From Flavobacteriaceae bacterium (GTDB lineage Bacteria > Bacteroidota > Bacteroidia > Flavobacteriales > Flavobacteriaceae): a stretch of 64,000 nucleotides of DNA. The translations under genes and the position numbers were made by a program. The stretch lies in contig JABDMU010000046.1 of the NCBI GenBank assembly GCA_013001285.1, forward strand, positions 1 through 64,000, written 5' to 3'. This document shows, piece after piece, positions 1 through 64,000 of this stretch (the stretch's first letter is position 1; the number at the start of each line of letters is the position of its first letter). The notes under the pieces are model-generated. The model was not told the origin of the DNA, did not search any database, and saw only the letters and a list, made by a program, of their open reading frames with translations.

Positions 1-2175
1 ATCCGGTACATCAGCGATCTCTGGAGCTGTTTCGTCATAGTCTCTTGTTACTGTGGTAGTTTCAGTATCTGAATTTCCACAGTCGTCAGTAACGGTAAAA
101 GTATACACACGTGATTGAGAACAACCATCAGCGCTAGTTGTGATCTCTCCACCACCATCTGACTCTATTGAACCACCATCAGCACAGTTGTCTGTCCATG
201 TTGTAGACAAATTAGCTGGCCAATCTGCGTTACAACCATCTAAGGTGTAATCTGCAACATCAGCGATCTCTGGATTGGTCTCATCATATTCTCTAGTTAC
301 TGTAGTCGTTTCAGTATCTGTATTTCCCGCATCATCAGTCACAGTAAAGGTATAAACTACGGTTTGAGTACATCCATCGTCGCTAGTCATAACATCACCA
401 CCTCCATCTGAATCAACAGAACCACCTTCGGAACAATTGTCTGTCCAGGTCGTCGTTAATTTTGATGGAAAATCTTCATTGCATAATTCTAGCATGAAGT
501 CTGGTAAATCATTTATTTCTGGATCTGTAACATCATAATCTCGTGTTACTGTGGTGGTTTCAGTATCTGAATTGCCACAGTTGTCAGTAACAGTAAATGT
601 ATAAACACGGCTTTGAGAGCAACCATCATCACTGGTAGTTACTTCTCCACCTCCATCTGAATCGATAGAGCCGCCATCAGCACAGTTATCTGTCCATGTT
701 GTAGACAAATTAGCTGGCCATTCTGTATTGTAACCATCTAAGGCAAAATCAGTGACATCAACTATTTCGGGATTCGTATTATCTACTACAATTACAATAA
801 GTGTTGCCGTAATGGTTCTACCACATTCATCGGTATATGAATAATTGACATTAAATTCACCGCAGTCGCCATCAAATGGCTCTGGAGTACCTTCTGCTTG
901 ACCACTAATATCACAAGCTCCTTGACCGCCATTAGAATATGATAATAAAGGCGCGTTAAATTCCGCTAATAAGGTACAATCAATGGTTAAGTTAGTTGTT
1001 TGTTCAAATTCTGGAGCAGGAGCTCCTTCAACAGTAATTGTTATAGAATGACTTGTAGAATTTCCACAATCATCAGTACCTGTCCAAGTTCTAATGATAA
1101 CGCCTCCTTCACAAAAATCTCCAAGACCACTTAAGTCATCAGTTGCAGTCGCTTTTAATTTACCTTCGACTTTACAATTATCGGTAAAATTAATCGATTC
1201 GGCAGCTGGCACAAGGTCAATACATGAAACTGTGAAATCTTCAGGATATGAATCTAGAACTGGATCTTCACTATCACTACCAGAATATGCTAATACAATT
1301 GGATCAAGGCTGTTTCCACAAGTATCTTGAACTGTATAGGTAATTTCACCTTTCCAACCGCAATCATCACCTTTAAAATATAGATCTTTACTAACGACAA
1401 CTTCACCACATTCATCAGAAAACAACGCTGCAATTTCGGCTTCAGTTGGGCCTTCTGGAACTTCATCGAAACATAGATTTAGTCCAGATTCACCAGTTGG
1501 TAGTTGTGCATCTTTATTTAGTATTGGAGGGCTCATATCGCCACCGCTAAAAGAGATGTCTAAAAAATCAGCCTGGTTTCCACAATCGTCAGTTATGGTA
1601 TATTTATATGTTACATTCCAATTACAATCGTCACCAGATGGTACACCTGATTTTGACACGTTAACATTTCCACAATTGTCCTGGAAAAGTGCTGCAATTT
1701 CGGCTTCCGTGGGTCCAACTGGAATATCTTCGAAGCAGGCATCGATATTCGATGCGCCATCCGGAAGATCGCCAGCCAATTCTGGTGCCGATTCGTCGCC
1801 ACCGTTATAAGTAACTTTTAGTGGGGTTAGATCATTATTCCCACATTTTACGTCATACCTATAGAGTAAGGTCCAACTACAATCATTTCCTGACATAGTA
1901 GAACTTAAAGTAACTTCAATAGCCTCATTTTCACATTGACTGCTGTAAAGGTCAGCAACCTCTTCCAATGTATAAGGTGCATCAGGTGCTTCATCTTGGC
2001 AAATTGGCAAAAATTCGGTTTGCGCAGTTGCTGTAAGGTTTATAAATAATAAAAGGAATAAAGACAATAGAATTGTTTTTATTCCTTTAAGGTTCTTGAA
2101 AGACATTCTAAAATTAGAACAACAGGTTCCATTCAGCTTGTTTTTAGATGGTGAAAAGTGAGTAAGATTATTCAT
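1..2175 (-). CDS. Giant extracellular repeat (HYR-like) protein, N-terminal part; runs off left edge
   Basis: The frame is open from an ATG at 2175 to base 1 (725 codons, no stop in the stretches I translated). The N-terminus has a hydrophobic stretch ending in TATAQ, a typical secretion signal; an internal Met at 2106 would give a more compact signal peptide and is a possible start. After it come Cys-containing beta-sandwich-type repeats: first units with CFEDIPVGPTEAEIAALF-like segments, then units with TTWTDNC and YTFTVTD. Similar long proteins of Flavobacteriia are surface adhesins or gliding-associated proteins exported by the type IX system, with the sorting domain at the C-terminus; that end lies outside the window, so the export route is inferred. 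Substrate or partner unknown. Confidence 0.85.
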   Translation of the reverse strand, partial: MNNLTHFSPSKNKLNGTCCSNFRMSFKNLKGIKTILLSLFLLLFINLTATAQTEFLPICQDEAPDAPYTLEEVADLYSSQCENEAIEVTLSSTMSGNDCSWTLLYRYDVKCGNNDLTPLKVTYNGGDESAPELAGDLPDGASNIDACFEDIPVGPTEAEIAALFQDNCGNVNVSKSGVPSGDDCNWNVTYKYTITDDCGNQADFLDISFSGGDMSPPILNKDAQLPTGESGLNLCFDEVPEGPTEAEIAALFSDECGEVVVSKDLYFKGDDCGWKGEITYTVQDTCGNSLDPIVLAYSGSDSEDPVLDSYPEDFTVSCIDLVPAAESINFTDNCKVEGKLKATATDDLSGLGDFCEGGVIIRTWTGTDDCGNSTSHSITITVEGAPAPEFEQTTNLTIDCTLLAEFNAPLLSYSNGGQGACDISGQAEGTPEPFDGDCGEFNVNYSYTDECGRTITATLIVIVVDNTNPEIVDVTDFALDGYNTEWPANLSTTWTDNCADGGSIDSDGGGEVTTSDDGCSQSRVYTFTVTDNCGNSDTETTTVTRDYDVTDPEINDLPDFMLELCNEDFPSKLTTTWTDNCSEGGSVDSDGGGDVMTSDDGCTQTVVYTFTVTDDAGNTDTETTTVTREYDETNPEIADVADYTLDGCNADWPANLSTTWTDNCADGGSIESDGGGEITTSADGCSQSRVYTFTVTDDCGNSDTETTTVTRDYDETAPEIADVPD
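35..781 (-). repeat. Three tandem 249-bp (83-residue) repeats within the surface protein
   Basis: The block around TCATA-TCT-GTTACTG recurs at about 35, 284 and 533, an exact 249-base spacing. Each copy encodes a TTWTDNC segment, a Gly-rich DSDGGG segment, VYTFTVTD and TETTTVTR. The first and third copies on the DNA are closer to each other than to the middle one. Array probably continues to the left of base 1. Confidence 0.85.
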
Positions 2176-2648
2176 AGTACAAATAATTAAAGTGTGGATT
2201 GTATAATATTGTTAATAGTATTTCAAATCGTTTAACTGAACAGATTTTTTAAGCACCATATGCCGCTGTAACAGCAATGAACTCAAACGTGGAAAAACTA
2301 AAATAAAGCAATAGCACAGCCCATTTAGGCGCGCCAGAATTTTTATCGCATCAAGTGGAAAAAAGGTTGCTAACATAATTTTAGTTCATCGCTAAAATCG
2401 ATTCATAAATATCTCTTACCAAACGCTGCAAGTCGCAATGCTTAGAGTAGATATTGAGGCTGAATCTGCTATTAATCAACCTTCCGAAAATTATTTATGA
2501 GGGATAAATTTGGTAGGATTATAAATATAATGCTAAAATTTCGGGAATAATAATGTATTTGATGATTTGAACAATAATTAGTTCTAATACATTTACCTGT
2601 AATACATATCTTACAAATTTTGAATATTAGTTCGCTGAAGATAATTTT
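2176..2648. other. 473-bp non-coding gap
   Basis: AT-rich sequence between two genes on the minus strand. I see no convincing coding frame, terminator hairpin or RNA gene. It should hold the promoter of the repeat protein, but no clean TAnnTTTG box stood out. Confidence 0.5.
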
Positions 2649-3584
2649 TTAGAAAGGTATTTTTGTAAAATCAACATTTCCTCCAGAAATAACAATACCA
2701 ACCTTTCTCTTATTAAACATGTCTTTCTTACGTAATACCGCAGCCAAAGCCACAGCACTTGAAGGCTCAACGATGATCTTCATGCGTTCCCAGATCAACT
2801 TCATAGCATTTATAATTTCCGTTTCTTCAACACGTATTATTCGATCAACGTGCTTTTGGATGATGGGAAAGTTCTTATCACCAAGAACTGTTCTAAGTCC
2901 GTCAGCAATTGTATTTGAGCTTGTATTCGATTCAATTTTACCACTTTTAAGTGAGCGATAGGCATCATCTGCTTCAAAGGGCTCTCCTCCTATGACCTTA
3001 CAGTTATGTCCAAAATAATGTGCTGCTAATGCGGTTCCGGCTATCAGTCCTCCACCACCAACTGGTACAACAATAACATCAAGATCTGGATGTGTTTTCA
3101 ATAACTCCATAGCTGCTGTTCCTTGTCCGTAAATAACATTTAGATCATTACTTGGGTGAATGAACGTGGCCTGCGTTTCCTCAATTATTGTTTTGCTTAA
3201 TGCTTCTCTGCCCTTCAGATTTGGTTCGGAAATATGAATGATGCCACCATAGGTTTTCACGGCATTCATTTTCACTTTTGGCGCGTTACTAGGCATCACA
3301 ATATGCGCATCTATGCCACTATTTTTTGCGGCCAAAGACAGCGCTTGTGCAAAGTTTCCTGAAGAATGGGTGACAACACCATGGTTCTTTTGTTTGTCGC
3401 TTAATTGTAAAACTGCATTCGTTGCACCTCGCATTTTATAGGCTCCCATTTTCTGAAAATTCTCACATTTAAACACTAAGGAAGTTCCGGAAATTTCATC
3501 CAATAATGTGGAGGATAATACCGGCGTATTATGAATATAAGGTTTAATGCGATTATGGCAATTTAAAAGTTCTTCTCTATGCAT
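2649..3584 (-). CDS. Serine racemase / threonine dehydratase family PLP enzyme
   Basis: Fold-type II PLP enzyme of 311 residues that dehydrates L-serine/L-threonine or racemises serine. The Schiff-base lysine lies in MGAYKMRGA (about residue 50), the glycine-rich phosphate loop is VPVGGGGLIAG, and ISGGNVD closes the cofactor pocket. HSSGNFAQA carries the second active-site serine position, and EPFEADDAY matches the divalent-metal site (E-x3-A-D) of eukaryotic-type serine racemases, so it fits that branch better than the long biosynthetic IlvA, which also has a regulatory domain absent here. I start at ATG 3584; a TTG nine bases upstream lies in TTAAGTTTTG, which looks like promoter rather than coding. 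Main activity (racemase or dehydratase) cannot be settled from sequence. Confidence 0.85.
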   Translation of the reverse strand: MHREELLNCHNRIKPYIHNTPVLSSTLLDEISGTSLVFKCENFQKMGAYKMRGATNAVLQLSDKQKNHGVVTHSSGNFAQALSLAAKNSGIDAHIVMPSNAPKVKMNAVKTYGGIIHISEPNLKGREALSKTIIEETQATFIHPSNDLNVIYGQGTAAMELLKTHPDLDVIVVPVGGGGLIAGTALAAHYFGHNCKVIGGEPFEADDAYRSLKSGKIESNTSSNTIADGLRTVLGDKNFPIIQKHVDRIIRVEETEIINAMKLIWERMKIIVEPSSAVALAAVLRKKDMFNKRKVGIVISGGNVDFTKIPF

Positions 3585-3885
3585 AGAATACAAAACTTAA
3601 AGGTAAGAATTTTCAATCTAGAATGCATTTAACACCCTTATTTTTAAGCAATTTAAAAAATTAGCTCATTTGATACCATGTTATGTTAGCACATTACGTC
3701 AAATTCTAATAGATGTGCCTTCAATTGAAATGAAAAGGGATATAAATTTTAATGCTAGCATGGCATTTTGGTCGCCCTGAATAGCTAATATCTTTTGGTT
3801 TTCTTAGGCTTTCTCTTTACATTGTTATTGATTATCACTCATTTACCGGATAATTAATGACTAAAAACTAACTAAATAATTAACT
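3585..3885. other. Divergent intergenic region
   Basis: 301 bases between the minus-strand PLP enzyme and the plus-strand membrane protein, so it must hold two promoters. On the minus strand TTAAGTTTTG just before ATG 3584 is a loose match to the Bacteroidota -7 box. No hairpin or small gene seen. Confidence 0.4.
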
Positions 3886-4320
3886 ATGACAAACACAAAC
3901 AAACCTGGAGTATTATTTTGGATCATTGGTATTGTTGCCTTACTATGGAATGCCATGGGTGTATTAAATTATCTCGCCCAAGCATATGACATGGAAATGG
4001 CAACCGAAAAACTGTCGGCTGAACAAATAGCGTTCATGGACGCCTTACCTGCCTGGAATACGGCATTATTTGCGATCGCAGTTTTTGCAGGCTTAGCTGC
4101 AGCGCTTGCGTTTTTAATGCGTAAAAAGCTAGCTGTTATGCTATTTATCGTTTCATTTGTTGCTGCAGCAATTAGTCAGGTGTATTGGCTTTTTGGTACA
4201 GATGCACCAGAAGTATTTAGCGATCACCAGCCTTATCTTATGCCGGCCATAATTGTTATTCTAGGACTGGTATTCATTTGGTATTCTAAGAAACAAAAGG
4301 ATGCTGGAGTTTTGAACTAG
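3886..4320 (+). CDS. Small four-helix membrane protein, function unknown
   Basis: 144 residues with four hydrophobic segments at roughly residues 8-30, 58-78, 84-106 and 116-135, and a lysine-rich cytoplasmic-looking tail (SKKQKD). Related small proteins are common in Flavobacteriia and are sometimes labelled sugar transporter, but nothing here shows a transport fold, so I leave it unassigned. Monocistronic: it has its own terminator directly after the stop and the next gene has its own promoter. Confidence 0.8.
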   Translation: MTNTNKPGVLFWIIGIVALLWNAMGVLNYLAQAYDMEMATEKLSAEQIAFMDALPAWNTALFAIAVFAGLAAALAFLMRKKLAVMLFIVSFVAAAISQVYWLFGTDAPEVFSDHQPYLMPAIIVILGLVFIWYSKKQKDAGVLN

Positions 4321-4341
4321 CATCTCGATTCTAAAATTTAT

Positions 4342-4373
4342 AAAGCCTGAATAACTCGTTCAGGCTTTTTTTT
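4342..4373 (+). terminator. Rho-independent terminator of the four-helix membrane protein
   Basis: Ten-base arms AAAGCCTGAA and TTCAGGCTTT around a 7-base loop, followed by a run of T. Confidence 0.92.
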
Positions 4374-4417
4374 TGATCATCCAATTCGAAACTATAAATT
4401 ACCCAAGCAATTATTAT

Positions 4418-4425
4418 TATCTTTG
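4418..4425 (+). promoter_or_regulatory. -7 promoter box TATCTTTG upstream of dipeptidase
   Basis: Perfect match to the Bacteroidota TAnnTTTG box, 25 bases before ATG 4451. No well-placed -33 TTG is visible. Confidence 0.6.
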
Positions 4426-4450
4426 ATTTTTTCAACTAAAGTTAACTTCT

Positions 4451-5809
4451 ATGCAATTCCCTTTTACATCTTTTAATACTATAAAGCAAGTGCTAAAATT
4501 CAAATACAGCTTGGGTCTTGTTTTATTAATAATCTTCAATTTAACTTCCTGTAAGGACAATACCTCTAGTACTATGACCGATGAAGAACTCATGGCAAAG
4601 GCCAAAGCTATTCATGAACGTGTGATCACTTTAGATACACATTGCGATATAAATGTTCAAAATTTTACAGATTCTATCAACTATACTCAGGATCTGGATG
4701 CGCAGGTGACACTTCCTAAAATGACTGCTGGTGGATTAGATGTGCCTTGGTTCATTGTTTATACTGGTCAAGACTCACTTAATGCGGAAGGCTATAAAAA
4801 AGCCTATGAGAATGCCATATCAAAATTTGATGCTATTCAAAAATTGGTGAATGATATTGCACCTGATCAAATAGAATTGGCGACCACTTCGGAAGACGTT
4901 AGAAAAATAATTAAAAAAGGGAAAAAAGTGGCGATGATAGGGATCGAAAATGGCTATCCTATTGGTGAAGATATTGCTAATGTTGAGAAATTCTACAATT
5001 TGGGCGCGCGTTATATGTCCTTATCACACAACGGACATAGTCAATTGTGCGATAGTAATACAGGCGAAGAAGATGATGTTTGGTTGCACAATGGCTTAAG
5101 TGAGCTGGGAAAAGAAGTTATAGCCGAAATGAACAGATTAGGCATGCTCATCGATGTATCGCATCCGTCGAAGGAATCCATGCGTCAAATGATCAAACTG
5201 TCGAAGGCTCCAATAATTGCATCACATTCTTCGGCACGCGCCTTATGCGATCATAGCAGAAACTTAGATGATGAGCAGTTAGAATGGATGAAAGAAAATG
5301 GTGGTGTTGTTCAAACTGTTGCCTTTCAAGCTTATGTTGATAAAGAAAAGAATGATAAAAGAGATGCTGCCTTAAAAGAGATTCGTAAAGGCATTGCCGA
5401 TTCATTGGAAATAAAATGGTACAATTCATTTAAAGAAGTACGTGAAGCTAAATTAAATCCTGAAGAGCAAATGGCATTTTATCAAAACTATCGTAAGGTA
5501 ATCGGACTAGCCAATGAAAAGGTAGCAAGAATAAAAGACTTCCCTCCTGCTGTGAACGTTTCAGATTTTGTGGATCATATTGATTATATGGTTGATAAAA
5601 TTGGATTGAAGCATGTTGGAATCAGTAGTGATTTTGACGGTGGTGGCGGAGTCGATGGTTGGAATGATGCCTCCGAAACTTTAAATGTTACTCTGGAGCT
5701 CGTAAAGCGTGGCTATACCGAAGAAGAAATAAGTGCACTTTGGAGTGATAATTTATTACGCGTACTTGATGAAGCCCAAGCCGTGGCCAAAGAAATTCAA
5801 GCCGAATAA
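4451..5809 (+). CDS. Membrane dipeptidase, peptidase family M19, lipoprotein
   Basis: Zinc dipeptidase that releases amino acids from dipeptides, likely at the cell envelope. A signal segment ends at LTSC, giving lipidated Cys34. The binuclear zinc ligands of the renal dipeptidase family are in place: H64 and D66 in LDTHCDI, E166 in GIENGYP, H238 in IDVSHPS and H259 in IASHSSAR; HVGISSDFDGGG near the C-terminus supplies the last aspartate. 452 residues, somewhat longer than the ~400 typical, because of the lipoprotein leader and an insert around 320-370. Starts at an ATG 25 bases after a good promoter box. Single gene, closed by a shared terminator. Confidence 0.92.
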   Translation: MQFPFTSFNTIKQVLKFKYSLGLVLLIIFNLTSCKDNTSSTMTDEELMAKAKAIHERVITLDTHCDINVQNFTDSINYTQDLDAQVTLPKMTAGGLDVPWFIVYTGQDSLNAEGYKKAYENAISKFDAIQKLVNDIAPDQIELATTSEDVRKIIKKGKKVAMIGIENGYPIGEDIANVEKFYNLGARYMSLSHNGHSQLCDSNTGEEDDVWLHNGLSELGKEVIAEMNRLGMLIDVSHPSKESMRQMIKLSKAPIIASHSSARALCDHSRNLDDEQLEWMKENGGVVQTVAFQAYVDKEKNDKRDAALKEIRKGIADSLEIKWYNSFKEVREAKLNPEEQMAFYQNYRKVIGLANEKVARIKDFPPAVNVSDFVDHIDYMVDKIGLKHVGISSDFDGGGGVDGWNDASETLNVTLELVKRGYTEEEISALWSDNLLRVLDEAQAVAKEIQAE

Positions 5810-5830
5810 AAGTTATAAATTGAAATAAAA

Positions 5831-5860
5831 AAAGCCAGCGTTTTTCGCTGGCTTTTTCGT
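5831..5860. terminator. Bidirectional terminator between dipeptidase and Hsp20
   Basis: Arms AAAGCCAGCG and CGCTGGCTTT with a T5 loop, A-rich on the left and T-rich on the right, so it can end both converging transcripts. Confidence 0.9.
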
Positions 5861-6340
5861 TTAGGAAATTTTAATATTTCTTATAGGTTTTTTCTTTGCC
5901 TCTTCCTTTTTAGGCAAGTGAACTTTTAAGATTCCATCTTCATATTTCGCCTTTATTTTTTCTGATTCAACTGAATCAGGTAACGAGAAAGAGCGCTTAA
6001 ATGAAGCGTAGCCAAATTCACGTCTCGTGTAATGCTCTTCATTTTCCTCCGAAGTCGTTTTTTCTTCGGCAGAAATCGTTAAAATTTGATTATCCAGACT
6101 GATATCGAAGTCTGACTTAGACATGCCAGGAATTGCCATTTCAACTACATAGTCATCGGTAGAATCAATGACATTTACTGCTGGTAAAGTCATTCCTCTA
6201 TTAAAATTTGACGTAAGATCTGGAGTAAGACGACTTTCAAAGATATCGTCAAGCCAAGACGAAAATGTTGGTAATGTTCTAAAACCTAAAGAATTCGATT
6301 TTTCATTTCCGCTTTTTACAGTTGGAATTAACCCATTCAT
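5861..6340 (-). CDS. Small heat shock protein Hsp20/alpha-crystallin
   Basis: ATP-independent chaperone of 159 residues that holds unfolding proteins. The alpha-crystallin domain spans about residues 50-150: it opens with VVEMAIPGMSKSDFDI, has the FKRSFSLPD segment and the A/YEDGILKVHLPK signature, and ends in a basic tail whose IRNIKI resembles the C-terminal I-x-I anchoring motif. ATG at 6340. It stands alone; I found no recognisable heat-shock operator in the 130 bases upstream. Confidence 0.95.
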   Translation of the reverse strand: MNGLIPTVKSGNEKSNSLGFRTLPTFSSWLDDIFESRLTPDLTSNFNRGMTLPAVNVIDSTDDYVVEMAIPGMSKSDFDISLDNQILTISAEEKTTSEENEEHYTRREFGYASFKRSFSLPDSVESEKIKAKYEDGILKVHLPKKEEAKKKPIRNIKIS

Positions 6341-6477
6341 AACTAATTAAATTTTAAATTAAACATTAACTTTTAACCATAATAAGCAAAATAAATGCCA
6401 TGTATAAAAAACTGAAAATATTTCAGAAAATCTGACATTTTTTCAGCTTAAAACCGTAAAGACCAATTACTTAGTGG

Positions 6478-7353
6478 CTATTGATTTTTTTTAAAGCCAT
6501 AAACCAATTGTTTAAAAAAGGACTTTGGCATTTTGTCATCATCTGAATACCCCAATTCAATAGTCCCACTTGTTTCTGGAATGTAATTGGTTTTGAAAAG
6601 ATAATCCCATAGACTCAAGCTTATTCCAAAATTTACACCATACATACGCTTTTTTGGTAATGCATAGGCATGATGATATAAATGCATCACAGGATTATTA
6701 AAAACATACTTTAACGGACCGTAAGAGAACTTAACATTAGCATGATTCAAATGCCCAATAGTTATGGCCATAAAATGAACAATGTAAGCTTGTTCCGGTT
6801 CAAATCCACCCAACAACATCACCGCAAATACTTTTAGTGGTTTATAAAAAATGTTTTCCATCCAATGATATCTGAGGTGAGCAGCAAAGCCCATTTCCTT
6901 AACCGAATGATGTACTTTATGAAAGCGCCATAAAATGGAAAAGCGATGCAGCATGACATGAGTGAGCCATTGTACAAAATCCAGCACTATGAAGAACAAT
7001 AACAGTTGACCCCAAGTTGGAATGGAAGAAATATCGATAATTGCCAATGAGCTCATAGTTACACCGAAACTTTTAAAGGCAACTTCAAGCATACTATAAA
7101 CCCCACCAATGACAATTGCAAAAATGAAAAAGTTGAAGAACATGTAAAAGCCATCAAGCCAGAAATCCTTCCGAAAAATAGACTGTTCTTTTCGCCAAGG
7201 AACGATGATCTCAAGAAACCACACCAATAGTGAAATGACTACTAGTCCCCAGAAATAATTAGTATACCATGGCACTTCGAATAAAATCGATTTCCACGTC
7301 CAATCTAATGTTCCTAAAAATGCATTTTTAAATGCTTCTAAATATTTTTCCAT
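6478..7353 (-). CDS. Fatty acid hydroxylase / sterol desaturase superfamily membrane enzyme
   Basis: Integral membrane di-iron enzyme family that hydroxylates or desaturates lipids. Several hydrophobic segments (about residues 28-48, 65-87, 113-133, 170-190) and the histidine clusters of the family are visible: THVMLHR, FHKVHH, HLRYH, GHLNH and LYHHA. 291 residues is normal. It starts two bases after the stop of the sulfurtransferase gene, so it is the last cistron of the sulfite-oxidase operon. Substrate unknown; Bacteroidota generally lack sterols, so a fatty acid, carotenoid or sulfonolipid-type substrate is more likely (inference). Confidence 0.85.
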   Translation of the reverse strand: MEKYLEAFKNAFLGTLDWTWKSILFEVPWYTNYFWGLVVISLLVWFLEIIVPWRKEQSIFRKDFWLDGFYMFFNFFIFAIVIGGVYSMLEVAFKSFGVTMSSLAIIDISSIPTWGQLLLFFIVLDFVQWLTHVMLHRFSILWRFHKVHHSVKEMGFAAHLRYHWMENIFYKPLKVFAVMLLGGFEPEQAYIVHFMAITIGHLNHANVKFSYGPLKYVFNNPVMHLYHHAYALPKKRMYGVNFGISLSLWDYLFKTNYIPETSGTIELGYSDDDKMPKSFFKQLVYGFKKNQ

Positions 7354-7355
7354 AA

Positions 7356-8318
7356 CTATTTATATTCTTTTGTTATTGTATCGCTTTCAATAGGTAATTC
7401 TTTATGATAACTCCATTCTACCCACGACCCATCATAATTTTTTACGCGTTTAAATCCTAATAATTCTGTCAATACGAAGGTTGTGTGTGAAGATCGTACA
7501 CCAGAATGACAATAAACTATGATGTCCTTGTCCTGTGTTATTTGATGCCGAGCATATAAATCATACAGTTCTTGAAAGGACTTGAATTTTTTAGAGCCAT
7601 GATAATCAATTGTATTTGCCCAATCAACCATGATACTTTTAGGAATATGCCCTGCTCGACTAGCGCCAGATTTTTGACGCAGTCCAGTAAATTCGTCTGT
7701 GGCTCTTGTATCTAGCACTACGCTGCTATTATTAGTTACTACCGATTTCAATTCGTTTAATCCAATGTAAAGTTTAATGTTTAACTCATCAGGCAATGTA
7801 AAATGAGAGGGTTGATATACCTGTGTTTCTTTAGAAAGCTTTCCCTTCATCTCAATCCAATGATCTAGACCGCCATTCAGCAGTTTGACATTTTCAAATC
7901 CATAATTTTTCAGTATCCACCACAATCTTGAGGCGTCACAAGCTCCATTATTATCATAAATTATCAAGTGGTCTTTGTTCTCAATCCCCAGTTTACTAAA
8001 TAAAAGTTCTATTTGAGCCTTGGTGGCCATGATCCCTTGATAAGGGTAGTCATTATTTTCAATATCTGTACGCCAAATGTTAATTGCATTTGGAATATGC
8101 CCAGAATTAAAATCATCCGGTTTTCTCAAATCTATGATTTTATGATCTATAGAAGTTGAAAAATTCTTGAGTTCTTCAACTTCAATAAGATGTTCTGTAC
8201 TGTAGTATGCTTTTGTCGCTTCGGATACGAATGGGGTATCCTCACCCCATTTTTTTTCTTCTCCATTACAAGCGAAAAAGAGTACTGCAATACATCCTAT
8301 TTTAATTCTCCAATTCAT
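7356..8318 (-). CDS. Two-domain rhodanese-type sulfurtransferase, lipoprotein
   Basis: Transfers sulfane sulfur, for example from thiosulfate or 3-mercaptopyruvate, to a thiophilic acceptor. Two rhodanese domains: an N-terminal one (about 35-160, GHIPNAIN, NGGLDHW) whose catalytic position is degenerate, and a C-terminal one (about 185-310) with catalytic Cys270 in YCHSGVRSS. The leader ends in LFFAC, so Cys17 is probably lipidated and the enzyme works outside the cytoplasm. ATG 8318 overlaps the end of the cytochrome gene by 17 bases. Placement with a sulfite oxidase suggests it feeds or drains the same sulfur pool: thiosulfate sulfurtransferases release sulfite. Confidence 0.88.
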   Translation of the reverse strand: MNWRIKIGCIAVLFFACNGEEKKWGEDTPFVSEATKAYYSTEHLIEVEELKNFSTSIDHKIIDLRKPDDFNSGHIPNAINIWRTDIENNDYPYQGIMATKAQIELLFSKLGIENKDHLIIYDNNGACDASRLWWILKNYGFENVKLLNGGLDHWIEMKGKLSKETQVYQPSHFTLPDELNIKLYIGLNELKSVVTNNSSVVLDTRATDEFTGLRQKSGASRAGHIPKSIMVDWANTIDYHGSKKFKSFQELYDLYARHQITQDKDIIVYCHSGVRSSHTTFVLTELLGFKRVKNYDGSWVEWSYHKELPIESDTITKEYK

Positions 8319-8766
8319 ACCATTCTATATCTGTTAATATGGCGCGCCTGCCTGTGTTTTCTGGTGCATAATTTTTTGCTAAATAGCTAACGACAATGTC
8401 TTCATTTGCGCCAAGATCCCATAGCTTTTGGGTGTCTTGCATCCATCTAATTATGCTGATCCAACCTTCTTTTGTTGCTCGATTTTGAGTAACTAATTTT
8501 GCCGAATGACAAGGTGTGCATTGCGAAATGACCACCTGCAATCCATCATCATCCTTAAATCCTGTAGCCAAATGAATACCATTTTCAATTCTATTTGGAT
8601 CTATGTCAACATACGCATTACTATTGGTTTTAGGTGATGGGATTAGCACTGATGGATTTACACTTATATAAACCAAACCTGCAGACAACAGCAACAGTAA
8701 TCCGAAAAACACAGATAAAGCGTAATAAATACGCATCACTTTTTTTCTGAATTTTTGTTGCTCCAT
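8302..8766 (-). CDS. Membrane-anchored monoheme cytochrome c (SorB-like)
   Basis: 154 residues starting at ATG 8766, which shares a base with the stop of the molybdoenzyme gene (TAATG on the minus strand); a longer frame upstream lies inside that gene and is not the start. One membrane helix at about residues 14-34 anchors it, with a single heme site C83-T-P-C86-H87; Met in RWMQDTQ is a candidate axial ligand. In sulfite dehydrogenases of the SorAB type a small cytochrome c takes electrons from the molybdenum subunit; the order and coupling here fit that role. Confidence 0.88.
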   Translation of the reverse strand: MEQQKFRKKVMRIYYALSVFFGLLLLLSAGLVYISVNPSVLIPSPKTNSNAYVDIDPNRIENGIHLATGFKDDDGLQVVISQCTPCHSAKLVTQNRATKEGWISIIRWMQDTQKLWDLGANEDIVVSYLAKNYAPENTGRRAILTDIEWYELEN

Positions 8767-9986
8767 TAACTTACTTTTATTGCAATGCGATGACAGGCAT
8801 TGTTTAAATATCCTTTTGGGTTCCAACCTGGAACGAGCATGGGTTGACTGCGTCCATTTGTATCTGTTGCGCGAGCCCAAACTTCATAATATCCTGTTTT
8901 AGGAAAATTAACATCAGCTTGAAAATGTTGCCAGGCAAAGCGGTTTGCTGGTTTTTCAAGCTTACATGACTGCCATGTGACTCCAAAATCAATAGAATAT
9001 TCCATCTTAATGACTTCTAACTCCCCTGCCCATGCATGTCCGTTTATTTTTAAAGTGTTCCCCTTTTTTATAATAGCGCCACTTTTTGGAAAGGTGATCA
9101 ATGATTTTACAGGCATACTTTCAATGATGCACATATCTTCATCTTTTACTTGCGTTCCTGGTGCTACTGGATCGCATGGCACACGATACGAAGGTGATTC
9201 CATTTTAGGTCCATCATGTACCTTATTTCTAACACTTAAACGATTGATCCATTTTCCTGATGCTGAAGCGGGATAACCACCAGCAACAAGTCGTAATGGG
9301 AATCCGTGTGCTCTCGGGATATCTTTTCCGTTCATTTTAAAAGCAATCAAAGTTTCATCTTGCATAGCCTTTTTCATTGGAATTCCTCTTGAGATGACTT
9401 CCTTTTCTGGGTCTTGACTGAGATGCAGATCTATGGCATGATAGCCTACGTAAACGGCATTTGATTTAATACCAACGTCGTTTAAAACATCTTTCAGTCT
9501 AACACCTGTCCATTCGGCACTGGAAACGGCCCCAACCGTCCACTGATTGCCTTTAGCGGGCGGGTTGAATTCGCTTCTTCCATTACCGCCACATTCAAGG
9601 GTAAGTTGGTAAGTATATTGTTTGAATTTTGATTTTAATTCTTGAATGTTAAAAGACGTTGCATTTTTAACAGACTCACCATCGATAGTCAATTTCCACT
9701 GCCTAGCATCAAGTATTTCTGGAATAAGGCCATTATTTCTAATGAACATATATTTATTGGGCGTTATATTGTCGTTTAATAAATGCGCTTGTGCTTCAAT
9801 ATTCCAGGGCTTATCATTAAGAATTTGCATGTCCTTGTCCTTATTAAAAAGGGCAAAAGGATCAGTTTCTTGAAATGCAATTGGGATGTAGTTATCGGGC
9901 AAGTTTGAAGAAAATACAATATCCAAACCTAGGCAGGTAGCTGATGTACCGAGAAGGGTGTTTTTAATGAATTTTCGTCTTTCCAT
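8766..9986 (-). CDS. Sulfite oxidase family molybdopterin enzyme (SorA/SoxC-like)
   Basis: Catalytic subunit expected to oxidise sulfite to sulfate in the periplasm. It begins with MERRKFIKN, a twin-arginine type leader, which fits export of a folded molybdoenzyme. The oxidoreductase molybdopterin domain covers about 85-270 with the likely Mo-ligating Cys132 in LECGGNGR; HGFPLRLVAGGYP is the second conserved block. A Mo-cofactor oxidoreductase dimerisation domain follows (about 290-400, AWAGELEVIKMEYS, YEVWARATD). 406 residues. First gene of a coupled operon with cytochrome c, sulfurtransferase and lipid hydroxylase; the E1 gene lies 86 bases upstream on the same strand, so read-through is possible. 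Confidence 0.9.
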   Translation of the reverse strand: MERRKFIKNTLLGTSATCLGLDIVFSSNLPDNYIPIAFQETDPFALFNKDKDMQILNDKPWNIEAQAHLLNDNITPNKYMFIRNNGLIPEILDARQWKLTIDGESVKNATSFNIQELKSKFKQYTYQLTLECGGNGRSEFNPPAKGNQWTVGAVSSAEWTGVRLKDVLNDVGIKSNAVYVGYHAIDLHLSQDPEKEVISRGIPMKKAMQDETLIAFKMNGKDIPRAHGFPLRLVAGGYPASASGKWINRLSVRNKVHDGPKMESPSYRVPCDPVAPGTQVKDEDMCIIESMPVKSLITFPKSGAIIKKGNTLKINGHAWAGELEVIKMEYSIDFGVTWQSCKLEKPANRFAWQHFQADVNFPKTGYYEVWARATDTNGRSQPMLVPGWNPKGYLNNACHRIAIKVS

Positions 9987-10072
9987 GAAATCATATAAAA
10001 ATTTGGCAAAAGGTATTATCTTTTATTCAAATCAATTGTAACTCAAATCACATAAGAGCGAACATCTATAGT

Positions 10073-12079
10073 TTAATAAGCAAGTAATGTTTTGAGCTCG
10101 TCTTCAAACTTGTTTTTTGCTAAATATTGTGCTTCGAGTTTGGCATCAAAAGGAATTGGCGTATCTAAACTCGCTACGCGTTTAACTGGTGCGTCTAGAC
10201 TTTCAAAGCAATTCTCCATGATCAAGGCTGAAATATCACTGCCAATACCTCCAAACATACTATCTTCTTGTAAGATTATGACCTTCCCCGTTTTTATCGC
10301 AGATTTATAAATGGCATCTGTATCTAAAGGTTGGAGCGATCTTAAATCGAGTAGATCCGCATTTATTTTTGGATTTAACTCCAGCGTTTCAAGTGCCCAA
10401 TGTACACCTGCACCATAAGTGATTATTGAAATATCGCTGCCTTCTCTTAACAATGATGCTTTTCCGAAAGGGATCGTAAAATAATCTGTTGGTACTTCTT
10501 GTCTTATGCTTCTATAAAGGGCCTTGTGCTCAAAATATAGCACAGGGTTAGGATCATTGATCGCTGTTGCAAGAAGTCCTTTTGCATCATAGGGAAACGC
10601 AGGATAAACCACTTTTAAGCCAGGTGTTTTTGTAAACCATGCCTCATTTGTTTGAGAATGAAAAGGTCCTGCGGCAACACCAGCGCCACAAGGCATACGG
10701 AGCACAACATCTGCATTTTGATTCCATCTATAGTATGATTTAGCCAGATAATTGACAACAGGATTAAATCCTGAGGTTATAAAATCTGAAAATTGCAATT
10801 CGACCACACTTTTTATACCACAGATAGACAAGCCCATTGCAGCTTCAATTATCGAAGATTCACAAATTGGAGTATTTCGGACACGTTCTTTACCAAATTG
10901 GTTTAAAAACCCTTCAGTTATTTTAAAAACCCCTCCATATTCAGCAATATCTTGCCCCATGATCACGAGATCTTCATGCTTTTCCATGGATTGTTTCAAG
11001 CCTTCAGAAATCGCATCAACTAATCTTATTTCATGCGTATTTGTATTTGGTGTATGTTCTTTATAATCAAATGTTTGGTATACATCGTTTAACTCTTTAG
11101 TTAAATCTGGAACAATTTCATCTTCCTCAAAGGCGATTTCTAAATTTGCATTGATCTCATGCACTATTTCTTCCTTGATCTTTACTTCTAACGCTTCAGT
11201 TAAGACCTCGACATCTTTTAAGTAGGATTGATAATTGACCAACGGGTCTTTTAGCGCCCATTCTTCCATTAAAGCTTTGGGAACATATTTAGTACCACTC
11301 GCCTCTTCATGACCACGCATTCTAAACGTTTTGAATTCAATGAGCACTGGTCTAGGGTTTTTTCGGACACTCTTAACAATTTTATTGACCTCTGAATAAA
11401 CTTCTATGATATTATTCCCATCCAAAATGTGTGATTCAATGCCATATCCAAGTCCTCTATCAGCTAGGTCCTTACATTTATATTGCTCAGATGTTGGTGT
11501 AGACAAGCCATATCCATTATTTTCAATACAGAATAGTACGGGTAAATTCCATACTGAAGCAACATTTAAAGCTTCATGAAAATCTCCTTCACTCGTACCG
11601 CCTTCTCCTGTAAAAACGGCTGTTGCTTTATTATTTTTCTTTAATAGATTAGCTAAGGCTATGCCGTCGGCAACACCTAATTGCGGACCTAGATGAGAGA
11701 TCATTCCAATAATTTTATACTCTTGAGTACCGAAATGAAAGGAGCGATCTCGGCCTTTTGTAAATCCACTTGCCTTGCCTTGCCATTGGCCAAACAAGCG
11801 ATTTAAAGGTATTTGTCTGGTGGTAAAAACGCCTAAATTTCTGTGCATTGGCAAAATGTATTCGTCATTTTGCATGGCAAGCGTCACTCCAGCAGCAATA
11901 GCTTCTTGTCCGATACCTGAAAACCACTTCGAAATCTTTCCTTGTCGAAGTAGGATCAACATTTTTTCTTCGATCATCCTTGGTTTGAGCATACTTTTAT
12001 ATAGTAATAAAAGCGTCTGATCATCTAGTTTATGCTTCTTATAGGTAATGTTGGATTTGATCTCTGAGGTTGATTTCAT
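10073..12079 (-). CDS. Fused alpha/beta E1 of branched-chain 2-oxoacid dehydrogenase complex
   Basis: Thiamine-diphosphate decarboxylase component that feeds branched-chain acyl groups to an E2 lipoyl protein. The alpha part covers about 1-330, with the TPP/Mg site GEGGTSEGDFHEALN...ENNGYG at about 158-190; the beta part covers about 345-668 with VLRMPCGAG and the SQTNEAWF region. Two separate subunits in most bacteria are one chain of 668 residues here, a common layout in Bacteroidota. Its products prime the iso-branched fatty acids typical of the group (known for the phylum). ATG 12079, with a TACTTTTG box 18 bases upstream and a dyad between it and the divergent operon. No E2 or E3 gene nearby. 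Confidence 0.92.
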   Translation of the reverse strand: MKSTSEIKSNITYKKHKLDDQTLLLLYKSMLKPRMIEEKMLILLRQGKISKWFSGIGQEAIAAGVTLAMQNDEYILPMHRNLGVFTTRQIPLNRLFGQWQGKASGFTKGRDRSFHFGTQEYKIIGMISHLGPQLGVADGIALANLLKKNNKATAVFTGEGGTSEGDFHEALNVASVWNLPVLFCIENNGYGLSTPTSEQYKCKDLADRGLGYGIESHILDGNNIIEVYSEVNKIVKSVRKNPRPVLIEFKTFRMRGHEEASGTKYVPKALMEEWALKDPLVNYQSYLKDVEVLTEALEVKIKEEIVHEINANLEIAFEEDEIVPDLTKELNDVYQTFDYKEHTPNTNTHEIRLVDAISEGLKQSMEKHEDLVIMGQDIAEYGGVFKITEGFLNQFGKERVRNTPICESSIIEAAMGLSICGIKSVVELQFSDFITSGFNPVVNYLAKSYYRWNQNADVVLRMPCGAGVAAGPFHSQTNEAWFTKTPGLKVVYPAFPYDAKGLLATAINDPNPVLYFEHKALYRSIRQEVPTDYFTIPFGKASLLREGSDISIITYGAGVHWALETLELNPKINADLLDLRSLQPLDTDAIYKSAIKTGKVIILQEDSMFGGIGSDISALIMENCFESLDAPVKRVASLDTPIPFDAKLEAQYLAKNKFEDELKTLLAY

Positions 12080-12096
12080 GAATAACTATTCTAACT

Positions 12097-12104
12097 CAAA
12101 AGTA
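12097..12104 (-). promoter_or_regulatory. -7 promoter box TACTTTTG for the E1 gene
   Basis: TAnnTTTG on the minus strand, ending 18 bases before ATG 12079. Confidence 0.5.
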
Positions 12105-12109
12105 GTAAA

Positions 12110-12136
12110 AAAATATACGTTCCATATGTATATTTT
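12110..12136. promoter_or_regulatory. Perfect dyad between two divergent promoters, possible operator
   Basis: Arms AAAATATAC and GTATATTTT are exact reverse complements (9 bp) around a 9-base spacer, placed between the outward-facing -7 boxes at 12097 and 12160. The spacing and symmetry fit a dimeric regulator, but AT-rich sequence makes chance dyads more likely. Confidence 0.45.
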
Positions 12137-12159
12137 AAGTATTGATTAATGATTTTCGT

Positions 12160-12167
12160 TATCTTTG
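12160..12167 (+). promoter_or_regulatory. -7 promoter box TATCTTTG for the dioxygenase operon
   Basis: Matches TAnnTTTG and ends 28 bases before ATG 12196. It sits downstream of an in-frame ATG at 12148-type upstream codons and thus decides the start of the dioxygenase. Confidence 0.65.
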
Positions 12168-12195
12168 TTTTCTACTCAAATTTAATTTTATAAAA

Positions 12196-13146
12196 ATGGA
12201 TACAATACCAAGTGTAAATCTTGAAGACTTTTTGTCTGGTGACCCAAATCGAAAACAAAAATTTATTGATGAAATTGGAAAAGCTTATGAAGAAATAGGC
12301 TTTGTAGCTTTAAAAGGTCACTTTCTTGACGAAACTTTGGTTGAAAATCTATATACGGAAATTAAAAATTTCTTCTCACTACCTGTTGATGTTAAACGCA
12401 GCTACGAAATTCCCGGTATAGGTGGACAACGAGGCTATGTTTCATTTGGTAAAGAAAGTGCAAAAGGAAAGAAAGAAGGTGACTTAAAGGAATTCTGGCA
12501 TTTCGGACAATATGTTGAGAATGACCCTGAGTTAGAAGCAGAATATCCTAAGAATGTAGAAGTAAAAGAATTACCTGCCTTTAATAAGGTGGGGAAACAA
12601 ACGTATAGAATGCTTGAGAAAACGGCAAAATATGTTTTAAGAGCTTTAGCCCTGCATCTTGATCTAGAAGAAACTTATTTTGATGAATATATTAAAAATG
12701 GCAACAGTATTTTAAGACCTATTCATTACCCTCCAATTACAGAAGAACCTAATAATGCCGTACGTGCAGCAGCTCATGGTGATATCAATCTTATCACTTT
12801 ACTAATGGGTGCACAAGGTCGTGGTCTTCAAGTTCAAAATCATGATGGTGAATGGATCGACGCCATAGCCGAACCGGATGAACTTATGATCAATGTTGGT
12901 GATATGCTTTCGAGGCACACCAATAATAAATTAAAATCAACCATTCATCGCGTTGTGAATCCGCCACGTGAGCTTTGGGGAACTTCAAGATATTCCATTC
13001 CTTTTTTTATGCATCCTATTAGCAAAATGAAATTGGATGTCTTAGATAGCTGTATTGATGAGCAAAATCCGAAACAATTCGAAGATATTACGGCTGGAGA
13101 ATTTTTAAATCAGAGACTTGTAGAACTCGGACTGATAAAGAAATAA
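12196..13146 (+). CDS. Isopenicillin N synthase-like 2-oxoglutarate/Fe(II) dioxygenase
   Basis: Non-heme iron oxygenase of the plant-type/IPNS family, 316 residues from ATG 12196. The N-terminal DIOX_N region is at about 5-120; the iron ligands are H194 and D196 (AAHGDIN) and H251 (STIHRVV), and R265/S267 in SRYSIPF bind the 2-oxoglutarate carboxylate. An in-frame extension to 12142 would span the promoter box at 12160 and is rejected. First gene of a five-gene operon in which each start touches or overlaps the previous stop (TAATG with the next gene). Substrate unknown. Confidence 0.88.
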   Translation: MDTIPSVNLEDFLSGDPNRKQKFIDEIGKAYEEIGFVALKGHFLDETLVENLYTEIKNFFSLPVDVKRSYEIPGIGGQRGYVSFGKESAKGKKEGDLKEFWHFGQYVENDPELEAEYPKNVEVKELPAFNKVGKQTYRMLEKTAKYVLRALALHLDLEETYFDEYIKNGNSILRPIHYPPITEEPNNAVRAAAHGDINLITLLMGAQGRGLQVQNHDGEWIDAIAEPDELMINVGDMLSRHTNNKLKSTIHRVVNPPRELWGTSRYSIPFFMHPISKMKLDVLDSCIDEQNPKQFEDITAGEFLNQRLVELGLIKK

Positions 13147-13472
13147 TGGATCTTCAAGAACAATTAAAATCGCTTTTTCCAGATCATGCTCCCGAAGAAA
13201 ATACTTCGGTACCTGATGAAAAAGGCATTTGGATGCAGGACGATCCTATTATTTGTAAATACGAAAAGCGTAAAGGAAAACCCATTACCATTTTAGAAGG
13301 CTATACTGGTGCTGATTCTGATTTTAAGCGCTTAGCTAAAGAACTTAAACAAAAATTGAGTGTTGGTGGTAGTTTTAAAGATGACAAGATCATCATTCAA
13401 GGTGATTTTAGAGATAAAATCATGGAAATTCTTAAGGAAAAGGGGTTTAAAGTAAAACGCGTTGGTGGCTAA
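13146..13472 (+). CDS. SUI1/eIF1-like translation factor (YciH family)
   Basis: 108-residue protein whose last ~80 residues form the SUI1 domain: KRKGKPITILEGY, then LAKELKQKLSVGGS and the closing GDFRDKIMEILKEKGFKVKR. Family members bind the small ribosomal subunit and affect start-codon selection; the exact role in bacteria is unclear. Coupled on both sides by TAATG overlaps (13144-13148 and 13470-13474), so it is translated with the dioxygenase and the DUF1835 gene. Confidence 0.9.
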   Translation: MDLQEQLKSLFPDHAPEENTSVPDEKGIWMQDDPIICKYEKRKGKPITILEGYTGADSDFKRLAKELKQKLSVGGSFKDDKIIIQGDFRDKIMEILKEKGFKVKRVGG

Positions 13473-14413
13473 TGAAAAGTTCAATTCTTCATATTACAAA
13501 TGGTAATAGTTTAACCGATTATTTGAAGGAGTTAGACATCGTAGGTGATATTTTAACATGGCAGGAAATGCTATGTGAAGGTCCTACAATATCTAATATT
13601 AATTCTGATGAGTTTTTTGAAATTCGAAGACAATTTTTATTAGAAACCTATGATTTAGTGATAAATAAAATTGAACTGGAGAAGGAATTAAAAATATTGA
13701 ATGATGTTTCTAAATATACTGAAATCGTTCTCTGGTTTGAATACGATCTTTTCTGCCAAATCAATATGATAGGCGTGCTAAGCCTATTACATCAGAAAGA
13801 AATAAAACTTCCCATTTCTCTTGTGTCTAGTGGAAGAATACCCAACGAAAAGGGCTTAAAAGGACTTGCTGAATTAACACCAGCCCAACTATTAGATCAT
13901 TATAAAAGCAAGGTGAAACTCTCAAAAGAAGATCGAACTTTGGCTTTAGATCTTTGGCGTATCTATTGCGGAAAAGATCATAATATTCTTAAACCTTATA
14001 TAGTAAAGCCGTCTTCCTTTAAATATTTGAGTAGTTGCCTGAAGGCCCATTTAAAACGATTTCCTGATTTAAAAAATGGTTTAAATGCCATTGAACAAAA
14101 CATATTGAAGTTATTAAGAGATAATACCATTAAATCAAGGCATCATCTTCTCGGATATGCACTTAATTATCAAGGCTTTTATGGTTTTGGGGATATGCAG
14201 TTAAATCGCATTATTAATAACCTATCTATTTTCTTTGACGAATCTGAAGATCAAATAACATTAAACAGAAATGGGCATGAAGCCTTGATGAATCACCATA
14301 ATTTTGCTCTGGACATTAATAATAATATCTCCTATGGAGGCGTTAGACGTCTTGATTTTCAATTTAGCAAATCAAAAAATAAACTTATTAAAACTGTAAT
14401 TAATGCCTATTAA
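13472..14413 (+). CDS. DUF1835 domain protein
   Basis: 313 residues. The N-terminal ~120 residues show the DUF1835 pattern: ILHITNGNSLTDYL, a DIVGDILTWQEMLCEGPT block and LWFEYDLFCQINMIGVL. The C-terminal part is helical and ends with GGVRRLDFQ. No function is established for the family; I see no catalytic signature or membrane segment. Its stop overlaps the next gene by 11 bases, so it belongs to the same translational unit. Confidence 0.85.
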   Translation: MKSSILHITNGNSLTDYLKELDIVGDILTWQEMLCEGPTISNINSDEFFEIRRQFLLETYDLVINKIELEKELKILNDVSKYTEIVLWFEYDLFCQINMIGVLSLLHQKEIKLPISLVSSGRIPNEKGLKGLAELTPAQLLDHYKSKVKLSKEDRTLALDLWRIYCGKDHNILKPYIVKPSSFKYLSSCLKAHLKRFPDLKNGLNAIEQNILKLLRDNTIKSRHHLLGYALNYQGFYGFGDMQLNRIINNLSIFFDESEDQITLNRNGHEALMNHHNFALDINNNISYGGVRRLDFQFSKSKNKLIKTVINAY

Positions 14414-15272
14414 GGAATCTGAACTTATCCTCAATCCAGACGGAAGTGTTTACCACTTAAATTTAAAACCTCAAAACATCGCCAAGGATATCATTTTTGT
14501 TGGTGACCAAGATCGGGTTGAACGGATCACAAAACATTTTGATAGTGTTGAATTTGAAACCCAAAAAAGAGAATTTAAAACGCAAACCGGAGTCTATAAA
14601 GGCAAACGGTTGTCTGTAATCTCTACAGGTATAGGTCCGGATAACATTGATATTGTTATGAATGAATTGGATGCGCTGGTCAATATCGATCTGAATACAA
14701 GAAAACCAAAAACCACAAGTACAAGTTTAAATATTGTAAGAGTAGGAACTTCAGGATCCCTTCATGCCGATGTTCCGGTAGATGCGTTTGTTTTAAGTAC
14801 GCACGGCTTAGATTTCAGCGGAATGCTTCATTTTTACTTGATAAATCAATATAGTGACCCTGAATTTGAGAACGCTTTTATCACACATACCGGTTGGAAC
14901 CTCAATAAAGCAAGGCCTTTATTAATAGGAAATAGTAGCCAACTGGAAGAACGCTTGACAGATAAATCAATTTTTAAAGGTGTAACGGCAACTGCTGGTG
15001 GGTTTTACGGACCTCAGGGTCGCGTTCTCAGATTGCCCTTGGAAGATCCTTCATTAAACAATAAAATTGATAATTTTAATTTTAAAGGCGTTCGAATTAC
15101 AAATTTTGAGATGGAAACAGCTGTTATTTATGGTATGTCAAAATTACTTGGACATCAAGCATTATCAATGAATGCCATTATAGCCAATCGGGCAACAGGC
15201 GAATTTAGTGAGGACCCTGCAAAAGTTGTGAACGATCTGATAGTATTTACTCTAAACAAACTAACTGAATAG
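14403..15272 (+). CDS. Nucleoside phosphorylase (uridine phosphorylase-like)
   Basis: 289-residue cytoplasmic enzyme of the PNP/UDP phosphorylase family that splits nucleosides with phosphate. Visible blocks: FVGDQDRVERI near the N-terminus, VISTGIGPDNIDIV (phosphate/ribose site), NIVRVGTSGSL and the FEMETAVIYGMS block, whose E-M-E contacts ribose in the family. No base-specific motif lets me fix the substrate. Start overlaps the DUF1835 gene by 11 bases and its stop directly abuts the next ATG. Confidence 0.88.
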   Translation: MPIKESELILNPDGSVYHLNLKPQNIAKDIIFVGDQDRVERITKHFDSVEFETQKREFKTQTGVYKGKRLSVISTGIGPDNIDIVMNELDALVNIDLNTRKPKTTSTSLNIVRVGTSGSLHADVPVDAFVLSTHGLDFSGMLHFYLINQYSDPEFENAFITHTGWNLNKARPLLIGNSSQLEERLTDKSIFKGVTATAGGFYGPQGRVLRLPLEDPSLNNKIDNFNFKGVRITNFEMETAVIYGMSKLLGHQALSMNAIIANRATGEFSEDPAKVVNDLIVFTLNKLTE

Positions 15273-16130
15273 ATGAAGACCGTTAATATTGGTGGTGTTC
15301 CTGAACATTTTAATTTGGCTTGGTACCTTACGCTAAAAGATGGTGCTTATAAAAAAGAAGGCATCAATTTGAGATGGAAGGACTATTTTGGAGGGACTGG
15401 ACAAATGAACAAGGCCTTAAGGAATAAGGAGATCGATCTTGCTGTAATTCTAACTGAAGGGGTTATAAAGGACATTATTGACGGTAATCCCAGTAAAATT
15501 GTTCAAACATTCGTAAAATCACCATTGGTTTGGGGCATTCACGTTGCAGAAGATTCTAAATATAAAAATGTCGACGACCTTAAAGGAAAAAAAGCTGCTA
15601 TAAGCCGATTTGGCTCTGGTTCGCATTTAATGGCTTATGTCAATGCCCAGAATAACAACTGGGACCTTGAAACCGATTTAAAATTTGAAGTCATCAGAAA
15701 TTTGGAAGGTGCTGTAGAAGGCTTGACAAATCAAGTAGCTGATTATTTCATGTGGGAAAAATTTACCACAAAACCTTTAGTCGATTCAGGTGTATTTAGA
15801 CGCATTGACGAATGTCCAACGCCTTGGCCATGCTTTGTAATTGCCGCACACTCAGAATTTATTAAATCCAACCCCGAAACCCTTCAAACCATCTTAGAAA
15901 TAATTAATAACACAACGCTTGATTTTAAAAGCATCCCTTGTATTGACTCAACTATTGCCAATAGATATGATCAAAAATTAGAAGACGTTCAAGAATGGTT
16001 AAGTTTAACCGAATGGTCTCAAGACCAAGTTTCTGAAGATGTCATCAACAAGGTTCAAGACCAGCTATTGGCCTTAAATATTATACCGGAAAAATGGCAA
16101 TATAAGGACCTCATTTATAGCAATAAATAA
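15273..16130 (+). CDS. Periplasmic-binding-fold protein without signal peptide (NMT1/THI5-like)
   Basis: 285 residues resembling ABC-transporter substrate-binding proteins: the lobe start VNIGGVPEHFNLAWYLTLKDG, then GGTGQMNKALRNKEIDLAVI and DDLKGKKAAISRFGSGS are typical of the NMT1/SsuA/THI5 group. It begins MKTVNIGG with no signal peptide or lipobox, and no permease or ATPase is nearby, so it is probably cytoplasmic. It starts immediately after the phosphorylase stop. It could be a ligand sensor or an enzyme built on this fold, as with MqnA or THI5; none of their catalytic motifs is evident. Confidence 0.8.
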   Translation: MKTVNIGGVPEHFNLAWYLTLKDGAYKKEGINLRWKDYFGGTGQMNKALRNKEIDLAVILTEGVIKDIIDGNPSKIVQTFVKSPLVWGIHVAEDSKYKNVDDLKGKKAAISRFGSGSHLMAYVNAQNNNWDLETDLKFEVIRNLEGAVEGLTNQVADYFMWEKFTTKPLVDSGVFRRIDECPTPWPCFVIAAHSEFIKSNPETLQTILEIINNTTLDFKSIPCIDSTIANRYDQKLEDVQEWLSLTEWSQDQVSEDVINKVQDQLLALNIIPEKWQYKDLIYSNK

Positions 16131-16207
16131 GGCTTTAAAATTTTCAATTAACTATTTGAAAATCAAGATATAATCGATTATCGCCCTCACGTTTGCATAA
16201 TTTTATT

Positions 16208-16215
16208 TATTTTTG
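16208..16215 (+). promoter_or_regulatory. -7 promoter box TATTTTTG for the 61-residue protein
   Basis: Matches TAnnTTTG 33 bases before ATG 16248. A TTG lies only 12 bases upstream, closer than usual. Confidence 0.45.
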
Positions 16216-16247
16216 TAATATTATCCAACCTAAAACCCAAGTCGCTT

Positions 16248-16433
16248 ATGCTTTTTATGATTACAATACTACTTGCTATATTAGTCGCTGTTAACTTTCT
16301 ATTACTAAGATTTAGTTGTAATAAGTCTTCCCAAAAAGAGAGTTACAGTAAGCCATTTGTTGTTAGAAAACAACACCAGCCATCAATTACCACCTCACCG
16401 GCTTCAACTCAGCTTGCTCCAACAGGAAGTTAG
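16248..16433 (+). CDS. Small single-helix membrane protein, unknown
   Basis: 61 residues: a hydrophobic helix (about 3-21), a short LRFSCNKSSQKE segment, then a polar Ser/Thr/Gln-rich tail ending in QLAPTGS. I have the impression of similar short proteins in other Flavobacteriia, which supports a real gene, but no function is known. A promoter box precedes it. Its last 47 bases overlap the 3' end of ung on the opposite strand. Met4 at 16257 is an alternative start. Confidence 0.65.
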   Translation: MLFMITILLAILVAVNFLLLRFSCNKSSQKESYSKPFVVRKQHQPSITTSPASTQLAPTGS

Positions 16434-17052
16434 TTTTACTAAAGTGTTTATTTCCAAACCAATATCCTCTATTTGCGCTTAAAGGCGAAGGATGCCCTGA
16501 TATTAGTACCTCGTGCTTGCTTTGGTCAATTAATTTTATCTTTTTCTTGGCAAATCCTCCCCAGAGTAGAAAGATGACATTTTCCTTTTCTAATGAAATG
16601 TTTTGAATCACAGCATCGGTAAATTGCTCCCAGCCCTTGTTTTGATGGCTTCCAGGCTGATTTTGCCTTACAGTTAAGGTTGCATTCAATAATAAAACAC
16701 CTTGCTGAGCCCAGGATCGTAAATCTCCACTTTTGGGATATGGCTTCCCGATATCAGTTTCTAGTTCTTTTAAAATATTGACCAATGATGGTGGATGTCG
16801 CACATTATCTTCTACTGAAAAACATAAACCATTGGCTTGGCCTGGACCATGATAAGGGTCTTGTCCAATAATAACAACTTTAAGGTCATGAAACCGACAA
16901 AAATTAAAAGCGGCGAAGATCTTTGACCCAGGAGGATAACACCTATGACTTTGATATTCATCTTTTATAAACTCGGTAAGCGCTTTAAAATAAGGCTTTT
17001 GAAATTCGCAATCGAGTACCTTTTGCCAGCCCTCCTCTATTTTTACATCCAT
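16387..17052 (-). CDS. ung: Uracil-DNA glycosylase
   Basis: Removes uracil from DNA as the first step of base excision repair. 221 residues, the usual size. The water-activating loop GQDPYHGPGQANGL holds catalytic D65, LLNATLTV is the uracil-recognition strand, and the minor-groove loop HPSPLSA supplies H187. ATG at 17052. Converges with the small membrane protein gene, overlapping its tail. Confidence 0.97.
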   Translation of the reverse strand: MDVKIEEGWQKVLDCEFQKPYFKALTEFIKDEYQSHRCYPPGSKIFAAFNFCRFHDLKVVIIGQDPYHGPGQANGLCFSVEDNVRHPPSLVNILKELETDIGKPYPKSGDLRSWAQQGVLLLNATLTVRQNQPGSHQNKGWEQFTDAVIQNISLEKENVIFLLWGGFAKKKIKLIDQSKHEVLISGHPSPLSANRGYWFGNKHFSKTNFLLEQAELKPVRW

Positions 17053-17156
17053 TTCAACTAAAAATATTTTCAGATGGTCTAATAATTGACATTTGTCATA
17101 TCTTCATTTTTGTAAATATACTATATTCGTAGCTATGCTATTAATACGCCTAGATC

Positions 17157-18038
17157 ATGCCCGATGCAATTTTAAATAGAGCTCAAGAAATATTAGAGAA
17201 TCCGTTAACACCTGTAAATCAGGTAGAAACTATCTCTCATGAAGATTTCAACCAACAGCACATTTTAAAAAATAAACCTGTTCTTATTACCAACATGATG
17301 GATAGTTGGAAAGCCACTGACCTTTGGTCTTTAGATTATTTTGAAAAAATTGGAAAGAACAAAGAAACATTCAGTTATCAGGGAAATATAAGACAAAATG
17401 ATACAAATTGGCAGTATGGGGAATTCATCGATTATCTTAATGAGATCAAAAATTACGAAAACTCCAAAACAAATACCTATTTAGGAAATATGTCAATTGC
17501 TGAATTGTTTCCAGAACTTATGCAACATGTTGACTTTTCTTTGCTTTCTAAAAATGTAGTTCGAAATTCAACGTCTTTGTGGATAGGCCCTCCTGGAACA
17601 ATTACCGGTTTTCATACTGACCGATTAGCGAATAACATTCTAGCCTTAATAAAAGGTCGGAAATTGGTCTTTTTAGTAAACCCGAAGGAAAATAAATACA
17701 TGCATACTAGCGATAAATATGAACCAGGGTCCAAATTAAGTCATGTTAATTTAGAGAAATTTGACACCTCCAAAACACCCTTATTTAAAAAGGCTCACGT
17801 TCAATACGCTGTAATTCATCCTGGTCAAATGTTATTCATTCCACAAAATTGGTGGCATTGCGTATATGGATTAGATATCACAATTAGTTCTAATAATTTT
17901 GCATTCAAACCATGGGACAATTTTAAAATGAAATTCTCAGAATTCACGAAGCGTAATCTTCATAAGGTTGGTCTCTATGGAACACGAGATTGTGTCTGTC
18001 ATTATTTTGATGAAAACGGAAAACGCCATAAACGTTAG
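17157..18038 (+). CDS. Cupin-like/JmjC-fold 2OG dioxygenase
   Basis: 293-residue member of the Cupin_8/FIH-type group that hydroxylates protein or small-molecule side chains with Fe(II) and 2-oxoglutarate. The metal triad is visible: H153 and D155 in GFHTDRL and H234 in QNWWHCVYG; KGRKLVFLV supplies the conserved lysine region. The motif PVLITNMMDSWKA near residue 41 is the usual domain entry. Followed after 49 bases by mutS2, which has its own promoter box. Target unknown; bacterial relatives include ribosomal protein hydroxylases but that link is not shown here. Confidence 0.87.
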   Translation: MPDAILNRAQEILENPLTPVNQVETISHEDFNQQHILKNKPVLITNMMDSWKATDLWSLDYFEKIGKNKETFSYQGNIRQNDTNWQYGEFIDYLNEIKNYENSKTNTYLGNMSIAELFPELMQHVDFSLLSKNVVRNSTSLWIGPPGTITGFHTDRLANNILALIKGRKLVFLVNPKENKYMHTSDKYEPGSKLSHVNLEKFDTSKTPLFKKAHVQYAVIHPGQMLFIPQNWWHCVYGLDITISSNNFAFKPWDNFKMKFSEFTKRNLHKVGLYGTRDCVCHYFDENGKRHKR

Positions 18039-18055
18039 ATTAGCGCATTAATAAT

Positions 18056-18063
18056 TATCTTTG
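18056..18063 (+). promoter_or_regulatory. -7 promoter box TATCTTTG upstream of mutS2
   Basis: Perfect TAnnTTTG, 24 bases before ATG 18088; no clear -33 element. Confidence 0.6.
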
Positions 18064-18087
18064 CATTTCTATTCGGACTAATTATTA

Positions 18088-20253
18088 ATGATCAAAATTC
18101 ACGAAAAATCACTTCTTGATTTAGAATTTCCAACTGTTTTGGAACAAGTTGCTCAGTATGCGATTACCGAACTTGGTCAAGCAGAAGTATTGGCGATTGA
18201 ACCCTTTTCAAATTCTGAGATCGCTATTTCAGCCTTAAAGGAACTCAATGAATATGTGGCTTCCTATGAAAATGATCATAAGATACCGAATCATGGTTTT
18301 GATGATCTTATAGAAGAAATAAAGCTATTAGGCATAGAGAATACAATACTCGAAATTGAAAGCTTCAGAAAGATCGCTGCTATTGTGAAATTGAGCAATG
18401 CCTTGATCACATTCTTCGAAAAATTTAAGGACTATTATCCAACACTATATTTACGTTCTTCAAAATTAGAGGTAAATACCTTAATTCCTAAGGAGATCGA
18501 TTTGGTTATTGACAAATACGGCGAGGTAAAAGATGACGCAAGTGAGACCTTATTCAGCATAAGAAAAGATTTAAAAGCAGTAAGATCGAAGCTTAATTCA
18601 AGTTTTACTAAAGCGCTAAGCACTTACAATACTCAAGGCTATTTAGATGATATAAAAGAATCCGTGGTCGAGAACAAGCGGGTGCTTGCTGTAAAATCCA
18701 TGTATAGGCGGAAAGTTAAAGGTGCAATTTTGGGATCGAGTAAAACGGGAAGCATTGTTTACATTGAACCTGAAACAACCTTGACTTATCAAAGGAATTT
18801 AAACAACCTTGAATATGAAGAAAGTGAAGAGCTAAAAAAAATACTTAAGGTTCTCACAGAGATTATTAGAGAATACAAACCGCTTTTGGAGGCCTATCAG
18901 CAATTTTTGATTGCCATAGATCTCATATATGCAAAAGCCAAATATGCGCATTCCATGAATGCCGTTCTTCCAATTTTATCTGATGAGAAGATCGTTGAAC
19001 TAAAGGAAGCCTATCATCCGCTCCTCTATTTAAACAATAAAAAAATTGGTGAGAAGACCTATCCACAAACCTTAGAAATGAATGCTGAAAAACGCATTAT
19101 AGTTATCTCAGGACCCAATGCTGGTGGAAAAAGTATCACTTTAAAAACTGTTGGTTTACTTCAAATTATGTTGCAAAGTGGCCTGTTAGTTCCTGTTCAT
19201 GAGCGGTCGACCATGTGCTTTTTTGATCGTATTTTAAGCGATATTGGCGACAACCAGTCTATTGAAAATCATTTAAGCACCTATAGTTACCGGCTGAAGC
19301 AGATGAATTATTTTTTAAAGAAGTGCAACCAAGAGACCCTCTTTTTAATTGATGAGTTTGGAACAGGAAGTGATCCAGAGTTAGGTGGTGCCTTAGCGGA
19401 AGCCTTCCTCGAGGTTTTTTATGAACGAAAGGCCTTCGGTATAATTACAACTCATTATGCGAATTTAAAAATGCTGGCTAATGAGCAACCATTTATGCAA
19501 AATGCAAATATGCTCTTTGATGAGCGCTCACTTCAACCCATATACAAATTGGTTTTAGGTCAGGCAGGAAGTTCTTTTACCTTTGAAGTCGCTCAAAAAA
19601 ACGGCATTCCTTTCAATCTCATCAATAAAGCAAAAAAGAAAATTGAACGCGGCAAAGTGAGGTTCGACAAAACCATAGCTAAACTTCAGAAGGAACGCAG
19701 CAAACTAGAGCGTACCGAACGCTCATTAAAGGTGAATGAACAGAAGAAACTAGCTGAAACTGATAAATTGGAAGAGGTGAATGCTAGAATCCAGAAGAAA
19801 TTAGAAAATTATCAGGAATTATATGATAGTAACCAGCGTCTGATCTATCTGGGTCAAAAAGTAAATACATTGGCAGAGCGATATATGGACAATCACAAAA
19901 AACGCGAGTTAATGGCCGAGCTCTTTAAATTGGTACAGATCGAAAATTCAAAACGTAAAAAACTGTCAGCTAGTCAAAAGAAAAAAAAGAAAATTGAAGA
20001 GACTCAAATAAATCGAGAGGTTAAGAAAAAGGTTGCTGTTATTCGGAAAAAGAAAAAAATTGAAAAGCAGAAACAAGTAGAGAAGCCTAAACCAAGACCA
20101 AAATTAAAAATTGGAGATCGTGTGCGATTGGAAGACGGTCGCGCTGTTGGAAGCATTGACAGAATTGAAAAAAATAAAGCTGTTGTAAACTATGGGATGT
20201 TTACGACTAATGTAGATATAGATCAATTAGAACTTGTAGAAGCCGTAAAATGA
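18088..20253 (+). CDS. mutS2: MutS2 family DNA-binding ATPase lacking the Smr domain
   Basis: 721 residues. MutS2 acts on branched DNA or collided ribosomes rather than mismatches. The MutS clamp/core occupies about 1-320; Walker A GPNAGGKS is at 342-349 and Walker B/signature FLIDEFGTGSDPELGGALAEA near 430-450. A long charged coiled coil (about 520-680, rich in Lys and Glu) precedes a small KOW/SH3-like module (LKIGDRVRLEDGRAVGSI). The chain then stops, while classical MutS2 ends in an Smr nuclease domain. The stop overlaps the next gene by ATGA. ATG preceded by a strong promoter box. Confidence 0.93.
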   Translation: MIKIHEKSLLDLEFPTVLEQVAQYAITELGQAEVLAIEPFSNSEIAISALKELNEYVASYENDHKIPNHGFDDLIEEIKLLGIENTILEIESFRKIAAIVKLSNALITFFEKFKDYYPTLYLRSSKLEVNTLIPKEIDLVIDKYGEVKDDASETLFSIRKDLKAVRSKLNSSFTKALSTYNTQGYLDDIKESVVENKRVLAVKSMYRRKVKGAILGSSKTGSIVYIEPETTLTYQRNLNNLEYEESEELKKILKVLTEIIREYKPLLEAYQQFLIAIDLIYAKAKYAHSMNAVLPILSDEKIVELKEAYHPLLYLNNKKIGEKTYPQTLEMNAEKRIIVISGPNAGGKSITLKTVGLLQIMLQSGLLVPVHERSTMCFFDRILSDIGDNQSIENHLSTYSYRLKQMNYFLKKCNQETLFLIDEFGTGSDPELGGALAEAFLEVFYERKAFGIITTHYANLKMLANEQPFMQNANMLFDERSLQPIYKLVLGQAGSSFTFEVAQKNGIPFNLINKAKKKIERGKVRFDKTIAKLQKERSKLERTERSLKVNEQKKLAETDKLEEVNARIQKKLENYQELYDSNQRLIYLGQKVNTLAERYMDNHKKRELMAELFKLVQIENSKRKKLSASQKKKKKIEETQINREVKKKVAVIRKKKKIEKQKQVEKPKPRPKLKIGDRVRLEDGRAVGSIDRIEKNKAVVNYGMFTTNVDIDQLELVEAVK

Positions 20254-20666
20254 ATCTTGTTCCCGAACATAATAAAATAATACTTTTTGATGGCGTTTGT
20301 AATCTCTGCAATAGCTCTGTTCAATATGTCATAAAAAAAGACAAGAAGGATCTGTTTTTATTTGCGCCGTTGCAATCAGATTTCGCAAAAGAACTAATGG
20401 TCTTTTACAATATTGATGCTATAAAAATAGACTCCATATTGTTATATGAACCTAAAAAAGGGATTTCTATGAAGTCAACGGCAATACTAAAGATCTCAAA
20501 ATCTCTTGGTTTTCCGACAAATTTATTGACCCTGTTCTTTATAATACCGCCTTTTATTAGAAATTGGGTATATGACTTCATAGCTAGGAATCGCTATAAA
20601 TGGTATGGTAGAAAAACATCTTGTATGGTGCCAACCCCTGAATTACAGGCGAAATTTTTGCATTAA
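20250..20666 (+). CDS. DCC family thiol-disulfide oxidoreductase-like protein (DUF393)
   Basis: 138 residues with the family hallmark DGVCNLCNSSV (D-x-x-C-x-x-C) at about residues 14-24, followed by KKDKKDLFLFAPLQS and a helical C-terminal half with RNRYKWYG. Family members are predicted thiol-disulfide enzymes; none is well characterised. Translationally coupled to mutS2 by a 4-base overlap and followed directly by a terminator. Confidence 0.9.
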   Translation: MNLVPEHNKIILFDGVCNLCNSSVQYVIKKDKKDLFLFAPLQSDFAKELMVFYNIDAIKIDSILLYEPKKGISMKSTAILKISKSLGFPTNLLTLFFIIPPFIRNWVYDFIARNRYKWYGRKTSCMVPTPELQAKFLH

Positions 20667-20702
20667 AAAAACCTTGATCTTAGCGAAACAAGGTTTTTTT
20701 TA
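20664..20702 (+). terminator. Terminator of the mutS2 operon
   Basis: Arms AAAAAAACCTTG and CAAGGTTTTTTT around a 13-base loop, ending in T8. Confidence 0.88.
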
Positions 20703-20705
20703 CAT

Positions 20706-21114
20706 TTAACAACTAACGAAAAAACTAAATGTATTTTGATAGCACATTTATTTTATCAAAGTAAATATAGATAAGCCTTTCACGAAACGATAATATCATC
20801 GGTAAAGGACCTTTTTTTTTGATGAATACTAATTAAGGTTTGATTTTATCGGTTAACGACCTATTCCTAGTTAAAAATAGACGTTCCCTCATTCAAAGTT
20901 ATGATACACTCAATTCACATTTTTTGTGCTCAAAAGTTATTATAGATTAGCTCAAAGATTGAAGTAGTTTATAAGCCTTAAAGCACAGTCACATTGATTT
21001 TTGCCTTGCTTCTGTTAGTGGGGAACATCAAAAATCATCAATAGAATTATGTCTAAAATAATATTGATTTTCAGAAAGTTGAACCTGATAGATGTAAAAA
21101 CTTGCTTTAAGGCT
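20706..21114. other. Non-coding gap between convergent genes, with repeats
   Basis: About 410 bases without a credible gene on either strand, unusually long for converging genes in this window. It contains a direct repeat pair and a 13-bp inverted repeat, listed separately. Confidence 0.55.
20798..20862. repeat. Near-identical 15-bp direct repeats, 50 bp apart
   Basis: ATCGGTAAAGGACCT at 20798 and ATCGGTTAACGACCT at 20848 agree at 13 of 15 positions. Confidence 0.5.
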
Positions 21115-21115
21115 T
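20973..21115. repeat. 143-bp segment bounded by perfect 13-bp inverted repeats
   Basis: AAGCCTTAAAGCA at 20973-20985 is the exact reverse complement of TGCTTTAAGGCTT at 21103-21115. Inside it, GATTTTTG (20996) and CAAAAATC (21029) form a second inverted pair. The right end touches the stop codon of the metallopeptidase gene. No target-site duplication is obvious. Confidence 0.6.
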
Positions 21116-22275
21116 TATTTTAAGCTTTTTAAGATAAAATCTAAGTTCGTGTTCGAGTTATTATTGGTAAGAAAAGAATCTGTGAAAAATTTTGAGGTGT
21201 TAGCCAAACCAAGCTTCTGCATTTTTTTAACCACATCAACATATTCAATCGCCATTTTGCCTGTAAGTAAAATATCGAGATCGCCGCCCTTTTGAGCATA
21301 AGAGTAAATGGTTCTTAATCCTGACAGATACAAATGATCCTTTGTAAATCCACCACCACGATGAACACGTTGTGTTATGGCATAGGCCTTATCTCGATTT
21401 AATTTATATTGATTGAATAATTGATCAAACGTTGCGCTAAACGAATAGCCTTTCGCAAGACTGTCGACAGCGATCACACGATACGCCAATTCCTGTAAAC
21501 GGGTTAAGGTCAGACATCCCGACATATATTCTGAATAAACAGCCACCCCTTCTTGAGTTTCAACATTATTTGGAATGCCATTGGAAAAAATCTTTAAAGG
21601 CTGATCTAAGGCGTTAAAGGAGGTTACCATATGAACACCAATCTCATGATTGGTAAGTACTTTTAATTGATTCTTGCTAAATTTATGATTCTTTCTTAGC
21701 ACCAAGGTTTGTGTATTATTTCGAACCATTGCAGCCGCCGCAATATTATTTGAAAAAATCATTTTATAGTCAAAATCATATCGCTTAGAATAGTCCTCGA
21801 AATAAGCTTTAGCATCGTTGACGTCATACAAAGGAAGCATGTCCTCATCAAACTCTGAATCATCAAATCTTAATATAAACTTGGCGTTCTCAATATCTTT
21901 CTCAGTTGGTGTTCCAAAGCTCTTTAAGCTATTGTAATAGAATTTTTTCCCTTTACCAATGGTTTCAATACATTCAATTAAGCTTGAATGGTCGTATATG
22001 ATATCTTCATAAAGTTGACGAATATCTTCATCTTGAATGCGTTCTAGGCGCTGTGAAAAGAATAAGCGATGTAATTTATAGCCGTTAAACTTAATTTTTG
22101 GGTATCTAAAATTGGGCTCGTAATTGTATTTAGACGAATAGAACTGCTTTTTTTCTTGTTCAATATTTAGTGGATTCACATAGTTCAGCAATTCAATTTT
22201 CTGCACCAACCTGTTTAAATTAGCATCAATATCGAATAGATCTCGATGCTTTGCTATAATGTCTTCTTTAATCAT
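21115..22275 (-). CDS. QEGLA-motif zinc metallopeptidase-like protein (DUF1704)
   Basis: 386 residues of the flavohemoglobin-expression-modulating QEGLA family, related to eukaryotic MATCAP carboxypeptidases. The metal motif is N-H210-E211-x3-H215 (NHEIGVH), and E242 lies in ETQEGVAVYSE; note QEGVA in place of QEGLA. The N-terminal 170 residues are helical with no known domain. No signal peptide, so cytoplasmic. Its ATG shares one base with the stop of the amidohydrolase gene (TAATG), making it the last gene of the ATP-grasp cluster. Substrate unknown. Confidence 0.9.
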   Translation of the reverse strand: MIKEDIIAKHRDLFDIDANLNRLVQKIELLNYVNPLNIEQEKKQFYSSKYNYEPNFRYPKIKFNGYKLHRLFFSQRLERIQDEDIRQLYEDIIYDHSSLIECIETIGKGKKFYYNSLKSFGTPTEKDIENAKFILRFDDSEFDEDMLPLYDVNDAKAYFEDYSKRYDFDYKMIFSNNIAAAAMVRNNTQTLVLRKNHKFSKNQLKVLTNHEIGVHMVTSFNALDQPLKIFSNGIPNNVETQEGVAVYSEYMSGCLTLTRLQELAYRVIAVDSLAKGYSFSATFDQLFNQYKLNRDKAYAITQRVHRGGGFTKDHLYLSGLRTIYSYAQKGGDLDILLTGKMAIEYVDVVKKMQKLGLANTSKFFTDSFLTNNNSNTNLDFILKSLK

Positions 22276-23105
22276 TAAGTACTATGTGTTTTGTAAAAAT
22301 TTGAAGCATGAGCTTTTAATCTCACTTTTAATTCTTGTTCAACTGCAGCCACCACTTCTGGATAAATTGTTCTCGTATGTTCATCACAATAAACCTTTGC
22401 AATTTCTGTTGCCAAAACTAAGGTATTTTTAAAGTTATTTGTAATGAATTTCAAGAAATATCCATTACCGTAAAATGTATTGTTAATAAGACTTGTCGAT
22501 TTAATATTATTTGGCAGTTTTATTTCTGAAAGCGATTGTCGCCAAAGTTCAATATCATTACCGAAACGTTCATTATCAACATTGCTTGTTCCTAGATTCC
22601 AAGTTGGAACTTCTCTATCCCAACGCTTCCAATTGTAACTGTGCATGTCATATACAATACAACTATTAAATTTGCTTTCGATCTTCTGAATTAACGCATG
22701 AACGACCTTATAAAAATTACTATGTTTTTCAAAACTTCTTGATTTCATAGATTCAGGTAAAGGTGTTTTCCATAATTGCTTTCCCCAGGCTGTTTCAAAA
22801 ACGGCTTCTTCTGGAGGTCTGTTAAGATCATATTCAAAGCGAGAATCACAACCTGCAATGACTATTGGATGTGAAGCGATCATGTTTTTTGTTTCCGGAT
22901 CTTCTTCATACCAGCGATCATATCCCGAATGCAAACAATTGTCCCATAATTCTTTCCTAAATTGATGTCCATCATGCACGGCGCCGCATACATATGGCAC
23001 ATAGGAGTCTATTTTAAGGGTAAATGAATAATCGGATGCAACGGCATGAAAAGTCTTTTCTGCTTCAATGTTAGCGATAATTGAATCTACCGAAAGCTTG
23101 ATCAT
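22275..23105 (-). CDS. N-formylglutamate amidohydrolase family protein
   Basis: 276 residues. Conserved blocks of the family: VCGAVHDGHQF near the N-terminus, CDSRFEYDLNR in the middle and IVYDMHSYNWKRW, containing candidate metal-binding His and Asp residues. Family members hydrolyse N-formylglutamate or related amide bonds with a metal. No histidine-degradation (hut) genes accompany it, so the classical role is unlikely; it is wedged between a small helical protein and the metallopeptidase, with zero-gap junctions. Confidence 0.87.
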   Translation of the reverse strand: MIKLSVDSIIANIEAEKTFHAVASDYSFTLKIDSYVPYVCGAVHDGHQFRKELWDNCLHSGYDRWYEEDPETKNMIASHPIVIAGCDSRFEYDLNRPPEEAVFETAWGKQLWKTPLPESMKSRSFEKHSNFYKVVHALIQKIESKFNSCIVYDMHSYNWKRWDREVPTWNLGTSNVDNERFGNDIELWRQSLSEIKLPNNIKSTSLINNTFYGNGYFLKFITNNFKNTLVLATEIAKVYCDEHTRTIYPEVVAAVEQELKVRLKAHASNFYKTHST

Positions 23106-23435
23106 TTAACTTAGAACTTTAGTTAAATACATAAACATATTTTGCTCTAAATTATCATACTCTCCATCTGAATAAAACAAAACCTTGATGTCAATAAACA
23201 AACTTTCAAGGTCTTCTTTCGAATAATCGTGGCGCTCTAAAGCTTCTTGAATTTTTTTAATGCTTTGATAATCATTGTCATTATCAAATTCCTCATGGAT
23301 CTCAGAAAACGTTTGCATGTCTACTTTAGAAATAATGACATTACGTTCTTCATTAGACTCTTTAAAATTTGAGTTGGCTGCAAATAATAAAATATAGGCG
23401 ATCAGCTCTTCTCTAGACCAAATCGAATCTTCCAT
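23106..23435 (-). CDS. Small acidic helical protein, possibly TerB-like
   Basis: 109 residues, strongly acidic and predicted all-helical, with LLFAANSNFKESNEERNVI at the start and IDIKVLFYSDGEYDNLEQN near the end. Two acidic segments after helices recall the TerB fold, but the similarity is only by eye. No signal or membrane segment. Its stop abuts the amidohydrolase start and it begins 2 bases after the ATP-grasp stop, so it is a full member of the cluster. Confidence 0.8.
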   Translation of the reverse strand: MEDSIWSREELIAYILLFAANSNFKESNEERNVIISKVDMQTFSEIHEEFDNDNDYQSIKKIQEALERHDYSKEDLESLFIDIKVLFYSDGEYDNLEQNMFMYLTKVLS

Positions 23436-23437
23436 AG

Positions 23438-24475
23438 TTATGCTTCTTCTACAGTTTTACGAAGTTTTACTCTGCGATCGAAGGCTTGGAGCTTATCTTG
23501 AACCTTGCTTTCTACAAAATCGATCACTTTTTCTTCCACCTTAACTTTAGGTTTATACACCTTATTTATATAAGTAATACCACCAGGTGACATGACATTT
23601 ACTTCTACCAATTTCCCACCAATCACATCAATACCAACAAAATATAGCCCATCATTTACTAATTTTGGTCCTATTTGTTTACATAATGCTTTCTCTTCCT
23701 TAGTCAATACGTGACGCTGCACACTCCCGCCAGCAGATACATTTGACCTATGGTCATTAGTTCCGGGAACGCGCTTCATAGCACCAACCGGCTCACCATT
23801 TAACAATAAAATACGAACGTCTCCTTGGTCGGCACCTTCAATATAATCTTGAAGAATGACATAATTTGAACTACCATCTGGATTAGTAATATAAAAGTCG
23901 AGTAACGAATTAATATTGCCCATTGCCGATTTCTCTATAAGAATAACACCAGAACCCCCAAAACCATTAAGCGGTTTAAGAATCATTTTATCTGATTTTG
24001 ATTCTCTAATTTGTTCCACCAGATATTCTTTGTTTTTTGATACATGTGTTAATGGAATAATATTGCTATGATTATCACCAAAAGCTGCGGTATATAATTT
24101 ATTATTCGCTTCTCTCATTCCTCGTAAGGAATTAACGATGAAAACATCATCTTTTACAGAATCTAGAAAATTCAACATGATAGGATCAAGCGGAGGATTT
24201 GCTCTAAAGAAAACAACATCAAAGCCCGCCAAAGGTAACATCTCTTCTCTTAAAACAGCTTTGTTATAAAAAGCTTTTAAAGTTTTAGGTATCTTATCCA
24301 TACGCGTAACAACTGTAACAAAAGCACAGGTCACGCTGTCTCTAATTGTTAGGTTTGAAGGCGAACACATAGCCACACCGTGACCGCGTTTCACACATTC
24401 TTTAATTAATGCTAAACTTGTATCATTTTCAGCATCGATCTGTTCCCAAGGATACATGATAAAGCAAATATTCAT
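23438..24475 (-). CDS. ATP-grasp ligase, glutathione-synthetase-like
   Basis: 345 residues with the layout of prokaryotic glutathione synthetase: a pre-ATP-grasp half (about 1-130, FRANPPLDPIMLNFL) and an ATP-grasp half with LKPLNGFGGSGVILI (nucleotide loop), VILQDYIEGADQGDVRILL, KRVPGTNDHRSNVSAGGS and the metal-binding FVGIDVIGGKLVEVNVMSP. It would join a carboxylate to an amine with ATP. The presence of bshA in the window, and no gshA, argues against simple glutathione synthesis. First gene of the four-gene cluster, 36 bases after the symporter stop. Confidence 0.88.
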   Translation of the reverse strand: MNICFIMYPWEQIDAENDTSLALIKECVKRGHGVAMCSPSNLTIRDSVTCAFVTVVTRMDKIPKTLKAFYNKAVLREEMLPLAGFDVVFFRANPPLDPIMLNFLDSVKDDVFIVNSLRGMREANNKLYTAAFGDNHSNIIPLTHVSKNKEYLVEQIRESKSDKMILKPLNGFGGSGVILIEKSAMGNINSLLDFYITNPDGSSNYVILQDYIEGADQGDVRILLLNGEPVGAMKRVPGTNDHRSNVSAGGSVQRHVLTKEEKALCKQIGPKLVNDGLYFVGIDVIGGKLVEVNVMSPGGITYINKVYKPKVKVEEKVIDFVESKVQDKLQAFDRRVKLRKTVEEA

Positions 24476-24511
24476 AGCAATTGATTTTTATGTTAACTAA
24501 AATTAGAAAAT

Positions 24512-25837
24512 TTATTTTACTTCTTCGTAGTGGTCGTCCCAGTTTTTAATTTTTGGCTCACCAAGTTTACCTACTGATTTTGCAACCAGCATAGAAACTG
24601 TTGCGTCTCCAGTCACGTTTACAACTGTTCTACACATATCTAATGGTCTATCTACTGCAAAGATCAATGCTAACCCAATTGGAAGCAGATCTGAAGGTAA
24701 TCCAACCGATTCTAAAACAATAACCAGCATGACCATTCCAGCTCCCGGAACTGCCGCGCTACCAATAGAGGCCAGAAGTGCAGTTAAAACAATGGTCAAT
24801 TGATCACCTATTGTGAGATCCAATCCTAATGCCTGAAAGATAAACACAGCAGCAACAGCTTGATATAAGCTAGTACCATCCATATTAATGGTCGCACCAA
24901 CCGGTAAAACAAAACTTGACACCTCTTTATCTACTCCAATATGTTCTTCCACACGCTCCATGGTCACCGGCAAGGTTGCCGCACTACTACTCGTAGAAAA
25001 TGCCAATAATTGTGCTGGGCTTATTTCCTTTAAAAACCAAAACGGATTCTTCCTAACTATAGTTCCAACAAAGGTTGAGTAAACTACGATCATTAAGGCA
25101 AGTCCTAGCAATACTACGCCTGCATATTGAACCAATGCCATCAAAATATCTGGATCATCTGATGAAACGACAACACTTGCTAGTAATGCAAATACTGCAT
25201 ATGGCGCTGATAACATGATCAAATCCACCATTTTTAAAACGACATCGTTTAAGGAATCAAATAAATCTTTTAAAGGTTTAGCCCTTTTTTCACCAATTAG
25301 CAACATGGATATCCCTAAAAATATGGCAAAAAAGATCACCTGAAGCATCAGTTTGTTATTGCTCAATGCTTGAAAAGCATTATCTGGCACCATATCTTCT
25401 AAAAATTGAAGTGGTCCACTATCCTTCTGCCTACTTGCTTCAGCAATTTTGTCCTGAACACTGCTATCTGAAGCATAGGTTGTCGTTAATTTTGAAATGG
25501 TTTCTTCCGAAACACCACCACCAGGCTCGAATATATTCACAAGCACTAAGCCAATAGTTATGGCAATCACTGTTGTAATGATATAAATGACAATTGTCCG
25601 CAATCCAATATCTCTAAATTTCGAAATATCCTTCAAATCTGAAATCCCTTTGATCAATGATGCCAGAATCAGTGGAATGGCAATTAGCTTCAAAAGCTTC
25701 ACAAATATAGACCCAAGTGGTTTTATCCAATCTGAAACAAAATCCTTTCCACCGTCAACAGAAAGCATAATGAACCCAAATACCAATCCGAGTAACATCC
25801 CAATTAATATTTGCCAGTGTAACGCTATTTTTTTCAT
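24512..25837 (-). CDS. Dicarboxylate/amino acid:cation symporter (DAACS, GltP/GltT-like)
   Basis: 441-residue inner-membrane importer of glutamate, aspartate or C4-dicarboxylates driven by Na+ or H+. Family signatures are present: the serine-rich re-entrant loop LLAFSTSSSAATLP at about 275 and the cation-site motif GATINMDGTSLY at about 310-322; CRTVVNVTGDA closes the substrate site. The start lies two bases after the aroC stop, so the two are co-transcribed, although no metabolic link is obvious. The ATP-grasp gene follows 36 bases later. Confidence 0.93.
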   Translation of the reverse strand: MKKIALHWQILIGMLLGLVFGFIMLSVDGGKDFVSDWIKPLGSIFVKLLKLIAIPLILASLIKGISDLKDISKFRDIGLRTIVIYIITTVIAITIGLVLVNIFEPGGGVSEETISKLTTTYASDSSVQDKIAEASRQKDSGPLQFLEDMVPDNAFQALSNNKLMLQVIFFAIFLGISMLLIGEKRAKPLKDLFDSLNDVVLKMVDLIMLSAPYAVFALLASVVVSSDDPDILMALVQYAGVVLLGLALMIVVYSTFVGTIVRKNPFWFLKEISPAQLLAFSTSSSAATLPVTMERVEEHIGVDKEVSSFVLPVGATINMDGTSLYQAVAAVFIFQALGLDLTIGDQLTIVLTALLASIGSAAVPGAGMVMLVIVLESVGLPSDLLPIGLALIFAVDRPLDMCRTVVNVTGDATVSMLVAKSVGKLGEPKIKNWDDHYEEVK

Positions 25838-25839
25838 AT

Positions 25840-26904
25840 CTAAAGTTTAGAGATTTTTTGTAATAATAAGTGATCGGCAATTACAAGAGCAGCCATTGCT
25901 TCAACAATGGGCACTGCTCGAGGTACCACACAAGGGTCATGACGTCCTTTCCCTTGCATTTCTACTTGATCACCGTCCTTATCGATCGTATTTTGTTTCT
26001 GCATGATGGTAGCCACGGGTTTGAAAGCCACCTTAAAATAAATATCCATACCATTACTGATACCACCTTGAATACCTCCGGAATTATTTGATCGTGTCGT
26101 TCCATCTGAGTTAAAGATGTCATTATGAGCACTGCCTTTCATTTTGGTACCTTCAAATCCACTACCATATTCGAACCCTTTAACGGCATTTATTGATAAC
26201 ATGGCTTTGGCTAAATCAGCATGTAACTTATCAAAAACAGGTTCGCCAAGTCCTACAGGAACATTTTTAATGACGCAAGAAACGGTTCCACCTATGGTAT
26301 CGCCTTCCTTTCTCACTGCTTTTATTTTAGAGATCATGGCTTCAGCCATATCTTTATCCGGGCATCTCACCGCATTGTCTTCGACTTCTGAAAGGTCTAA
26401 TTCTTGATATGTTTTCTTAAGTTCTAATGCGCCAACCGAAGACGTATATGCCTGTATAGTAATGGAATTAATAAGTTGTTTTGCTAAGGCTCCTGCCACC
26501 ACACGACAGGCCGTTTCACGAGCTGAACTCCTTCCACCGCCTCGATAATCACGAGTGCCATACTTTTTCTCGTAGGTGAAATCGGCGTGACTTGGTCTAA
26601 AGACATCTTTTATATGACTATAATCCTTAGATTTCTGATTGGCATTTTCTATTGTAAATCCGATTGGTGTTCCGGTAGATCGCCCTTCAAATAGTCCTGA
26701 AAGGAAGTTCACTACGTCGGGTTCTTTACGTTGTGTAACAATTTCGGATTGTCCAGGTTTTCTTCGGTTCAGTTCAGATTGGATCGCATTTAGATCGATT
26801 TCTAAACCCGCAGGGCAACCTTCAATAATGCCTCCAATGGCTGGCCCATGAGACTCACCAAAAGTGGTTAATTTAAATAATTTTCCGAAGGAATTTCCTG
26901 CCAT
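25840..26904 (-). CDS. aroC: Chorismate synthase
   Basis: Last step of the shikimate pathway: EPSP to chorismate, using reduced FMN. 354 residues, normal length. Signatures: [18 protein letters not shown] near the N-terminus, the [14 protein letters not shown] and [15 protein letters not shown] blocks, and [14 protein letters not shown] plus [17 protein letters not shown] 26904. Followed immediately by the symporter gene. Confidence 0.97.
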
Positions 26905-27028
26905 TTATTTTTATTTTATGCTAATGTAAATCTATTATTAGAGAAACAAAAATTGAATTGCATATAAGCCAGGGCTAATCATAAAATAATGTGAGAAAAA
27001 TCAAATATAAATTTATTATTTTCGTTAG

Positions 27029-27036
27029 TATTTTTG
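27029..27036 (+). promoter_or_regulatory. -7 promoter box TATTTTTG
   Basis: Matches TAnnTTTG and would give the outer-membrane-type protein a leader of about 80 bases. The 218-base gap to aroC is AT-rich and otherwise featureless. Confidence 0.35.
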
Positions 27037-27122
27037 TTAACAAATAGACAGTTTTGGGGTTGCTAATTAGAAATCAATTCAATTTATTTGTCGTATTCAT
27101 TATTAATCAAAAAATGTAACTT

Positions 27123-27608
27123 ATGAAAAGATTAGTTTTATTAATTACCGTATTGGTTGGGTTTTCTTTTGCCAGTTCTGGTCAACAAATTGCTGACAAC
27201 GCTTTAGGGCTAAGATTGGGTGATAGTGATGGGTTTGGAGCTGAGATATCCTATCAACGCAGTATTGGTGAAAACAACCGATTAGAATTTGGATTAGGTT
27301 GGCGTGATGGGAATAACTTTAGTGCATTACGTGTAACAGGTCTTTATCAATGGGTATGGATCCTTGATGGAAATTTTAACTGGTATGCTGGTGTAGGTGG
27401 TGGTTTTGCTTCTTATAGCATTGATGGCTTACCTCCTGGATCGGACGATACAGATACAGCGCTTTTTGCTGCAGGTGATATTGGAATTGAATACAATTTT
27501 GATATTCCCTTACTCATTTCCTTAGATTTCAGACCAGAATTTGGTTTCGGTAATTTTAATGACGATGTTGATTTTGACATTGCATTGGGACTGCGCTATC
27601 AGTTTTAA
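27123..27608 (+). CDS. Small outer-membrane beta-barrel-like protein
   Basis: 161 residues with a clear signal peptide (MKRLVLLITVLVGFSFASSG, cut before QQ) and alternating hydrophobic/aromatic strands: GLRLGDSDGFGAEISYQR, NRLEFGLGWRDG, WYAGVGGGF and a C-terminal ALGLRYQF whose final Phe is typical of barrel proteins. Resembles unassigned porin-family or OmpA-like small barrels of Bacteroidota. No ligand or partner suggested; single gene with its own terminator. Confidence 0.82.
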   Translation: MKRLVLLITVLVGFSFASSGQQIADNALGLRLGDSDGFGAEISYQRSIGENNRLEFGLGWRDGNNFSALRVTGLYQWVWILDGNFNWYAGVGGGFASYSIDGLPPGSDDTDTALFAAGDIGIEYNFDIPLLISLDFRPEFGFGNFNDDVDFDIALGLRYQF

Positions 27609-27628
27609 GAATTCTAAAATAAATGAAT

Positions 27629-27657
27629 AGCCACTTATTGTAAGTGGCTTTTTTTTA
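27629..27657. terminator. Terminator shared by convergent barrel protein and GH109 genes
   Basis: Arms AGCCACTTA and TAAGTGGCT with a TTG loop, then T8; the T run overlaps the end of the minus-strand GH109 gene. Confidence 0.9.
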
Positions 27658-29064
27658 TATAATATTTCGAAGCACCTCGTTTTTTCTTGGTGTTTCCCAA
27701 GTGCCTCCAGTAAAATCAGGTACTGCTGTACTGGCACTATTGTTTGCTACTGATAGTTCAGATAAAGGCGTAATAGCACTCCAAAGCACACTATCGTACA
27801 AATTGATATCTAATGGAAGTCCTTCGTTTAGACAGCGTATTAATCTGTAAATCATAACGAAATCCATGCCACCATGTCCAACAGCATTGGCGTCAATTTG
27901 TTCTCTAAGTTTCTTCCATAAAGGATGATCATAACGTTCGCGATATTCTTTGTACTCTTCGTCTTTTAACCAACTGTGTCCCCATTGCAATTCCTCACCG
28001 CCAACATATAGTTTTGAAGGATAGCCTTGATGCACCGCTTTTGTGCCTAAAACGGTATTCAATCGGGAATAAGGTCTTCCAGTATGCGTGTCAAATTGAA
28101 GCATAATAGATTTTCCCTTTTTGGTTTTTATCAAGGTCGTATTCATATCACCACAAGCAAATTTTTGAGCCCAAAAGTTCTCTTTTTTGGCAGCTTCACT
28201 CAAACTCTTTTCTCTTGAGCTCATACTCACGAGGTGATCATAATTGTCACCACGGCCAATATCCATATAAAAACTAACTGGCCCTAGTCCATGTCCTGTA
28301 TAGAAATTCCCATTCCGAGTTTGATGATGTTTAATGCGCCACTGATCTTCGTAATAAGTTTCATGCATCATATGCTTTCGCAGATCATGAATATAAGCGC
28401 CTTCGGCATGATTGATCTCTCCAAAAACACCTTCACTGATCATATTCAACACCCAAAGTTCTTCGCCATTAAAGCAGCAGTTTTCCATATACATGCAATG
28501 CTTTTTGGTGCGTTCAGCAACTTCAATAAGTTTCCAGCAATCTTCAAGGGTCATGGCCATCGGTTGTTCGCAAGCAACATGTTTGCCTTGTTCCATGCCA
28601 TAAACCGACATTTCGGTATGGTAATTCCAAGGCGTTGCAATGATCAATAGATCAATGTCATCGCGTTCGGCTACTTTTTTCCATTCATCTTTACTACCAA
28701 AATACAGATCAGCTCCAGATGGTTGAATGGTTTTAAGATAGTCGTTGTTTCTATTGAGTTTATCTTCCTTTAGATCTGAAAGTGCAACTATTTCGGCATA
28801 ATTGTTCTTGATCAAATATTCGAACATTTGAATCAAAACACTTCCGCGATTCCCCATGCCGATCAAGCCTACTCTTACCTTGTCAATTGGATCGACCGCC
28901 AATCCAACTGCCGTCCCAAGCGCTTTTGAAGTTTGCAAGAGCGCATTGGCTTTTTCTGTTTCAATTTTCGCTGATTCATTATCGCAGCCAATTAGTGCCG
29001 GTGAAACACCAAGAAACACCGCAGCTCTTCCGCTTAGTTTAAGAAAATCCTTTCTGTTCATCAT
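27655..29064 (-). CDS. GH109-type Gfo/Idh/MocA glycosidase, lipoprotein
   Basis: 469 residues. NAD-dependent glycosidases of family GH109 (alpha-N-acetylgalactosaminidase type) keep an NAD-binding Rossmann domain: VGLIGMGNRGSVL at about residues 62-78 and ACEQPMAMTLEDC further on. The GH109 hallmarks YTGHGLGPVSFYMDI, RGDNYDHLVSMSS and GHGGMDFVMIYRL are present. The leader MMNRKDFLKLSGRAAV ends at LIGC (Cys27), so it is probably a lipoprotein or Tat-like export substrate. It lies 46 bases downstream of bshA on the same strand. Substrate specificity is a family inference. Confidence 0.88.
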   Translation of the reverse strand: MMNRKDFLKLSGRAAVFLGVSPALIGCDNESAKIETEKANALLQTSKALGTAVGLAVDPIDKVRVGLIGMGNRGSVLIQMFEYLIKNNYAEIVALSDLKEDKLNRNNDYLKTIQPSGADLYFGSKDEWKKVAERDDIDLLIIATPWNYHTEMSVYGMEQGKHVACEQPMAMTLEDCWKLIEVAERTKKHCMYMENCCFNGEELWVLNMISEGVFGEINHAEGAYIHDLRKHMMHETYYEDQWRIKHHQTRNGNFYTGHGLGPVSFYMDIGRGDNYDHLVSMSSREKSLSEAAKKENFWAQKFACGDMNTTLIKTKKGKSIMLQFDTHTGRPYSRLNTVLGTKAVHQGYPSKLYVGGEELQWGHSWLKDEEYKEYRERYDHPLWKKLREQIDANAVGHGGMDFVMIYRLIRCLNEGLPLDINLYDSVLWSAITPLSELSVANNSASTAVPDFTGGTWETPRKNEVLRNII

Positions 29065-29110
29065 GAGAAATTTTAGAACAGAAAGTTAAAAATTTAAAAA
29101 GGAATTTTAG

Positions 29111-30247
29111 TTAAATGGAGATACATTTTTCCATGGCGCTTTCGTAGATCGCTTCGTAAAGTGGTACTATTTTTTTGATATCGAAATTTAAGGATTCTGC
29201 CTTGGCATTAGATTTAAATGTCTTCAATATGTCATCATTCTTAAGAATATGTAAAGCGTTTTTGGTCATGTCAGCAATGTCACCAACATCACTTAATAAA
29301 CCTGAAACCCCATGAATATTCACTTCCGGAATACCACCTGTATTACTTGAAATAACTGGCACACCACAAGACATGGCCTCCAAAGCTGCTAGTCCAAAAC
29401 TCTCTGTTTCAGAAGGCAGTAAAAAGAGATCAGTAAAGCATAGGATCTTGTCAATTTCATTACTGTTTCCGAAGAAAATCACTTTATCGGCAATCCCTAA
29501 TTTTTCACATAGCATTTCGGCTGGTTCTTTTTCCGGGCCTTCGCCAACCATCATCAATTTGGCAGGGATTTCTTTTTGAATGTTATTAAATATATGAATG
29601 ATATCGGTTATTCGTTTTACCGGTCTGAAATTACTGATATGAGTTATGATTCGTTCATTTTCATCAGCCATGATATCTCTTTGACAATCAGTAAATTCAT
29701 GATCACCTCTCTTCAATTCAATAAAATTAGGAACCACTTGGATCTCATTCGTAATATTGAACAAGCGCAGGGTATCATCCTTTAAACTTTGAGAGACTGA
29801 AGTCACGGCATCCGATTTATTGATACTAAATGCCACTGCCGATTTATAATGTGGATGACTCCCAACTAAGGTGATATCTGTTCCATGGAGCGTTGTCACT
29901 ATTGGAAGTATGATCCCTTCTTCATGAAGCATTTTTTTCGCCATATATGCTGCATAGGCATGAGGAATTGCATAATGCACATGTAAAAGGTCAATTTGAT
30001 GCAACTTAACCATATCAACTAATTTACTTGATAGGGCTAATTCATAAGGTTGATAATGAAATAAAGGGTATTCCGGCACACTTACTTCATGAAAATGAAC
30101 GTTAGCGTTTAACAAATCTAAACGAACAGGCTGACTGTAGGTGATAAAATGCACGCTATGCCCATGTTTAGAGAGTTCTACCCCTAATTCTGTGGCTACA
30201 ACACCACTACCTCCAAAAGTTGGATAACAAACAATTCCTATATTCAT
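29111..30247 (-). CDS. bshA: BshA, N-acetyl-glucosaminyl L-malate synthase (bacillithiol)
   Basis: GT4-type glycosyltransferase that joins UDP-GlcNAc and L-malate in the first step of bacillithiol synthesis. The N-terminus IGIVCYPTFGGSGVVATELG is characteristic of BshA; VHYAIPHAYAAYMA, TTLHGTDITLVGSH and the C-terminal ETESFGLAALEAMSCG (nucleotide-sugar E-x7-E region) agree. 378 residues. Starts one base after the GH3 gene stop. It implies bacillithiol is the low-molecular-weight thiol here; bshB and bshC are not in the window. Confidence 0.95.
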   Translation of the reverse strand: MNIGIVCYPTFGGSGVVATELGVELSKHGHSVHFITYSQPVRLDLLNANVHFHEVSVPEYPLFHYQPYELALSSKLVDMVKLHQIDLLHVHYAIPHAYAAYMAKKMLHEEGIILPIVTTLHGTDITLVGSHPHYKSAVAFSINKSDAVTSVSQSLKDDTLRLFNITNEIQVVPNFIELKRGDHEFTDCQRDIMADENERIITHISNFRPVKRITDIIHIFNNIQKEIPAKLMMVGEGPEKEPAEMLCEKLGIADKVIFFGNSNEIDKILCFTDLFLLPSETESFGLAALEAMSCGVPVISSNTGGIPEVNIHGVSGLLSDVGDIADMTKNALHILKNDDILKTFKSNAKAESLNFDIKKIVPLYEAIYESAMEKCISI

Positions 30248-30248
30248 T

Positions 30249-33167
30249 TTATTCGTCTATTGCTTCGTAAATCAAGCGTTGAATTTCTGTTCTAATATTT
30301 TCTCTTAAAAGTAGGTTTTTTCCAGCAACCGGATACGTTCTATTTGCAAGAAAAATATAAACGATATCTTCTTCGGGATCTGCCCACGCATAGGTGCCTG
30401 TAAATCCAGAATGGCCAAAACTTGTCATCGAAATACAACCACAAGTTGGTCCTTCTTCCCCTAACTGAGGTTTATCAAATCCTACTCCTCGCCTATTTTC
30501 TCTGTGGCAATAATAGCATTTGTTAAACATATCCATCGTTTTAGTTTTAAAGTAGCGTTTATTTCCATAATATCCTTTCTGCAAAAACAATTGCATGATC
30601 TTCGCTAAATCATTTGCGTTACTAAATACGCCTGCATGACCCCCAACTCCATTCTGCATGGCTGCTCCCATATCATGAACATAGCCATGCACTTTTTGAT
30701 AACGAAAATAATTATCAATCTCCGTTGGAATTATTTGCGAGTCACTATATATTTTATGGGGATTGTAAGTGGTATAATTAGCACCCAGTGACTTATAAAA
30801 ATGCCGCTGTACCAGTTCATCTAAAGGTTGGTCGTAATAACCTTCAATATATTTCTTTAAGATATAATAAGGTAAATCGCTGTAGCGGTAACGTAATCTG
30901 CTTAGCAATTCACTTTCTCTAATTGTTTTTTGAATAGAATCTTGATAATCAGATCTTAGGTAAAGATCTTTTGCGACTTTAATACTAAAGGATTTGCTTT
31001 GAGATGATCTGTAATAATCTTTAAGTGGTTGCTTAGTAACAGAGTCTAAGGTACTCATGTAAAAGGGTATCCAAGGTCTTAATTTGGCGTAATGCGAAAG
31101 CATTTCCTTAAGAGTGATGTCTTTTTTGTTTGTTGTTTTATATTCTGGGAGAATATGACCTAGTTTACTATCCAGTGAAACAGCTCCTTTTTCAACCAAT
31201 TCCATAAGTAATGGCATGGTAGCTACGATCTTCGTCAATGAGGCAATATCATAGATGTCATCAAACTTCACTTTGCGTTTACCCTGATAGGTATGATATC
31301 CAAAATTTTTATTATAAATAACCTTTCCTTTTCTCGCCACTAAAAGTTGAATACCCGGTGTCATTTCTGCATCGACGGCGTATTGAGCAACTGAATCAAT
31401 TTTACTTAGTTTTTCTGAATTCACTCCTACACGTTCTGGAAGTCCATAGCTCAATCTGTTTGCTGCAGAAAAAACAATTCCAGAATTTACTTTGAAATCT
31501 TCTCCCAAGGATACGGGCAACCTTCCTTTTGATGCAATCCCTCCAAATATGAGTTGAGCGGCCTTTTCTTGAGCGATACGACTGTTTTGATAAGATAGCA
31601 TGATGCTCTCAAAATTCACATTTGATTTAAGATCAAGCAGCGCATAAGGTTTGGCAAAAACATTTAAAATGACGTTGTTAGTCCTTGCTATTTCATAAAG
31701 CCAAACCAATTCTTTATTCGTGAATTTATATCCCTTCCATGGGTTGGCATTCGATTTGTGAAAACCAACAATAACCGTATTGTAATTATTTAATTTATTT
31801 ATTAACCCATCAAGATCATTGTCCTTAATCTCATGCACGTTGGCATATTTTTTTAATTCATTAAAAAACGTCGAACCATCATCATCACCTAATTTAACAT
31901 AAGCAATTTTCTTAGTTTCTAATCTAATTATGGGTAAGAGGTTATTTTTATTCTTAATTACAGTGATGGCATTTTCAAGCAATTCTTCATATAAGGCATC
32001 ATCCTTTATTCTATTGAGATCATTAACCAAGTTATAAGTACCTACAGGTACATAATTATTAAGACCAACTTTATATTTCGCCATCAACACTTTTTTAACC
32101 GAATGCTCTAATCTTTCCTCAGATATAGTGCCATTTTCGTAAGCTTCCATGATCTTCGCCATGCCTTCAGCAACATTTGATGACATTAACATGACGTCAT
32201 TCCCAGCATTAAATGCAGCGAGATCAATATCTCCAGGATTACTAAAATTTGATGCGCCTTTCATAGTCAGAGCATCCGTAAATATGAGTCCGTTAAATCC
32301 TAATTTCTTCTTTAAAATTTGGGTTACTATCTCTTCAGATAAAGAAGATGGATAATCTGCTCTTGGTTCTAAACTTGGAACATTAAGATGAGCAACCATT
32401 ACACTTGAAAGTCCGCGTTTAATGAGCTCTTTATACGGATAAAGCTCTACAGAATCTATGCGTTGCTTATTAAAACTTATAGAAGGGAGCGTTTCATGCG
32501 AATCTTGATCGGTATCGCCATGACCTGGAAAGTGTTTAGCATTGGCCAGGACACCAGCGCTTTGCATGCCGTTCATAAAGGCAACTGCCTTTTCTGTAAC
32601 ATTATCTCGATCTTCACCAAAGGAACGGTTTCCAATTATGGGGTTTTTCGGATTGGTGTTGATATCCACAACTGGCGCAAAATTAAAATGAACACCAAGG
32701 CGTTTACAATGTTCGCCTATTTGAAATCCAGTACGTGCAATCAATTTGTTATCGGTAATTGCTCCAAGAGTCATATTCCACGGAAAAGCATAGGTAGAAT
32801 CTAAGCGCATATTCAATCCCCATTCGGCATCCATACCTATTAATAAAGGAATTTCTGCAACCGCCTGCAATTCATTATTCAGCTGTGCTTGTCTTACTGG
32901 TCCACCTCTTGAATAGATCAAGCCACCAATTTTATAGTCTTTTATTAATTTTAGTATTGTGTTCTTTGTTTTTTTATCCTGATTAGAGAATACCTGAACC
33001 ATATATAATTGTCCAACTTTCTCTTTCAGTGACAGACTATTATACAGACTATCTACCCAGTGTTTCTGAGCTTCTTTATCAATTGATTGTAAGGGATTCG
33101 TCGAATTTTGAGCAATGCTACCTGTAGATAAAATTACAACGGAGAGAAATAATACTATTTTGTGCAT
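30249..33167 (-). CDS. Fusion of GH3 beta-N-acetylhexosaminidase and beta-lactamase-type serine hydrolase
   Basis: 972 residues with a signal peptide (MHKIVLFLSVVILSTGSIA). The GH3 domain covers about 40-370 with NagZ-type KHFPGHGDT (residues 211-219) and the nucleophile D298 in IFTDALTMKG; a GH3 C-terminal-like part follows (to about 570). The class-C beta-lactamase-type domain covers about 585-960 with S643-L-T-K646, a YSDLPYY element in place of Y-x-N and FGHSGFTGT as the K/H-x-G box. The pair could trim muropeptides: sugar cleavage and peptide cleavage in one exported chain (inference). The fusion recurs in Bacteroidota. Co-transcribed with bshA. Confidence 0.92.
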   Translation of the reverse strand: MHKIVLFLSVVILSTGSIAQNSTNPLQSIDKEAQKHWVDSLYNSLSLKEKVGQLYMVQVFSNQDKKTKNTILKLIKDYKIGGLIYSRGGPVRQAQLNNELQAVAEIPLLIGMDAEWGLNMRLDSTYAFPWNMTLGAITDNKLIARTGFQIGEHCKRLGVHFNFAPVVDINTNPKNPIIGNRSFGEDRDNVTEKAVAFMNGMQSAGVLANAKHFPGHGDTDQDSHETLPSISFNKQRIDSVELYPYKELIKRGLSSVMVAHLNVPSLEPRADYPSSLSEEIVTQILKKKLGFNGLIFTDALTMKGASNFSNPGDIDLAAFNAGNDVMLMSSNVAEGMAKIMEAYENGTISEERLEHSVKKVLMAKYKVGLNNYVPVGTYNLVNDLNRIKDDALYEELLENAITVIKNKNNLLPIIRLETKKIAYVKLGDDDGSTFFNELKKYANVHEIKDNDLDGLINKLNNYNTVIVGFHKSNANPWKGYKFTNKELVWLYEIARTNNVILNVFAKPYALLDLKSNVNFESIMLSYQNSRIAQEKAAQLIFGGIASKGRLPVSLGEDFKVNSGIVFSAANRLSYGLPERVGVNSEKLSKIDSVAQYAVDAEMTPGIQLLVARKGKVIYNKNFGYHTYQGKRKVKFDDIYDIASLTKIVATMPLLMELVEKGAVSLDSKLGHILPEYKTTNKKDITLKEMLSHYAKLRPWIPFYMSTLDSVTKQPLKDYYRSSQSKSFSIKVAKDLYLRSDYQDSIQKTIRESELLSRLRYRYSDLPYYILKKYIEGYYDQPLDELVQRHFYKSLGANYTTYNPHKIYSDSQIIPTEIDNYFRYQKVHGYVHDMGAAMQNGVGGHAGVFSNANDLAKIMQLFLQKGYYGNKRYFKTKTMDMFNKCYYCHRENRRGVGFDKPQLGEEGPTCGCISMTSFGHSGFTGTYAWADPEEDIVYIFLANRTYPVAGKNLLLRENIRTEIQRLIYEAIDE

Positions 33168-33273
33168 ATTTGGGATCTTGTTCTAGTCTATAACGAAAAA
33201 CTGTGCCAAAATAACATTTTTAACCTGAAGATTCCACAGTTTAAGATAGATTTATAAAGAAGGTAATTAACAG

Positions 33274-33759
33274 TTAATTCAAAAATCTTGCATGCCAACT
33301 ATCTTTTGCCGGTACTTCCCAGTTTTCAAGAAATTCGGCTTTAGTGGCCACAAGATTATTAAAAACGATGGTATTCTTAGACACAGCCCGTTCTTTCGCC
33401 ATTTTTTTAAATTCAACCAACGGTTTATAGGCTACAAACTCACCTTGCTTATACGAGACATTCATTTTGTCTAAAAGGTCTACATTAAAGTCTTTTTCTA
33501 ACTGCTGAATAAAATGCACTGAAGCATCGATCGAACATCCGGTTGCATTGTTTAAGTTTTGGTTTAATCCAAGTATTATAAATCGTTTATATTCAATATT
33601 ATATCCAGCATGTAAGTCGGAGCCATGAGCAGTCCATTGTTCGATAAATTCATCCAATCTCTTTTTAATATTTTCAAGCTCATCTTCGGTAAAAGATCGG
33701 TTGGCTTGATAGATCCAAACTCGTGCCGTTTCTGGTAATTCATCAAATTTCACTAGCAT
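33274..33759 (-). CDS. Conserved protein of unknown function (often mislabelled ABC transporter ATPase)
   Basis: 161 residues beginning MLVKFDELPETARVWIYQAN, with TAHGSDLHAGYNIEY and GCSIDASVHFIQQLEKDF. I see no Walker A, Walker B or ABC signature, so the usual database label is not supported. No signal or membrane segment. It begins 2 bases after the stop of the CCG iron-sulfur gene and so belongs to that operon. Confidence 0.85.
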   Translation of the reverse strand: MLVKFDELPETARVWIYQANRSFTEDELENIKKRLDEFIEQWTAHGSDLHAGYNIEYKRFIILGLNQNLNNATGCSIDASVHFIQQLEKDFNVDLLDKMNVSYKQGEFVAYKPLVEFKKMAKERAVSKNTIVFNNLVATKAEFLENWEVPAKDSWHARFLN

Positions 33760-33761
33760 AA

Positions 33762-34553
33762 CTAAAGGTCTTCTGCGTTTGCAATTAATTCGGCGATATC
33801 TAAAACTTGAACATCGGACTCCTTTTCTTTAGCTTTAACGCCATCCGTAAGCATTGTATTGCAAAAAGGACAACCTGCAGCTATAATTTCTGGTTTTATA
33901 TCCAAAGCTTGTTCGGTACGTTCAACATTGATGTCCTTAGCACCTTTTTCAGGTTCTTTAAACATTTGCGCACCACCAGCGCCACAACAGAGTCCGTTTT
34001 TTCTACAATTCTTCATTTCAACTAATTCGGCATCCAGCTTTTTGATCAGATCTCTCGGTGCTTCATAAACATTATTTGCACGTCCTAAATAGCAGGGGTC
34101 ATGAAATGTGATGCGTTTACCTTTAAATTTTCCACCTTCAATGGTCAAACGACCTTCTTCTAACAGATCTTTAAGGAATTGGGTATGGTGTTTTACTTCA
34201 TATTGTCCTCCTAATGAGGTGTACTCGTTTTTAAGTGTATTAAAGCAATGCGGACAAGCAGTAACAATGGTTTTGATCTCATAAGCGTTTAGCACCTCAA
34301 TATTGGTCACGGCTTGCATTTGAAATAAAAATTCATTTCCTGCACGTTTCGCAGGATCACCTGTACAACTTTCCTCAGCTCCTAAAACTGCGAAGTCAAC
34401 GTTGGCTTTGTTAAGAATTCTCACTAGGGCTTTTGTGATCTTTTTCGCCCGATCATCAAAACTTCCTGCACAACCTACCCAGAACAATACCTCGGGATGT
34501 TTGCCTTGAGCCATGTATTCAGCCATTGTTGGAACTTTTATTGCTTCACTCAT
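33762..34553 (-). CDS. CCG-domain (HdrB/LutA-like) iron-sulfur oxidoreductase subunit
   Basis: 263 residues with two cysteine-rich CCG modules: ESCTGDPAKRAG, TACPHCFNTL, then HDPCYLGR, LCCGAGGAQMF and GCPFCNTMLTDG. This module binds non-cubane [4Fe-4S] clusters in heterodisulfide reductase HdrB and sits in GlpC and LutA. No signal peptide, so the cytoplasmic face. It follows the membrane ferredoxin gene by 27 bases and probably forms a two-protein complex with it. Oxidised substrate unknown. Confidence 0.9.
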   Translation of the reverse strand: MSEAIKVPTMAEYMAQGKHPEVLFWVGCAGSFDDRAKKITKALVRILNKANVDFAVLGAEESCTGDPAKRAGNEFLFQMQAVTNIEVLNAYEIKTIVTACPHCFNTLKNEYTSLGGQYEVKHHTQFLKDLLEEGRLTIEGGKFKGKRITFHDPCYLGRANNVYEAPRDLIKKLDAELVEMKNCRKNGLCCGAGGAQMFKEPEKGAKDINVERTEQALDIKPEIIAAGCPFCNTMLTDGVKAKEKESDVQVLDIAELIANAEDL

Positions 34554-34580
34554 ACTTTCTTGTTCTTTTTATTTGCCGAC

Positions 34581-35885
34581 TCATTCACTCGCCCAATTAT
34601 TTCTATCCATTTGATTATAAGGCCAAGGCGCCCCATTATTCTCAATATTAGTCATCATGTTATTGAGTTCGGTTGGTGCAGCAGATTGCTCCATGACCAA
34701 ATAGCGTCTCATATCCATGATGATCGAAAGAGGATCGATACTCACTGGACAAGCCTCTACGCAGGCATTACAAGAGGTACAGGCCCATAATTCTTCATGA
34801 GATATATAATCACCTAAAAGTTGTTTGCCATCGTCCTGGAGCTCGCCATTGTTCTTATCTAAATTCTTTCCAACCTCTTCTAATCGATCTCGAGTATCCA
34901 TCATGATCTTTCGAGGTGATAATTTCTTACCGGTTTGATTTGCAGGACATTCACTGGTACATCGTCCACATTCAGTACAGGTATACGCATTCAAAAGCTG
35001 TAACCAAGACAGGTCCTGAACATCACTAGCCCCAAATTTTGCTGGTTCTTCTTCTGAATCATCTGCTGGTGCAGCGAATGGATCAGCAGTTGGATCCATC
35101 ATTAATTTAACCTCTTTGGTAACCGCTTCCAGGTTATTGAACTGCCCATTTGGCGTTAATTTACCATAGTATGTATTAGGAAAGGCCAGTAAAATATGCA
35201 AATGCTTAGAAAAATAAAGGTAATTCAGGAACACCAATATCCCTAAGATATGCAGCCACCATGCTGTACGTTCAATAAGATGAATTGTATTTTCGGAAAA
35301 ACCACTAAACCAAGGCGCTATATACTGGCTGATCACATTACCCGAATCCATGGCTTGAAATTGCAGATCGGTTGCATTCATTATTAAAAACAAGGACATC
35401 AATACCATTTCAAAATATAGAATATAATTGGCGTCGTTTTTTGGCCAAGATGTCATTTCGGAATTCCAGAACCGCTTTAATCGAACGACATTTCTTCTGG
35501 TCCAGAACAGGATTACCGCTATAAAAACAAGAACCGCTAATATTTCAAAAGCGCCTATAAGCAAACCATATGATGGCCCAATCCCTGAGAAAATACGATG
35601 CGTTCCTAAGAGTCCATCAATGATGATCTCTAAGACTTCGATGTTAATGATTATAAATCCGAGGTATACAATGACGTGTAAAAACCCAGCAATGGGTCTT
35701 CTTACCATTTTACTTTGGCCGAGAGCGATCATGGCCATATTTCGCCAACGCTGACCTTTATTATCACTGATATCGACATCTTGTCCTAATTTAATATTGC
35801 GAACAAGCTTTCGAATGTTTTTAACAAAGTATCCAATGCCAACTACTAAGGCAATTGCAAATAGGATATTGGGAATATAGTTCAT
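34581..35885 (-). CDS. Membrane (Fe-S) protein with NarI-like helices and two [4Fe-4S] sites (HdrC-like)
   Basis: 434 residues. The N-terminal half has five or so membrane helices (about 5-22, 62-85, 100-125, 155-175, 205-230) with histidines positioned as possible heme ligands. The C-terminal half carries two ferredoxin motifs, CTECGRCTSECP and CTSCNACVEACP. Together with the adjacent CCG protein this resembles HdrDE/DsrMK-type quinone-linked modules. It starts 6 bases after the MlaD-type gene stop, so expression is linked to the envelope genes upstream. Confidence 0.88.
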   Translation of the reverse strand: MNYIPNILFAIALVVGIGYFVKNIRKLVRNIKLGQDVDISDNKGQRWRNMAMIALGQSKMVRRPIAGFLHVIVYLGFIIINIEVLEIIIDGLLGTHRIFSGIGPSYGLLIGAFEILAVLVFIAVILFWTRRNVVRLKRFWNSEMTSWPKNDANYILYFEMVLMSLFLIMNATDLQFQAMDSGNVISQYIAPWFSGFSENTIHLIERTAWWLHILGILVFLNYLYFSKHLHILLAFPNTYYGKLTPNGQFNNLEAVTKEVKLMMDPTADPFAAPADDSEEEPAKFGASDVQDLSWLQLLNAYTCTECGRCTSECPANQTGKKLSPRKIMMDTRDRLEEVGKNLDKNNGELQDDGKQLLGDYISHEELWACTSCNACVEACPVSIDPLSIIMDMRRYLVMEQSAAPTELNNMMTNIENNGAPWPYNQMDRNNWASE

Positions 35886-35891
35886 AACTGA

Positions 35892-36857
35892 TTAGTCCTT
35901 CTGTTCTTTGATCTCATTGCCTTCGGCGTCATATTGCTTCGGACGCTTTCCGAATAATGAGAAATGCACATAGCGTTTTGGGTTCAGCTTCATGTCTTGT
36001 AATAATTGTTCGAGCTGCTTTGAAGCCCCTTCTAAATTATTATACAAGCCTTCGTCCTTTAATAGTTTTCCAATAGAACCTTCGCCATTTTCAATACTCG
36101 CTAAAACCTGGTCAAAATTTCCGATCGTGGACTCCAAATTTTTAATTGTCTGCGCTAAATTGGCACTGGCAATTGAATCGGTTATTTTTAATAAATTTGA
36201 TGATATTTGATCAACATTGGTCAGGGTATTGTCCAATTTCTCTTGATTATCTGTGATGAGTCCGTTAAGCGACTGCGACGTGTTTTTAAAAGATGAAATG
36301 GTAGCGCTGAGTTGAGCGATACTATTTTGAAGGTTGGTTTTTGTTTTCTCATCAAAGACATCATTAATATTTGTAAGTACTGAATCAGCACTCACCATCA
36401 TGATCTCCATCTTTTCCTGAAGAGGGGTTAATTTCTGATTCAGTAATTCACTCAAACCAGCTTTAACCTCACTATCCAACATATCACCACTACGCGCTAT
36501 TTCGGCATCATCAAATGCTGGAACGATAGCAATGGCCTTTCCCCCTATCAGACCAGTTTCATATAACTCAGCAGTACTATTTTTTGAAAATTCGAAGTCA
36601 TTGTCAAGCAGCAGCATCACCATTAGTTGTCCGTTTTTCTCCTGATCCAAAGTAATTTTCTGAACACGACCAACAGTTAACCCGTTTATAGTAACAGGTG
36701 CAGAAGTTGCCAGGCCTTCAACATTCTCAAAAACAGTGTAGAATTTACGAGAGGAATCCAAGAGGTTTTCGCCTTTTAGATAATTGAATAAAAATATAAT
36801 TAAAGCAAGTCCGATTAAGACTAATCCTGCAGTTTTAACTTCTCGTGATATTGCCAA
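35892..36857 (-). CDS. MCE/MlaD family lipid-transport protein
   Basis: 321 residues starting at TTG 36857 (no in-frame ATG until far inside; ISREVKTAGLVLIG matches the usual family start). One membrane helix (about 9-24), an MCE domain (about 37-118: FYTVFENVEGLATSAPVTIN, GLIGGKAIAIVP), then a long helical region (about 140-290) rich in Asn, Thr and Ser. MlaD proteins form hexameric rings that move phospholipids between membranes; here no MlaE/F genes are adjacent. Downstream of the amidase gene and upstream of the iron-sulfur pair. Confidence 0.9.
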   Translation of the reverse strand: MAISREVKTAGLVLIGLALIIFLFNYLKGENLLDSSRKFYTVFENVEGLATSAPVTINGLTVGRVQKITLDQEKNGQLMVMLLLDNDFEFSKNSTAELYETGLIGGKAIAIVPAFDDAEIARSGDMLDSEVKAGLSELLNQKLTPLQEKMEIMMVSADSVLTNINDVFDEKTKTNLQNSIAQLSATISSFKNTSQSLNGLITDNQEKLDNTLTNVDQISSNLLKITDSIASANLAQTIKNLESTIGNFDQVLASIENGEGSIGKLLKDEGLYNNLEGASKQLEQLLQDMKLNPKRYVHFSLFGKRPKQYDAEGNEIKEQKD

Positions 36858-36911
36858 GGTGTTTGTGTTTGGTTGAAGACAAAATTAGCAATTAATTTAT
36901 AAAGAGCATGG

Positions 36912-38009
36912 TTAATTTGAACTAGATTTCAGGACATCATTTAATGGTACACGCTCTCCATTTTTAAATGCTACGATGAAACTGGTGGCAAAACCTTTTT
37001 TTATAGCCTCATTTTTTAAAGATTTCACTTTTGAATAATCTTCGGTTTCTCCGTAATAATAACGATACATTTTACCGTTTTTCAGCCTTGAAATCTGATC
37101 AAGTCCATTAAAATTAAATGGCTTTGTTTCTAATTCTCTTGAGCTCGCAGCAATTTGAACTTTAAAAGATACATTAGAATACACCTCTTCTGTGTCTGAA
37201 ATACCTGTATTCGCCCCTGTATCGGCCAAATAATCCAGATTAGTAGAATTGAGTGAGGCCTTATATTTTAAAATAGCTGTTTCGATAGATTCAGCCATTT
37301 CGTTTTGTCCTCTATTCGAACTTAAGTAAGCCCCTTCTTTTTTGTTTGTTATAAAACCTGTTTCCACGAGGACACTTGGCATATAGGTATTATGCAGCAC
37401 CCAGAATCCAGCTTGTTTTACACCTCGGTTTCTACGCTTCAATGCATTTGTGAATTTATCTTGAATGAAACTCGCGAGCATGATACTTTGATCTAAATAA
37501 TCTTCCTGCATAAGGGTCAATCCAATTAATGATTCCGGTGAATTAGGATCAAATCCTTCATATTGAGTTTCATAATCATCTTCTAAGAAAATCACTTCAT
37601 TTTCTTGTTTAGCCACATTGAAATTGGCAGTATTGGCATGCAACCCTAGGACATAAGTTTCGGCGCCAAAGGCCTGCGTGTTGTGCGCGTTACAATGCAC
37701 GGAAACAAAAAGGTCTGCATCGGCTTGATTTGCAATGCGAGCACGTTCTTTTAAACCGATAAAGACATCGGTCTTTCTGGTATAAATGACTTTTATATTC
37801 TTATGCTTCTCGAGTCGCTTTCCAATTTTAAGGACGATATTTAAAGCGATCTCTTTTTCGGTATCATATTTTGTCGGGCGTCCAGGATCTTTTCCACCAT
37901 GACCAGCATCAAGCACCACTACGAATTTCTCAGTTGAGTTCTGAGAAAATGTGTGTGTTGTTAATAAAAATATAAAGGATACTAAAAGGTATTTTATCTT
38001 CGTTTGCAT
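36912..38009 (-). CDS. N-acetylmuramoyl-L-alanine amidase (Amidase_3)
   Basis: Zinc amidase that cuts the lactyl-amide bond between MurNAc and L-Ala, for cell separation. 365 residues with a signal peptide (to about 22). Zinc ligands: H37 in LDAGHGGKD, a Glu in TEKEIALN and a His in FVSVHCNAH; the catalytic Glu is in LVETGFIT. The C-terminal ~75 residues (VSFKVQIAASS, MYRYYYGET) resemble an SPOR peptidoglycan-binding module. Divergent from lptD; leads the operon amidase-mlaD-Fe/S. Confidence 0.93.
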   Translation of the reverse strand: MQTKIKYLLVSFIFLLTTHTFSQNSTEKFVVVLDAGHGGKDPGRPTKYDTEKEIALNIVLKIGKRLEKHKNIKVIYTRKTDVFIGLKERARIANQADADLFVSVHCNAHNTQAFGAETYVLGLHANTANFNVAKQENEVIFLEDDYETQYEGFDPNSPESLIGLTLMQEDYLDQSIMLASFIQDKFTNALKRRNRGVKQAGFWVLHNTYMPSVLVETGFITNKKEGAYLSSNRGQNEMAESIETAILKYKASLNSTNLDYLADTGANTGISDTEEVYSNVSFKVQIAASSRELETKPFNFNGLDQISRLKNGKMYRYYYGETEDYSKVKSLKNEAIKKGFATSFIVAFKNGERVPLNDVLKSSSN

Positions 38010-38093
38010 AGTGACTTAAACGGCTTTACTACTCGGTTTATTTTATTTTATAAAAATTATGAAAGCTTAAAAATATTCACAAAAAAATATATG

Positions 38094-38101
38094 TAACTTT
38101 G
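38094..38101 (+). promoter_or_regulatory. -7 promoter box TAACTTTG of lptD
   Basis: Matches TAnnTTTG and ends 48 bases before the TTG at 38150. It overlaps the TTG at 38099, which rules that codon out as the start. Confidence 0.55.
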
Positions 38102-38149
38102 GCAATTCAAAAACCGAGCCATACTTTTACAAAAATACATCTAAAAGCA

Positions 38150-40858
38150 TTGCGAACAAACAACTTCCAAATACTTTTTGCTTTAAGTTTTACAGTGTTT
38201 ATAAACACTTTTTGCTTCGCTCAGGACTTGCCTAAAACCAGTCCAACAATTCCACCAGATGTTAAACAAGACAGTACTGTAGTTGCAAAGGACAGTCTTA
38301 TAAACCTGCCTGTAAATGAACGCATTCAGGATACAGTAAAGGTCGATAGCCTCAAGAAGGGTGAAGGTTTCCTTGAAGATATTGTGCGTTATAAGGCAAC
38401 CGATTATGTGTCGATCAATCAGAAAGATGAAAAGATCTATCTCTATAACAATGCTGAAGTTTATTATAAGGACATGGAGATCACCGCAGGAATAATTGTA
38501 ATTGATTATGCCACGAACGAGGTTTTTGCTGGAAGAATAAAAGATACTTTAGGAAATTATAGTCAGCATCCCGTATTTAAACAAGGCCAAGATGTTATAG
38601 AACCAGATTCAATTCGGTTTAATTTCAATACAAAACGCGCTTTGGTATGGAATTCACGAACAGAGCAATCCGGTGGAACTATTATTGCCGAACGTACCAA
38701 AAAAGAAAACGATTCGGTTTACTTTATAGAACGGGCGAAATATACAACCTCGAAAAATATAGACGATCCTGAATACTATTTTCTGATTAGAAAAGGAAAG
38801 ATCGTACCTGGAAAAAAAGTGGTTACGGGGTTGACCAACATGTTTATTTATGATGTGCCCACACCTATTGGATTACCTTTTGGTTTTTTCCCATTGACCA
38901 AAACCAGAACATCTGGTGTGATCATTCCTTCGTTTGGAGAAGATACAGGAAATGATCGTGGTTATTTTTTACAAAATGGTGGTTATTATTTTGCTATAAA
39001 CGATTATGTTGATCTGGCTGTGCTTGGCGATTATTATACTAATGGTAGTTATGGTTTGCGCTTGCAGAGTAATTATGCATTGCGCTATAAATTTAGAGGA
39101 AATATCAATCTCAGGTTTGAAAACTTGATCAATAGCGAACGTGGATTTCCTGATTTTTCGAAAAGCAGTATTTATAATATTCGATGGTCACATAATCAGG
39201 ATACAAAGGCGAATCCAAGTTCCCGATTTTCAGCGTCTGTAAATTTAGGAAGTAGTCGTTACTATCAGCGGTCCGTAAATCAATTGAACGCTTCAAATTT
39301 CTTAAACAACACCTTGTCATCATCGGTCTCCTATTCCAAAACCTTTTCAGGCGAGCCTCAGGTGAATTTGAGTGTAACAGCAACGCATTCACAAAACACA
39401 AATACCGAAACCATTAATATGACCTTACCAACATTTCAAGGAAGTGTAGGTAGGATGTTTCCGTTTGCGCCTAGAGTAGGCACAAAAAAAGGTATTGTTC
39501 AAAATATAAATTTACAATATAACGTCCGTGGTGAAAACAGAATTCAAACTACGGATTCATTGTTTTTTAAGAAGGAGATGTTTGATGATGCCAAAATTGG
39601 CATTCAGCATAGTGTGCCATTGAGCACCAATTTTAAAGTGTTCAAATATTTGAGTTTAAGTGCGAGTACAAACTTTCAAGAAACCTGGACCTTTAAAACC
39701 ATTGAACGCAGTTTCGATTCTGAATTGCAGGAAGTGGTCACCAATGAGCTTAAGGGTTTTGATAGTTATCGCACCTATAATTTCGGAACGAGCTTAGGTA
39801 CTACTATTTACGGGATGTTTAACTTTGGCGATGATAAAAAGATACAAGCATTAAGGCATGTAATGAGGCCAGCTATAAGTTATAGTGTCTCACCGGCATT
39901 CAGTCAATATTATGATACATACGAAGTTGTAGATGCTGATGGCACAACAACCGACGAAGTTGAATATTCGAGATTTGAAGAATCTATTTTTGGTGTACCT
40001 GGAAATCAGTTTTCAAGTTCCGTTGGCTTGTCGTTGAGCAATACTTTTGAAGCAAAAGTGAGAGATCGTGACACGACTGCTACTGAGGCAAAGAAGATCA
40101 TTATTTTTAATAATTTAAATTTCTCTACAAATTACAATATCTCTGCAGATTCATTGAAGTGGAGCCCGGTTAGAATGACTGGTGGGACGCAATTGTTCAA
40201 TAACAAATTGAAGGTAAATTTTGGAGCGACCTTAGATCCTTATGCGCTAGATAGCAACAACCAAAAAATTGATGAATTCAATATAAATAATGGCGGTAGT
40301 CTTTTCAGATTAACCAGTGCCAATCTTACTTTTAATTATAGTATATCTAATAAAGGAGGATCAAAAAAGGATCGTGACGAAGATGATGCAGCCATTCAGG
40401 AATCCATACAAAGTGGTGGTCGTGCAGATGATCTCTTCGGTCGTCCCGAAGATTTTGCTGATCAGCGATTGAACCAAGATGATGAGGAAGATGAAGACGA
40501 CACGCCATCCGACTTGTACACCCATCAAATTCCATGGAGCATTCGTTTTGCTTATGCGGTTAATTATACGAATTCGGCAAGACAGAATCAAATTTCATCC
40601 CATTCGTTAATGTTCTCTGGCGATATTCAGTTGACCAAACGTTGGACGATTGGTGCGTCTTCGGGATATGACCTAAAAAACCAAGGTATTACCTATACTC
40701 AACTTCGATTTGAGCGTGATCTCCTAAGTTGGAGAATGAATTTTTCTTGGGTGCCTTTTAGTACTAGGAGTTCATGGAATTTCTTTATTGGTATCAAATC
40801 AAGTTTATTGAAAGATCTTAAATATGATAAACGTCGTCAAAGCGACCGACAATTATAA
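38150..40858 (+). CDS. lptD: LptD, outer-membrane LPS assembly protein
   Basis: Inserts lipopolysaccharide into the outer leaflet. About 902 residues from TTG 38150. The OstA-like beta-jellyroll is at about 85-190 (YLYNNAEVYYKDMEITAG, NEVFAGRIKD); the rest is a large barrel with many alternating strands and an acidic Asp/Glu-rich loop (DDEEDEDD). No in-frame ATG lies near the start. TTG 38150 gives RTNNFQILFALSFTVFIN...CFAQ, a proper signal peptide, whereas the upstream TTG 38099 lies in the promoter box and adds a polar extension. Divergent from the amidase; RidA follows 9 bases later. Confidence 0.9.
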   Translation: MRTNNFQILFALSFTVFINTFCFAQDLPKTSPTIPPDVKQDSTVVAKDSLINLPVNERIQDTVKVDSLKKGEGFLEDIVRYKATDYVSINQKDEKIYLYNNAEVYYKDMEITAGIIVIDYATNEVFAGRIKDTLGNYSQHPVFKQGQDVIEPDSIRFNFNTKRALVWNSRTEQSGGTIIAERTKKENDSVYFIERAKYTTSKNIDDPEYYFLIRKGKIVPGKKVVTGLTNMFIYDVPTPIGLPFGFFPLTKTRTSGVIIPSFGEDTGNDRGYFLQNGGYYFAINDYVDLAVLGDYYTNGSYGLRLQSNYALRYKFRGNINLRFENLINSERGFPDFSKSSIYNIRWSHNQDTKANPSSRFSASVNLGSSRYYQRSVNQLNASNFLNNTLSSSVSYSKTFSGEPQVNLSVTATHSQNTNTETINMTLPTFQGSVGRMFPFAPRVGTKKGIVQNINLQYNVRGENRIQTTDSLFFKKEMFDDAKIGIQHSVPLSTNFKVFKYLSLSASTNFQETWTFKTIERSFDSELQEVVTNELKGFDSYRTYNFGTSLGTTIYGMFNFGDDKKIQALRHVMRPAISYSVSPAFSQYYDTYEVVDADGTTTDEVEYSRFEESIFGVPGNQFSSSVGLSLSNTFEAKVRDRDTTATEAKKIIIFNNLNFSTNYNISADSLKWSPVRMTGGTQLFNNKLKVNFGATLDPYALDSNNQKIDEFNINNGGSLFRLTSANLTFNYSISNKGGSKKDRDEDDAAIQESIQSGGRADDLFGRPEDFADQRLNQDDEEDEDDTPSDLYTHQIPWSIRFAYAVNYTNSARQNQISSHSLMFSGDIQLTKRWTIGASSGYDLKNQGITYTQLRFERDLLSWRMNFSWVPFSTRSSWNFFIGIKSSLLKDLKYDKRRQSDRQL

Positions 40859-40867
40859 AATTACACT

Positions 40868-41248
40868 ATGAAAAAAATCATCACAACGTCAAAAGCCCCT
40901 GCTCCAATTGGACCTTACAATCAAGCTGTGAAATACGGCAATATGCTCTTTACTTCTGGGCAAATAGCTTTAGATCCTGCAACGGGTCTGTTAGTGATGG
41001 AGGATATCACTACGGAAACCCAACAGGTCATGACCAATATGAAAGCCGTTTTGGAAGAAGCTGGGATGGGCTTTGAGCACGTAGTGAAAACTTCAATTTT
41101 TATAAGTGATATGAATAATTTTGGGGCGATCAATGCGGTTTATGGTCACTATTTTGACGAAGCATCTGCTCCAGCACGAGAAACTGTGGAAGTAGCGCGA
41201 CTGCCAAAAGATGTGAATGTGGAGATCAGTATGATCGCCATAAAATAG
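40868..41248 (+). CDS. ridA: RidA, 2-iminopropanoate/2-iminobutanoate deaminase
   Basis: 126 residues, the family length. Hydrolyses reactive enamine/imine intermediates made by PLP enzymes such as threonine dehydratase. Motifs: SKAPAPIGPYNQAV, LFTSGQIALDPATG, and the active-site ARETVEVARLPKD with the carboxylate-binding Arg, ending in VEISMIAI. Nine bases after lptD, so probably co-transcribed. It would suit the dehydratase-family enzyme at 2649-3584, though that is far away. Confidence 0.95.
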   Translation: MKKIITTSKAPAPIGPYNQAVKYGNMLFTSGQIALDPATGLLVMEDITTETQQVMTNMKAVLEEAGMGFEHVVKTSIFISDMNNFGAINAVYGHYFDEASAPARETVEVARLPKDVNVEISMIAIK

Positions 41249-41276
41249 GCTTTAGAATTTGGCCAAAAGATAAAAG

Positions 41277-42140
41277 TTAATTTAACTGCTCAGAATGATA
41301 ACGCACCAAACCTTCAATTGGACGGCGTTCGAAGTTACCGACTTTAAATCCGAATTCCTTGGCGACTTCTTCGATCTCTTCTCTTGAGAAAAAGGCGATC
41401 GATCCTGCAAAATGCACTGGCACAATAGACAACACATCAGAGAATTGCATGATCATGTTCTTTGCAAATAAGCGAATACCGTTCTTTATAAGATTGGAGA
41501 TGTATTCAGAATCCTTATTTAAAAACATGAACTCAGCAAAAGATGCCAAATAAGCATTCGGATTGGGTTGCTTATAGAGGTTGTATTTAATAAAATCGGC
41601 TTCTAGATTGAATTTCTCATTAAAGGCCACTTCAATGGCTTCTGGCATGTGATTGAAATAGAAATCACGAAGCAATTGGCGACCAAAATAATTTCCAGAT
41701 GCATCATCCATAATAGAATAACCCAAGGATCTTACACGCTGATGTAATTTGTTGCCATCAAAATAACTACAATTAGATCCTGTACCAAGAATACATACCA
41801 CGGCTGCTTCAGTTGGTTCAGAAATGGTGGCATATACAGCAGCCATTGTATCTTCATTCACATTTACTTCGGCATTTGGAAATACTTCTTGAAGGACCAC
41901 CTTGAGCATCAAACGTGGTTTTTCGGTACCACAACCTGCACCATAAAAGAAAATATGGGTTACAGCATTCGCATGCTCCATAAGAACATCACTCTTCCTT
42001 AAAATCTTAAAAATTTTTTTTTCAGAAAGAATAGCTGGATTCAAGCCTTTGGTTCGGATCTTATCTAATACCTGATCGCCATGATTGTTTATGGCGATCC
42101 AATCGCATTTTGTAGAACCACTATCTACGATAAGTATCAT
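41277..42140 (-). CDS. BadF/BadG-type ATPase, N-acetylglucosamine-kinase-like
   Basis: 287 residues of the ASKHA kinase fold: phosphate-1 loop LIVDSGSTKCDWIAI, FFYGAGCG, the CILGTGSNCSYFDG phosphate-2 motif and HFAGSIAFFSREE near the end. Related proteins phosphorylate GlcNAc or similar aminosugars. Its start directly follows the gap stop (zero gap), so it is the third cistron of pfkA-gap-kinase, consistent with feeding sugars into glycolysis. Exact substrate unproven. Confidence 0.88.
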   Translation of the reverse strand: MILIVDSGSTKCDWIAINNHGDQVLDKIRTKGLNPAILSEKKIFKILRKSDVLMEHANAVTHIFFYGAGCGTEKPRLMLKVVLQEVFPNAEVNVNEDTMAAVYATISEPTEAAVVCILGTGSNCSYFDGNKLHQRVRSLGYSIMDDASGNYFGRQLLRDFYFNHMPEAIEVAFNEKFNLEADFIKYNLYKQPNPNAYLASFAEFMFLNKDSEYISNLIKNGIRLFAKNMIMQFSDVLSIVPVHFAGSIAFFSREEIEEVAKEFGFKVGNFERRPIEGLVRYHSEQLN

Positions 42141-43160
<1,020 letters not shown>

Positions 43161-43168
43161 TTATTGTT

Positions 43169-44155
43169 CTAAATTGATAATATATCTGCTATTCTTAATA
43201 ATTCTCTACTGATATCATGTTTTCCTTTTGTTATGGTACTGATCTCGGTTGAGATGATCTCATGATTTTCGATCCCAACCATAATATCACGTTGTCCATC
43301 AAGTAAAAACTCAACGGCTTTCACCCCTAACCTACTGGCCAAAACACGATCAAAGCAACTCGGGCTTCCACCACGTTGAAGATGACCAAGCACAGTTACT
43401 CTTGAGTTATATTCTGGCATGTGTTGCTTTACGTAATCGGCGAGATCAAACACGCTTTTACCGGTCTTGTCACCTTCCGCAACAACAACAATGCTTGAAG
43501 ATTTTCCGCTGCGCTTGCTTCGTTTTAATGACTCCAGTAATTTGTCGAGTCCGTTATCTTCTTCTGGGATTAATATTTCTTCAGCACCTGCACCAACACC
43601 ACTATTTAGTGCGATAAATCCAGCATCACGTCCCATAACTTCTACAAAGAATAAACGGTTATGTGAACTGGCTGTATCTCTAATTTTATCTACAGCTTCA
43701 ACTACGGTATTTAAGGCAGTATCATAGCCAATTGTAAACTGAGTGCCACAAATATCATTATCTATGGTTCCTGGAATGCCAACGACGGGAATATCAAATT
43801 CATTACTAAAGATCAATCCTCCAGTAAACGTACCGTCCCCACCAATTAAAACCATGGCATCAACTTCGTTTTCTTTTAAATTTTCGTAGGCTTTTTTACG
43901 ACCTTCCACGGTTCTGAAATCACCCGATCGGGCCGACTTTAAAATAGTGCCACCTTTATTAATAATATTTTTTACTGAACGCGGTTGCAGTTCTATAAAG
44001 TCGTTTTCAATAATGCCTTGGTAACCACGGTAAAAACCTAAGCAAATCACATCATAATAAGCACAGGCTCTCACAACTGCTCTAATTGCTGCATTCATTC
44101 CAGGAGCATCGCCTCCGGAAGTCATAACTCCAATTTTCTTTATTTTTTGTGCCAT
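43169..44155 (-). CDS. pfkA: ATP-dependent 6-phosphofructokinase
   Basis: 328 residues, bacterial A-type size. Phosphorylates fructose 6-phosphate. GVMTSGGDAPGMNAA (ATP loop), IGGDGTF, the catalytic GTIDNDICGT, VEVMGRDAGF and LGHLQRGGSPS are all present. The Gly after GGD in IGGDGTF points to ATP rather than pyrophosphate use. First gene of the glycolytic trio; ATG 44155. Confidence 0.97.
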   Translation of the reverse strand: MAQKIKKIGVMTSGGDAPGMNAAIRAVVRACAYYDVICLGFYRGYQGIIENDFIELQPRSVKNIINKGGTILKSARSGDFRTVEGRKKAYENLKENEVDAMVLIGGDGTFTGGLIFSNEFDIPVVGIPGTIDNDICGTQFTIGYDTALNTVVEAVDKIRDTASSHNRLFFVEVMGRDAGFIALNSGVGAGAEEILIPEEDNGLDKLLESLKRSKRSGKSSSIVVVAEGDKTGKSVFDLADYVKQHMPEYNSRVTVLGHLQRGGSPSCFDRVLASRLGVKAVEFLLDGQRDIMVGIENHEIISTEISTITKGKHDISRELLRIADILSI

Positions 44156-44332
44156 TTTGTTCTAAATGAGGAGTAAAACTAATAAACTTAGTCTATAAAA
44201 AACCTAAGAATTATCATTAATTAACTAAAACTTTAAACTCAAACGTTTTCGTTGTTCTTTAATTTTGGAATAAACTTAAAAAAGCTAAAAGTTTAAGGCA
44301 TTTTAATAACTAACAACTGATGTGTAGTTTAA

Positions 44333-47300
44333 TTAGTTCTCCTGTGAAGTTGAATCCTTTTCCTTAACATTCATGAAATCCGGAAGCGCATTTTCATCTT
44401 TCTTTTTTTCTTTCTTTTTCTGCTTTCCAGCATTGGTATTTCCTTTGAATATCTTCTGGAACAATTCATTTAAATTATCAAACTCTACATTATATGAAAC
44501 TCCAACACCTTGGGTATATCCAATCTGCTCTCCAAAATTTTGAATGCTATTTTCACGGTTAAAGAATTTAAGGGATAAGGTTCGGTCTTCATTTAATAAG
44601 ACCTCCACCTCAAAGTTTCCAGCGATCACGGTTTCGTTCACGCCACCAATAGGCACTCCAACCTTGCCGTTGATCAATACCCGATCACTTAGCTGTGTTG
44701 ATAGGGTAACATCAATACGATCATCTGTGGTGAATTCTGGGCTGTTCTCCCCTTTTTTATAGTCGAATCTGTATTGTACTTTTCCATCGCCACTCGCTAA
44801 AATTTCATTTAACAAAGCCGATGCACGATCACTAAATAATCCGATAGCATCTTGTGCATCAAAACTTAACTCACTTCTAAACGAGCCTGTAGCCAATAAA
44901 GACAGGGCCTGAAATTGCTTGCTTTCATTGTCATCTAGACGATATTGTAACTCAGAATTAAGTGTTGTATTGACACTAGGGAAAGTGAGATTAAATGTTG
45001 GATCTGGTTTTTCAAGTTCCCCGGTTAAATGTATTTCTACCTCTACAGGAATACTTCTATTAATTGGATTATCAAGTAAGATAGAAGGGTTCGCTTGAAT
45101 TTTATCGTAAACTGCCTTTATATTTATCTGAGCCTGCAACGGATCGCCTTCCCAAACTAAAGTTCCACCCGAAAGCACTCTAAATTCCTTCTGAATGAGG
45201 CCACCATAAATGAAATTATAGACACCTTCAGTAACAATAAAGTCACCGTACATATTAAATTTTCCATTGGTATTGATCTGAGCCAGTAATCCACCATTAC
45301 CTCTACCTTTGATAGTACTCCCTGAATCCTTATCAATAACAATTTCAATCTCAGCATTTTCATTTACGGTAAGATCAAAATCCATTTCCAAGCCTTTTAT
45401 CTCGTTAGTCTGAACAACTTCGCCTTTTAATCGTGCTATCTTTTCCTCAGGGCTTAAAAAATGAATAAAGGAGCTATCTCCAAAAGCCTCAGTATCATTT
45501 AATGGAATTTTGAATACAGTTCCTTCTTCTGATGTTACTTCGGCCTTGATCACAAGCTGATCTGTAGGACCAACAATATTGATGTTTCCATCAACAAAGG
45601 CAGTACCATAATATAAAGCATCCTCGCTATCTTGCGTATTAAGCACCAATAATCGATCTGAATTCAGGTCTAAATTAAGTGCCCAATTTGAAAAATTAAC
45701 ATGGCTCACATTTCCACTAAGGGTCGCTCTTGAAAAATATTCAGAATCAGAAAGCGTGGCATTGCTAAAATTAAAGCTTTGATTGCGCAACGTAACCTGT
45801 GTTTGGTCTTCCAATTCATAATCGATATTCAAATACGGAATAAACATCCCTGCATCATTTAAACTCAGTAGCCCCGAAATCTGAGGGCGTTCAAGTTTCC
45901 CTGATACTTTAGCATTTCCTGCAACTTCTCCACGTATATTAGTGATAACACCATCACCAAATGGGTTGAGAGGATCAAGAATAAACTTATCGAATTTTAC
46001 ATTGAGATCAATGTCAGAATTCTTTCCTGCTACATCTAAGTTTCCTGTGATCAAAAGGGATTCAGTCTCGTCATCCTTCAAACTAATTCTTACGTTATAA
46101 TTCGATAAGGATTCATTACCTTTTATATTGGCCTTAAATGACCCTAGGCTATTCTCGTTGACCTTAAAATTATCTATAACAACATTAGATTCTGGTATGT
46201 AAATGTTGTTTTTCTGCAGAATATTAAGCTTTCCGTTTACCAGACCTTCAAGACTCAAATCCTCAATTTCAGGCATGACCTTGGTAAGGTCTACATCTTT
46301 AAAATCCAGATTAATATTCTTGTTGTTATCGTCTTGAATAAACCCAGAAAGAAAGATTTCTTCATTCTCATGCCTCATGATGAGGTCATTAAGAACGATG
46401 TCTTTAAAACTCCGATCTAAAACTATCTTATTTTTGCTATCATTTTTTTGATTGATCTGCCAGGTATTCCCTTTAAAAATGACATCAGAACGTTTAAATC
46501 CAACAACTGATTTATTGGCTTCATTTATGGTATAAAACAAATTAAGATCAAATGCGTCACGATTTGTTTTTCCTCCAGCGAACTCAGTTTTCACAAATAA
46601 AGTGTCATTTTTCGTGACATTAATCAAACTGAAATCGGAGATGCTATAAAATTTAGACTTGACACTATCAATTTCAACAAGGGTATTAAAAAGTGGGTTG
46701 TTATTATCTATTTTTATTTGAATATCTCTAAGAAAATTATCGCTAAGATTAATTTCCGGCGATTTGAAGGTCAAATTAAATTTACGTGCATTACTTTCTA
46801 CCCTTCCTCTAATATTTGTATTGCTTCCAAGATTGAGCTCAGGAATAAAGACTTCGGCGATTTTATTATAAATCTTAAAATTGAAATCGATGAACTGGTC
46901 GTCGGCAATTTCATAAGGTTGGTAATTGGTATATATGTTACCAACTGAATTTTCGAATAACTTAGCAATATCATTAAACACAAAATTACCTCGGAGCTCC
47001 CCTTCAATAATATCTGGTGAATTGATACTAATGATTCTAATGTCGTTTTCAAATACCGACGTAATCAGAAAATCCTTAAAATAATAGTCATCATCCTGAT
47101 TGGTATACAGGGTGTTTTTAAAAGTGATATTTCCATAGGCATTATCAACTGAAGACCCTTTCATTTTCATATCCAGCACACCTTTAAACACAGAGATGCT
47201 ATCTCGTGTGACAAACTTTAAGGCATTCAAATTGGCGTAATTAATATCGGCAACAAAATCATAATTCAACTCCTTTTTTGAAAAATCTACCAAGCCATTA

Positions 47301-48754
47301 AAATCTAAGTCAATGTTATTATCTGTAGTATTAAGTTTGCCATTGAATATTTTGTTCTGAACATTACCGGCCACTTTAATATTCGAATAATAATAATTGT
47401 TATAGTTCAAGCCATAGATATCACCTTTTACAAAGGTATTAAGTCGATCTAGTGTAAATCCTTTACCATCTACATTGAGGTTTAAAGAAGTTGCACCCAG
47501 GTTTGGTTCATTCAATAGTGTACCAATTTTAAACTCGTCCATAACAATATGTCCTTTATACATCGCATTGTCAATATTGTCGATCTTAAGCAGTTCGAGA
47601 TCAGCGTAAATCAATCCGAGACCCGTCATGATATCAATGTCAGCTTCAATAAATGTTGATGTCACCAAAGAATTTCCTTGTATGGTAAAGTTGCCAAGCT
47701 TATCTAAAATAGAAGGTATCGAATTCCCTAAGACATTTGGTAAAAGGTTCTTAAGATCATTATAGGTTGACGAAAGCTCTCTGAATTGTCCATGCATTTC
47801 AAAATTTTGTTCCTCCTTATTGAATAAATTCTTGAAATTTATATCGCCATTTACCACTGTTTTACCTGGTGCTTTTAGCAATAATTTATCGGCATGAAGA
47901 TCATTTAAGGTTCCAGAAAGGTTGCCATCAAATGTGACAATTTGATTATGACCAAATTCGTTATAGAAAATATTTAGATCGTCAAGATCAATAATAGATT
48001 GCTTAAAAGTAGCTTTGACATTTACACTATCTACAAAATGTTGGAGATCTTCACGTTCATACTCAAATTTGAGCTCACCATTTAATTTTGAATTTGCCGT
48101 TGCCATTTTAAGGTCCTCGAAGGTCATGTCATTTAAGGTATACTCAAAATTTGATGACATGCTTTTTAATCGTAATCCGCGTTCATCTAAAAATGACATT
48201 TTATTGATCCTAGCATTAACAACGGGACCTCGAATCACAAAATTAGTAGCATTGATATTGAGTTCTGTAAATTTTAGAATGGCGCCTTCTCCTTTATTTT
48301 CGTCAGAGAGTCTGAACTCACTATTTTCTATTGAAACATCGCTTGATGATAAAAGAAAATCGCTTTTATCTTTTCTCGGTTTGTCATCGTCGAATTTAGC
48401 GACAAAAATATCCAAGTTGGTATCGGTCTCCCCGTGATAGGTCTTGATATTTAGTAAAAGACCTTCAACATCAATGTCGCCAAAAGCCAATTTATTATCA
48501 TATAATTTTTTAAAGCTTAGAATAGATGTATTCAATTCTAAGATATTTATGAGGGTATCTTTTTTATAATCTTCAATGTAGATGTTCATCAGTTCGACAT
48601 CACCATTTAACTGAAGGCCAACTTTCTCAATATTGATGTTGGTTCCGAAGTCTTCATTAAGTTTTTTGGTGGCGTACTTTCCAAGACGTGTTTGGACAGC
48701 AGGAATCGAGAGTAGTAAAAACAATATTAGGAACAGCAATACAAATATTGCCAA
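44333..48754 (-). CDS. tamB: TamB-type translocation/assembly module protein (DUF490/AsmA-like)
   Basis: 1473 residues. An N-terminal membrane helix is followed by over 1000 residues of repeated beta-strands (NGDVELMNIYIEDY, DFNFKIYNK and many similar) forming the hydrophobic groove that carries lipids or barrel proteins across the periplasm; the TamB/DUF490 C-terminal domain (LLATGSFRSELSF, FDYKKGENS, VRFNREN-like KFFNREN) is intact, and the tail is very Lys-rich (KQKKKEKKKDE). The first usable codon I can name is TTG 48754, but the frame is open further up to 48787 (ATC) with KKVSKIVLKI, a more convincing basic leader. No ATG exists within the first 50 codons. Divergent from tsaD. Confidence 0.9.
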   Translation of the reverse strand: MAIFVLLFLILFLLLSIPAVQTRLGKYATKKLNEDFGTNINIEKVGLQLNGDVELMNIYIEDYKKDTLINILELNTSILSFKKLYDNKLAFGDIDVEGLLLNIKTYHGETDTNLDIFVAKFDDDKPRKDKSDFLLSSSDVSIENSEFRLSDENKGEGAILKFTELNINATNFVIRGPVVNARINKMSFLDERGLRLKSMSSNFEYTLNDMTFEDLKMATANSKLNGELKFEYEREDLQHFVDSVNVKATFKQSIIDLDDLNIFYNEFGHNQIVTFDGNLSGTLNDLHADKLLLKAPGKTVVNGDINFKNLFNKEEQNFEMHGQFRELSSTYNDLKNLLPNVLGNSIPSILDKLGNFTIQGNSLVTSTFIEADIDIMTGLGLIYADLELLKIDNIDNAMYKGHIVMDEFKIGTLLNEPNLGATSLNLNVDGKGFTLDRLNTFVKGDIYGLNYNNYYYSNIKVAGNVQNKIFNGKLNTTDNNIDLDFNGLVDFSKKELNYDFVADINYANLNALKFVTRDSISVFKGVLDMKMKGSSVDNAYGNITFKNTLYTNQDDDYYFKDFLITSVFENDIRIISINSPDIIEGELRGNFVFNDIAKLFENSVGNIYTNYQPYEIADDQFIDFNFKIYNKIAEVFIPELNLGSNTNIRGRVESNARKFNLTFKSPEINLSDNFLRDIQIKIDNNNPLFNTLVEIDSVKSKFYSISDFSLINVTKNDTLFVKTEFAGGKTNRDAFDLNLFYTINEANKSVVGFKRSDVIFKGNTWQINQKNDSKNKIVLDRSFKDIVLNDLIMRHENEEIFLSGFIQDDNNKNINLDFKDVDLTKVMPEIEDLSLEGLVNGKLNILQKNNIYIPESNVVIDNFKVNENSLGSFKANIKGNESLSNYNVRISLKDDETESLLITGNLDVAGKNSDIDLNVKFDKFILDPLNPFGDGVITNIRGEVAGNAKVSGKLERPQISGLLSLNDAGMFIPYLNIDYELEDQTQVTLRNQSFNFSNATLSDSEYFSRATLSGNVSHVNFSNWALNLDLNSDRLLVLNTQDSEDALYYGTAFVDGNINIVGPTDQLVIKAEVTSEEGTVFKIPLNDTEAFGDSSFIHFLSPEEKIARLKGEVVQTNEIKGLEMDFDLTVNENAEIEIVIDKDSGSTIKGRGNGGLLAQINTNGKFNMYGDFIVTEGVYNFIYGGLIQKEFRVLSGGTLVWEGDPLQAQINIKAVYDKIQANPSILLDNPINRSIPVEVEIHLTGELEKPDPTFNLTFPSVNTTLNSELQYRLDDNESKQFQALSLLATGSFRSELSFDAQDAIGLFSDRASALLNEILASGDGKVQYRFDYKKGENSPEFTTDDRIDVTLSTQLSDRVLINGKVGVPIGGVNETVIAGNFEVEVLLNEDRTLSLKFFNRENSIQNFGEQIGYTQGVGVSYNVEFDNLNELFQKIFKGNTNAGKQKKKEKKKDENALPDFMNVKEKDSTSQEN

Positions 48755-48978
48755 TATCTTAAGTACTATTTTTGATACTTTTTTGATAGGTAATTAATTT
48801 AATTAAAATCCTTCGAAATATATAATGTAAATCATAAATTATTCAAGCCGTTTTAATTGCGATTAAATTTCATTTTTTACACCAATTTTTTCATTTCTTT
48901 GTATATACGAACAAACACGAATAATCGGCTCTCGCAATTGTATACAAAGAAAACAATTATTATGCCTAAATAGTCTAA

Positions 48979-50001
48979 ATGACTTCACAAAATATTTACA
49001 TATTAGGAATTGAATCTTCTTGCGATGATACGGCGGCATCAGTGATCTTTAATGGAAAGATATTAAGCAACGTTGTCACTAGTCAAAAAATTCATGAGGA
49101 TTATGGTGGTGTGGTACCAGAATTAGCATCGCGAGCACATCAGCAAAACATTGTTCCCGCGGTACATCAGGCACTTTCTTTGGCCCATGTCAAAAAGGAA
49201 GACTTAAATGCGATTGCCTTTACGCGTGGTCCTGGATTAATGGGCTCCTTATTAGTAGGCACCTCCTTTGCAAAATCCTTGGCTTTCGGATTGAACATTC
49301 CTTTGATAGATGTTAATCATATGCAGGCACATATTTTGGCGCATTTTATTGATGAACCCGGCTTTGACAAACCTCAGTTTCCCTTTTTAGCTATGACCAT
49401 TTCTGGCGGGCATACTCAAATTGTTAAGGTGAATTCCTATTTTGATATGGTTGTAATTGGAGAAACAATAGATGACGCAGTTGGCGAGGCCTTTGATAAA
49501 AGTGGAAAAATTTTAGGGTTAGGTTATCCGGCAGGACCTGAAATAGATAAACGTGCGCAATTGGGAGATCCTAAGGCCTTTAAATTTACCAAGCCGAAAG
49601 TGGAGGGATTGAATTTTAGTTTTTCTGGATTAAAGACGGCTATTTTGTATTTTATTCAAAAGCAAACGAAGGAAGATCCCGATTTTATAGAAAAGAACCT
49701 CAATGACATTTGTGCGTCTATTCAATATACGATCATTGGGATTTTGATGGATAAATTGAAGCTGGCCAGCAAACAAACTGGCATTAAACATATAGCAATT
49801 GGTGGTGGTGTTTCGGCAAATTCTGGCATTCGGAAGGCTTTAAAATCTGGTGAAGCTAAATTTGGTTGGACCACATATATCCCAAAGTTTGAATTCACGA
49901 CAGATAATGCCGCTATGATCGCTATCGTGGGTTATTTAAAGTTTTTGGAGGGTGATTTCGCTGATCAGGATATCATGGCTTCGGCGCGACTAAAAATTTG
50001 A
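48979..50001 (+). CDS. tsaD: TsaD, tRNA N6-threonylcarbamoyladenosine transferase
   Basis: Transfers threonylcarbamoyl to A37 of ANN-decoding tRNAs; essential in most bacteria. 340 residues. LGIESSCDDTAASV (N-terminal nucleotide site), metal ligands H114 and H118 in VNHMQAHIL, ISGGHTQIV, and the C-terminal IGGGVSANSGIR and DNAAMIA. Starts a long plus-strand operon: the next gene begins 3 bases after its stop. Confidence 0.97.
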   Translation: MTSQNIYILGIESSCDDTAASVIFNGKILSNVVTSQKIHEDYGGVVPELASRAHQQNIVPAVHQALSLAHVKKEDLNAIAFTRGPGLMGSLLVGTSFAKSLAFGLNIPLIDVNHMQAHILAHFIDEPGFDKPQFPFLAMTISGGHTQIVKVNSYFDMVVIGETIDDAVGEAFDKSGKILGLGYPAGPEIDKRAQLGDPKAFKFTKPKVEGLNFSFSGLKTAILYFIQKQTKEDPDFIEKNLNDICASIQYTIIGILMDKLKLASKQTGIKHIAIGGGVSANSGIRKALKSGEAKFGWTTYIPKFEFTTDNAAMIAIVGYLKFLEGDFADQDIMASARLKI

Positions 50002-50004
50002 TAA

Positions 50005-50331
50005 ATGGCGTATAACGAAGAGCTAGTCAATCGCATAAGAAAACAACTTCAATTATATTCGGAGGATTTTTCAGAAAAGAAAATGTTTGGAGGGATAACT
50101 TTTTTATATCGCGGTAAAATTACTGTAGGCATTATCAAAAATGAATTGGTCGTAAGGGTTATCCCGTCTAAAATGGCAACTGAATTAGATAGTGAATATG
50201 CGCGACCAATGGATTTCACCAAGCGTCCTATGAAAGAATTTATTTATGTCTCCAAAAACGGATTTAAAACAGAAACCCAATTACTTCATTATATAGAGTT
50301 AGGCCTTGAACACGCAAAAAGTAAGTTATAA
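50005..50331 (+). CDS. TfoX N-terminal domain protein
   Basis: 108 residues forming just the TfoX_N domain: KKMFGGITFLYRGKITVGI and DFTKRPMKEFIYVS, ending in a basic helix. Full-length TfoX/Sxy regulates competence in Gammaproteobacteria; the stand-alone N-domain is widespread and uncharacterised, so no competence role should be assumed. It sits 3 bases after tsaD. Confidence 0.87.
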   Translation: MAYNEELVNRIRKQLQLYSEDFSEKKMFGGITFLYRGKITVGIIKNELVVRVIPSKMATELDSEYARPMDFTKRPMKEFIYVSKNGFKTETQLLHYIELGLEHAKSKL

Positions 50332-50423
50332 CTTGTTAAAATTTCTGTTGATAACGTTGTAATGATCTTCACCATAGCACTAAAAAATTTCCTTTATTGC
50401 AACACAGATCAAAACGAACTTAC

Positions 50424-51062
50424 ATGAAAAATATAATTGCCATAATGCTCATCTTAGCATTTTCATTATCAACTTTCGCTCAGAAGAAATCAAAAATAGA
50501 ATTAGATTCCATTACAAATACCGAACGTGCGGAACAATTTCTTGAAGAACATAAAAGTCGGAAAAATAAGATCATCACCTTTAATGAAGAGAAGCATAAA
50601 ACCAGATTGGCGAAGGAGATCCTAGATATGAATCAAGGGGGTACTAAAGTCATTGAAAATGAAATTGAAAATATTCATTACAAGGTTATTGAAAAGCAAA
50701 AAAAGAGATATTATCGTGTGAGTTATATCTTCCTGGATGGTACAAAAATGTCAATGGTTGAAATCGATGCCTTACGCCCAAAATTAGTAGCTCAAATAAG
50801 AAATGGCGTTCCATTTAAAGACTTGGCTAGTCAATATTCTATGGATTCCAACCGGAAGAAAGGCGGCGATTCAGGATGGATCACTTATGGTGATATGTTA
50901 CCCGAATTTGAAGCTAAAGTTATGAATGACACCCATCAAGTTGATGATGTTTATTTAGTAAACGTTGAATCAAATAGATGGTATTATGTCGTGAAAAAAA
51001 CCTACGATAAAAAAGATATTACTGAGGTTAAAGTGCTTCGAGTGGTTGAAAGTAAACGCTAA
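50424..51062 (+). CDS. Exported parvulin-type peptidyl-prolyl isomerase
   Basis: 212 residues from ATG 50424, which gives a clean signal peptide (MKNIIAIMLILAFSLSTFAQ); an in-frame TTG at 50397 would add a polar stretch ahead of it and is rejected. The rotamase domain covers about 105-205 (RVSYIFLDG, VPFKDLASQYSMD, KGGDSGWITYGDMLPEFEAKV). It probably folds envelope proteins, like SurA/PrsA. The stop overlaps rsmE by TAATG. Confidence 0.88.
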   Translation: MKNIIAIMLILAFSLSTFAQKKSKIELDSITNTERAEQFLEEHKSRKNKIITFNEEKHKTRLAKEILDMNQGGTKVIENEIENIHYKVIEKQKKRYYRVSYIFLDGTKMSMVEIDALRPKLVAQIRNGVPFKDLASQYSMDSNRKKGGDSGWITYGDMLPEFEAKVMNDTHQVDDVYLVNVESNRWYYVVKKTYDKKDITEVKVLRVVESKR

Positions 51063-51766
51063 TGCAACTTTTTTATATTTCCGATATATCATCTGAGACA
51101 GACCTGATTCATTTTTCAAAGGAAGAAAGCAAGCATATCATAAAAGTCCTGAGAAAACTTCAAGGTGATGTTTTGCATTTGACCAACGGCAAGGGAGATG
51201 TGTTTCAAGTTGAAATTACAATTCCCGATCAAAAAAAATGTATTGCAAAAATAATTTCACATACTCATAACACATCTCGAAATTATAGCTTGCATATCGC
51301 CGTTGCACCCACTAAGATGAATGACCGCTTTGAATGGTTCCTTGAAAAAGCGACTGAAATTGGTATAGAAAGCATAACGCCAATTATATGTGATCATAGT
51401 GAACGCAAGGTGATCAAAGCTGAACGATTTGAAAAAATAATCCAGTCGGCCATGAAACAATCACTGCAATGTTTCCTTCCGAAATTAAATCCGATGACAT
51501 CTTTTTCAGAATTTGTAAAAAGTAATACTTCAGAACAAAAATTTATCGCCCATTGCGCTGAAGATCAAAAACAAGACTTAAAGAAAGTTCTTAAAAAAGA
51601 CAGTAATGTCATCATTTTGATTGGTCCGGAAGGTGATTTTAGTGTTAAAGAAATTGAAATGGCCTTGCAGCACAATTATATTCCTGTAACTTTGGGTAAA
51701 ACCAGATTACGAACCGAAACTGCTGCCATTGTTGCCTGTCATACTGTGGCTTTATTAAATGAATAG
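51062..51766 (+). CDS. rsmE: RsmE, 16S rRNA m3U1498 methyltransferase
   Basis: 234 residues. SPOUT-fold enzyme with an N-terminal PUA-like part (ESKHIIKVLRKLQGD, LTNGKGD) and knot motifs LIGPEGDFSVKEIEMA and LGKTRLRTETAAIVA that bind SAM. Methylates N3 of U1498 near the decoding site. Coupled on both sides: TAATG with the isomerase gene, and an 8-base overlap with the DUF4159 gene. Confidence 0.96.
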   Translation: MQLFYISDISSETDLIHFSKEESKHIIKVLRKLQGDVLHLTNGKGDVFQVEITIPDQKKCIAKIISHTHNTSRNYSLHIAVAPTKMNDRFEWFLEKATEIGIESITPIICDHSERKVIKAERFEKIIQSAMKQSLQCFLPKLNPMTSFSEFVKSNTSEQKFIAHCAEDQKQDLKKVLKKDSNVIILIGPEGDFSVKEIEMALQHNYIPVTLGKTRLRTETAAIVACHTVALLNE

Positions 51767-52409
51767 ACTCAAATTAATTTTAATCGCTTTTTTATGTTGC
51801 ATCGGCTTTGTTAGCCATGCTCAGGATATTGCCATTTTGAAATATAAAGGCGGCGGCGACTGGTATAGTAATCCAACAGCTGTACCTAATCTTATTAAGT
51901 TTTGTAATGCTAATATTGGCACAACAATCAATACAAATCCGGAAACGGTGGAAGTAGGAAGTACTGATATTTTTCAATTTCCTTTTTTACATATGACAGG
52001 TCATGGAAATGTGTTTTTTAGTGATGATGATGCTGAAAACTTAAGGAGTTATTTAGAGTCTGGTGGGTTTCTGCATATTGATGACAACTACGGTATGCAA
52101 CCCTATATCACCAAGGAATTAAAGAAGGTTTTTCCAAATAAAGAGCTTATTGAGTTACCTTCGAGCCACCCTATATTTAATCAGGTTTACAACTTACCGC
52201 AGGGCTTACCAAAAATACATGAACATGATGGGAAGCGCCCACAAGCATTTGGAATTTTCCAGGAAAATCGACTCGTATTATTGTTCACCTTTGAATCTGA
52301 TCTAGGTGATGGTTGGGAAGATCCAGAAGTGCATAATGATCCAGAAGAAGTTAGGGAAAAAGCACTTCAAATGGGAGCCAATATTGTGAAGTATGCCTTT
52401 GAAAATTAA
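51759..52409 (+). CDS. Exported DUF4159 domain protein
   Basis: 216 residues with a signal peptide (MNRLKLILIAFLCCIGFVSHA). The body is the DUF4159 domain: ILKYKGGGDWYSNPT, FLHMTGHGNVFFSDDD, LESGGFLHIDDNYG and FTFESDLGDGWED, which looks like a class-I-glutaminase-type fold without an obvious catalytic Cys. Function unknown. Genes of this family are often in operons with predicted barrel or AAA proteins, not seen here. It lies between two RNA methyltransferase genes. Confidence 0.88.
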   Translation: MNRLKLILIAFLCCIGFVSHAQDIAILKYKGGGDWYSNPTAVPNLIKFCNANIGTTINTNPETVEVGSTDIFQFPFLHMTGHGNVFFSDDDAENLRSYLESGGFLHIDDNYGMQPYITKELKKVFPNKELIELPSSHPIFNQVYNLPQGLPKIHEHDGKRPQAFGIFQENRLVLLFTFESDLGDGWEDPEVHNDPEEVREKALQMGANIVKYAFEN

Positions 52410-52411
52410 CA

Positions 52412-52912
52412 ATGCAATTAACTCATCACACTTCGAAATTTAAGAAGAGATCATTTCCTATTATACTTGTTTGTGATCATGTTTCTAACGCTCCTAATAT
52501 TGGGAGTTTATTTAGAACTGCAGATGCTTTCGGTATAGAAAAATTAATACTCTGTGGTGATCACATTTCCTTAGGGAGACGTATGACCAAAACCTCCAGA
52601 GCTACTGAAAAGACCATGCCTTTTGAGCTTCAAAAAGACAGTCTTCACGTGGTGACCAAACTCCGAGCATCAAATTATAGGATAATTGCTCTGGAGATCA
52701 CCTCGAACAGTCAAGCTTTACATCAATTTGATCTGAACATTTCACAACCAATAGCATTGATCATTGGCGATGAAAACTTTGGAATCAGGAAGGAATTATT
52801 AGAGCTTTCTGATGCCGTTGTTCACGTAGAAATGTTCGGTAAAAATAGCAGTATGAACGTGGTTCAAGCGGCAAGTATCACACTTTACGAATTTACTAGG
52901 CAATTTCTCTAA
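52412..52912 (+). CDS. SpoU/TrmH family RNA 2'-O-methyltransferase
   Basis: 166 residues with only the SPOUT catalytic core: DHVSNAPNIGSLFRTADAFG (motif 1, with N and R), ALIIGDENFGIRKEL (motif 2) and NSSMNVVQAASITLYE (motif 3). No N-terminal substrate-binding domain, as in TrmL/TrmH. Target position unknown. Starts 2 bases after the DUF4159 stop. Confidence 0.92.
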   Translation: MQLTHHTSKFKKRSFPIILVCDHVSNAPNIGSLFRTADAFGIEKLILCGDHISLGRRMTKTSRATEKTMPFELQKDSLHVVTKLRASNYRIIALEITSNSQALHQFDLNISQPIALIIGDENFGIRKELLELSDAVVHVEMFGKNSSMNVVQAASITLYEFTRQFL

Positions 52913-52933
52913 TCAGTTGTTTATATTTATAAC

Positions 52934-54022
52934 ATGAATTCGAATACTATTTCAAAAGGGATTATTAAAGCACTAGGGATCATTCTAGGGATTTTTCTCC
53001 TACTCTATTTTTTATATCAGATCAAATCAGTATTAGTCTATATTGCTATAGCAGTTGTCATCTCTCTTATTGGAAGACCCATTGTCATTTTCTTACGTAG
53101 ACGCTTAAAATTTAATATGATCCTAGCGGTTATTACAACTATGATCTTGTTCATTGGATTGCTTGCTGGATTGATCTCACTGTTTATTCCTTTGGTAGTT
53201 GAACAAGGACAAAATTTATCATTACTTAACTATGAACAGCTTCAAACTAATATTGAAAACTTATATCGAGAAGTTGTTACTTATTTTGAATTGAATCGTA
53301 TCGATATTGAAGAATCTATTAAAGCCTCTGGGTTTTTGACCAACCTTGATTATTCGGCCATCCCTAATTTTTTAAACTCATTTGTTAGTGGTTTAGGAAG
53401 CTTTAGTATCGGACTTTTCTCTGTTCTTTTTATTTCGTTTTTCTTTCTAAAGGACAGTAAACTATTTGAAGATGGTATTTTGACCTTCGTTGCAGACGAT
53501 AAAGAAATAAGAGTGAAGAAGTCTATTACTAAGATCAAAGATCTGCTTTCACGCTATTTTGTTGGATTAATTTTTCAAATTCTCATATTGTTTGTACTGT
53601 ATACCATTGGTTTATTAATTATAGGTGTAGACAATGCAATTGTTATCGCCTTTCTATGTGCTTTGGTCAATCTTGTACCTTATGTGGGTCCATTAATTGG
53701 AGGGTTTTTAATGTTATTATTAACCATGACCACAAATTTAGGAGCGAGTTTTAGCGAAGTGATCCTGCCCAAAGCAGGTTTTGTTTTGATAATACTAACT
53801 GTTGCTCAATTGGTCGATAATTTTTTCAGTCAACCTTTTATTTTCTCAAAAAGTGTAAAATCACATCCTTTGGAAATATTTTTGATCATTATTATAGCTG
53901 GAATTTTGTTTGGCATTATTGGGATGATCGTTGCTGTTCCGACCTATACAGCTCTTAAAGTGATCTTAAAGGAATTTTTATCGGAAAATAAGATCGTCAA
54001 GCGACTTACTAAAGATATCTAA
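52934..54022 (+). CDS. AI-2E family (PerM-like) membrane transporter
   Basis: 362 residues with about eight hydrophobic segments and the family's long amphipathic stretch between helices 3 and 4 (about 90-150). Motifs LVNLVPYVGPLIGG and LVDNFFSQPFIFSKSVKSHPLEI in the C-terminal half are typical. The family was named for AI-2 export, but most members have other or unknown substrates, including Na+/H+ exchange. Last-but-one gene of the tsaD operon. Confidence 0.92.
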   Translation: MNSNTISKGIIKALGIILGIFLLLYFLYQIKSVLVYIAIAVVISLIGRPIVIFLRRRLKFNMILAVITTMILFIGLLAGLISLFIPLVVEQGQNLSLLNYEQLQTNIENLYREVVTYFELNRIDIEESIKASGFLTNLDYSAIPNFLNSFVSGLGSFSIGLFSVLFISFFFLKDSKLFEDGILTFVADDKEIRVKKSITKIKDLLSRYFVGLIFQILILFVLYTIGLLIIGVDNAIVIAFLCALVNLVPYVGPLIGGFLMLLLTMTTNLGASFSEVILPKAGFVLIILTVAQLVDNFFSQPFIFSKSVKSHPLEIFLIIIIAGILFGIIGMIVAVPTYTALKVILKEFLSENKIVKRLTKDI

Positions 54023-54028
54023 GCTATC

Positions 54029-55225
54029 TTGAATGAACACCTCTTAAATACCGAAGTTCAAAATTTTATAAATTCGAATCTGGAAAGTGATGTAACAGCA
54101 CTCTATTTAAAAAAGTTCACTTTCAAAAATGTGCCTTATGCGAAGGTTTTAGAACAACTAGAATCGAAACAACGTTGCAAAAAGAAGTTGCCTACTTGGT
54201 TCAATACGCCCAATATAATTTATCCGAATAAGCTCAATATTGAACAAACATCCTCTGAAGTTACTGCAGCCTATAAAGCCGACTTACTAGAAGGAGAAAC
54301 CCTAATTGATATGACTGGTGGATTTGGTGTAGATGTCTTCTATTTTTCTAAGCGTTTTAAGAAGGTAACACATTGTGAAATAGATGAGGACCTTAGCACT
54401 AGTGTTTCTCATAATTTTAAAGAACTGCATGTAACGAATGTTGACTTCGTTATAGGCGACGGTCTGAACTATTTAAAACACGCTTCTAACCGTTACGATT
54501 GGCTTTATGTAGACCCTTCCAGGCGCCATGAGGAAAAAGGGAAAGTGTTTTTGCTTTCGCATTGTCTACCGGATTTACCAACTCACTTAAACACCTATTT
54601 CAATTATTCAGATAACATTCTTGCGAAGGTATCACCCATGTTAGATATCTCTCAAGCATTATCGGAGTTATCACAGGTTAGAGAAATTCATATTATTGCA
54701 TTAAAGAATGAAGTAAAGGAGTTACTCTTTGTCATGTCTAAAAAATATTCTGGGCCAATTAAAATCCTTAGTATAAATTTCACATCTAACGGTCAGCAGT
54801 TATTTTCATTTATGCAACAAGAGGAGCCACAAGCATCAGCAAATTATTCTGACATCCAGAGCTATATATATGAGCCAAATTCAGCGCTATTAAAAAGTGG
54901 TGCCTTTCAATTGGTATCGGAAACATTGAAATTAAATAAACTTCACAAGCATTCGCATTTGTATACATCGGAAAACTTTATTGATTTCCCTGGTCGTACT
55001 TTTAAGGTAAATAAAGTGATCCCTTTTTCAAAAAAGATATTAAAAAAAGAGATTTATAAAGCACAGATCAATATCAGTACACGCAATTTCCCACAGTCGG
55101 TTAAGTCACTAAAAAAGAAATTTAAAATCAAAGATGGTGGTCCTGTTTATGCGTTTTTTACGACGAATTTAAATGATGAAAAAGTAGTGATATTAACAGA
55201 AAGGCATAAAAAAAGGGCTGTATAA
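54029..55225 (+). CDS. SAM-dependent methyltransferase with THUMP-like/PG_1098 domain
   Basis: 398 residues from TTG 54029, directly after the previous stop; no usable ATG exists until the SAM domain, and the ATG at 54033 is out of frame. SAM motif I is LIDMTGGFGVDVF, acidic motif HCEIDED, and the likely active-site motif is VDPSRRHEEKGKVF. A ferredoxin-like PG_1098 middle part and a C-terminal THUMP-like domain (NFPQSVKSLKKKFKIKDGG) indicate RNA as substrate. Target unknown. Ends inside a hairpin that acts as terminator on the opposite strand. Confidence 0.85.
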   Translation: MNEHLLNTEVQNFINSNLESDVTALYLKKFTFKNVPYAKVLEQLESKQRCKKKLPTWFNTPNIIYPNKLNIEQTSSEVTAAYKADLLEGETLIDMTGGFGVDVFYFSKRFKKVTHCEIDEDLSTSVSHNFKELHVTNVDFVIGDGLNYLKHASNRYDWLYVDPSRRHEEKGKVFLLSHCLPDLPTHLNTYFNYSDNILAKVSPMLDISQALSELSQVREIHIIALKNEVKELLFVMSKKYSGPIKILSINFTSNGQQLFSFMQQEEPQASANYSDIQSYIYEPNSALLKSGAFQLVSETLKLNKLHKHSHLYTSENFIDFPGRTFKVNKVIPFSKKILKKEIYKAQINISTRNFPQSVKSLKKKFKIKDGGPVYAFFTTNLNDEKVVILTERHKKRAV

Positions 55226-55234
55226 AACAGCCCT
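55208..55234 (-). terminator. Hairpin with T-run on the minus strand, overlapping the methyltransferase stop
   Basis: AGGGCTG and CAGCCCT pair around a 7-base loop; the T-run follows only on the minus strand, so it would stop leftward transcripts coming from the tRNA region. Confidence 0.7.
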
Positions 55235-55419
55235 CAATCCTTTATTGCTAATAACATTAACCTTAAACTATAGCTATTGAAAGGATTTTCTTGAAATTTA
55301 AGTTCATTTAAAATTCTCAACAAAAGTAATAATTATGAACCTTATAAAATGGGATTTAAGAAAAAATTAGTAACGGCTTGTTAACTTTTTTATTTTGATA
55401 TAGCACTCGATATAATGCG

Positions 55420-55657
55420 ACAGGATTCATCCCTTCGGTATGATCCTGACAGCACTCTCTGCTGAAAATAGTACAAACAAAAAAACGCTCAAAAACTCAA
55501 GTAATCAAGTTTTACAGGATTGAATATCCTGAAAGCACTCCGTGCTGAAAATAGTACAAACAAAAAAACGCTCAAAAACTCATGTAATCTAGTTTAACAG
55601 GATTGTATATCCTGAAAGCACTCCGTGCTGAAAATAGTACAAACAAAAAAACGCTCA
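55420..55657. repeat. Three-copy hairpin-containing tandem repeat
   Basis: Units begin at ACAGGATT 55420, 55514 and 55597 (spacing 94 and 83). Each has a CAGGAT/ATCCTG hairpin, an AGCA(C)/(G)TGCT hairpin, and the same 32-base core starting GCTGAAAATAGTACAAAC and ending ACGCTCAA. Spacers differ, hairpin stems are kept. Confidence 0.9.
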
Positions 55658-55692
55658 AGCGAGCTTGGCGTTTTTTTTTTATTGTACTATTT
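55632..55692. terminator. Very long palindromic terminator after tRNA-Arg
   Basis: AAATAGTACAA...CGC-T-CAAG is mirrored by CTTG-GCG...TTGTACTATTT around the loop CGAG, giving a near-perfect 61-base palindrome with A-rich and T-rich flanks. It can end transcription in both directions and lies 6 bases from the tRNA-Arg 3' end. Confidence 0.85.
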
Positions 55693-55697
55693 ATTCG

Positions 55698-55771
55698 TGA
55701 TCGCGACAGGATTCGAACCTGTGACCGTCTGCTTAGAAGGCAGATGCTCTATCCAGCTGAGCTACGCGACC
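55698..55771 (-). tRNA. tRNA-Arg (anticodon TCT)
   Basis: Cloverleaf on the minus strand: acceptor GGTCGCG/CGCGATC with discriminator A, anticodon stem TCTGC/GCAGA with loop CTTCTAA, T arm ACAGG-TTCGAAT-CCTGT. CCA is not encoded. Confidence 0.96.
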
Positions 55772-55898
55772 TTTCAAGAATCACTAGGATTCTGAAAAAA
55801 TTCTTTGAGATCACCTCGCAATGCTCCGTGATCCTTAATAAAGTTATCCTAATAAATTAAAGTAAGCTTTCTTATAAAACTTAGGCTATATTATTTTG

Positions 55899-55973
55899 TC
55901 GGGGTGGCAGGATTCGAACCTGCGACCTCCGCGTCCCAAACGCGGCGCGATAACCGGGCTACGCTACACCCCG
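55899..55973 (-). tRNA. tRNA-Pro (anticodon TGG)
   Basis: Acceptor CGGGGTG/CACCCCG with discriminator A; anticodon stem CCGCG/CGCGG with loop TTTGGGA; T arm GCAGG-TTCGAAT-CCTGC. Between tRNA-Ser and tRNA-Arg, all leftward. Confidence 0.96.
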
Positions 55974-55999
55974 AAATAACTTCATGTATATACAAATTG

Positions 56000-56083
56000 C
56001 GGAGAGACCGGGATTCGAACCCGGGCAACACTTACGCGTTGACAGATTAGCAATCTGCTCCATTACCACTCTGGCACCTCTCC
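56000..56083 (-). tRNA. tRNA-Ser (anticodon GCT)
   Basis: 84 bases with a long variable arm. Acceptor GGAGAGG/TCTCTCC with discriminator G, anticodon loop TTGCTAA, T arm CCGGG-TTCGAAT-CCCGG. Lies 96 bases after the 7TM-HD gene stop. Confidence 0.95.
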
Positions 56084-56179
56084 GAAAATTTTAAGAACTT
56101 GCGCACTGATTTTGCGGTTGCAAATGTAACTCATCATCTGCAAGAACGCAAACTATTTATTTAATATTTTAGCATTTTC

Positions 56180-58228
56180 CTATTCAGGATATTCTATTCT
56201 TAAGTGATAGATATTTGCCAATTTATGTTTGAGTACTTTTTTAATCGATCTGATTTCTTTAAAGGTGATATCTGCATTTAAAAATTGCTCCTCTTCAATT
56301 TGCTTATTGATAATTGTTTCAACAAAACTATCAATCTTGCTAGAAGTTGGTTCTTTTAAACTTTTAGAAGCCGCCTCAACACTATCACACATCATTAAAA
56401 TTGCTGTTTCTTTGCTAAATGGTTTAGGGCCTGGATAACTGAAATCAGCCTTATTCGTCATTTTATCCAACTCCATTTCTTTCTTGTAAAAATAATACAC
56501 CACAGTCGTACCATGATGCGTCCGAATGAAATCGATAATCCGATCTGGTAAATTGTTCTTTTTGGCCATCTCAATGCCATTAATCACATGGTTAATTATT
56601 ATTGATGCACTTTCTTTTGCAGATAATTCGTCATGAGGATTTGTGCCTGTCGATTGATTTTCGGTAAAGTACGTGGGGTTCTTCATTTTTCCGATATCAT
56701 GATATAATGCACCTACACGAGCTAACATGGCATTTGCGCCGATTTCATTCGATGCCGCTTCGGCAAGATTTGCAACATTTAAAGAGTGATGAAATGTTCC
56801 AGGAGCTTTATTCGACAGCTCTTTTAATAACTTAGAATTGGTATCAGACAATTCTAAGAGCGACACATCAGAAACCAATCCGAATAATTTCTCATACACA
56901 TAAATCAATGGTAACACGAACAAGGTTGCCAAACCGCATAAAATAAAGAGTATGAACGTCTCCCATTTTAAAGTTTCAATACTGCCTTCATGAATCACAA
57001 AAAATGCGAAATAAGCAACAATATAGATCAAGGTGATCTGCCCAACTGAAATAAATAAATTAGCACGCTTATACAATTCTGAAACTGTCAGAATGGTCAC
57101 AATTCCTGCAATGATCTGAAGAAACATATACTCGTAACTGTTAGATACAATAAAACCTAACAACAAAACGGTTATCACATGTGTGAATAATCCAAGTCGC
57201 GCATCGAAAAAGGCCTTAAGGATCAATGGTAGTATACAAATGGGTACTAAATACAAATACGTCGAATTATAATTCATGACCAACGTGGTCAAAAAAACCA
57301 TAAGTAAAATATTGAAAAAGATAAAAGTGACCTTGGTGTTATTATTAAAAACTTCTAGTCTGTATTTTCTTAAAAACAACAACAGCATGAGCAGAGCAAG
57401 TGCAACGAGTAATGTATAAGCAAATAACACCCAATTGTAATTGGCCTCGCTCCAAATTTGAGATTGATACTCAGATTCTAGAGATCTTAAAATCTTATAC
57501 TTATCACCTTCAACGACTTCGCCTTTTGAAATAATTAGGGTTTCGCGCTCAATACTACCGCGATAAGGAGAAACTTTGTTTAATTCTTCTTCTAATGTGT
57601 TTGAAGTAATGGATTCATTTAAAGTGACGTTAGCTTCAATAATATCGAAAAGCACACCTAAAATTTCAGACTTCCATTCGGTTAAATCATAAGTATCTAT
57701 TTCAACTTCTAAATAATTTCTCAGTTTTTCCTGTGTTACAAAACTTCCATATGTCGTAGTTCCTGTTTGCTCCTGATTATTTAATAGTACGATACGCTCA
57801 TCATCAGAATAATTGTAACTCTTATCAAGAACGCCCTTCTCATAAACAGCATCTATGATTTTTATTCCTTTATTAAATATTGAGGTTTTAACTGAAGTCT
57901 TAAGAGTGTCTTGAAAAGCAGTGTTAAAAGACTGATCATAAGCCGCTTTAACCCTATTAATGGTTTCAGTATCAATATCGAAATAGGTCGATGCATTTTC
58001 AGCAATTTGCTTTTTTTCAATGTTGATCTCCTCCTCTGTTTTCTTTATAGCAAAATCAAAAGGGGCATACAGATTTTCAGATTGCCAAGGCTTTCCTTTT
58101 TCAAAATTGTATTTAAATTTTCCGCTTTTAGGGAAAAAGTAAACAATTAAAAAAGTGGTAAGTATAAAAAGAATGACCTTATAAATAAGGGCATGGTTCT
58201 TATAAAAACTATTTATAAAGTCTTTCAT
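56180..58228 (-). CDS. 7TM-HD phosphohydrolase (PgpH-like c-di-AMP phosphodiesterase family)
   Basis: 682 residues. One N-terminal helix, a large extracytoplasmic 7TMR-HDED-type domain (about 40-275), seven membrane helices (about 280-470) and a cytoplasmic HD domain with FHHSLNVANLAEAAS, LYHDIGKMKNP, INHVINGIEMAK and IRTHHGT. In Listeria the equivalent, PgpH, degrades cyclic di-AMP; the same activity here is by family. A TAACTTTG box lies only 10 bases before the ATG, so the message may have almost no leader. Confidence 0.9.
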   Translation of the reverse strand: MKDFINSFYKNHALIYKVILFILTTFLIVYFFPKSGKFKYNFEKGKPWQSENLYAPFDFAIKKTEEEINIEKKQIAENASTYFDIDTETINRVKAAYDQSFNTAFQDTLKTSVKTSIFNKGIKIIDAVYEKGVLDKSYNYSDDERIVLLNNQEQTGTTTYGSFVTQEKLRNYLEVEIDTYDLTEWKSEILGVLFDIIEANVTLNESITSNTLEEELNKVSPYRGSIERETLIISKGEVVEGDKYKILRSLESEYQSQIWSEANYNWVLFAYTLLVALALLMLLLFLRKYRLEVFNNNTKVTFIFFNILLMVFLTTLVMNYNSTYLYLVPICILPLILKAFFDARLGLFTHVITVLLLGFIVSNSYEYMFLQIIAGIVTILTVSELYKRANLFISVGQITLIYIVAYFAFFVIHEGSIETLKWETFILFILCGLATLFVLPLIYVYEKLFGLVSDVSLLELSDTNSKLLKELSNKAPGTFHHSLNVANLAEAASNEIGANAMLARVGALYHDIGKMKNPTYFTENQSTGTNPHDELSAKESASIIINHVINGIEMAKKNNLPDRIIDFIRTHHGTTVVYYFYKKEMELDKMTNKADFSYPGPKPFSKETAILMMCDSVEAASKSLKEPTSSKIDSFVETIINKQIEEEQFLNADITFKEIRSIKKVLKHKLANIYHLRIEYPE

Positions 58229-58360
58229 TTAATGAATCAAAGTTATTCAAAAGTAAGAAAAAAATAAGTGTGAGCTTAACATAATGATTTAGCATTAAAC
58301 CTTCAATTTTCTCTTAAATTTTAATTAATTTCGCAGGAACAAATCCAAATTCAACATACA

Positions 58361-59539
58361 ATGAGTAGAGAGGTCGTTATTGTGTCAGCAGTTCGCACTC
58401 CAATAGGCAGTTTTTTGGGGCAATTATCAACGGTTCCAGCTCCCAATTTGGGCGCTGTTGCCATAAAAGCTGCGTTAAATAGAATTAATTTGAAACCTGA
58501 AATGGTCAACGAAGTATTAATGGGAAATGTGGTTCAAGCTGGCACAGGTCAAGCACCGGCCAGACAAGCTGCCATGAATGCTGGAATTCCAGATACCGTG
58601 CCATGCACTACCATTAACAAAGTATGTGCTTCAGGCATGAAAGCTGTAATGCAAGCGGCGCAATCAATTGCTCTCGGAGATACCGAGATCGTTGTTGCTG
58701 GCGGTATGGAAAATATGAGTTTGATCCCTCATTATTACCATGCAAGAACAGCAACAAAATTTGGACCAGCTACCCTAGAAGATGGTATGCAGAAAGATGG
58801 CCTCGTTGATGCCTATGATAAAAATGCTATGGGAGTTTGTGCCGATGCTTGTGCTGTAGAGCATAAATTTTCCAGAGAAGACCAAGACGCTTTCGCCATT
58901 CAATCCTATAATAGATCTACGGCTGCCTGGAATTCCGGAAAATTTGATTCTGAAGTTGTTCCCGTTGAAGTGCCTCAGCGCCGCGGTGAACCTATTATAG
59001 TTACAAAGGATGAAGAATATACTAATGTAAAAATGGAGAAAATTCCAAATTTACGTCCGGCATTTACAAAAGACGGTACAGTAACTGCAGCTAATGCCTC
59101 GACCATTAATGATGGCGCAGCTGCGTTAGTTTTGATGACCAGAGACAAAGCAAAGGAATTAGGATTGAACGTTTTAGCTTCCATAAAAAGTTATGCTGAT
59201 GCTGCTCAAGAACCAAAGTGGTTTACAACAGCGCCTGCCAAAGCACTACCTGTAGCTTTAGCCAAGGCCAACATTGCTATTCAAGATGTAGATTATTTTG
59301 AATTTAATGAAGCATTTTCTGTAGTTGGATTGGCAAATATGAAATTATTAGGATTGAACGATACAAACGTGAACGTCAATGGTGGTGCCGTTTCTTTGGG
59401 CCATCCTCTCGGATGTTCAGGAGCACGAATATTAGTAACTCTAATAAATGTCTTGGCACAAAATGATGCTAAGATTGGAGCTGCAGCCATATGTAATGGT
59501 GGTGGTGGTGCTTCGGCAATGGTTATTGAACGAAACTAA
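58361..59539 (+). CDS. Acetyl-CoA C-acyltransferase (thiolase)
   Basis: 392 residues, thiolase family. Either joins two acetyl-CoA or cleaves 3-ketoacyl-CoA. Nucleophile C89 in TINKVCASGMKAV, the NEAF motif (FEFNEAFSVVG), active-site His in GGAVSLGHPLGCSGAR and the second Cys in CNGGGGASAM are intact. No beta-oxidation partners are adjacent. The NlpC gene follows 8 bases later. Confidence 0.95.
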   Translation: MSREVVIVSAVRTPIGSFLGQLSTVPAPNLGAVAIKAALNRINLKPEMVNEVLMGNVVQAGTGQAPARQAAMNAGIPDTVPCTTINKVCASGMKAVMQAAQSIALGDTEIVVAGGMENMSLIPHYYHARTATKFGPATLEDGMQKDGLVDAYDKNAMGVCADACAVEHKFSREDQDAFAIQSYNRSTAAWNSGKFDSEVVPVEVPQRRGEPIIVTKDEEYTNVKMEKIPNLRPAFTKDGTVTAANASTINDGAAALVLMTRDKAKELGLNVLASIKSYADAAQEPKWFTTAPAKALPVALAKANIAIQDVDYFEFNEAFSVVGLANMKLLGLNDTNVNVNGGAVSLGHPLGCSGARILVTLINVLAQNDAKIGAAAICNGGGGASAMVIERN

Positions 59540-59547
59540 TAGTATAC

Positions 59548-60297
59548 ATGCAATACGGAATTTGCCATTTAAGCATTGTACCTTTACGATTTGAAAGTTC
59601 AGATAAGAGCGAACTCATATCACAAATTTTATATGGTGAATTTTTTAAAGTTTTGGAACAACGAAAGAAATGGAGCCGCATTCGCTTAGATTTCGACAAC
59701 TATGAAGGTTGGATAGATAATAAACAATTTCAATTCATATCTGAATCTGACTATAAATCCTTAAAAAACGCCAAACCAATTTATGCATCTGATCTGATCG
59801 AGTACATCAAAGATGATCAGGATCAATTATATACCATTCCCATGGGCTCTTCGTTACAAGGACTCAAACTGTTGAATCACTCACACGATGGAAATGTCAT
59901 CACTTTAAAGCAGGCGAAATCACAGCTAATTACCACAGCATTTACCTATTTGAATGCACCCTATCTTTGGGGTGGAAAAACGCCCTTCGGAATTGATTGC
60001 TCTGGCTTTACACAAATGGTTTATAAAATAAATGGTTATGCCATTTTAAGAGATGCCTCACAGCAAGCGACTCAAGGAGAAGCCCTAAGTTTTATTGAAG
60101 AAAGCGAACCTGGTGACTTGGCCTTTTTTGATAATTCTGAAGGGGATATTGTTCATGTTGGCATCATCATGAAAGACAATCATATTATTCATGCACATGG
60201 TAAGGTTAGGATTGACAGACTTGATCATTCAGGAATTTACAACGCCGAAAAAGGTATCCATTCTCATAAATTACGCGTGATCAAAAAGATCATATAA
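59548..60297 (+). CDS. NlpC/P60 (C40) peptidase with SH3-type domains
   Basis: 249 residues. N-terminal SH3-like part (about 1-120: VPLRFESSDKSEL, WSRIRLDFDNYEGWID) followed by an NlpC/P60 domain with C151 in GIDCSGFTQ, H203 in IVHVGIIM and H215 in IIHAHG. Such enzymes cut D-Glu-diaminopimelate bonds in muropeptides. No signal peptide is visible, so it may act on recycled muropeptides in the cytoplasm. Ends at a bidirectional terminator. Confidence 0.9.
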   Translation: MQYGICHLSIVPLRFESSDKSELISQILYGEFFKVLEQRKKWSRIRLDFDNYEGWIDNKQFQFISESDYKSLKNAKPIYASDLIEYIKDDQDQLYTIPMGSSLQGLKLLNHSHDGNVITLKQAKSQLITTAFTYLNAPYLWGGKTPFGIDCSGFTQMVYKINGYAILRDASQQATQGEALSFIEESEPGDLAFFDNSEGDIVHVGIIMKDNHIIHAHGKVRIDRLDHSGIYNAEKGIHSHKLRVIKKII

Positions 60298-60325
60298 AAA
60301 AGCCACTCTTTACAGAATGGCTTTT
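60296..60325. terminator. Bidirectional terminator between NlpC/P60 and TPR genes
   Basis: AAAAAAGCCA and TGGCTTTTT pair with a short inner stem TCT/AGA; A-rich left and T-rich right flanks. Confidence 0.85.
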
Positions 60326-60345
60326 TATAAATATGTAGTTTTACT

Positions 60346-61623
60346 CTAGTTTTGACCTTCAATTGACGCAACTTTTGCTTTCATTGCATTCATCTTATCA
60401 GTTTCGCCTAAAACACTATAGATGTTCACTAAGGTTTTAGCAGCGTTGATGTTGTTTTTATCCCTGTCAAGTGCCGACTCTAAATATGGAATGGCTTCTC
60501 TATAAAGGTTCAATCTATCTTCTTGCAATTGAGAATATTTTTTATCGTCAGCCGCCGAAGTTCCTAAGCTGTTCATTTCATCAATAATACCTTGTTCTCT
60601 ATCAAGGATCAAAGCAGCCGAATTCATGTAGGCGCGAACGTAATCATTATCAACTTCTATCGCTTTATCATAGTAAGATCTGGCTTCTTCGTATTCTCCT
60701 TGATCCCCAGAAACCACACCTAAATTAAATAGCAGATCGGCATTATTTGGTTCCACTTCTAAGGCTTTTGAAATCAATTCTCTGTAGGTATCCATCTCAC
60801 CTAACTGATATCTTACATTCGCTTCGGAAAGCAATAAATTGAAATCATTTGGATTAGATTTCTTAGCATCTTCAATTGCTTTTAAAGCCATATCATTTTT
60901 ACCTTGCTCGATATAAATAAGTGCAATGTTCTTAGCCATTTCTCCAACTTTTGATTCGGTGGTCACATTTCTTGATTTTTCATGTGTTCCAGCCTTAACA
61001 GAAATGTCACGCAGTGAGGCACTAGGGAAGTTTTGCTCCTCACCTGTTTCAATATCTGTAGCTCTATATTCCATAGAAATTCCAGTATATCCCATATCCA
61101 TAAGTTGTTTATACATTCTTATGGCTTCGTCATAATTTTTACTCGACGTGGCTAATAAGGCCGCATTAAATAAGTATAAGGTATCCTGAGGTGACGTATT
61201 GTAAGCTCGCTCAAAATTAATTGAAGATGTTGCATGATCTTTTCTATTTAAAGCCGTTTGTGCTTTATCAAGAAAGGCATTACTCATACTCACTTTCATG
61301 GCATCGGCCTGAGGTGAATATGTTTTCCTTCCTGATTTCTCTTCAGTTTGCATAAGCATGTCAAAACTTTTTAGAGCTTCAGAAATATCTGAATCACTTC
61401 CTGTCCCATTTGCATATAATGCCTGGCCTTTGAGGTAATAAAATTTTGCTTTTGTTTTGTCATCCATAGATGACATCATCGATTCGGCAGTACTCAAAGC
61501 AGATTTCGCACCAGAAAAGTCATTATTTTTAATGGCCTTCTCAGCAGCTTTTACTTCCGATTTTTGCGCGAATGTGAATGAACCGATCAGCATTGCCAAG
61601 CCCATTACTACATGTTTTTTCAT
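60346..61623 (-). CDS. Exported tetratricopeptide-repeat protein
   Basis: 425 residues with a signal peptide (MKKHVVMGLAMLIGSFTFAQ) and at least five TPR-like helical hairpins from about residue 25 to the end (KAAEKAIKNNDFSGAKSAL, NNADLLFNLGVVSGDQGEY, DRDKNNINAAKTLVNIYS). Probably a periplasmic scaffold; partners unknown. It follows gyrA by 70 bases and may be co-transcribed. Confidence 0.88.
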   Translation of the reverse strand: MKKHVVMGLAMLIGSFTFAQKSEVKAAEKAIKNNDFSGAKSALSTAESMMSSMDDKTKAKFYYLKGQALYANGTGSDSDISEALKSFDMLMQTEEKSGRKTYSPQADAMKVSMSNAFLDKAQTALNRKDHATSSINFERAYNTSPQDTLYLFNAALLATSSKNYDEAIRMYKQLMDMGYTGISMEYRATDIETGEEQNFPSASLRDISVKAGTHEKSRNVTTESKVGEMAKNIALIYIEQGKNDMALKAIEDAKKSNPNDFNLLLSEANVRYQLGEMDTYRELISKALEVEPNNADLLFNLGVVSGDQGEYEEARSYYDKAIEVDNDYVRAYMNSAALILDREQGIIDEMNSLGTSAADDKKYSQLQEDRLNLYREAIPYLESALDRDKNNINAAKTLVNIYSVLGETDKMNAMKAKVASIEGQN

Positions 61624-61693
61624 TTGTGTAAAGTTTAATTATTATTGTGTTCGTTATTCTTAAGGAGTAATATCAATTGTTGTGCCATCATTT

Positions 61694-64000
61694 CTATTCT
61701 TCCTCATTTTCACTATTTTGGATTGGATTAACCGCTCCTTCATTTGTCTCTATTTCTTCGTCTTCAACATTATCTTCATCATGCATGACCTTTGCAACGG
61801 CAGCGATCGAATCAGAATTCTTCAAATTGATCAATTTCACGCCTTGAGTTGCTCGACCCATAACCCGTAAATCTTCAACTGCCATTCTGATGGCAATTCC
61901 AGACTTATTAATGATCATCAGATCATGATTATCAGTTACGTTTTTAATAGACACTAATTTACCAGTTTTTTCTGTAATAGAAATGGTTTTTACACCTTTT
62001 CCTCCTCTATTTGTAATTCTATAATCTTCAAGACTAGAACGCTTACCATATCCATTTTCAGAAACAACCAAGATGTCGCTTTCCATGTCATTCACAGAGA
62101 TCATTCCAATGACTTCATCCTTTTCATCAGCTAATCGAATACCTCGAACTCCTGAAGCATTTCGGCCCATAGGACGGGTCTTACTTTCTTCAAATCTAAT
62201 GGCCTTTCCACTTTTAACAGCTAACATGACCTGGCTATCACCAGTGGTTAATTTAGCTTCTAGCAACTCGTCATCTTCTCTAATCGTGATGGCGTTAATA
62301 CCGTTCGTTCTAGGTCTTGAGTATTGCTCTAGAGACGTTTTCTTTACCTGACCTTTTTTCGTAGCCATGATAACATAGTGACTATTGATGTAGTCTTCGT
62401 CCTTAAGATCCTGAGTACATATAAATGCATTCACTTTGTCATCTTGCTCAATATTGATCAAGTTTTGAATAGCACGTCCTTTTGAAGTTTTACTGCCTTC
62501 CGGAATTTCATAGACACGCATCCAGAAGCACTTTCCTTTTTTGGTGAAAAACAACATATATTGGTGATTCGTTCCAACAAATAAATACTCGAGGAAATCT
62601 TCACTTCGTGTTGTTGAAGCCTTTTGTCCTACACCACCTCTATGTTGTGTTTTATACTCATTTAAGCTAGTTCTTTTTATATAGCCGGCGTGAGAAATGG
62701 TGATCACCACTTTCTCGTCAGGGATCATATCTTCTATTGAAAGATCGCCTCCGGCATATTCAATTACTGATCGACGCTCATCACCATATTTATCCTTCAC
62801 TTCATTCAATTCCGTCTTTATGATCTCCATACGACGGTCTTTCTTTTCTAAAATATCTTTAAGATCTGTAATCGTATTCATTAGAGCTTCATACTCAGAA
62901 CGCAATTTATCTTGTTCGAGACCAGTTAATTGACGCAAGCGCATATCAACAATAGCCTTGGCTTGAATTTCAGTTAATTCAAAATTCTTAATTAACTTTT
63001 CTCTAGCCTCGTCTGCATTTGAAGATGCTCTAATTAATGCAATGACCTCGTCAATATTATCTGAAGCAATTATTAATCCTTCTAAAATATGTGCGCGTTC
63101 TTCAGCTTTACGAAGTTCATAAGTAGTTCGTCTTACTACTACCTCATGCCTGTGTTCAACAAAGTGAAGGATCATGTCCTTCAGGTTCAACAATTGTGGT
63201 CGACCTTTTACAAGTGCTATATTGTTAACACTAAAAGACGATTGTAAAGCCGTATACTTATATAATTTATTAAGAACGATATTAGGAATAGCATCACGTT
63301 TTAACACATAAACGATACGCATTCCATTTCTATCAGACTCATCTCTAATGGTAGAAATACCCTCCAATTTTTTATCATTTACAATATCGGCAGTTTTCTT
63401 GATCATATCTGCCTTGTTGACCTGATAAGGAATTTCGGTAACAATAATACATTCTCTACCTGCAACTTCTTCAATAATAGCCTTACCACGCATAACTATA
63501 CGGCCACGACCAGTTTTAAAGGCTTCCTTAACACCATCATACCCATAAATGGTTCCACCCGTTGGAAAATCAGGTGCTTTTACATGTGTGATCAATTCAT
63601 CAATCTCAATATCATTATTGTCGATATAAGCAATGATACCATTCACCACTTCTGTGAGGTTATGCGGCGGCATATTCGTTGCCATACCAACTGCAATTCC
63701 TGAAGCGCCATTAACCAAAAGTCCTGGTATACGCGTAGGTAATACGGTAGGTTCTTGTAAGGTGTCGTCAAAATTGAGTTTATGGTCAACCGTTTCTTTA
63801 TCGATATCTGCTAACATTTCTTCAGATATCTTTTGCATACGAGCCTCTGTATAACGCATTGCTGCTGGGCTGTCGCCATCAATAGAACCAAAGTTTCCTT
63901 GACCATCAACCAACATGTATCGTAAACTCCATTCCTGGGCCATACGTACCATGGTATCGTAAACAGAAGTATCACCATGTGGGTGGTACTTTCCTAAAAC
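61694..64000 (-). CDS. gyrA: DNA gyrase subunit A, N-terminus beyond right edge
   Basis: Breaks and rejoins DNA in the gyrase A2B2 complex. The visible 768 residues begin with [16 protein letters not shown], so only the first ~85 residues lie outside; the catalytic Tyr is in [10 protein letters not shown]. The coiled-coil tower and the six-bladed C-terminal wrapping domain follow, with QHRGGVG as GyrA-box (QxRGGxG) near residue 500 of the visible part, and an acidic tail ([16 protein letters not shown]). Confidence 0.97.

Follow-up and report, generated by a model that had tools for sequence, protein, structure and literature searches.

A conserved bacterial unit of ATP-grasp ligase, FGase-fold hydrolase and MATCAP-family peptidase as a possible reversible amino-acid ligation cassette

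Introduction

MATCAP is a family of metallopeptidases named after a microtubule enzyme, and the literature that we searched assigns no chemistry to its bacterial members. Human TMCP1/2, which belong to the same family, are carboxypeptidases that shorten glutamate chains and leave the branch-point residue in place (PMC10499314), while in bacteria the glutamates added by RimK are removed by RimB (PMC11957791).

A MATCAP gene of a Flavobacteriaceae bacterium lies in a tight run with genes for an ATP-grasp ligase, an FGase-type hydrolase and a small protein, which raises the question of what a ligase and two hydrolases accomplish side by side. The window analyzed here is the whole stretch of 64,000 nucleotides that contains this run (GCA_013001285.1, contig JABDMU010000046.1). 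An earlier reading, made from the sequence alone, had proposed that the four genes make and undo an amide-linked modification, with the small protein as carrier or substrate.

Results

Organization of the locus

The gene order, families and residues described in the sequence-only reading were all recovered (Table 1). The ligase and small-protein genes are 2 bases apart, the small-protein and FGase genes 0 bases, and the FGase and MATCAP genes overlap by 1 base. The same-strand run continues upstream of the ligase with an SDF-family symporter and then aroC; both occupy this site whether the ligase, FGase and MATCAP genes (hereafter the trio) are present or absent, and thus reflect shared synteny only. 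PADLOC returned no match to a defense system, and a phage origin was set aside, its sole support being one partial, distant phage match.

Table 1. Genes of the run and neighboring features in the window
Feature	Coordinates	Strand	Family matches
MATCAP-family HExxxH metallopeptidase, 386 aa, proposed chain-trimming carboxypeptidase	21115..22275	-	PF08014
FGase-fold hydrolase, 276 aa, proposed first-residue (acyl-amino acid) eraser	22275..23105	-	PF05013
Small all-helical protein, 109 aa	23106..23435	-	no family match
ATP-grasp ligase, 345 aa, proposed "writer"	23438..24475	-	PF02951, PF02955, NF009110
SDF-family Na+/dicarboxylate (Glu/Asp type) symporter, upstream neighbor	24512..25837	-	PF00375, 428 bits
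aroC, upstream neighbor in same-strand run	25840-26904	-	
bshA	29111-30247		TIGR03999, 554.8 bits

The three enzymes

The MATCAP product scores 319.5 bits against its family profile (cut-off 27) and matches human KIAA0895L (7z5g) in profile comparison with an E-value of 4.9e-17. H210, E211 and H215 of the HExxxH motif and the downstream glutamate metal ligand E242 stand where the sequence-only reading had placed them, and they are intact in 93 of 94 homologues. Against the TIGR02421 equivalog ("flavohemoglobin expression-modulating QEGLA motif protein") the score is 297.2 bits, below the cut-off of 338.65; TIGR02421 describes the same protein family, under a name that records an expression effect, not chemistry. 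Nothing points to the tyrosine or tubulin-like substrate at which the earlier reading hinted, and the known activity of PF08014 enzymes on glutamate chains is the more useful clue (PMC10499314).

The ligase matches the GSH-S_N (85 bits) and GSH-S_ATP (181 bits) domains. It exceeds the cut-offs of the NCBIfam "glutathione synthetase" subfamily NF009110/PRK12458 (457.8 bits against 408) and of the broader NF003573 model (281.1 against 272), and falls below that of the glutathione synthase equivalog TIGR01380 (232 against 299.05). Where E. coli GshB reads RGN and SPTC, the aligned trio ligases read RSN and SPGG[IL], with TPGG[IL] in three exceptions (loci L189, L190 and L192). The trio ligase combines a GshB-like N-terminal domain with RimK-like acceptor motifs. 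An apparent fusion of the ligase to an extra domain (914 aa, locus L102) was rejected as spurious, the product of a long overlapping frame in GC-rich sequence.

The FGase-type hydrolase belongs to PF05013 (44.5 bits, cut-off 28.9), with a score that sets it far from characterized members, and it scores far below the cut-off for HutG, the N-formylglutamate deformylase of TIGR02017 (18.6 bits against 278.75). Its AlphaFold2 model (pLDDT 89.6) finds its best Foldseek match in the N-formylglutamate amidohydrolase 2q7s (E 1.6e-10, TM 0.68) and resembles, after FGases, the M14 metallo-carboxypeptidase 4b6z (E 8.5e-3, TM 0.44). H44, D153, H155, E234 and the DLNR motif are kept in 87-88 of 88 homologues. 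Some genomes carry an AstE/AspA hydrolase in place of the FGase beside the ligase and MATCAP; we call this swap non-orthologous because profile comparison, at 0.3% probability, gave no support for AstE as a sequence relative of the trio FGase.

Conservation and co-inheritance

Of the 60 related genomes, 20 carry the ligase (counted above 330 bits, plus one copy at a contig edge), and these are exactly the 20 that carry MATCAP. Across the phylum sample MATCAP is sporadic and accessory (23 of 393 genomes), and 21 of these 23 genes have both this ligase and a hydrolase, FGase or AstE/AspA, as immediate neighbors. The full trio is found at 72 of the 80 named loci, and also in Photobacterium and on rhizobial plasmids. 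The linkage, conserved across Bacteroidota, Photobacterium and rhizobia and so not confined to one species, is therefore far above chance.

Pairwise identities of ligase and MATCAP correlate at r = 0.92, a value that alone cannot tell joint inheritance of the trio from common species descent; more weight falls on the type I/type II split, which both trees show across distant hosts. Type II MATCAP contains a degenerate FGase-like domain (hhalign probability 96.6%, E 5.5e-10), and its loci encode one further hydrolase in addition, either FGase or AstE but not the two together. FGase and MATCAP are fused at loci L039, L040 and L096 and in Photobacterium. Linkage and co-inheritance thus bear out ligase, FGase-type hydrolase and MATCAP as a conserved unit.

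Counting against the cassette reading, MATCAP can persist alone, since it lacks an adjacent ligase or FGase at 7 of the 80 loci and this ligase is missing from six of those seven genomes. Loss of the active site is not the rule among these lone copies: only that of Salinimicrobium catena (L033/L181) has lost H215 and E242, and the others are intact.

The 109-residue protein is a passenger

The small protein is present at only 18 of the 80 loci. In five (L124, L125, L168, L178 and L179) it forms a fusion with a double rhodanese, and in two that have lost the trio (L084 and L085) it is retained with rhodanese. This distribution and the rhodanese fusion rule out a carrier or substrate role. The protein travels as a passenger that stems from a rhodanese-small-protein pair, and the functional unit is three genes: ligase, FGase-fold hydrolase and MATCAP peptidase. 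Rhodanese itself lies in the trio operon at 23 of the 80 loci and is also found without the trio. The AlphaFold2 model of the small protein (pLDDT 86.5) has 2h5n as nearest fold (TM 0.62, probability 0.98, E 0.48), and one of 14 members matches TerB (PF05099) at E 0.0089; the protein is possibly TerB-like.

The glutathione background

A profile search of this genome (G000, 99.7% complete) gave no match to two gshA families, PF04107 and PF04262; PF08886 was likewise silent, but so were its control searches. Among 40 MATCAP genomes, PF04262 occurs in none and PF04107 in 12. The bshA gene reported earlier is present in the window. The earlier doubt about glutathione is supported by these results and by a linkage that extends beyond this species.

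Discussion

We tentatively read the trio as a reversible amino-acid ligation cassette in which the ligase writes and two different zinc enzymes erase, a reading that could quite possibly be right. It keeps the make-and-undo amide modification proposed earlier, now as a three-gene unit, and drops the part given to the 109-residue protein. The ATP-grasp ligase would activate a carboxylate with ATP and attach an amino acid to an acceptor, the likeliest choice being an acidic residue such as glutamate; MATCAP, as a zinc carboxypeptidase, would shorten the addition from its free carboxyl terminus; and the FGase-fold enzyme, or AstE/AspA, would cut the first acyl-amino acid amide, which MATCAP trimming would not reach. 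Such a division of labor between chain and first residue would account for the almost constant presence of a second hydrolase, of unrelated family, next to the ligase-MATCAP pair. It has parallels in bacterial RimK-RimB and, on tubulin, in the ligase/MATCAP/CCP enzymes. In which direction each reaction runs, which amino acid is added and in what order the erasers act are what we infer; the ligation is probably glutamylation, a choice that draws on relatives rather than on the trio proteins. As acceptor, a small metabolite is somewhat more likely than a protein.

In Photobacterium, the adjacent "GshB"- and MATCAP-type genes A0J47_RS17020 and RS17025 rise 38.4-fold and 27.5-fold at 1% relative to 3% NaCl (PMC10308900). 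The conserved unit suggests that this low-salt induction (38-fold) of a "glutathione synthetase" belongs to the trio system, and the glutathione reading in that organism therefore needs rechecking.

Writer and eraser rising together, however, is also expected of a one-way metabolite pathway, in which an N-acylated peptide precursor is prepared or remodeled by MATCAP and FGase/AstE and receives its final amino acid from the ligase. The product would be a small solute or cofactor of peptide-like nature, linked to osmotic state, in a layout comparable to N-acetylglutaminylglutamine or N-acetylaspartylglutamate metabolism. This is consistent with the accessory distribution, with the absence of a conserved protein partner gene and with the presence of N-acyl acidic amino acid hydrolases in the two mutually replaceable families, but MATCAP relatives of known activity work on protein tails (PMC10499314), a carboxypeptidase next to a ligase suggests undoing as much as making, and the unit includes no conserved acyltransferase or further synthetic gene; we consider it rather unlikely. 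Distinctly unlikely, in our view, is action on proteins only, the ligase adding residues to one or several cell proteins, at the C-terminus or on a side chain, and both hydrolases reversing this, as RimK-RimB do on S6 (RpsF). The RimK-like RSN and SPG motifs and the protein-tail targets of MATCAP and RimB (PMC10499314, PMC11957791) argue for it, as does the resemblance of the FGase model to M14 enzymes, although that likeness is weak and typical of the fold as a whole; no substrate gene accompanies the trio once the small protein is excluded, and an accessory distribution fits a universal substrate poorly.

Synthesis and turnover of glutathione or a close analogue, the function assumed by the database name "glutathione synthase" and in the Photobacterium study, is highly improbable. 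The GshB-family domains, the PRK12458 score and the operon rhodanese point that way, but the rhodanese also occurs without the trio, the TIGR01380 cut-off is not reached, bshA is present, and of the 40 MATCAP genomes 12 have PF04107 and none PF04262. Because this genome lacks these two gshA families and the ligase carries RimK-like acceptor motifs, glutathione synthesis by the trio ligase appears unlikely.

The reversible cassette may work like RimK-RimB without being a member of that system. In Pseudomonas, RimK-RimB pairs an alpha-L-glutamate ligase with a retropepsin-like eraser of RpsF tails, and a hybrid RimB-RimK enzyme also exists. Both systems co-encode an ATP-grasp ligase with a peptidase, putatively for reversal in the trio, and share RimK-like acceptor motifs and a part, putative for the trio, in adapting to the environment; tolerance of hypo-osmotic conditions requires RimB relatives (Rlo), a further likeness. 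Unlike RimK-RimB, the trio ligase has a GshB-type N-terminal domain, and its proposed erasers are MATCAP and FGase/AstE metalloenzymes; no RimB retropepsin domain or aspartic protease occurs in the trio. Eukaryotic MATCAP/TMCP (KIAA0895L, KIAA0895), with the HExxxH motif and third metal ligand of the same PF08014 family, acts beside ATP-grasp tubulin ligases and M14-fold CCP deglutamylases, but family-level homology with that set is limited to MATCAP, the trio ligase and FGase/AstE differing from TTL/TTLL and CCP, with no tubulin substrate. E. coli GshB shares domain layout and ATP-grasp core with the trio ligase and differs in its acceptor-site motifs, in the two gshA families that this genome lacks and in the pairing with MATCAP and an amidohydrolase. 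Compared with HutG, AstE and aspartoacylase, the trio FGase has the FGase fold and conserved metal-site and DLNR motifs, and AstE/AspA can substitute for it, but it lies in neither a hut nor an ast operon.

The openly accessible literature that we searched held no description of the trio, although the 2009 amidoligase survey of Iyer and colleagues may already list the neighborhood. More speculatively, and with little confidence, the trio might represent a bacterial amide-modification code, written by one ligase and erased by two metal-dependent enzymes, that is related to the source of eukaryotic MATCAP and acts on a metabolite or protein tail in osmotic adaptation. A conserved three-enzyme unit with a bacterial MATCAP provides a defined hypothesis and only a few proteins that need assaying, and its acceptor, if found, could indicate what sort of chemistry gave rise to the tubulin erasers of eukaryotes.

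The ligase, FGase and MATCAP genes as a unit

In the window, a GshB/RimK-type ATP-grasp ligase gene is followed by genes for a 109-residue protein, an enzyme of the N-formylglutamate-amidohydrolase fold (FGase) and a HExxxH peptidase (MATCAP), in that order. The first two gaps measure 2 and 0 bases and the last pair overlaps by 1 base, so the ORF coordinates bear out the order and close packing described in a sequence-only reading. An SDF symporter gene and aroC lie upstream on the same strand. Profile matches give good family support for the three enzymes, and profile searches found no family for the 109-residue protein.

Features of the window and of compared loci
Feature	Locus	Position or length	Strand	Family or remark
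ATP-grasp ligase	window	24475-23438	minus	PF02951/PF02955, NF009110
109-residue small protein	window	23435-23106	minus	no family match
FGase	window	23105-22275	minus	PF05013
MATCAP	window	22275-21115	minus	PF08014
Mercaptopyruvate-type sulfurtransferase near sulfite-dehydrogenase-like gene	window	7356-8318 and 8766-9986		
FGase in two ORFs, Patiriisocius marinistellae	L148	7149-7981		frame break; sequencing error or decay
Divergent lone MATCAP, G241	L094	6931-8205		HEAYVH; GR replacing GK
FGase-MATCAP fusion, Vibrio sp. HDW18 plasmid	L188	5122-7113		no adjacent ligase; H155Y in FGase
Fused retropepsin-RimK genes, G447-G453	L211-L217	454-478 aa		
Lone MATCAP, G447-G453	L160, L164, L165, L169, L170, L177, L205			

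That reading proposed a four-gene system adding and removing a peptide tag, of which three genes stand: the functional unit consists of ligase, FGase and MATCAP, which co-occur and adjoin one another, but the small protein is present in only 18 of 80 named loci, nearly all from Flavobacteriaceae. The full trio occupies 72 of these loci, with MATCAP alone in seven and one cut by a contig edge. Across G000, the genome of the window, and 59 relatives, 20 of 60 genomes carry both MATCAP and the PRK12458-type ligase, and the other 40 carry neither; ligase copies were counted at scores exceeding 330 bits, together with one truncated by a contig end. MATCAP was found in 23 of 393 genomes drawn from the phylum, and 21 of these 23 genes, that of G031 included, have as neighbours the ligase and a hydrolase, either an FGase or one of AstE/AspA type. 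Outside Bacteroidota, FGase-MATCAP-ligase is carried on rhizobial plasmids, and Photobacterium has an FGase-MATCAP fusion adjoining the ligase.

The small protein is a passenger outside the trio. Its fusion to a double-rhodanese protein in five loci (L124, L125, L168, L178, L179) argues against the suggested role of carrier or substrate, as does its retention with the rhodanese in G005 (L084) and G023 (L085), where the trio is gone from the site and G005 retains a 69-residue ligase remnant. In the window it is left without its rhodanese, and the nearest one, also within the window, is a different gene. Its model is all-helical (pLDDT 86.5), with 2h5n as a weak best match. At the aroC-SDF site this possibly TerB-like protein is paired with or fused to the double-rhodanese sulfurtransferase, and paralogues lie at other sites in G006, G007, G023 and G026.

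Domain history and active sites

The ligase and MATCAP trees share a split into type I, which includes Photobacterium, and type II, which includes rhizobia, and pairwise identities of the two proteins correlate closely (r = 0.92, 435 pairs). FGase and MATCAP form a single protein in L039, L040 and L096, as in Photobacterium. Type II MATCAPs, of about 607-691 residues, have at their N-terminus a degenerate domain resembling FGase (hhalign probability 96.6%, E 5.5e-10) from which the metal-motif region is absent. Their loci have an extra FGase before MATCAP or, on the far side of the ligase, an AstE/AspA (PF24827); the two never occur together, and one locus, L091, lacks both nearby. Two hybrid operons (L097, L196) combine a type I ligase and FGase with a type II MATCAP and ligase.

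Of 94 MATCAP sequences, 93 preserve the residues noted earlier, H210, E211, H215 and E242, and the exception, a lone type I copy of Salinimicrobium catena (L181 / L033), is probably inactive, judging from its H215N and E242A substitutions; this genome also carries a separate type II system. Of 88 FGase sequences, 87 or all 88 retain each of H44, D153, H155 and E234. A MATCAP profile matches human KIAA0895L (7z5g, E 4.9e-17). The best structural hit for the FGase model is the N-formylglutamate amidohydrolase 2q7s (E 1.6e-10), and the model also bears a weak resemblance to M14 metallo-carboxypeptidases.

Lone copies, kept in a minority of loci, include seven genomes (G447-G453, four of them Arenibacter) with an intact MATCAP, no trio ligase and, in all seven, a fused RimB-RimK gene. 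No such fused gene was seen in the trio-complete type I genomes examined. The fusion is possibly a functional replacement for the ligase, or the pattern possibly reflects shared ancestry. In G241, retropepsin-like, RimK-like and AstE/AspA-like ORFs are separate and side by side (L094, L218); the RimB-RimK parts in these eight genomes may or may not be related to the lone MATCAP.

Proposed mechanism and alternatives

The chemistry classes of the ligase, MATCAP and FGase/AstE are established at family level. The ligase would extend an acceptor carboxylate with an amino acid, probably glutamate, MATCAP would trim from the free end, and FGase or AstE would cleave the first acyl-amino acid bond; we propose that FGase/AstE is paired with MATCAP because two erasers with different bond preferences are needed. 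The amino acid, the order of steps and the acceptor are what we infer here. Human MATCAP proteins TMCP1/2 cut off tyrosine, alanine and glutamate at the C-terminus; they also trim glutamate chains, sparing the branch-point residue (PMC10499314). Glutamates put on RpsF by RimK are removed by RimB, and hybrid RimB-RimK enzymes are known (PMC11957791); hypo-osmotic tolerance of Pseudomonas aeruginosa requires RimB relatives (PMC12239564). Rival readings are a modification directed at proteins only, a one-way metabolite pathway and glutathione metabolism.

Although the ligase passes two more general models, NF003573 and NF009110, it falls below the TIGR01380 glutathione synthase cut-off. A role in glutathione synthesis is unlikely, in agreement with the doubt already voiced: neither of the gshA families PF04107 and PF04262 matched in G000 (99.7% complete), PF04262 is missing from all 40 MATCAP genomes searched and PF04107 occurs in 12 of them, and bshA is present in the window. 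Its motifs RSN and SPGG[IL] (TPGG[IL] in L189, L190 and L192) resemble RSN and SPG of E. coli RimK, whereas E. coli GshB has RGN and SPTC. PF08886 gave no match, and its control was likewise silent.

In Vibrio vulnificus, the adjacent tags VV2_1203 (COG3930) and VV2_1204 (‘glutathione synthetase’) are clade-2-specific (PMC3091676). In Photobacterium damselae, A0J47_RS17020 (‘GshB’), which the authors treat as a glutathione synthetase, and the adjacent tag RS17025 (a QEGLA protein) rise 38.4-fold and 27.5-fold at 1% vs 3% NaCl, the former ranking with the most strongly induced genes at the lower salinity (PMC10308900). From their adjacency, their names and the arrangement at L191, we infer that both are trio genes. 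A0J47_RS17020 is probably a trio-type ligase, and its glutathione interpretation may need revision.
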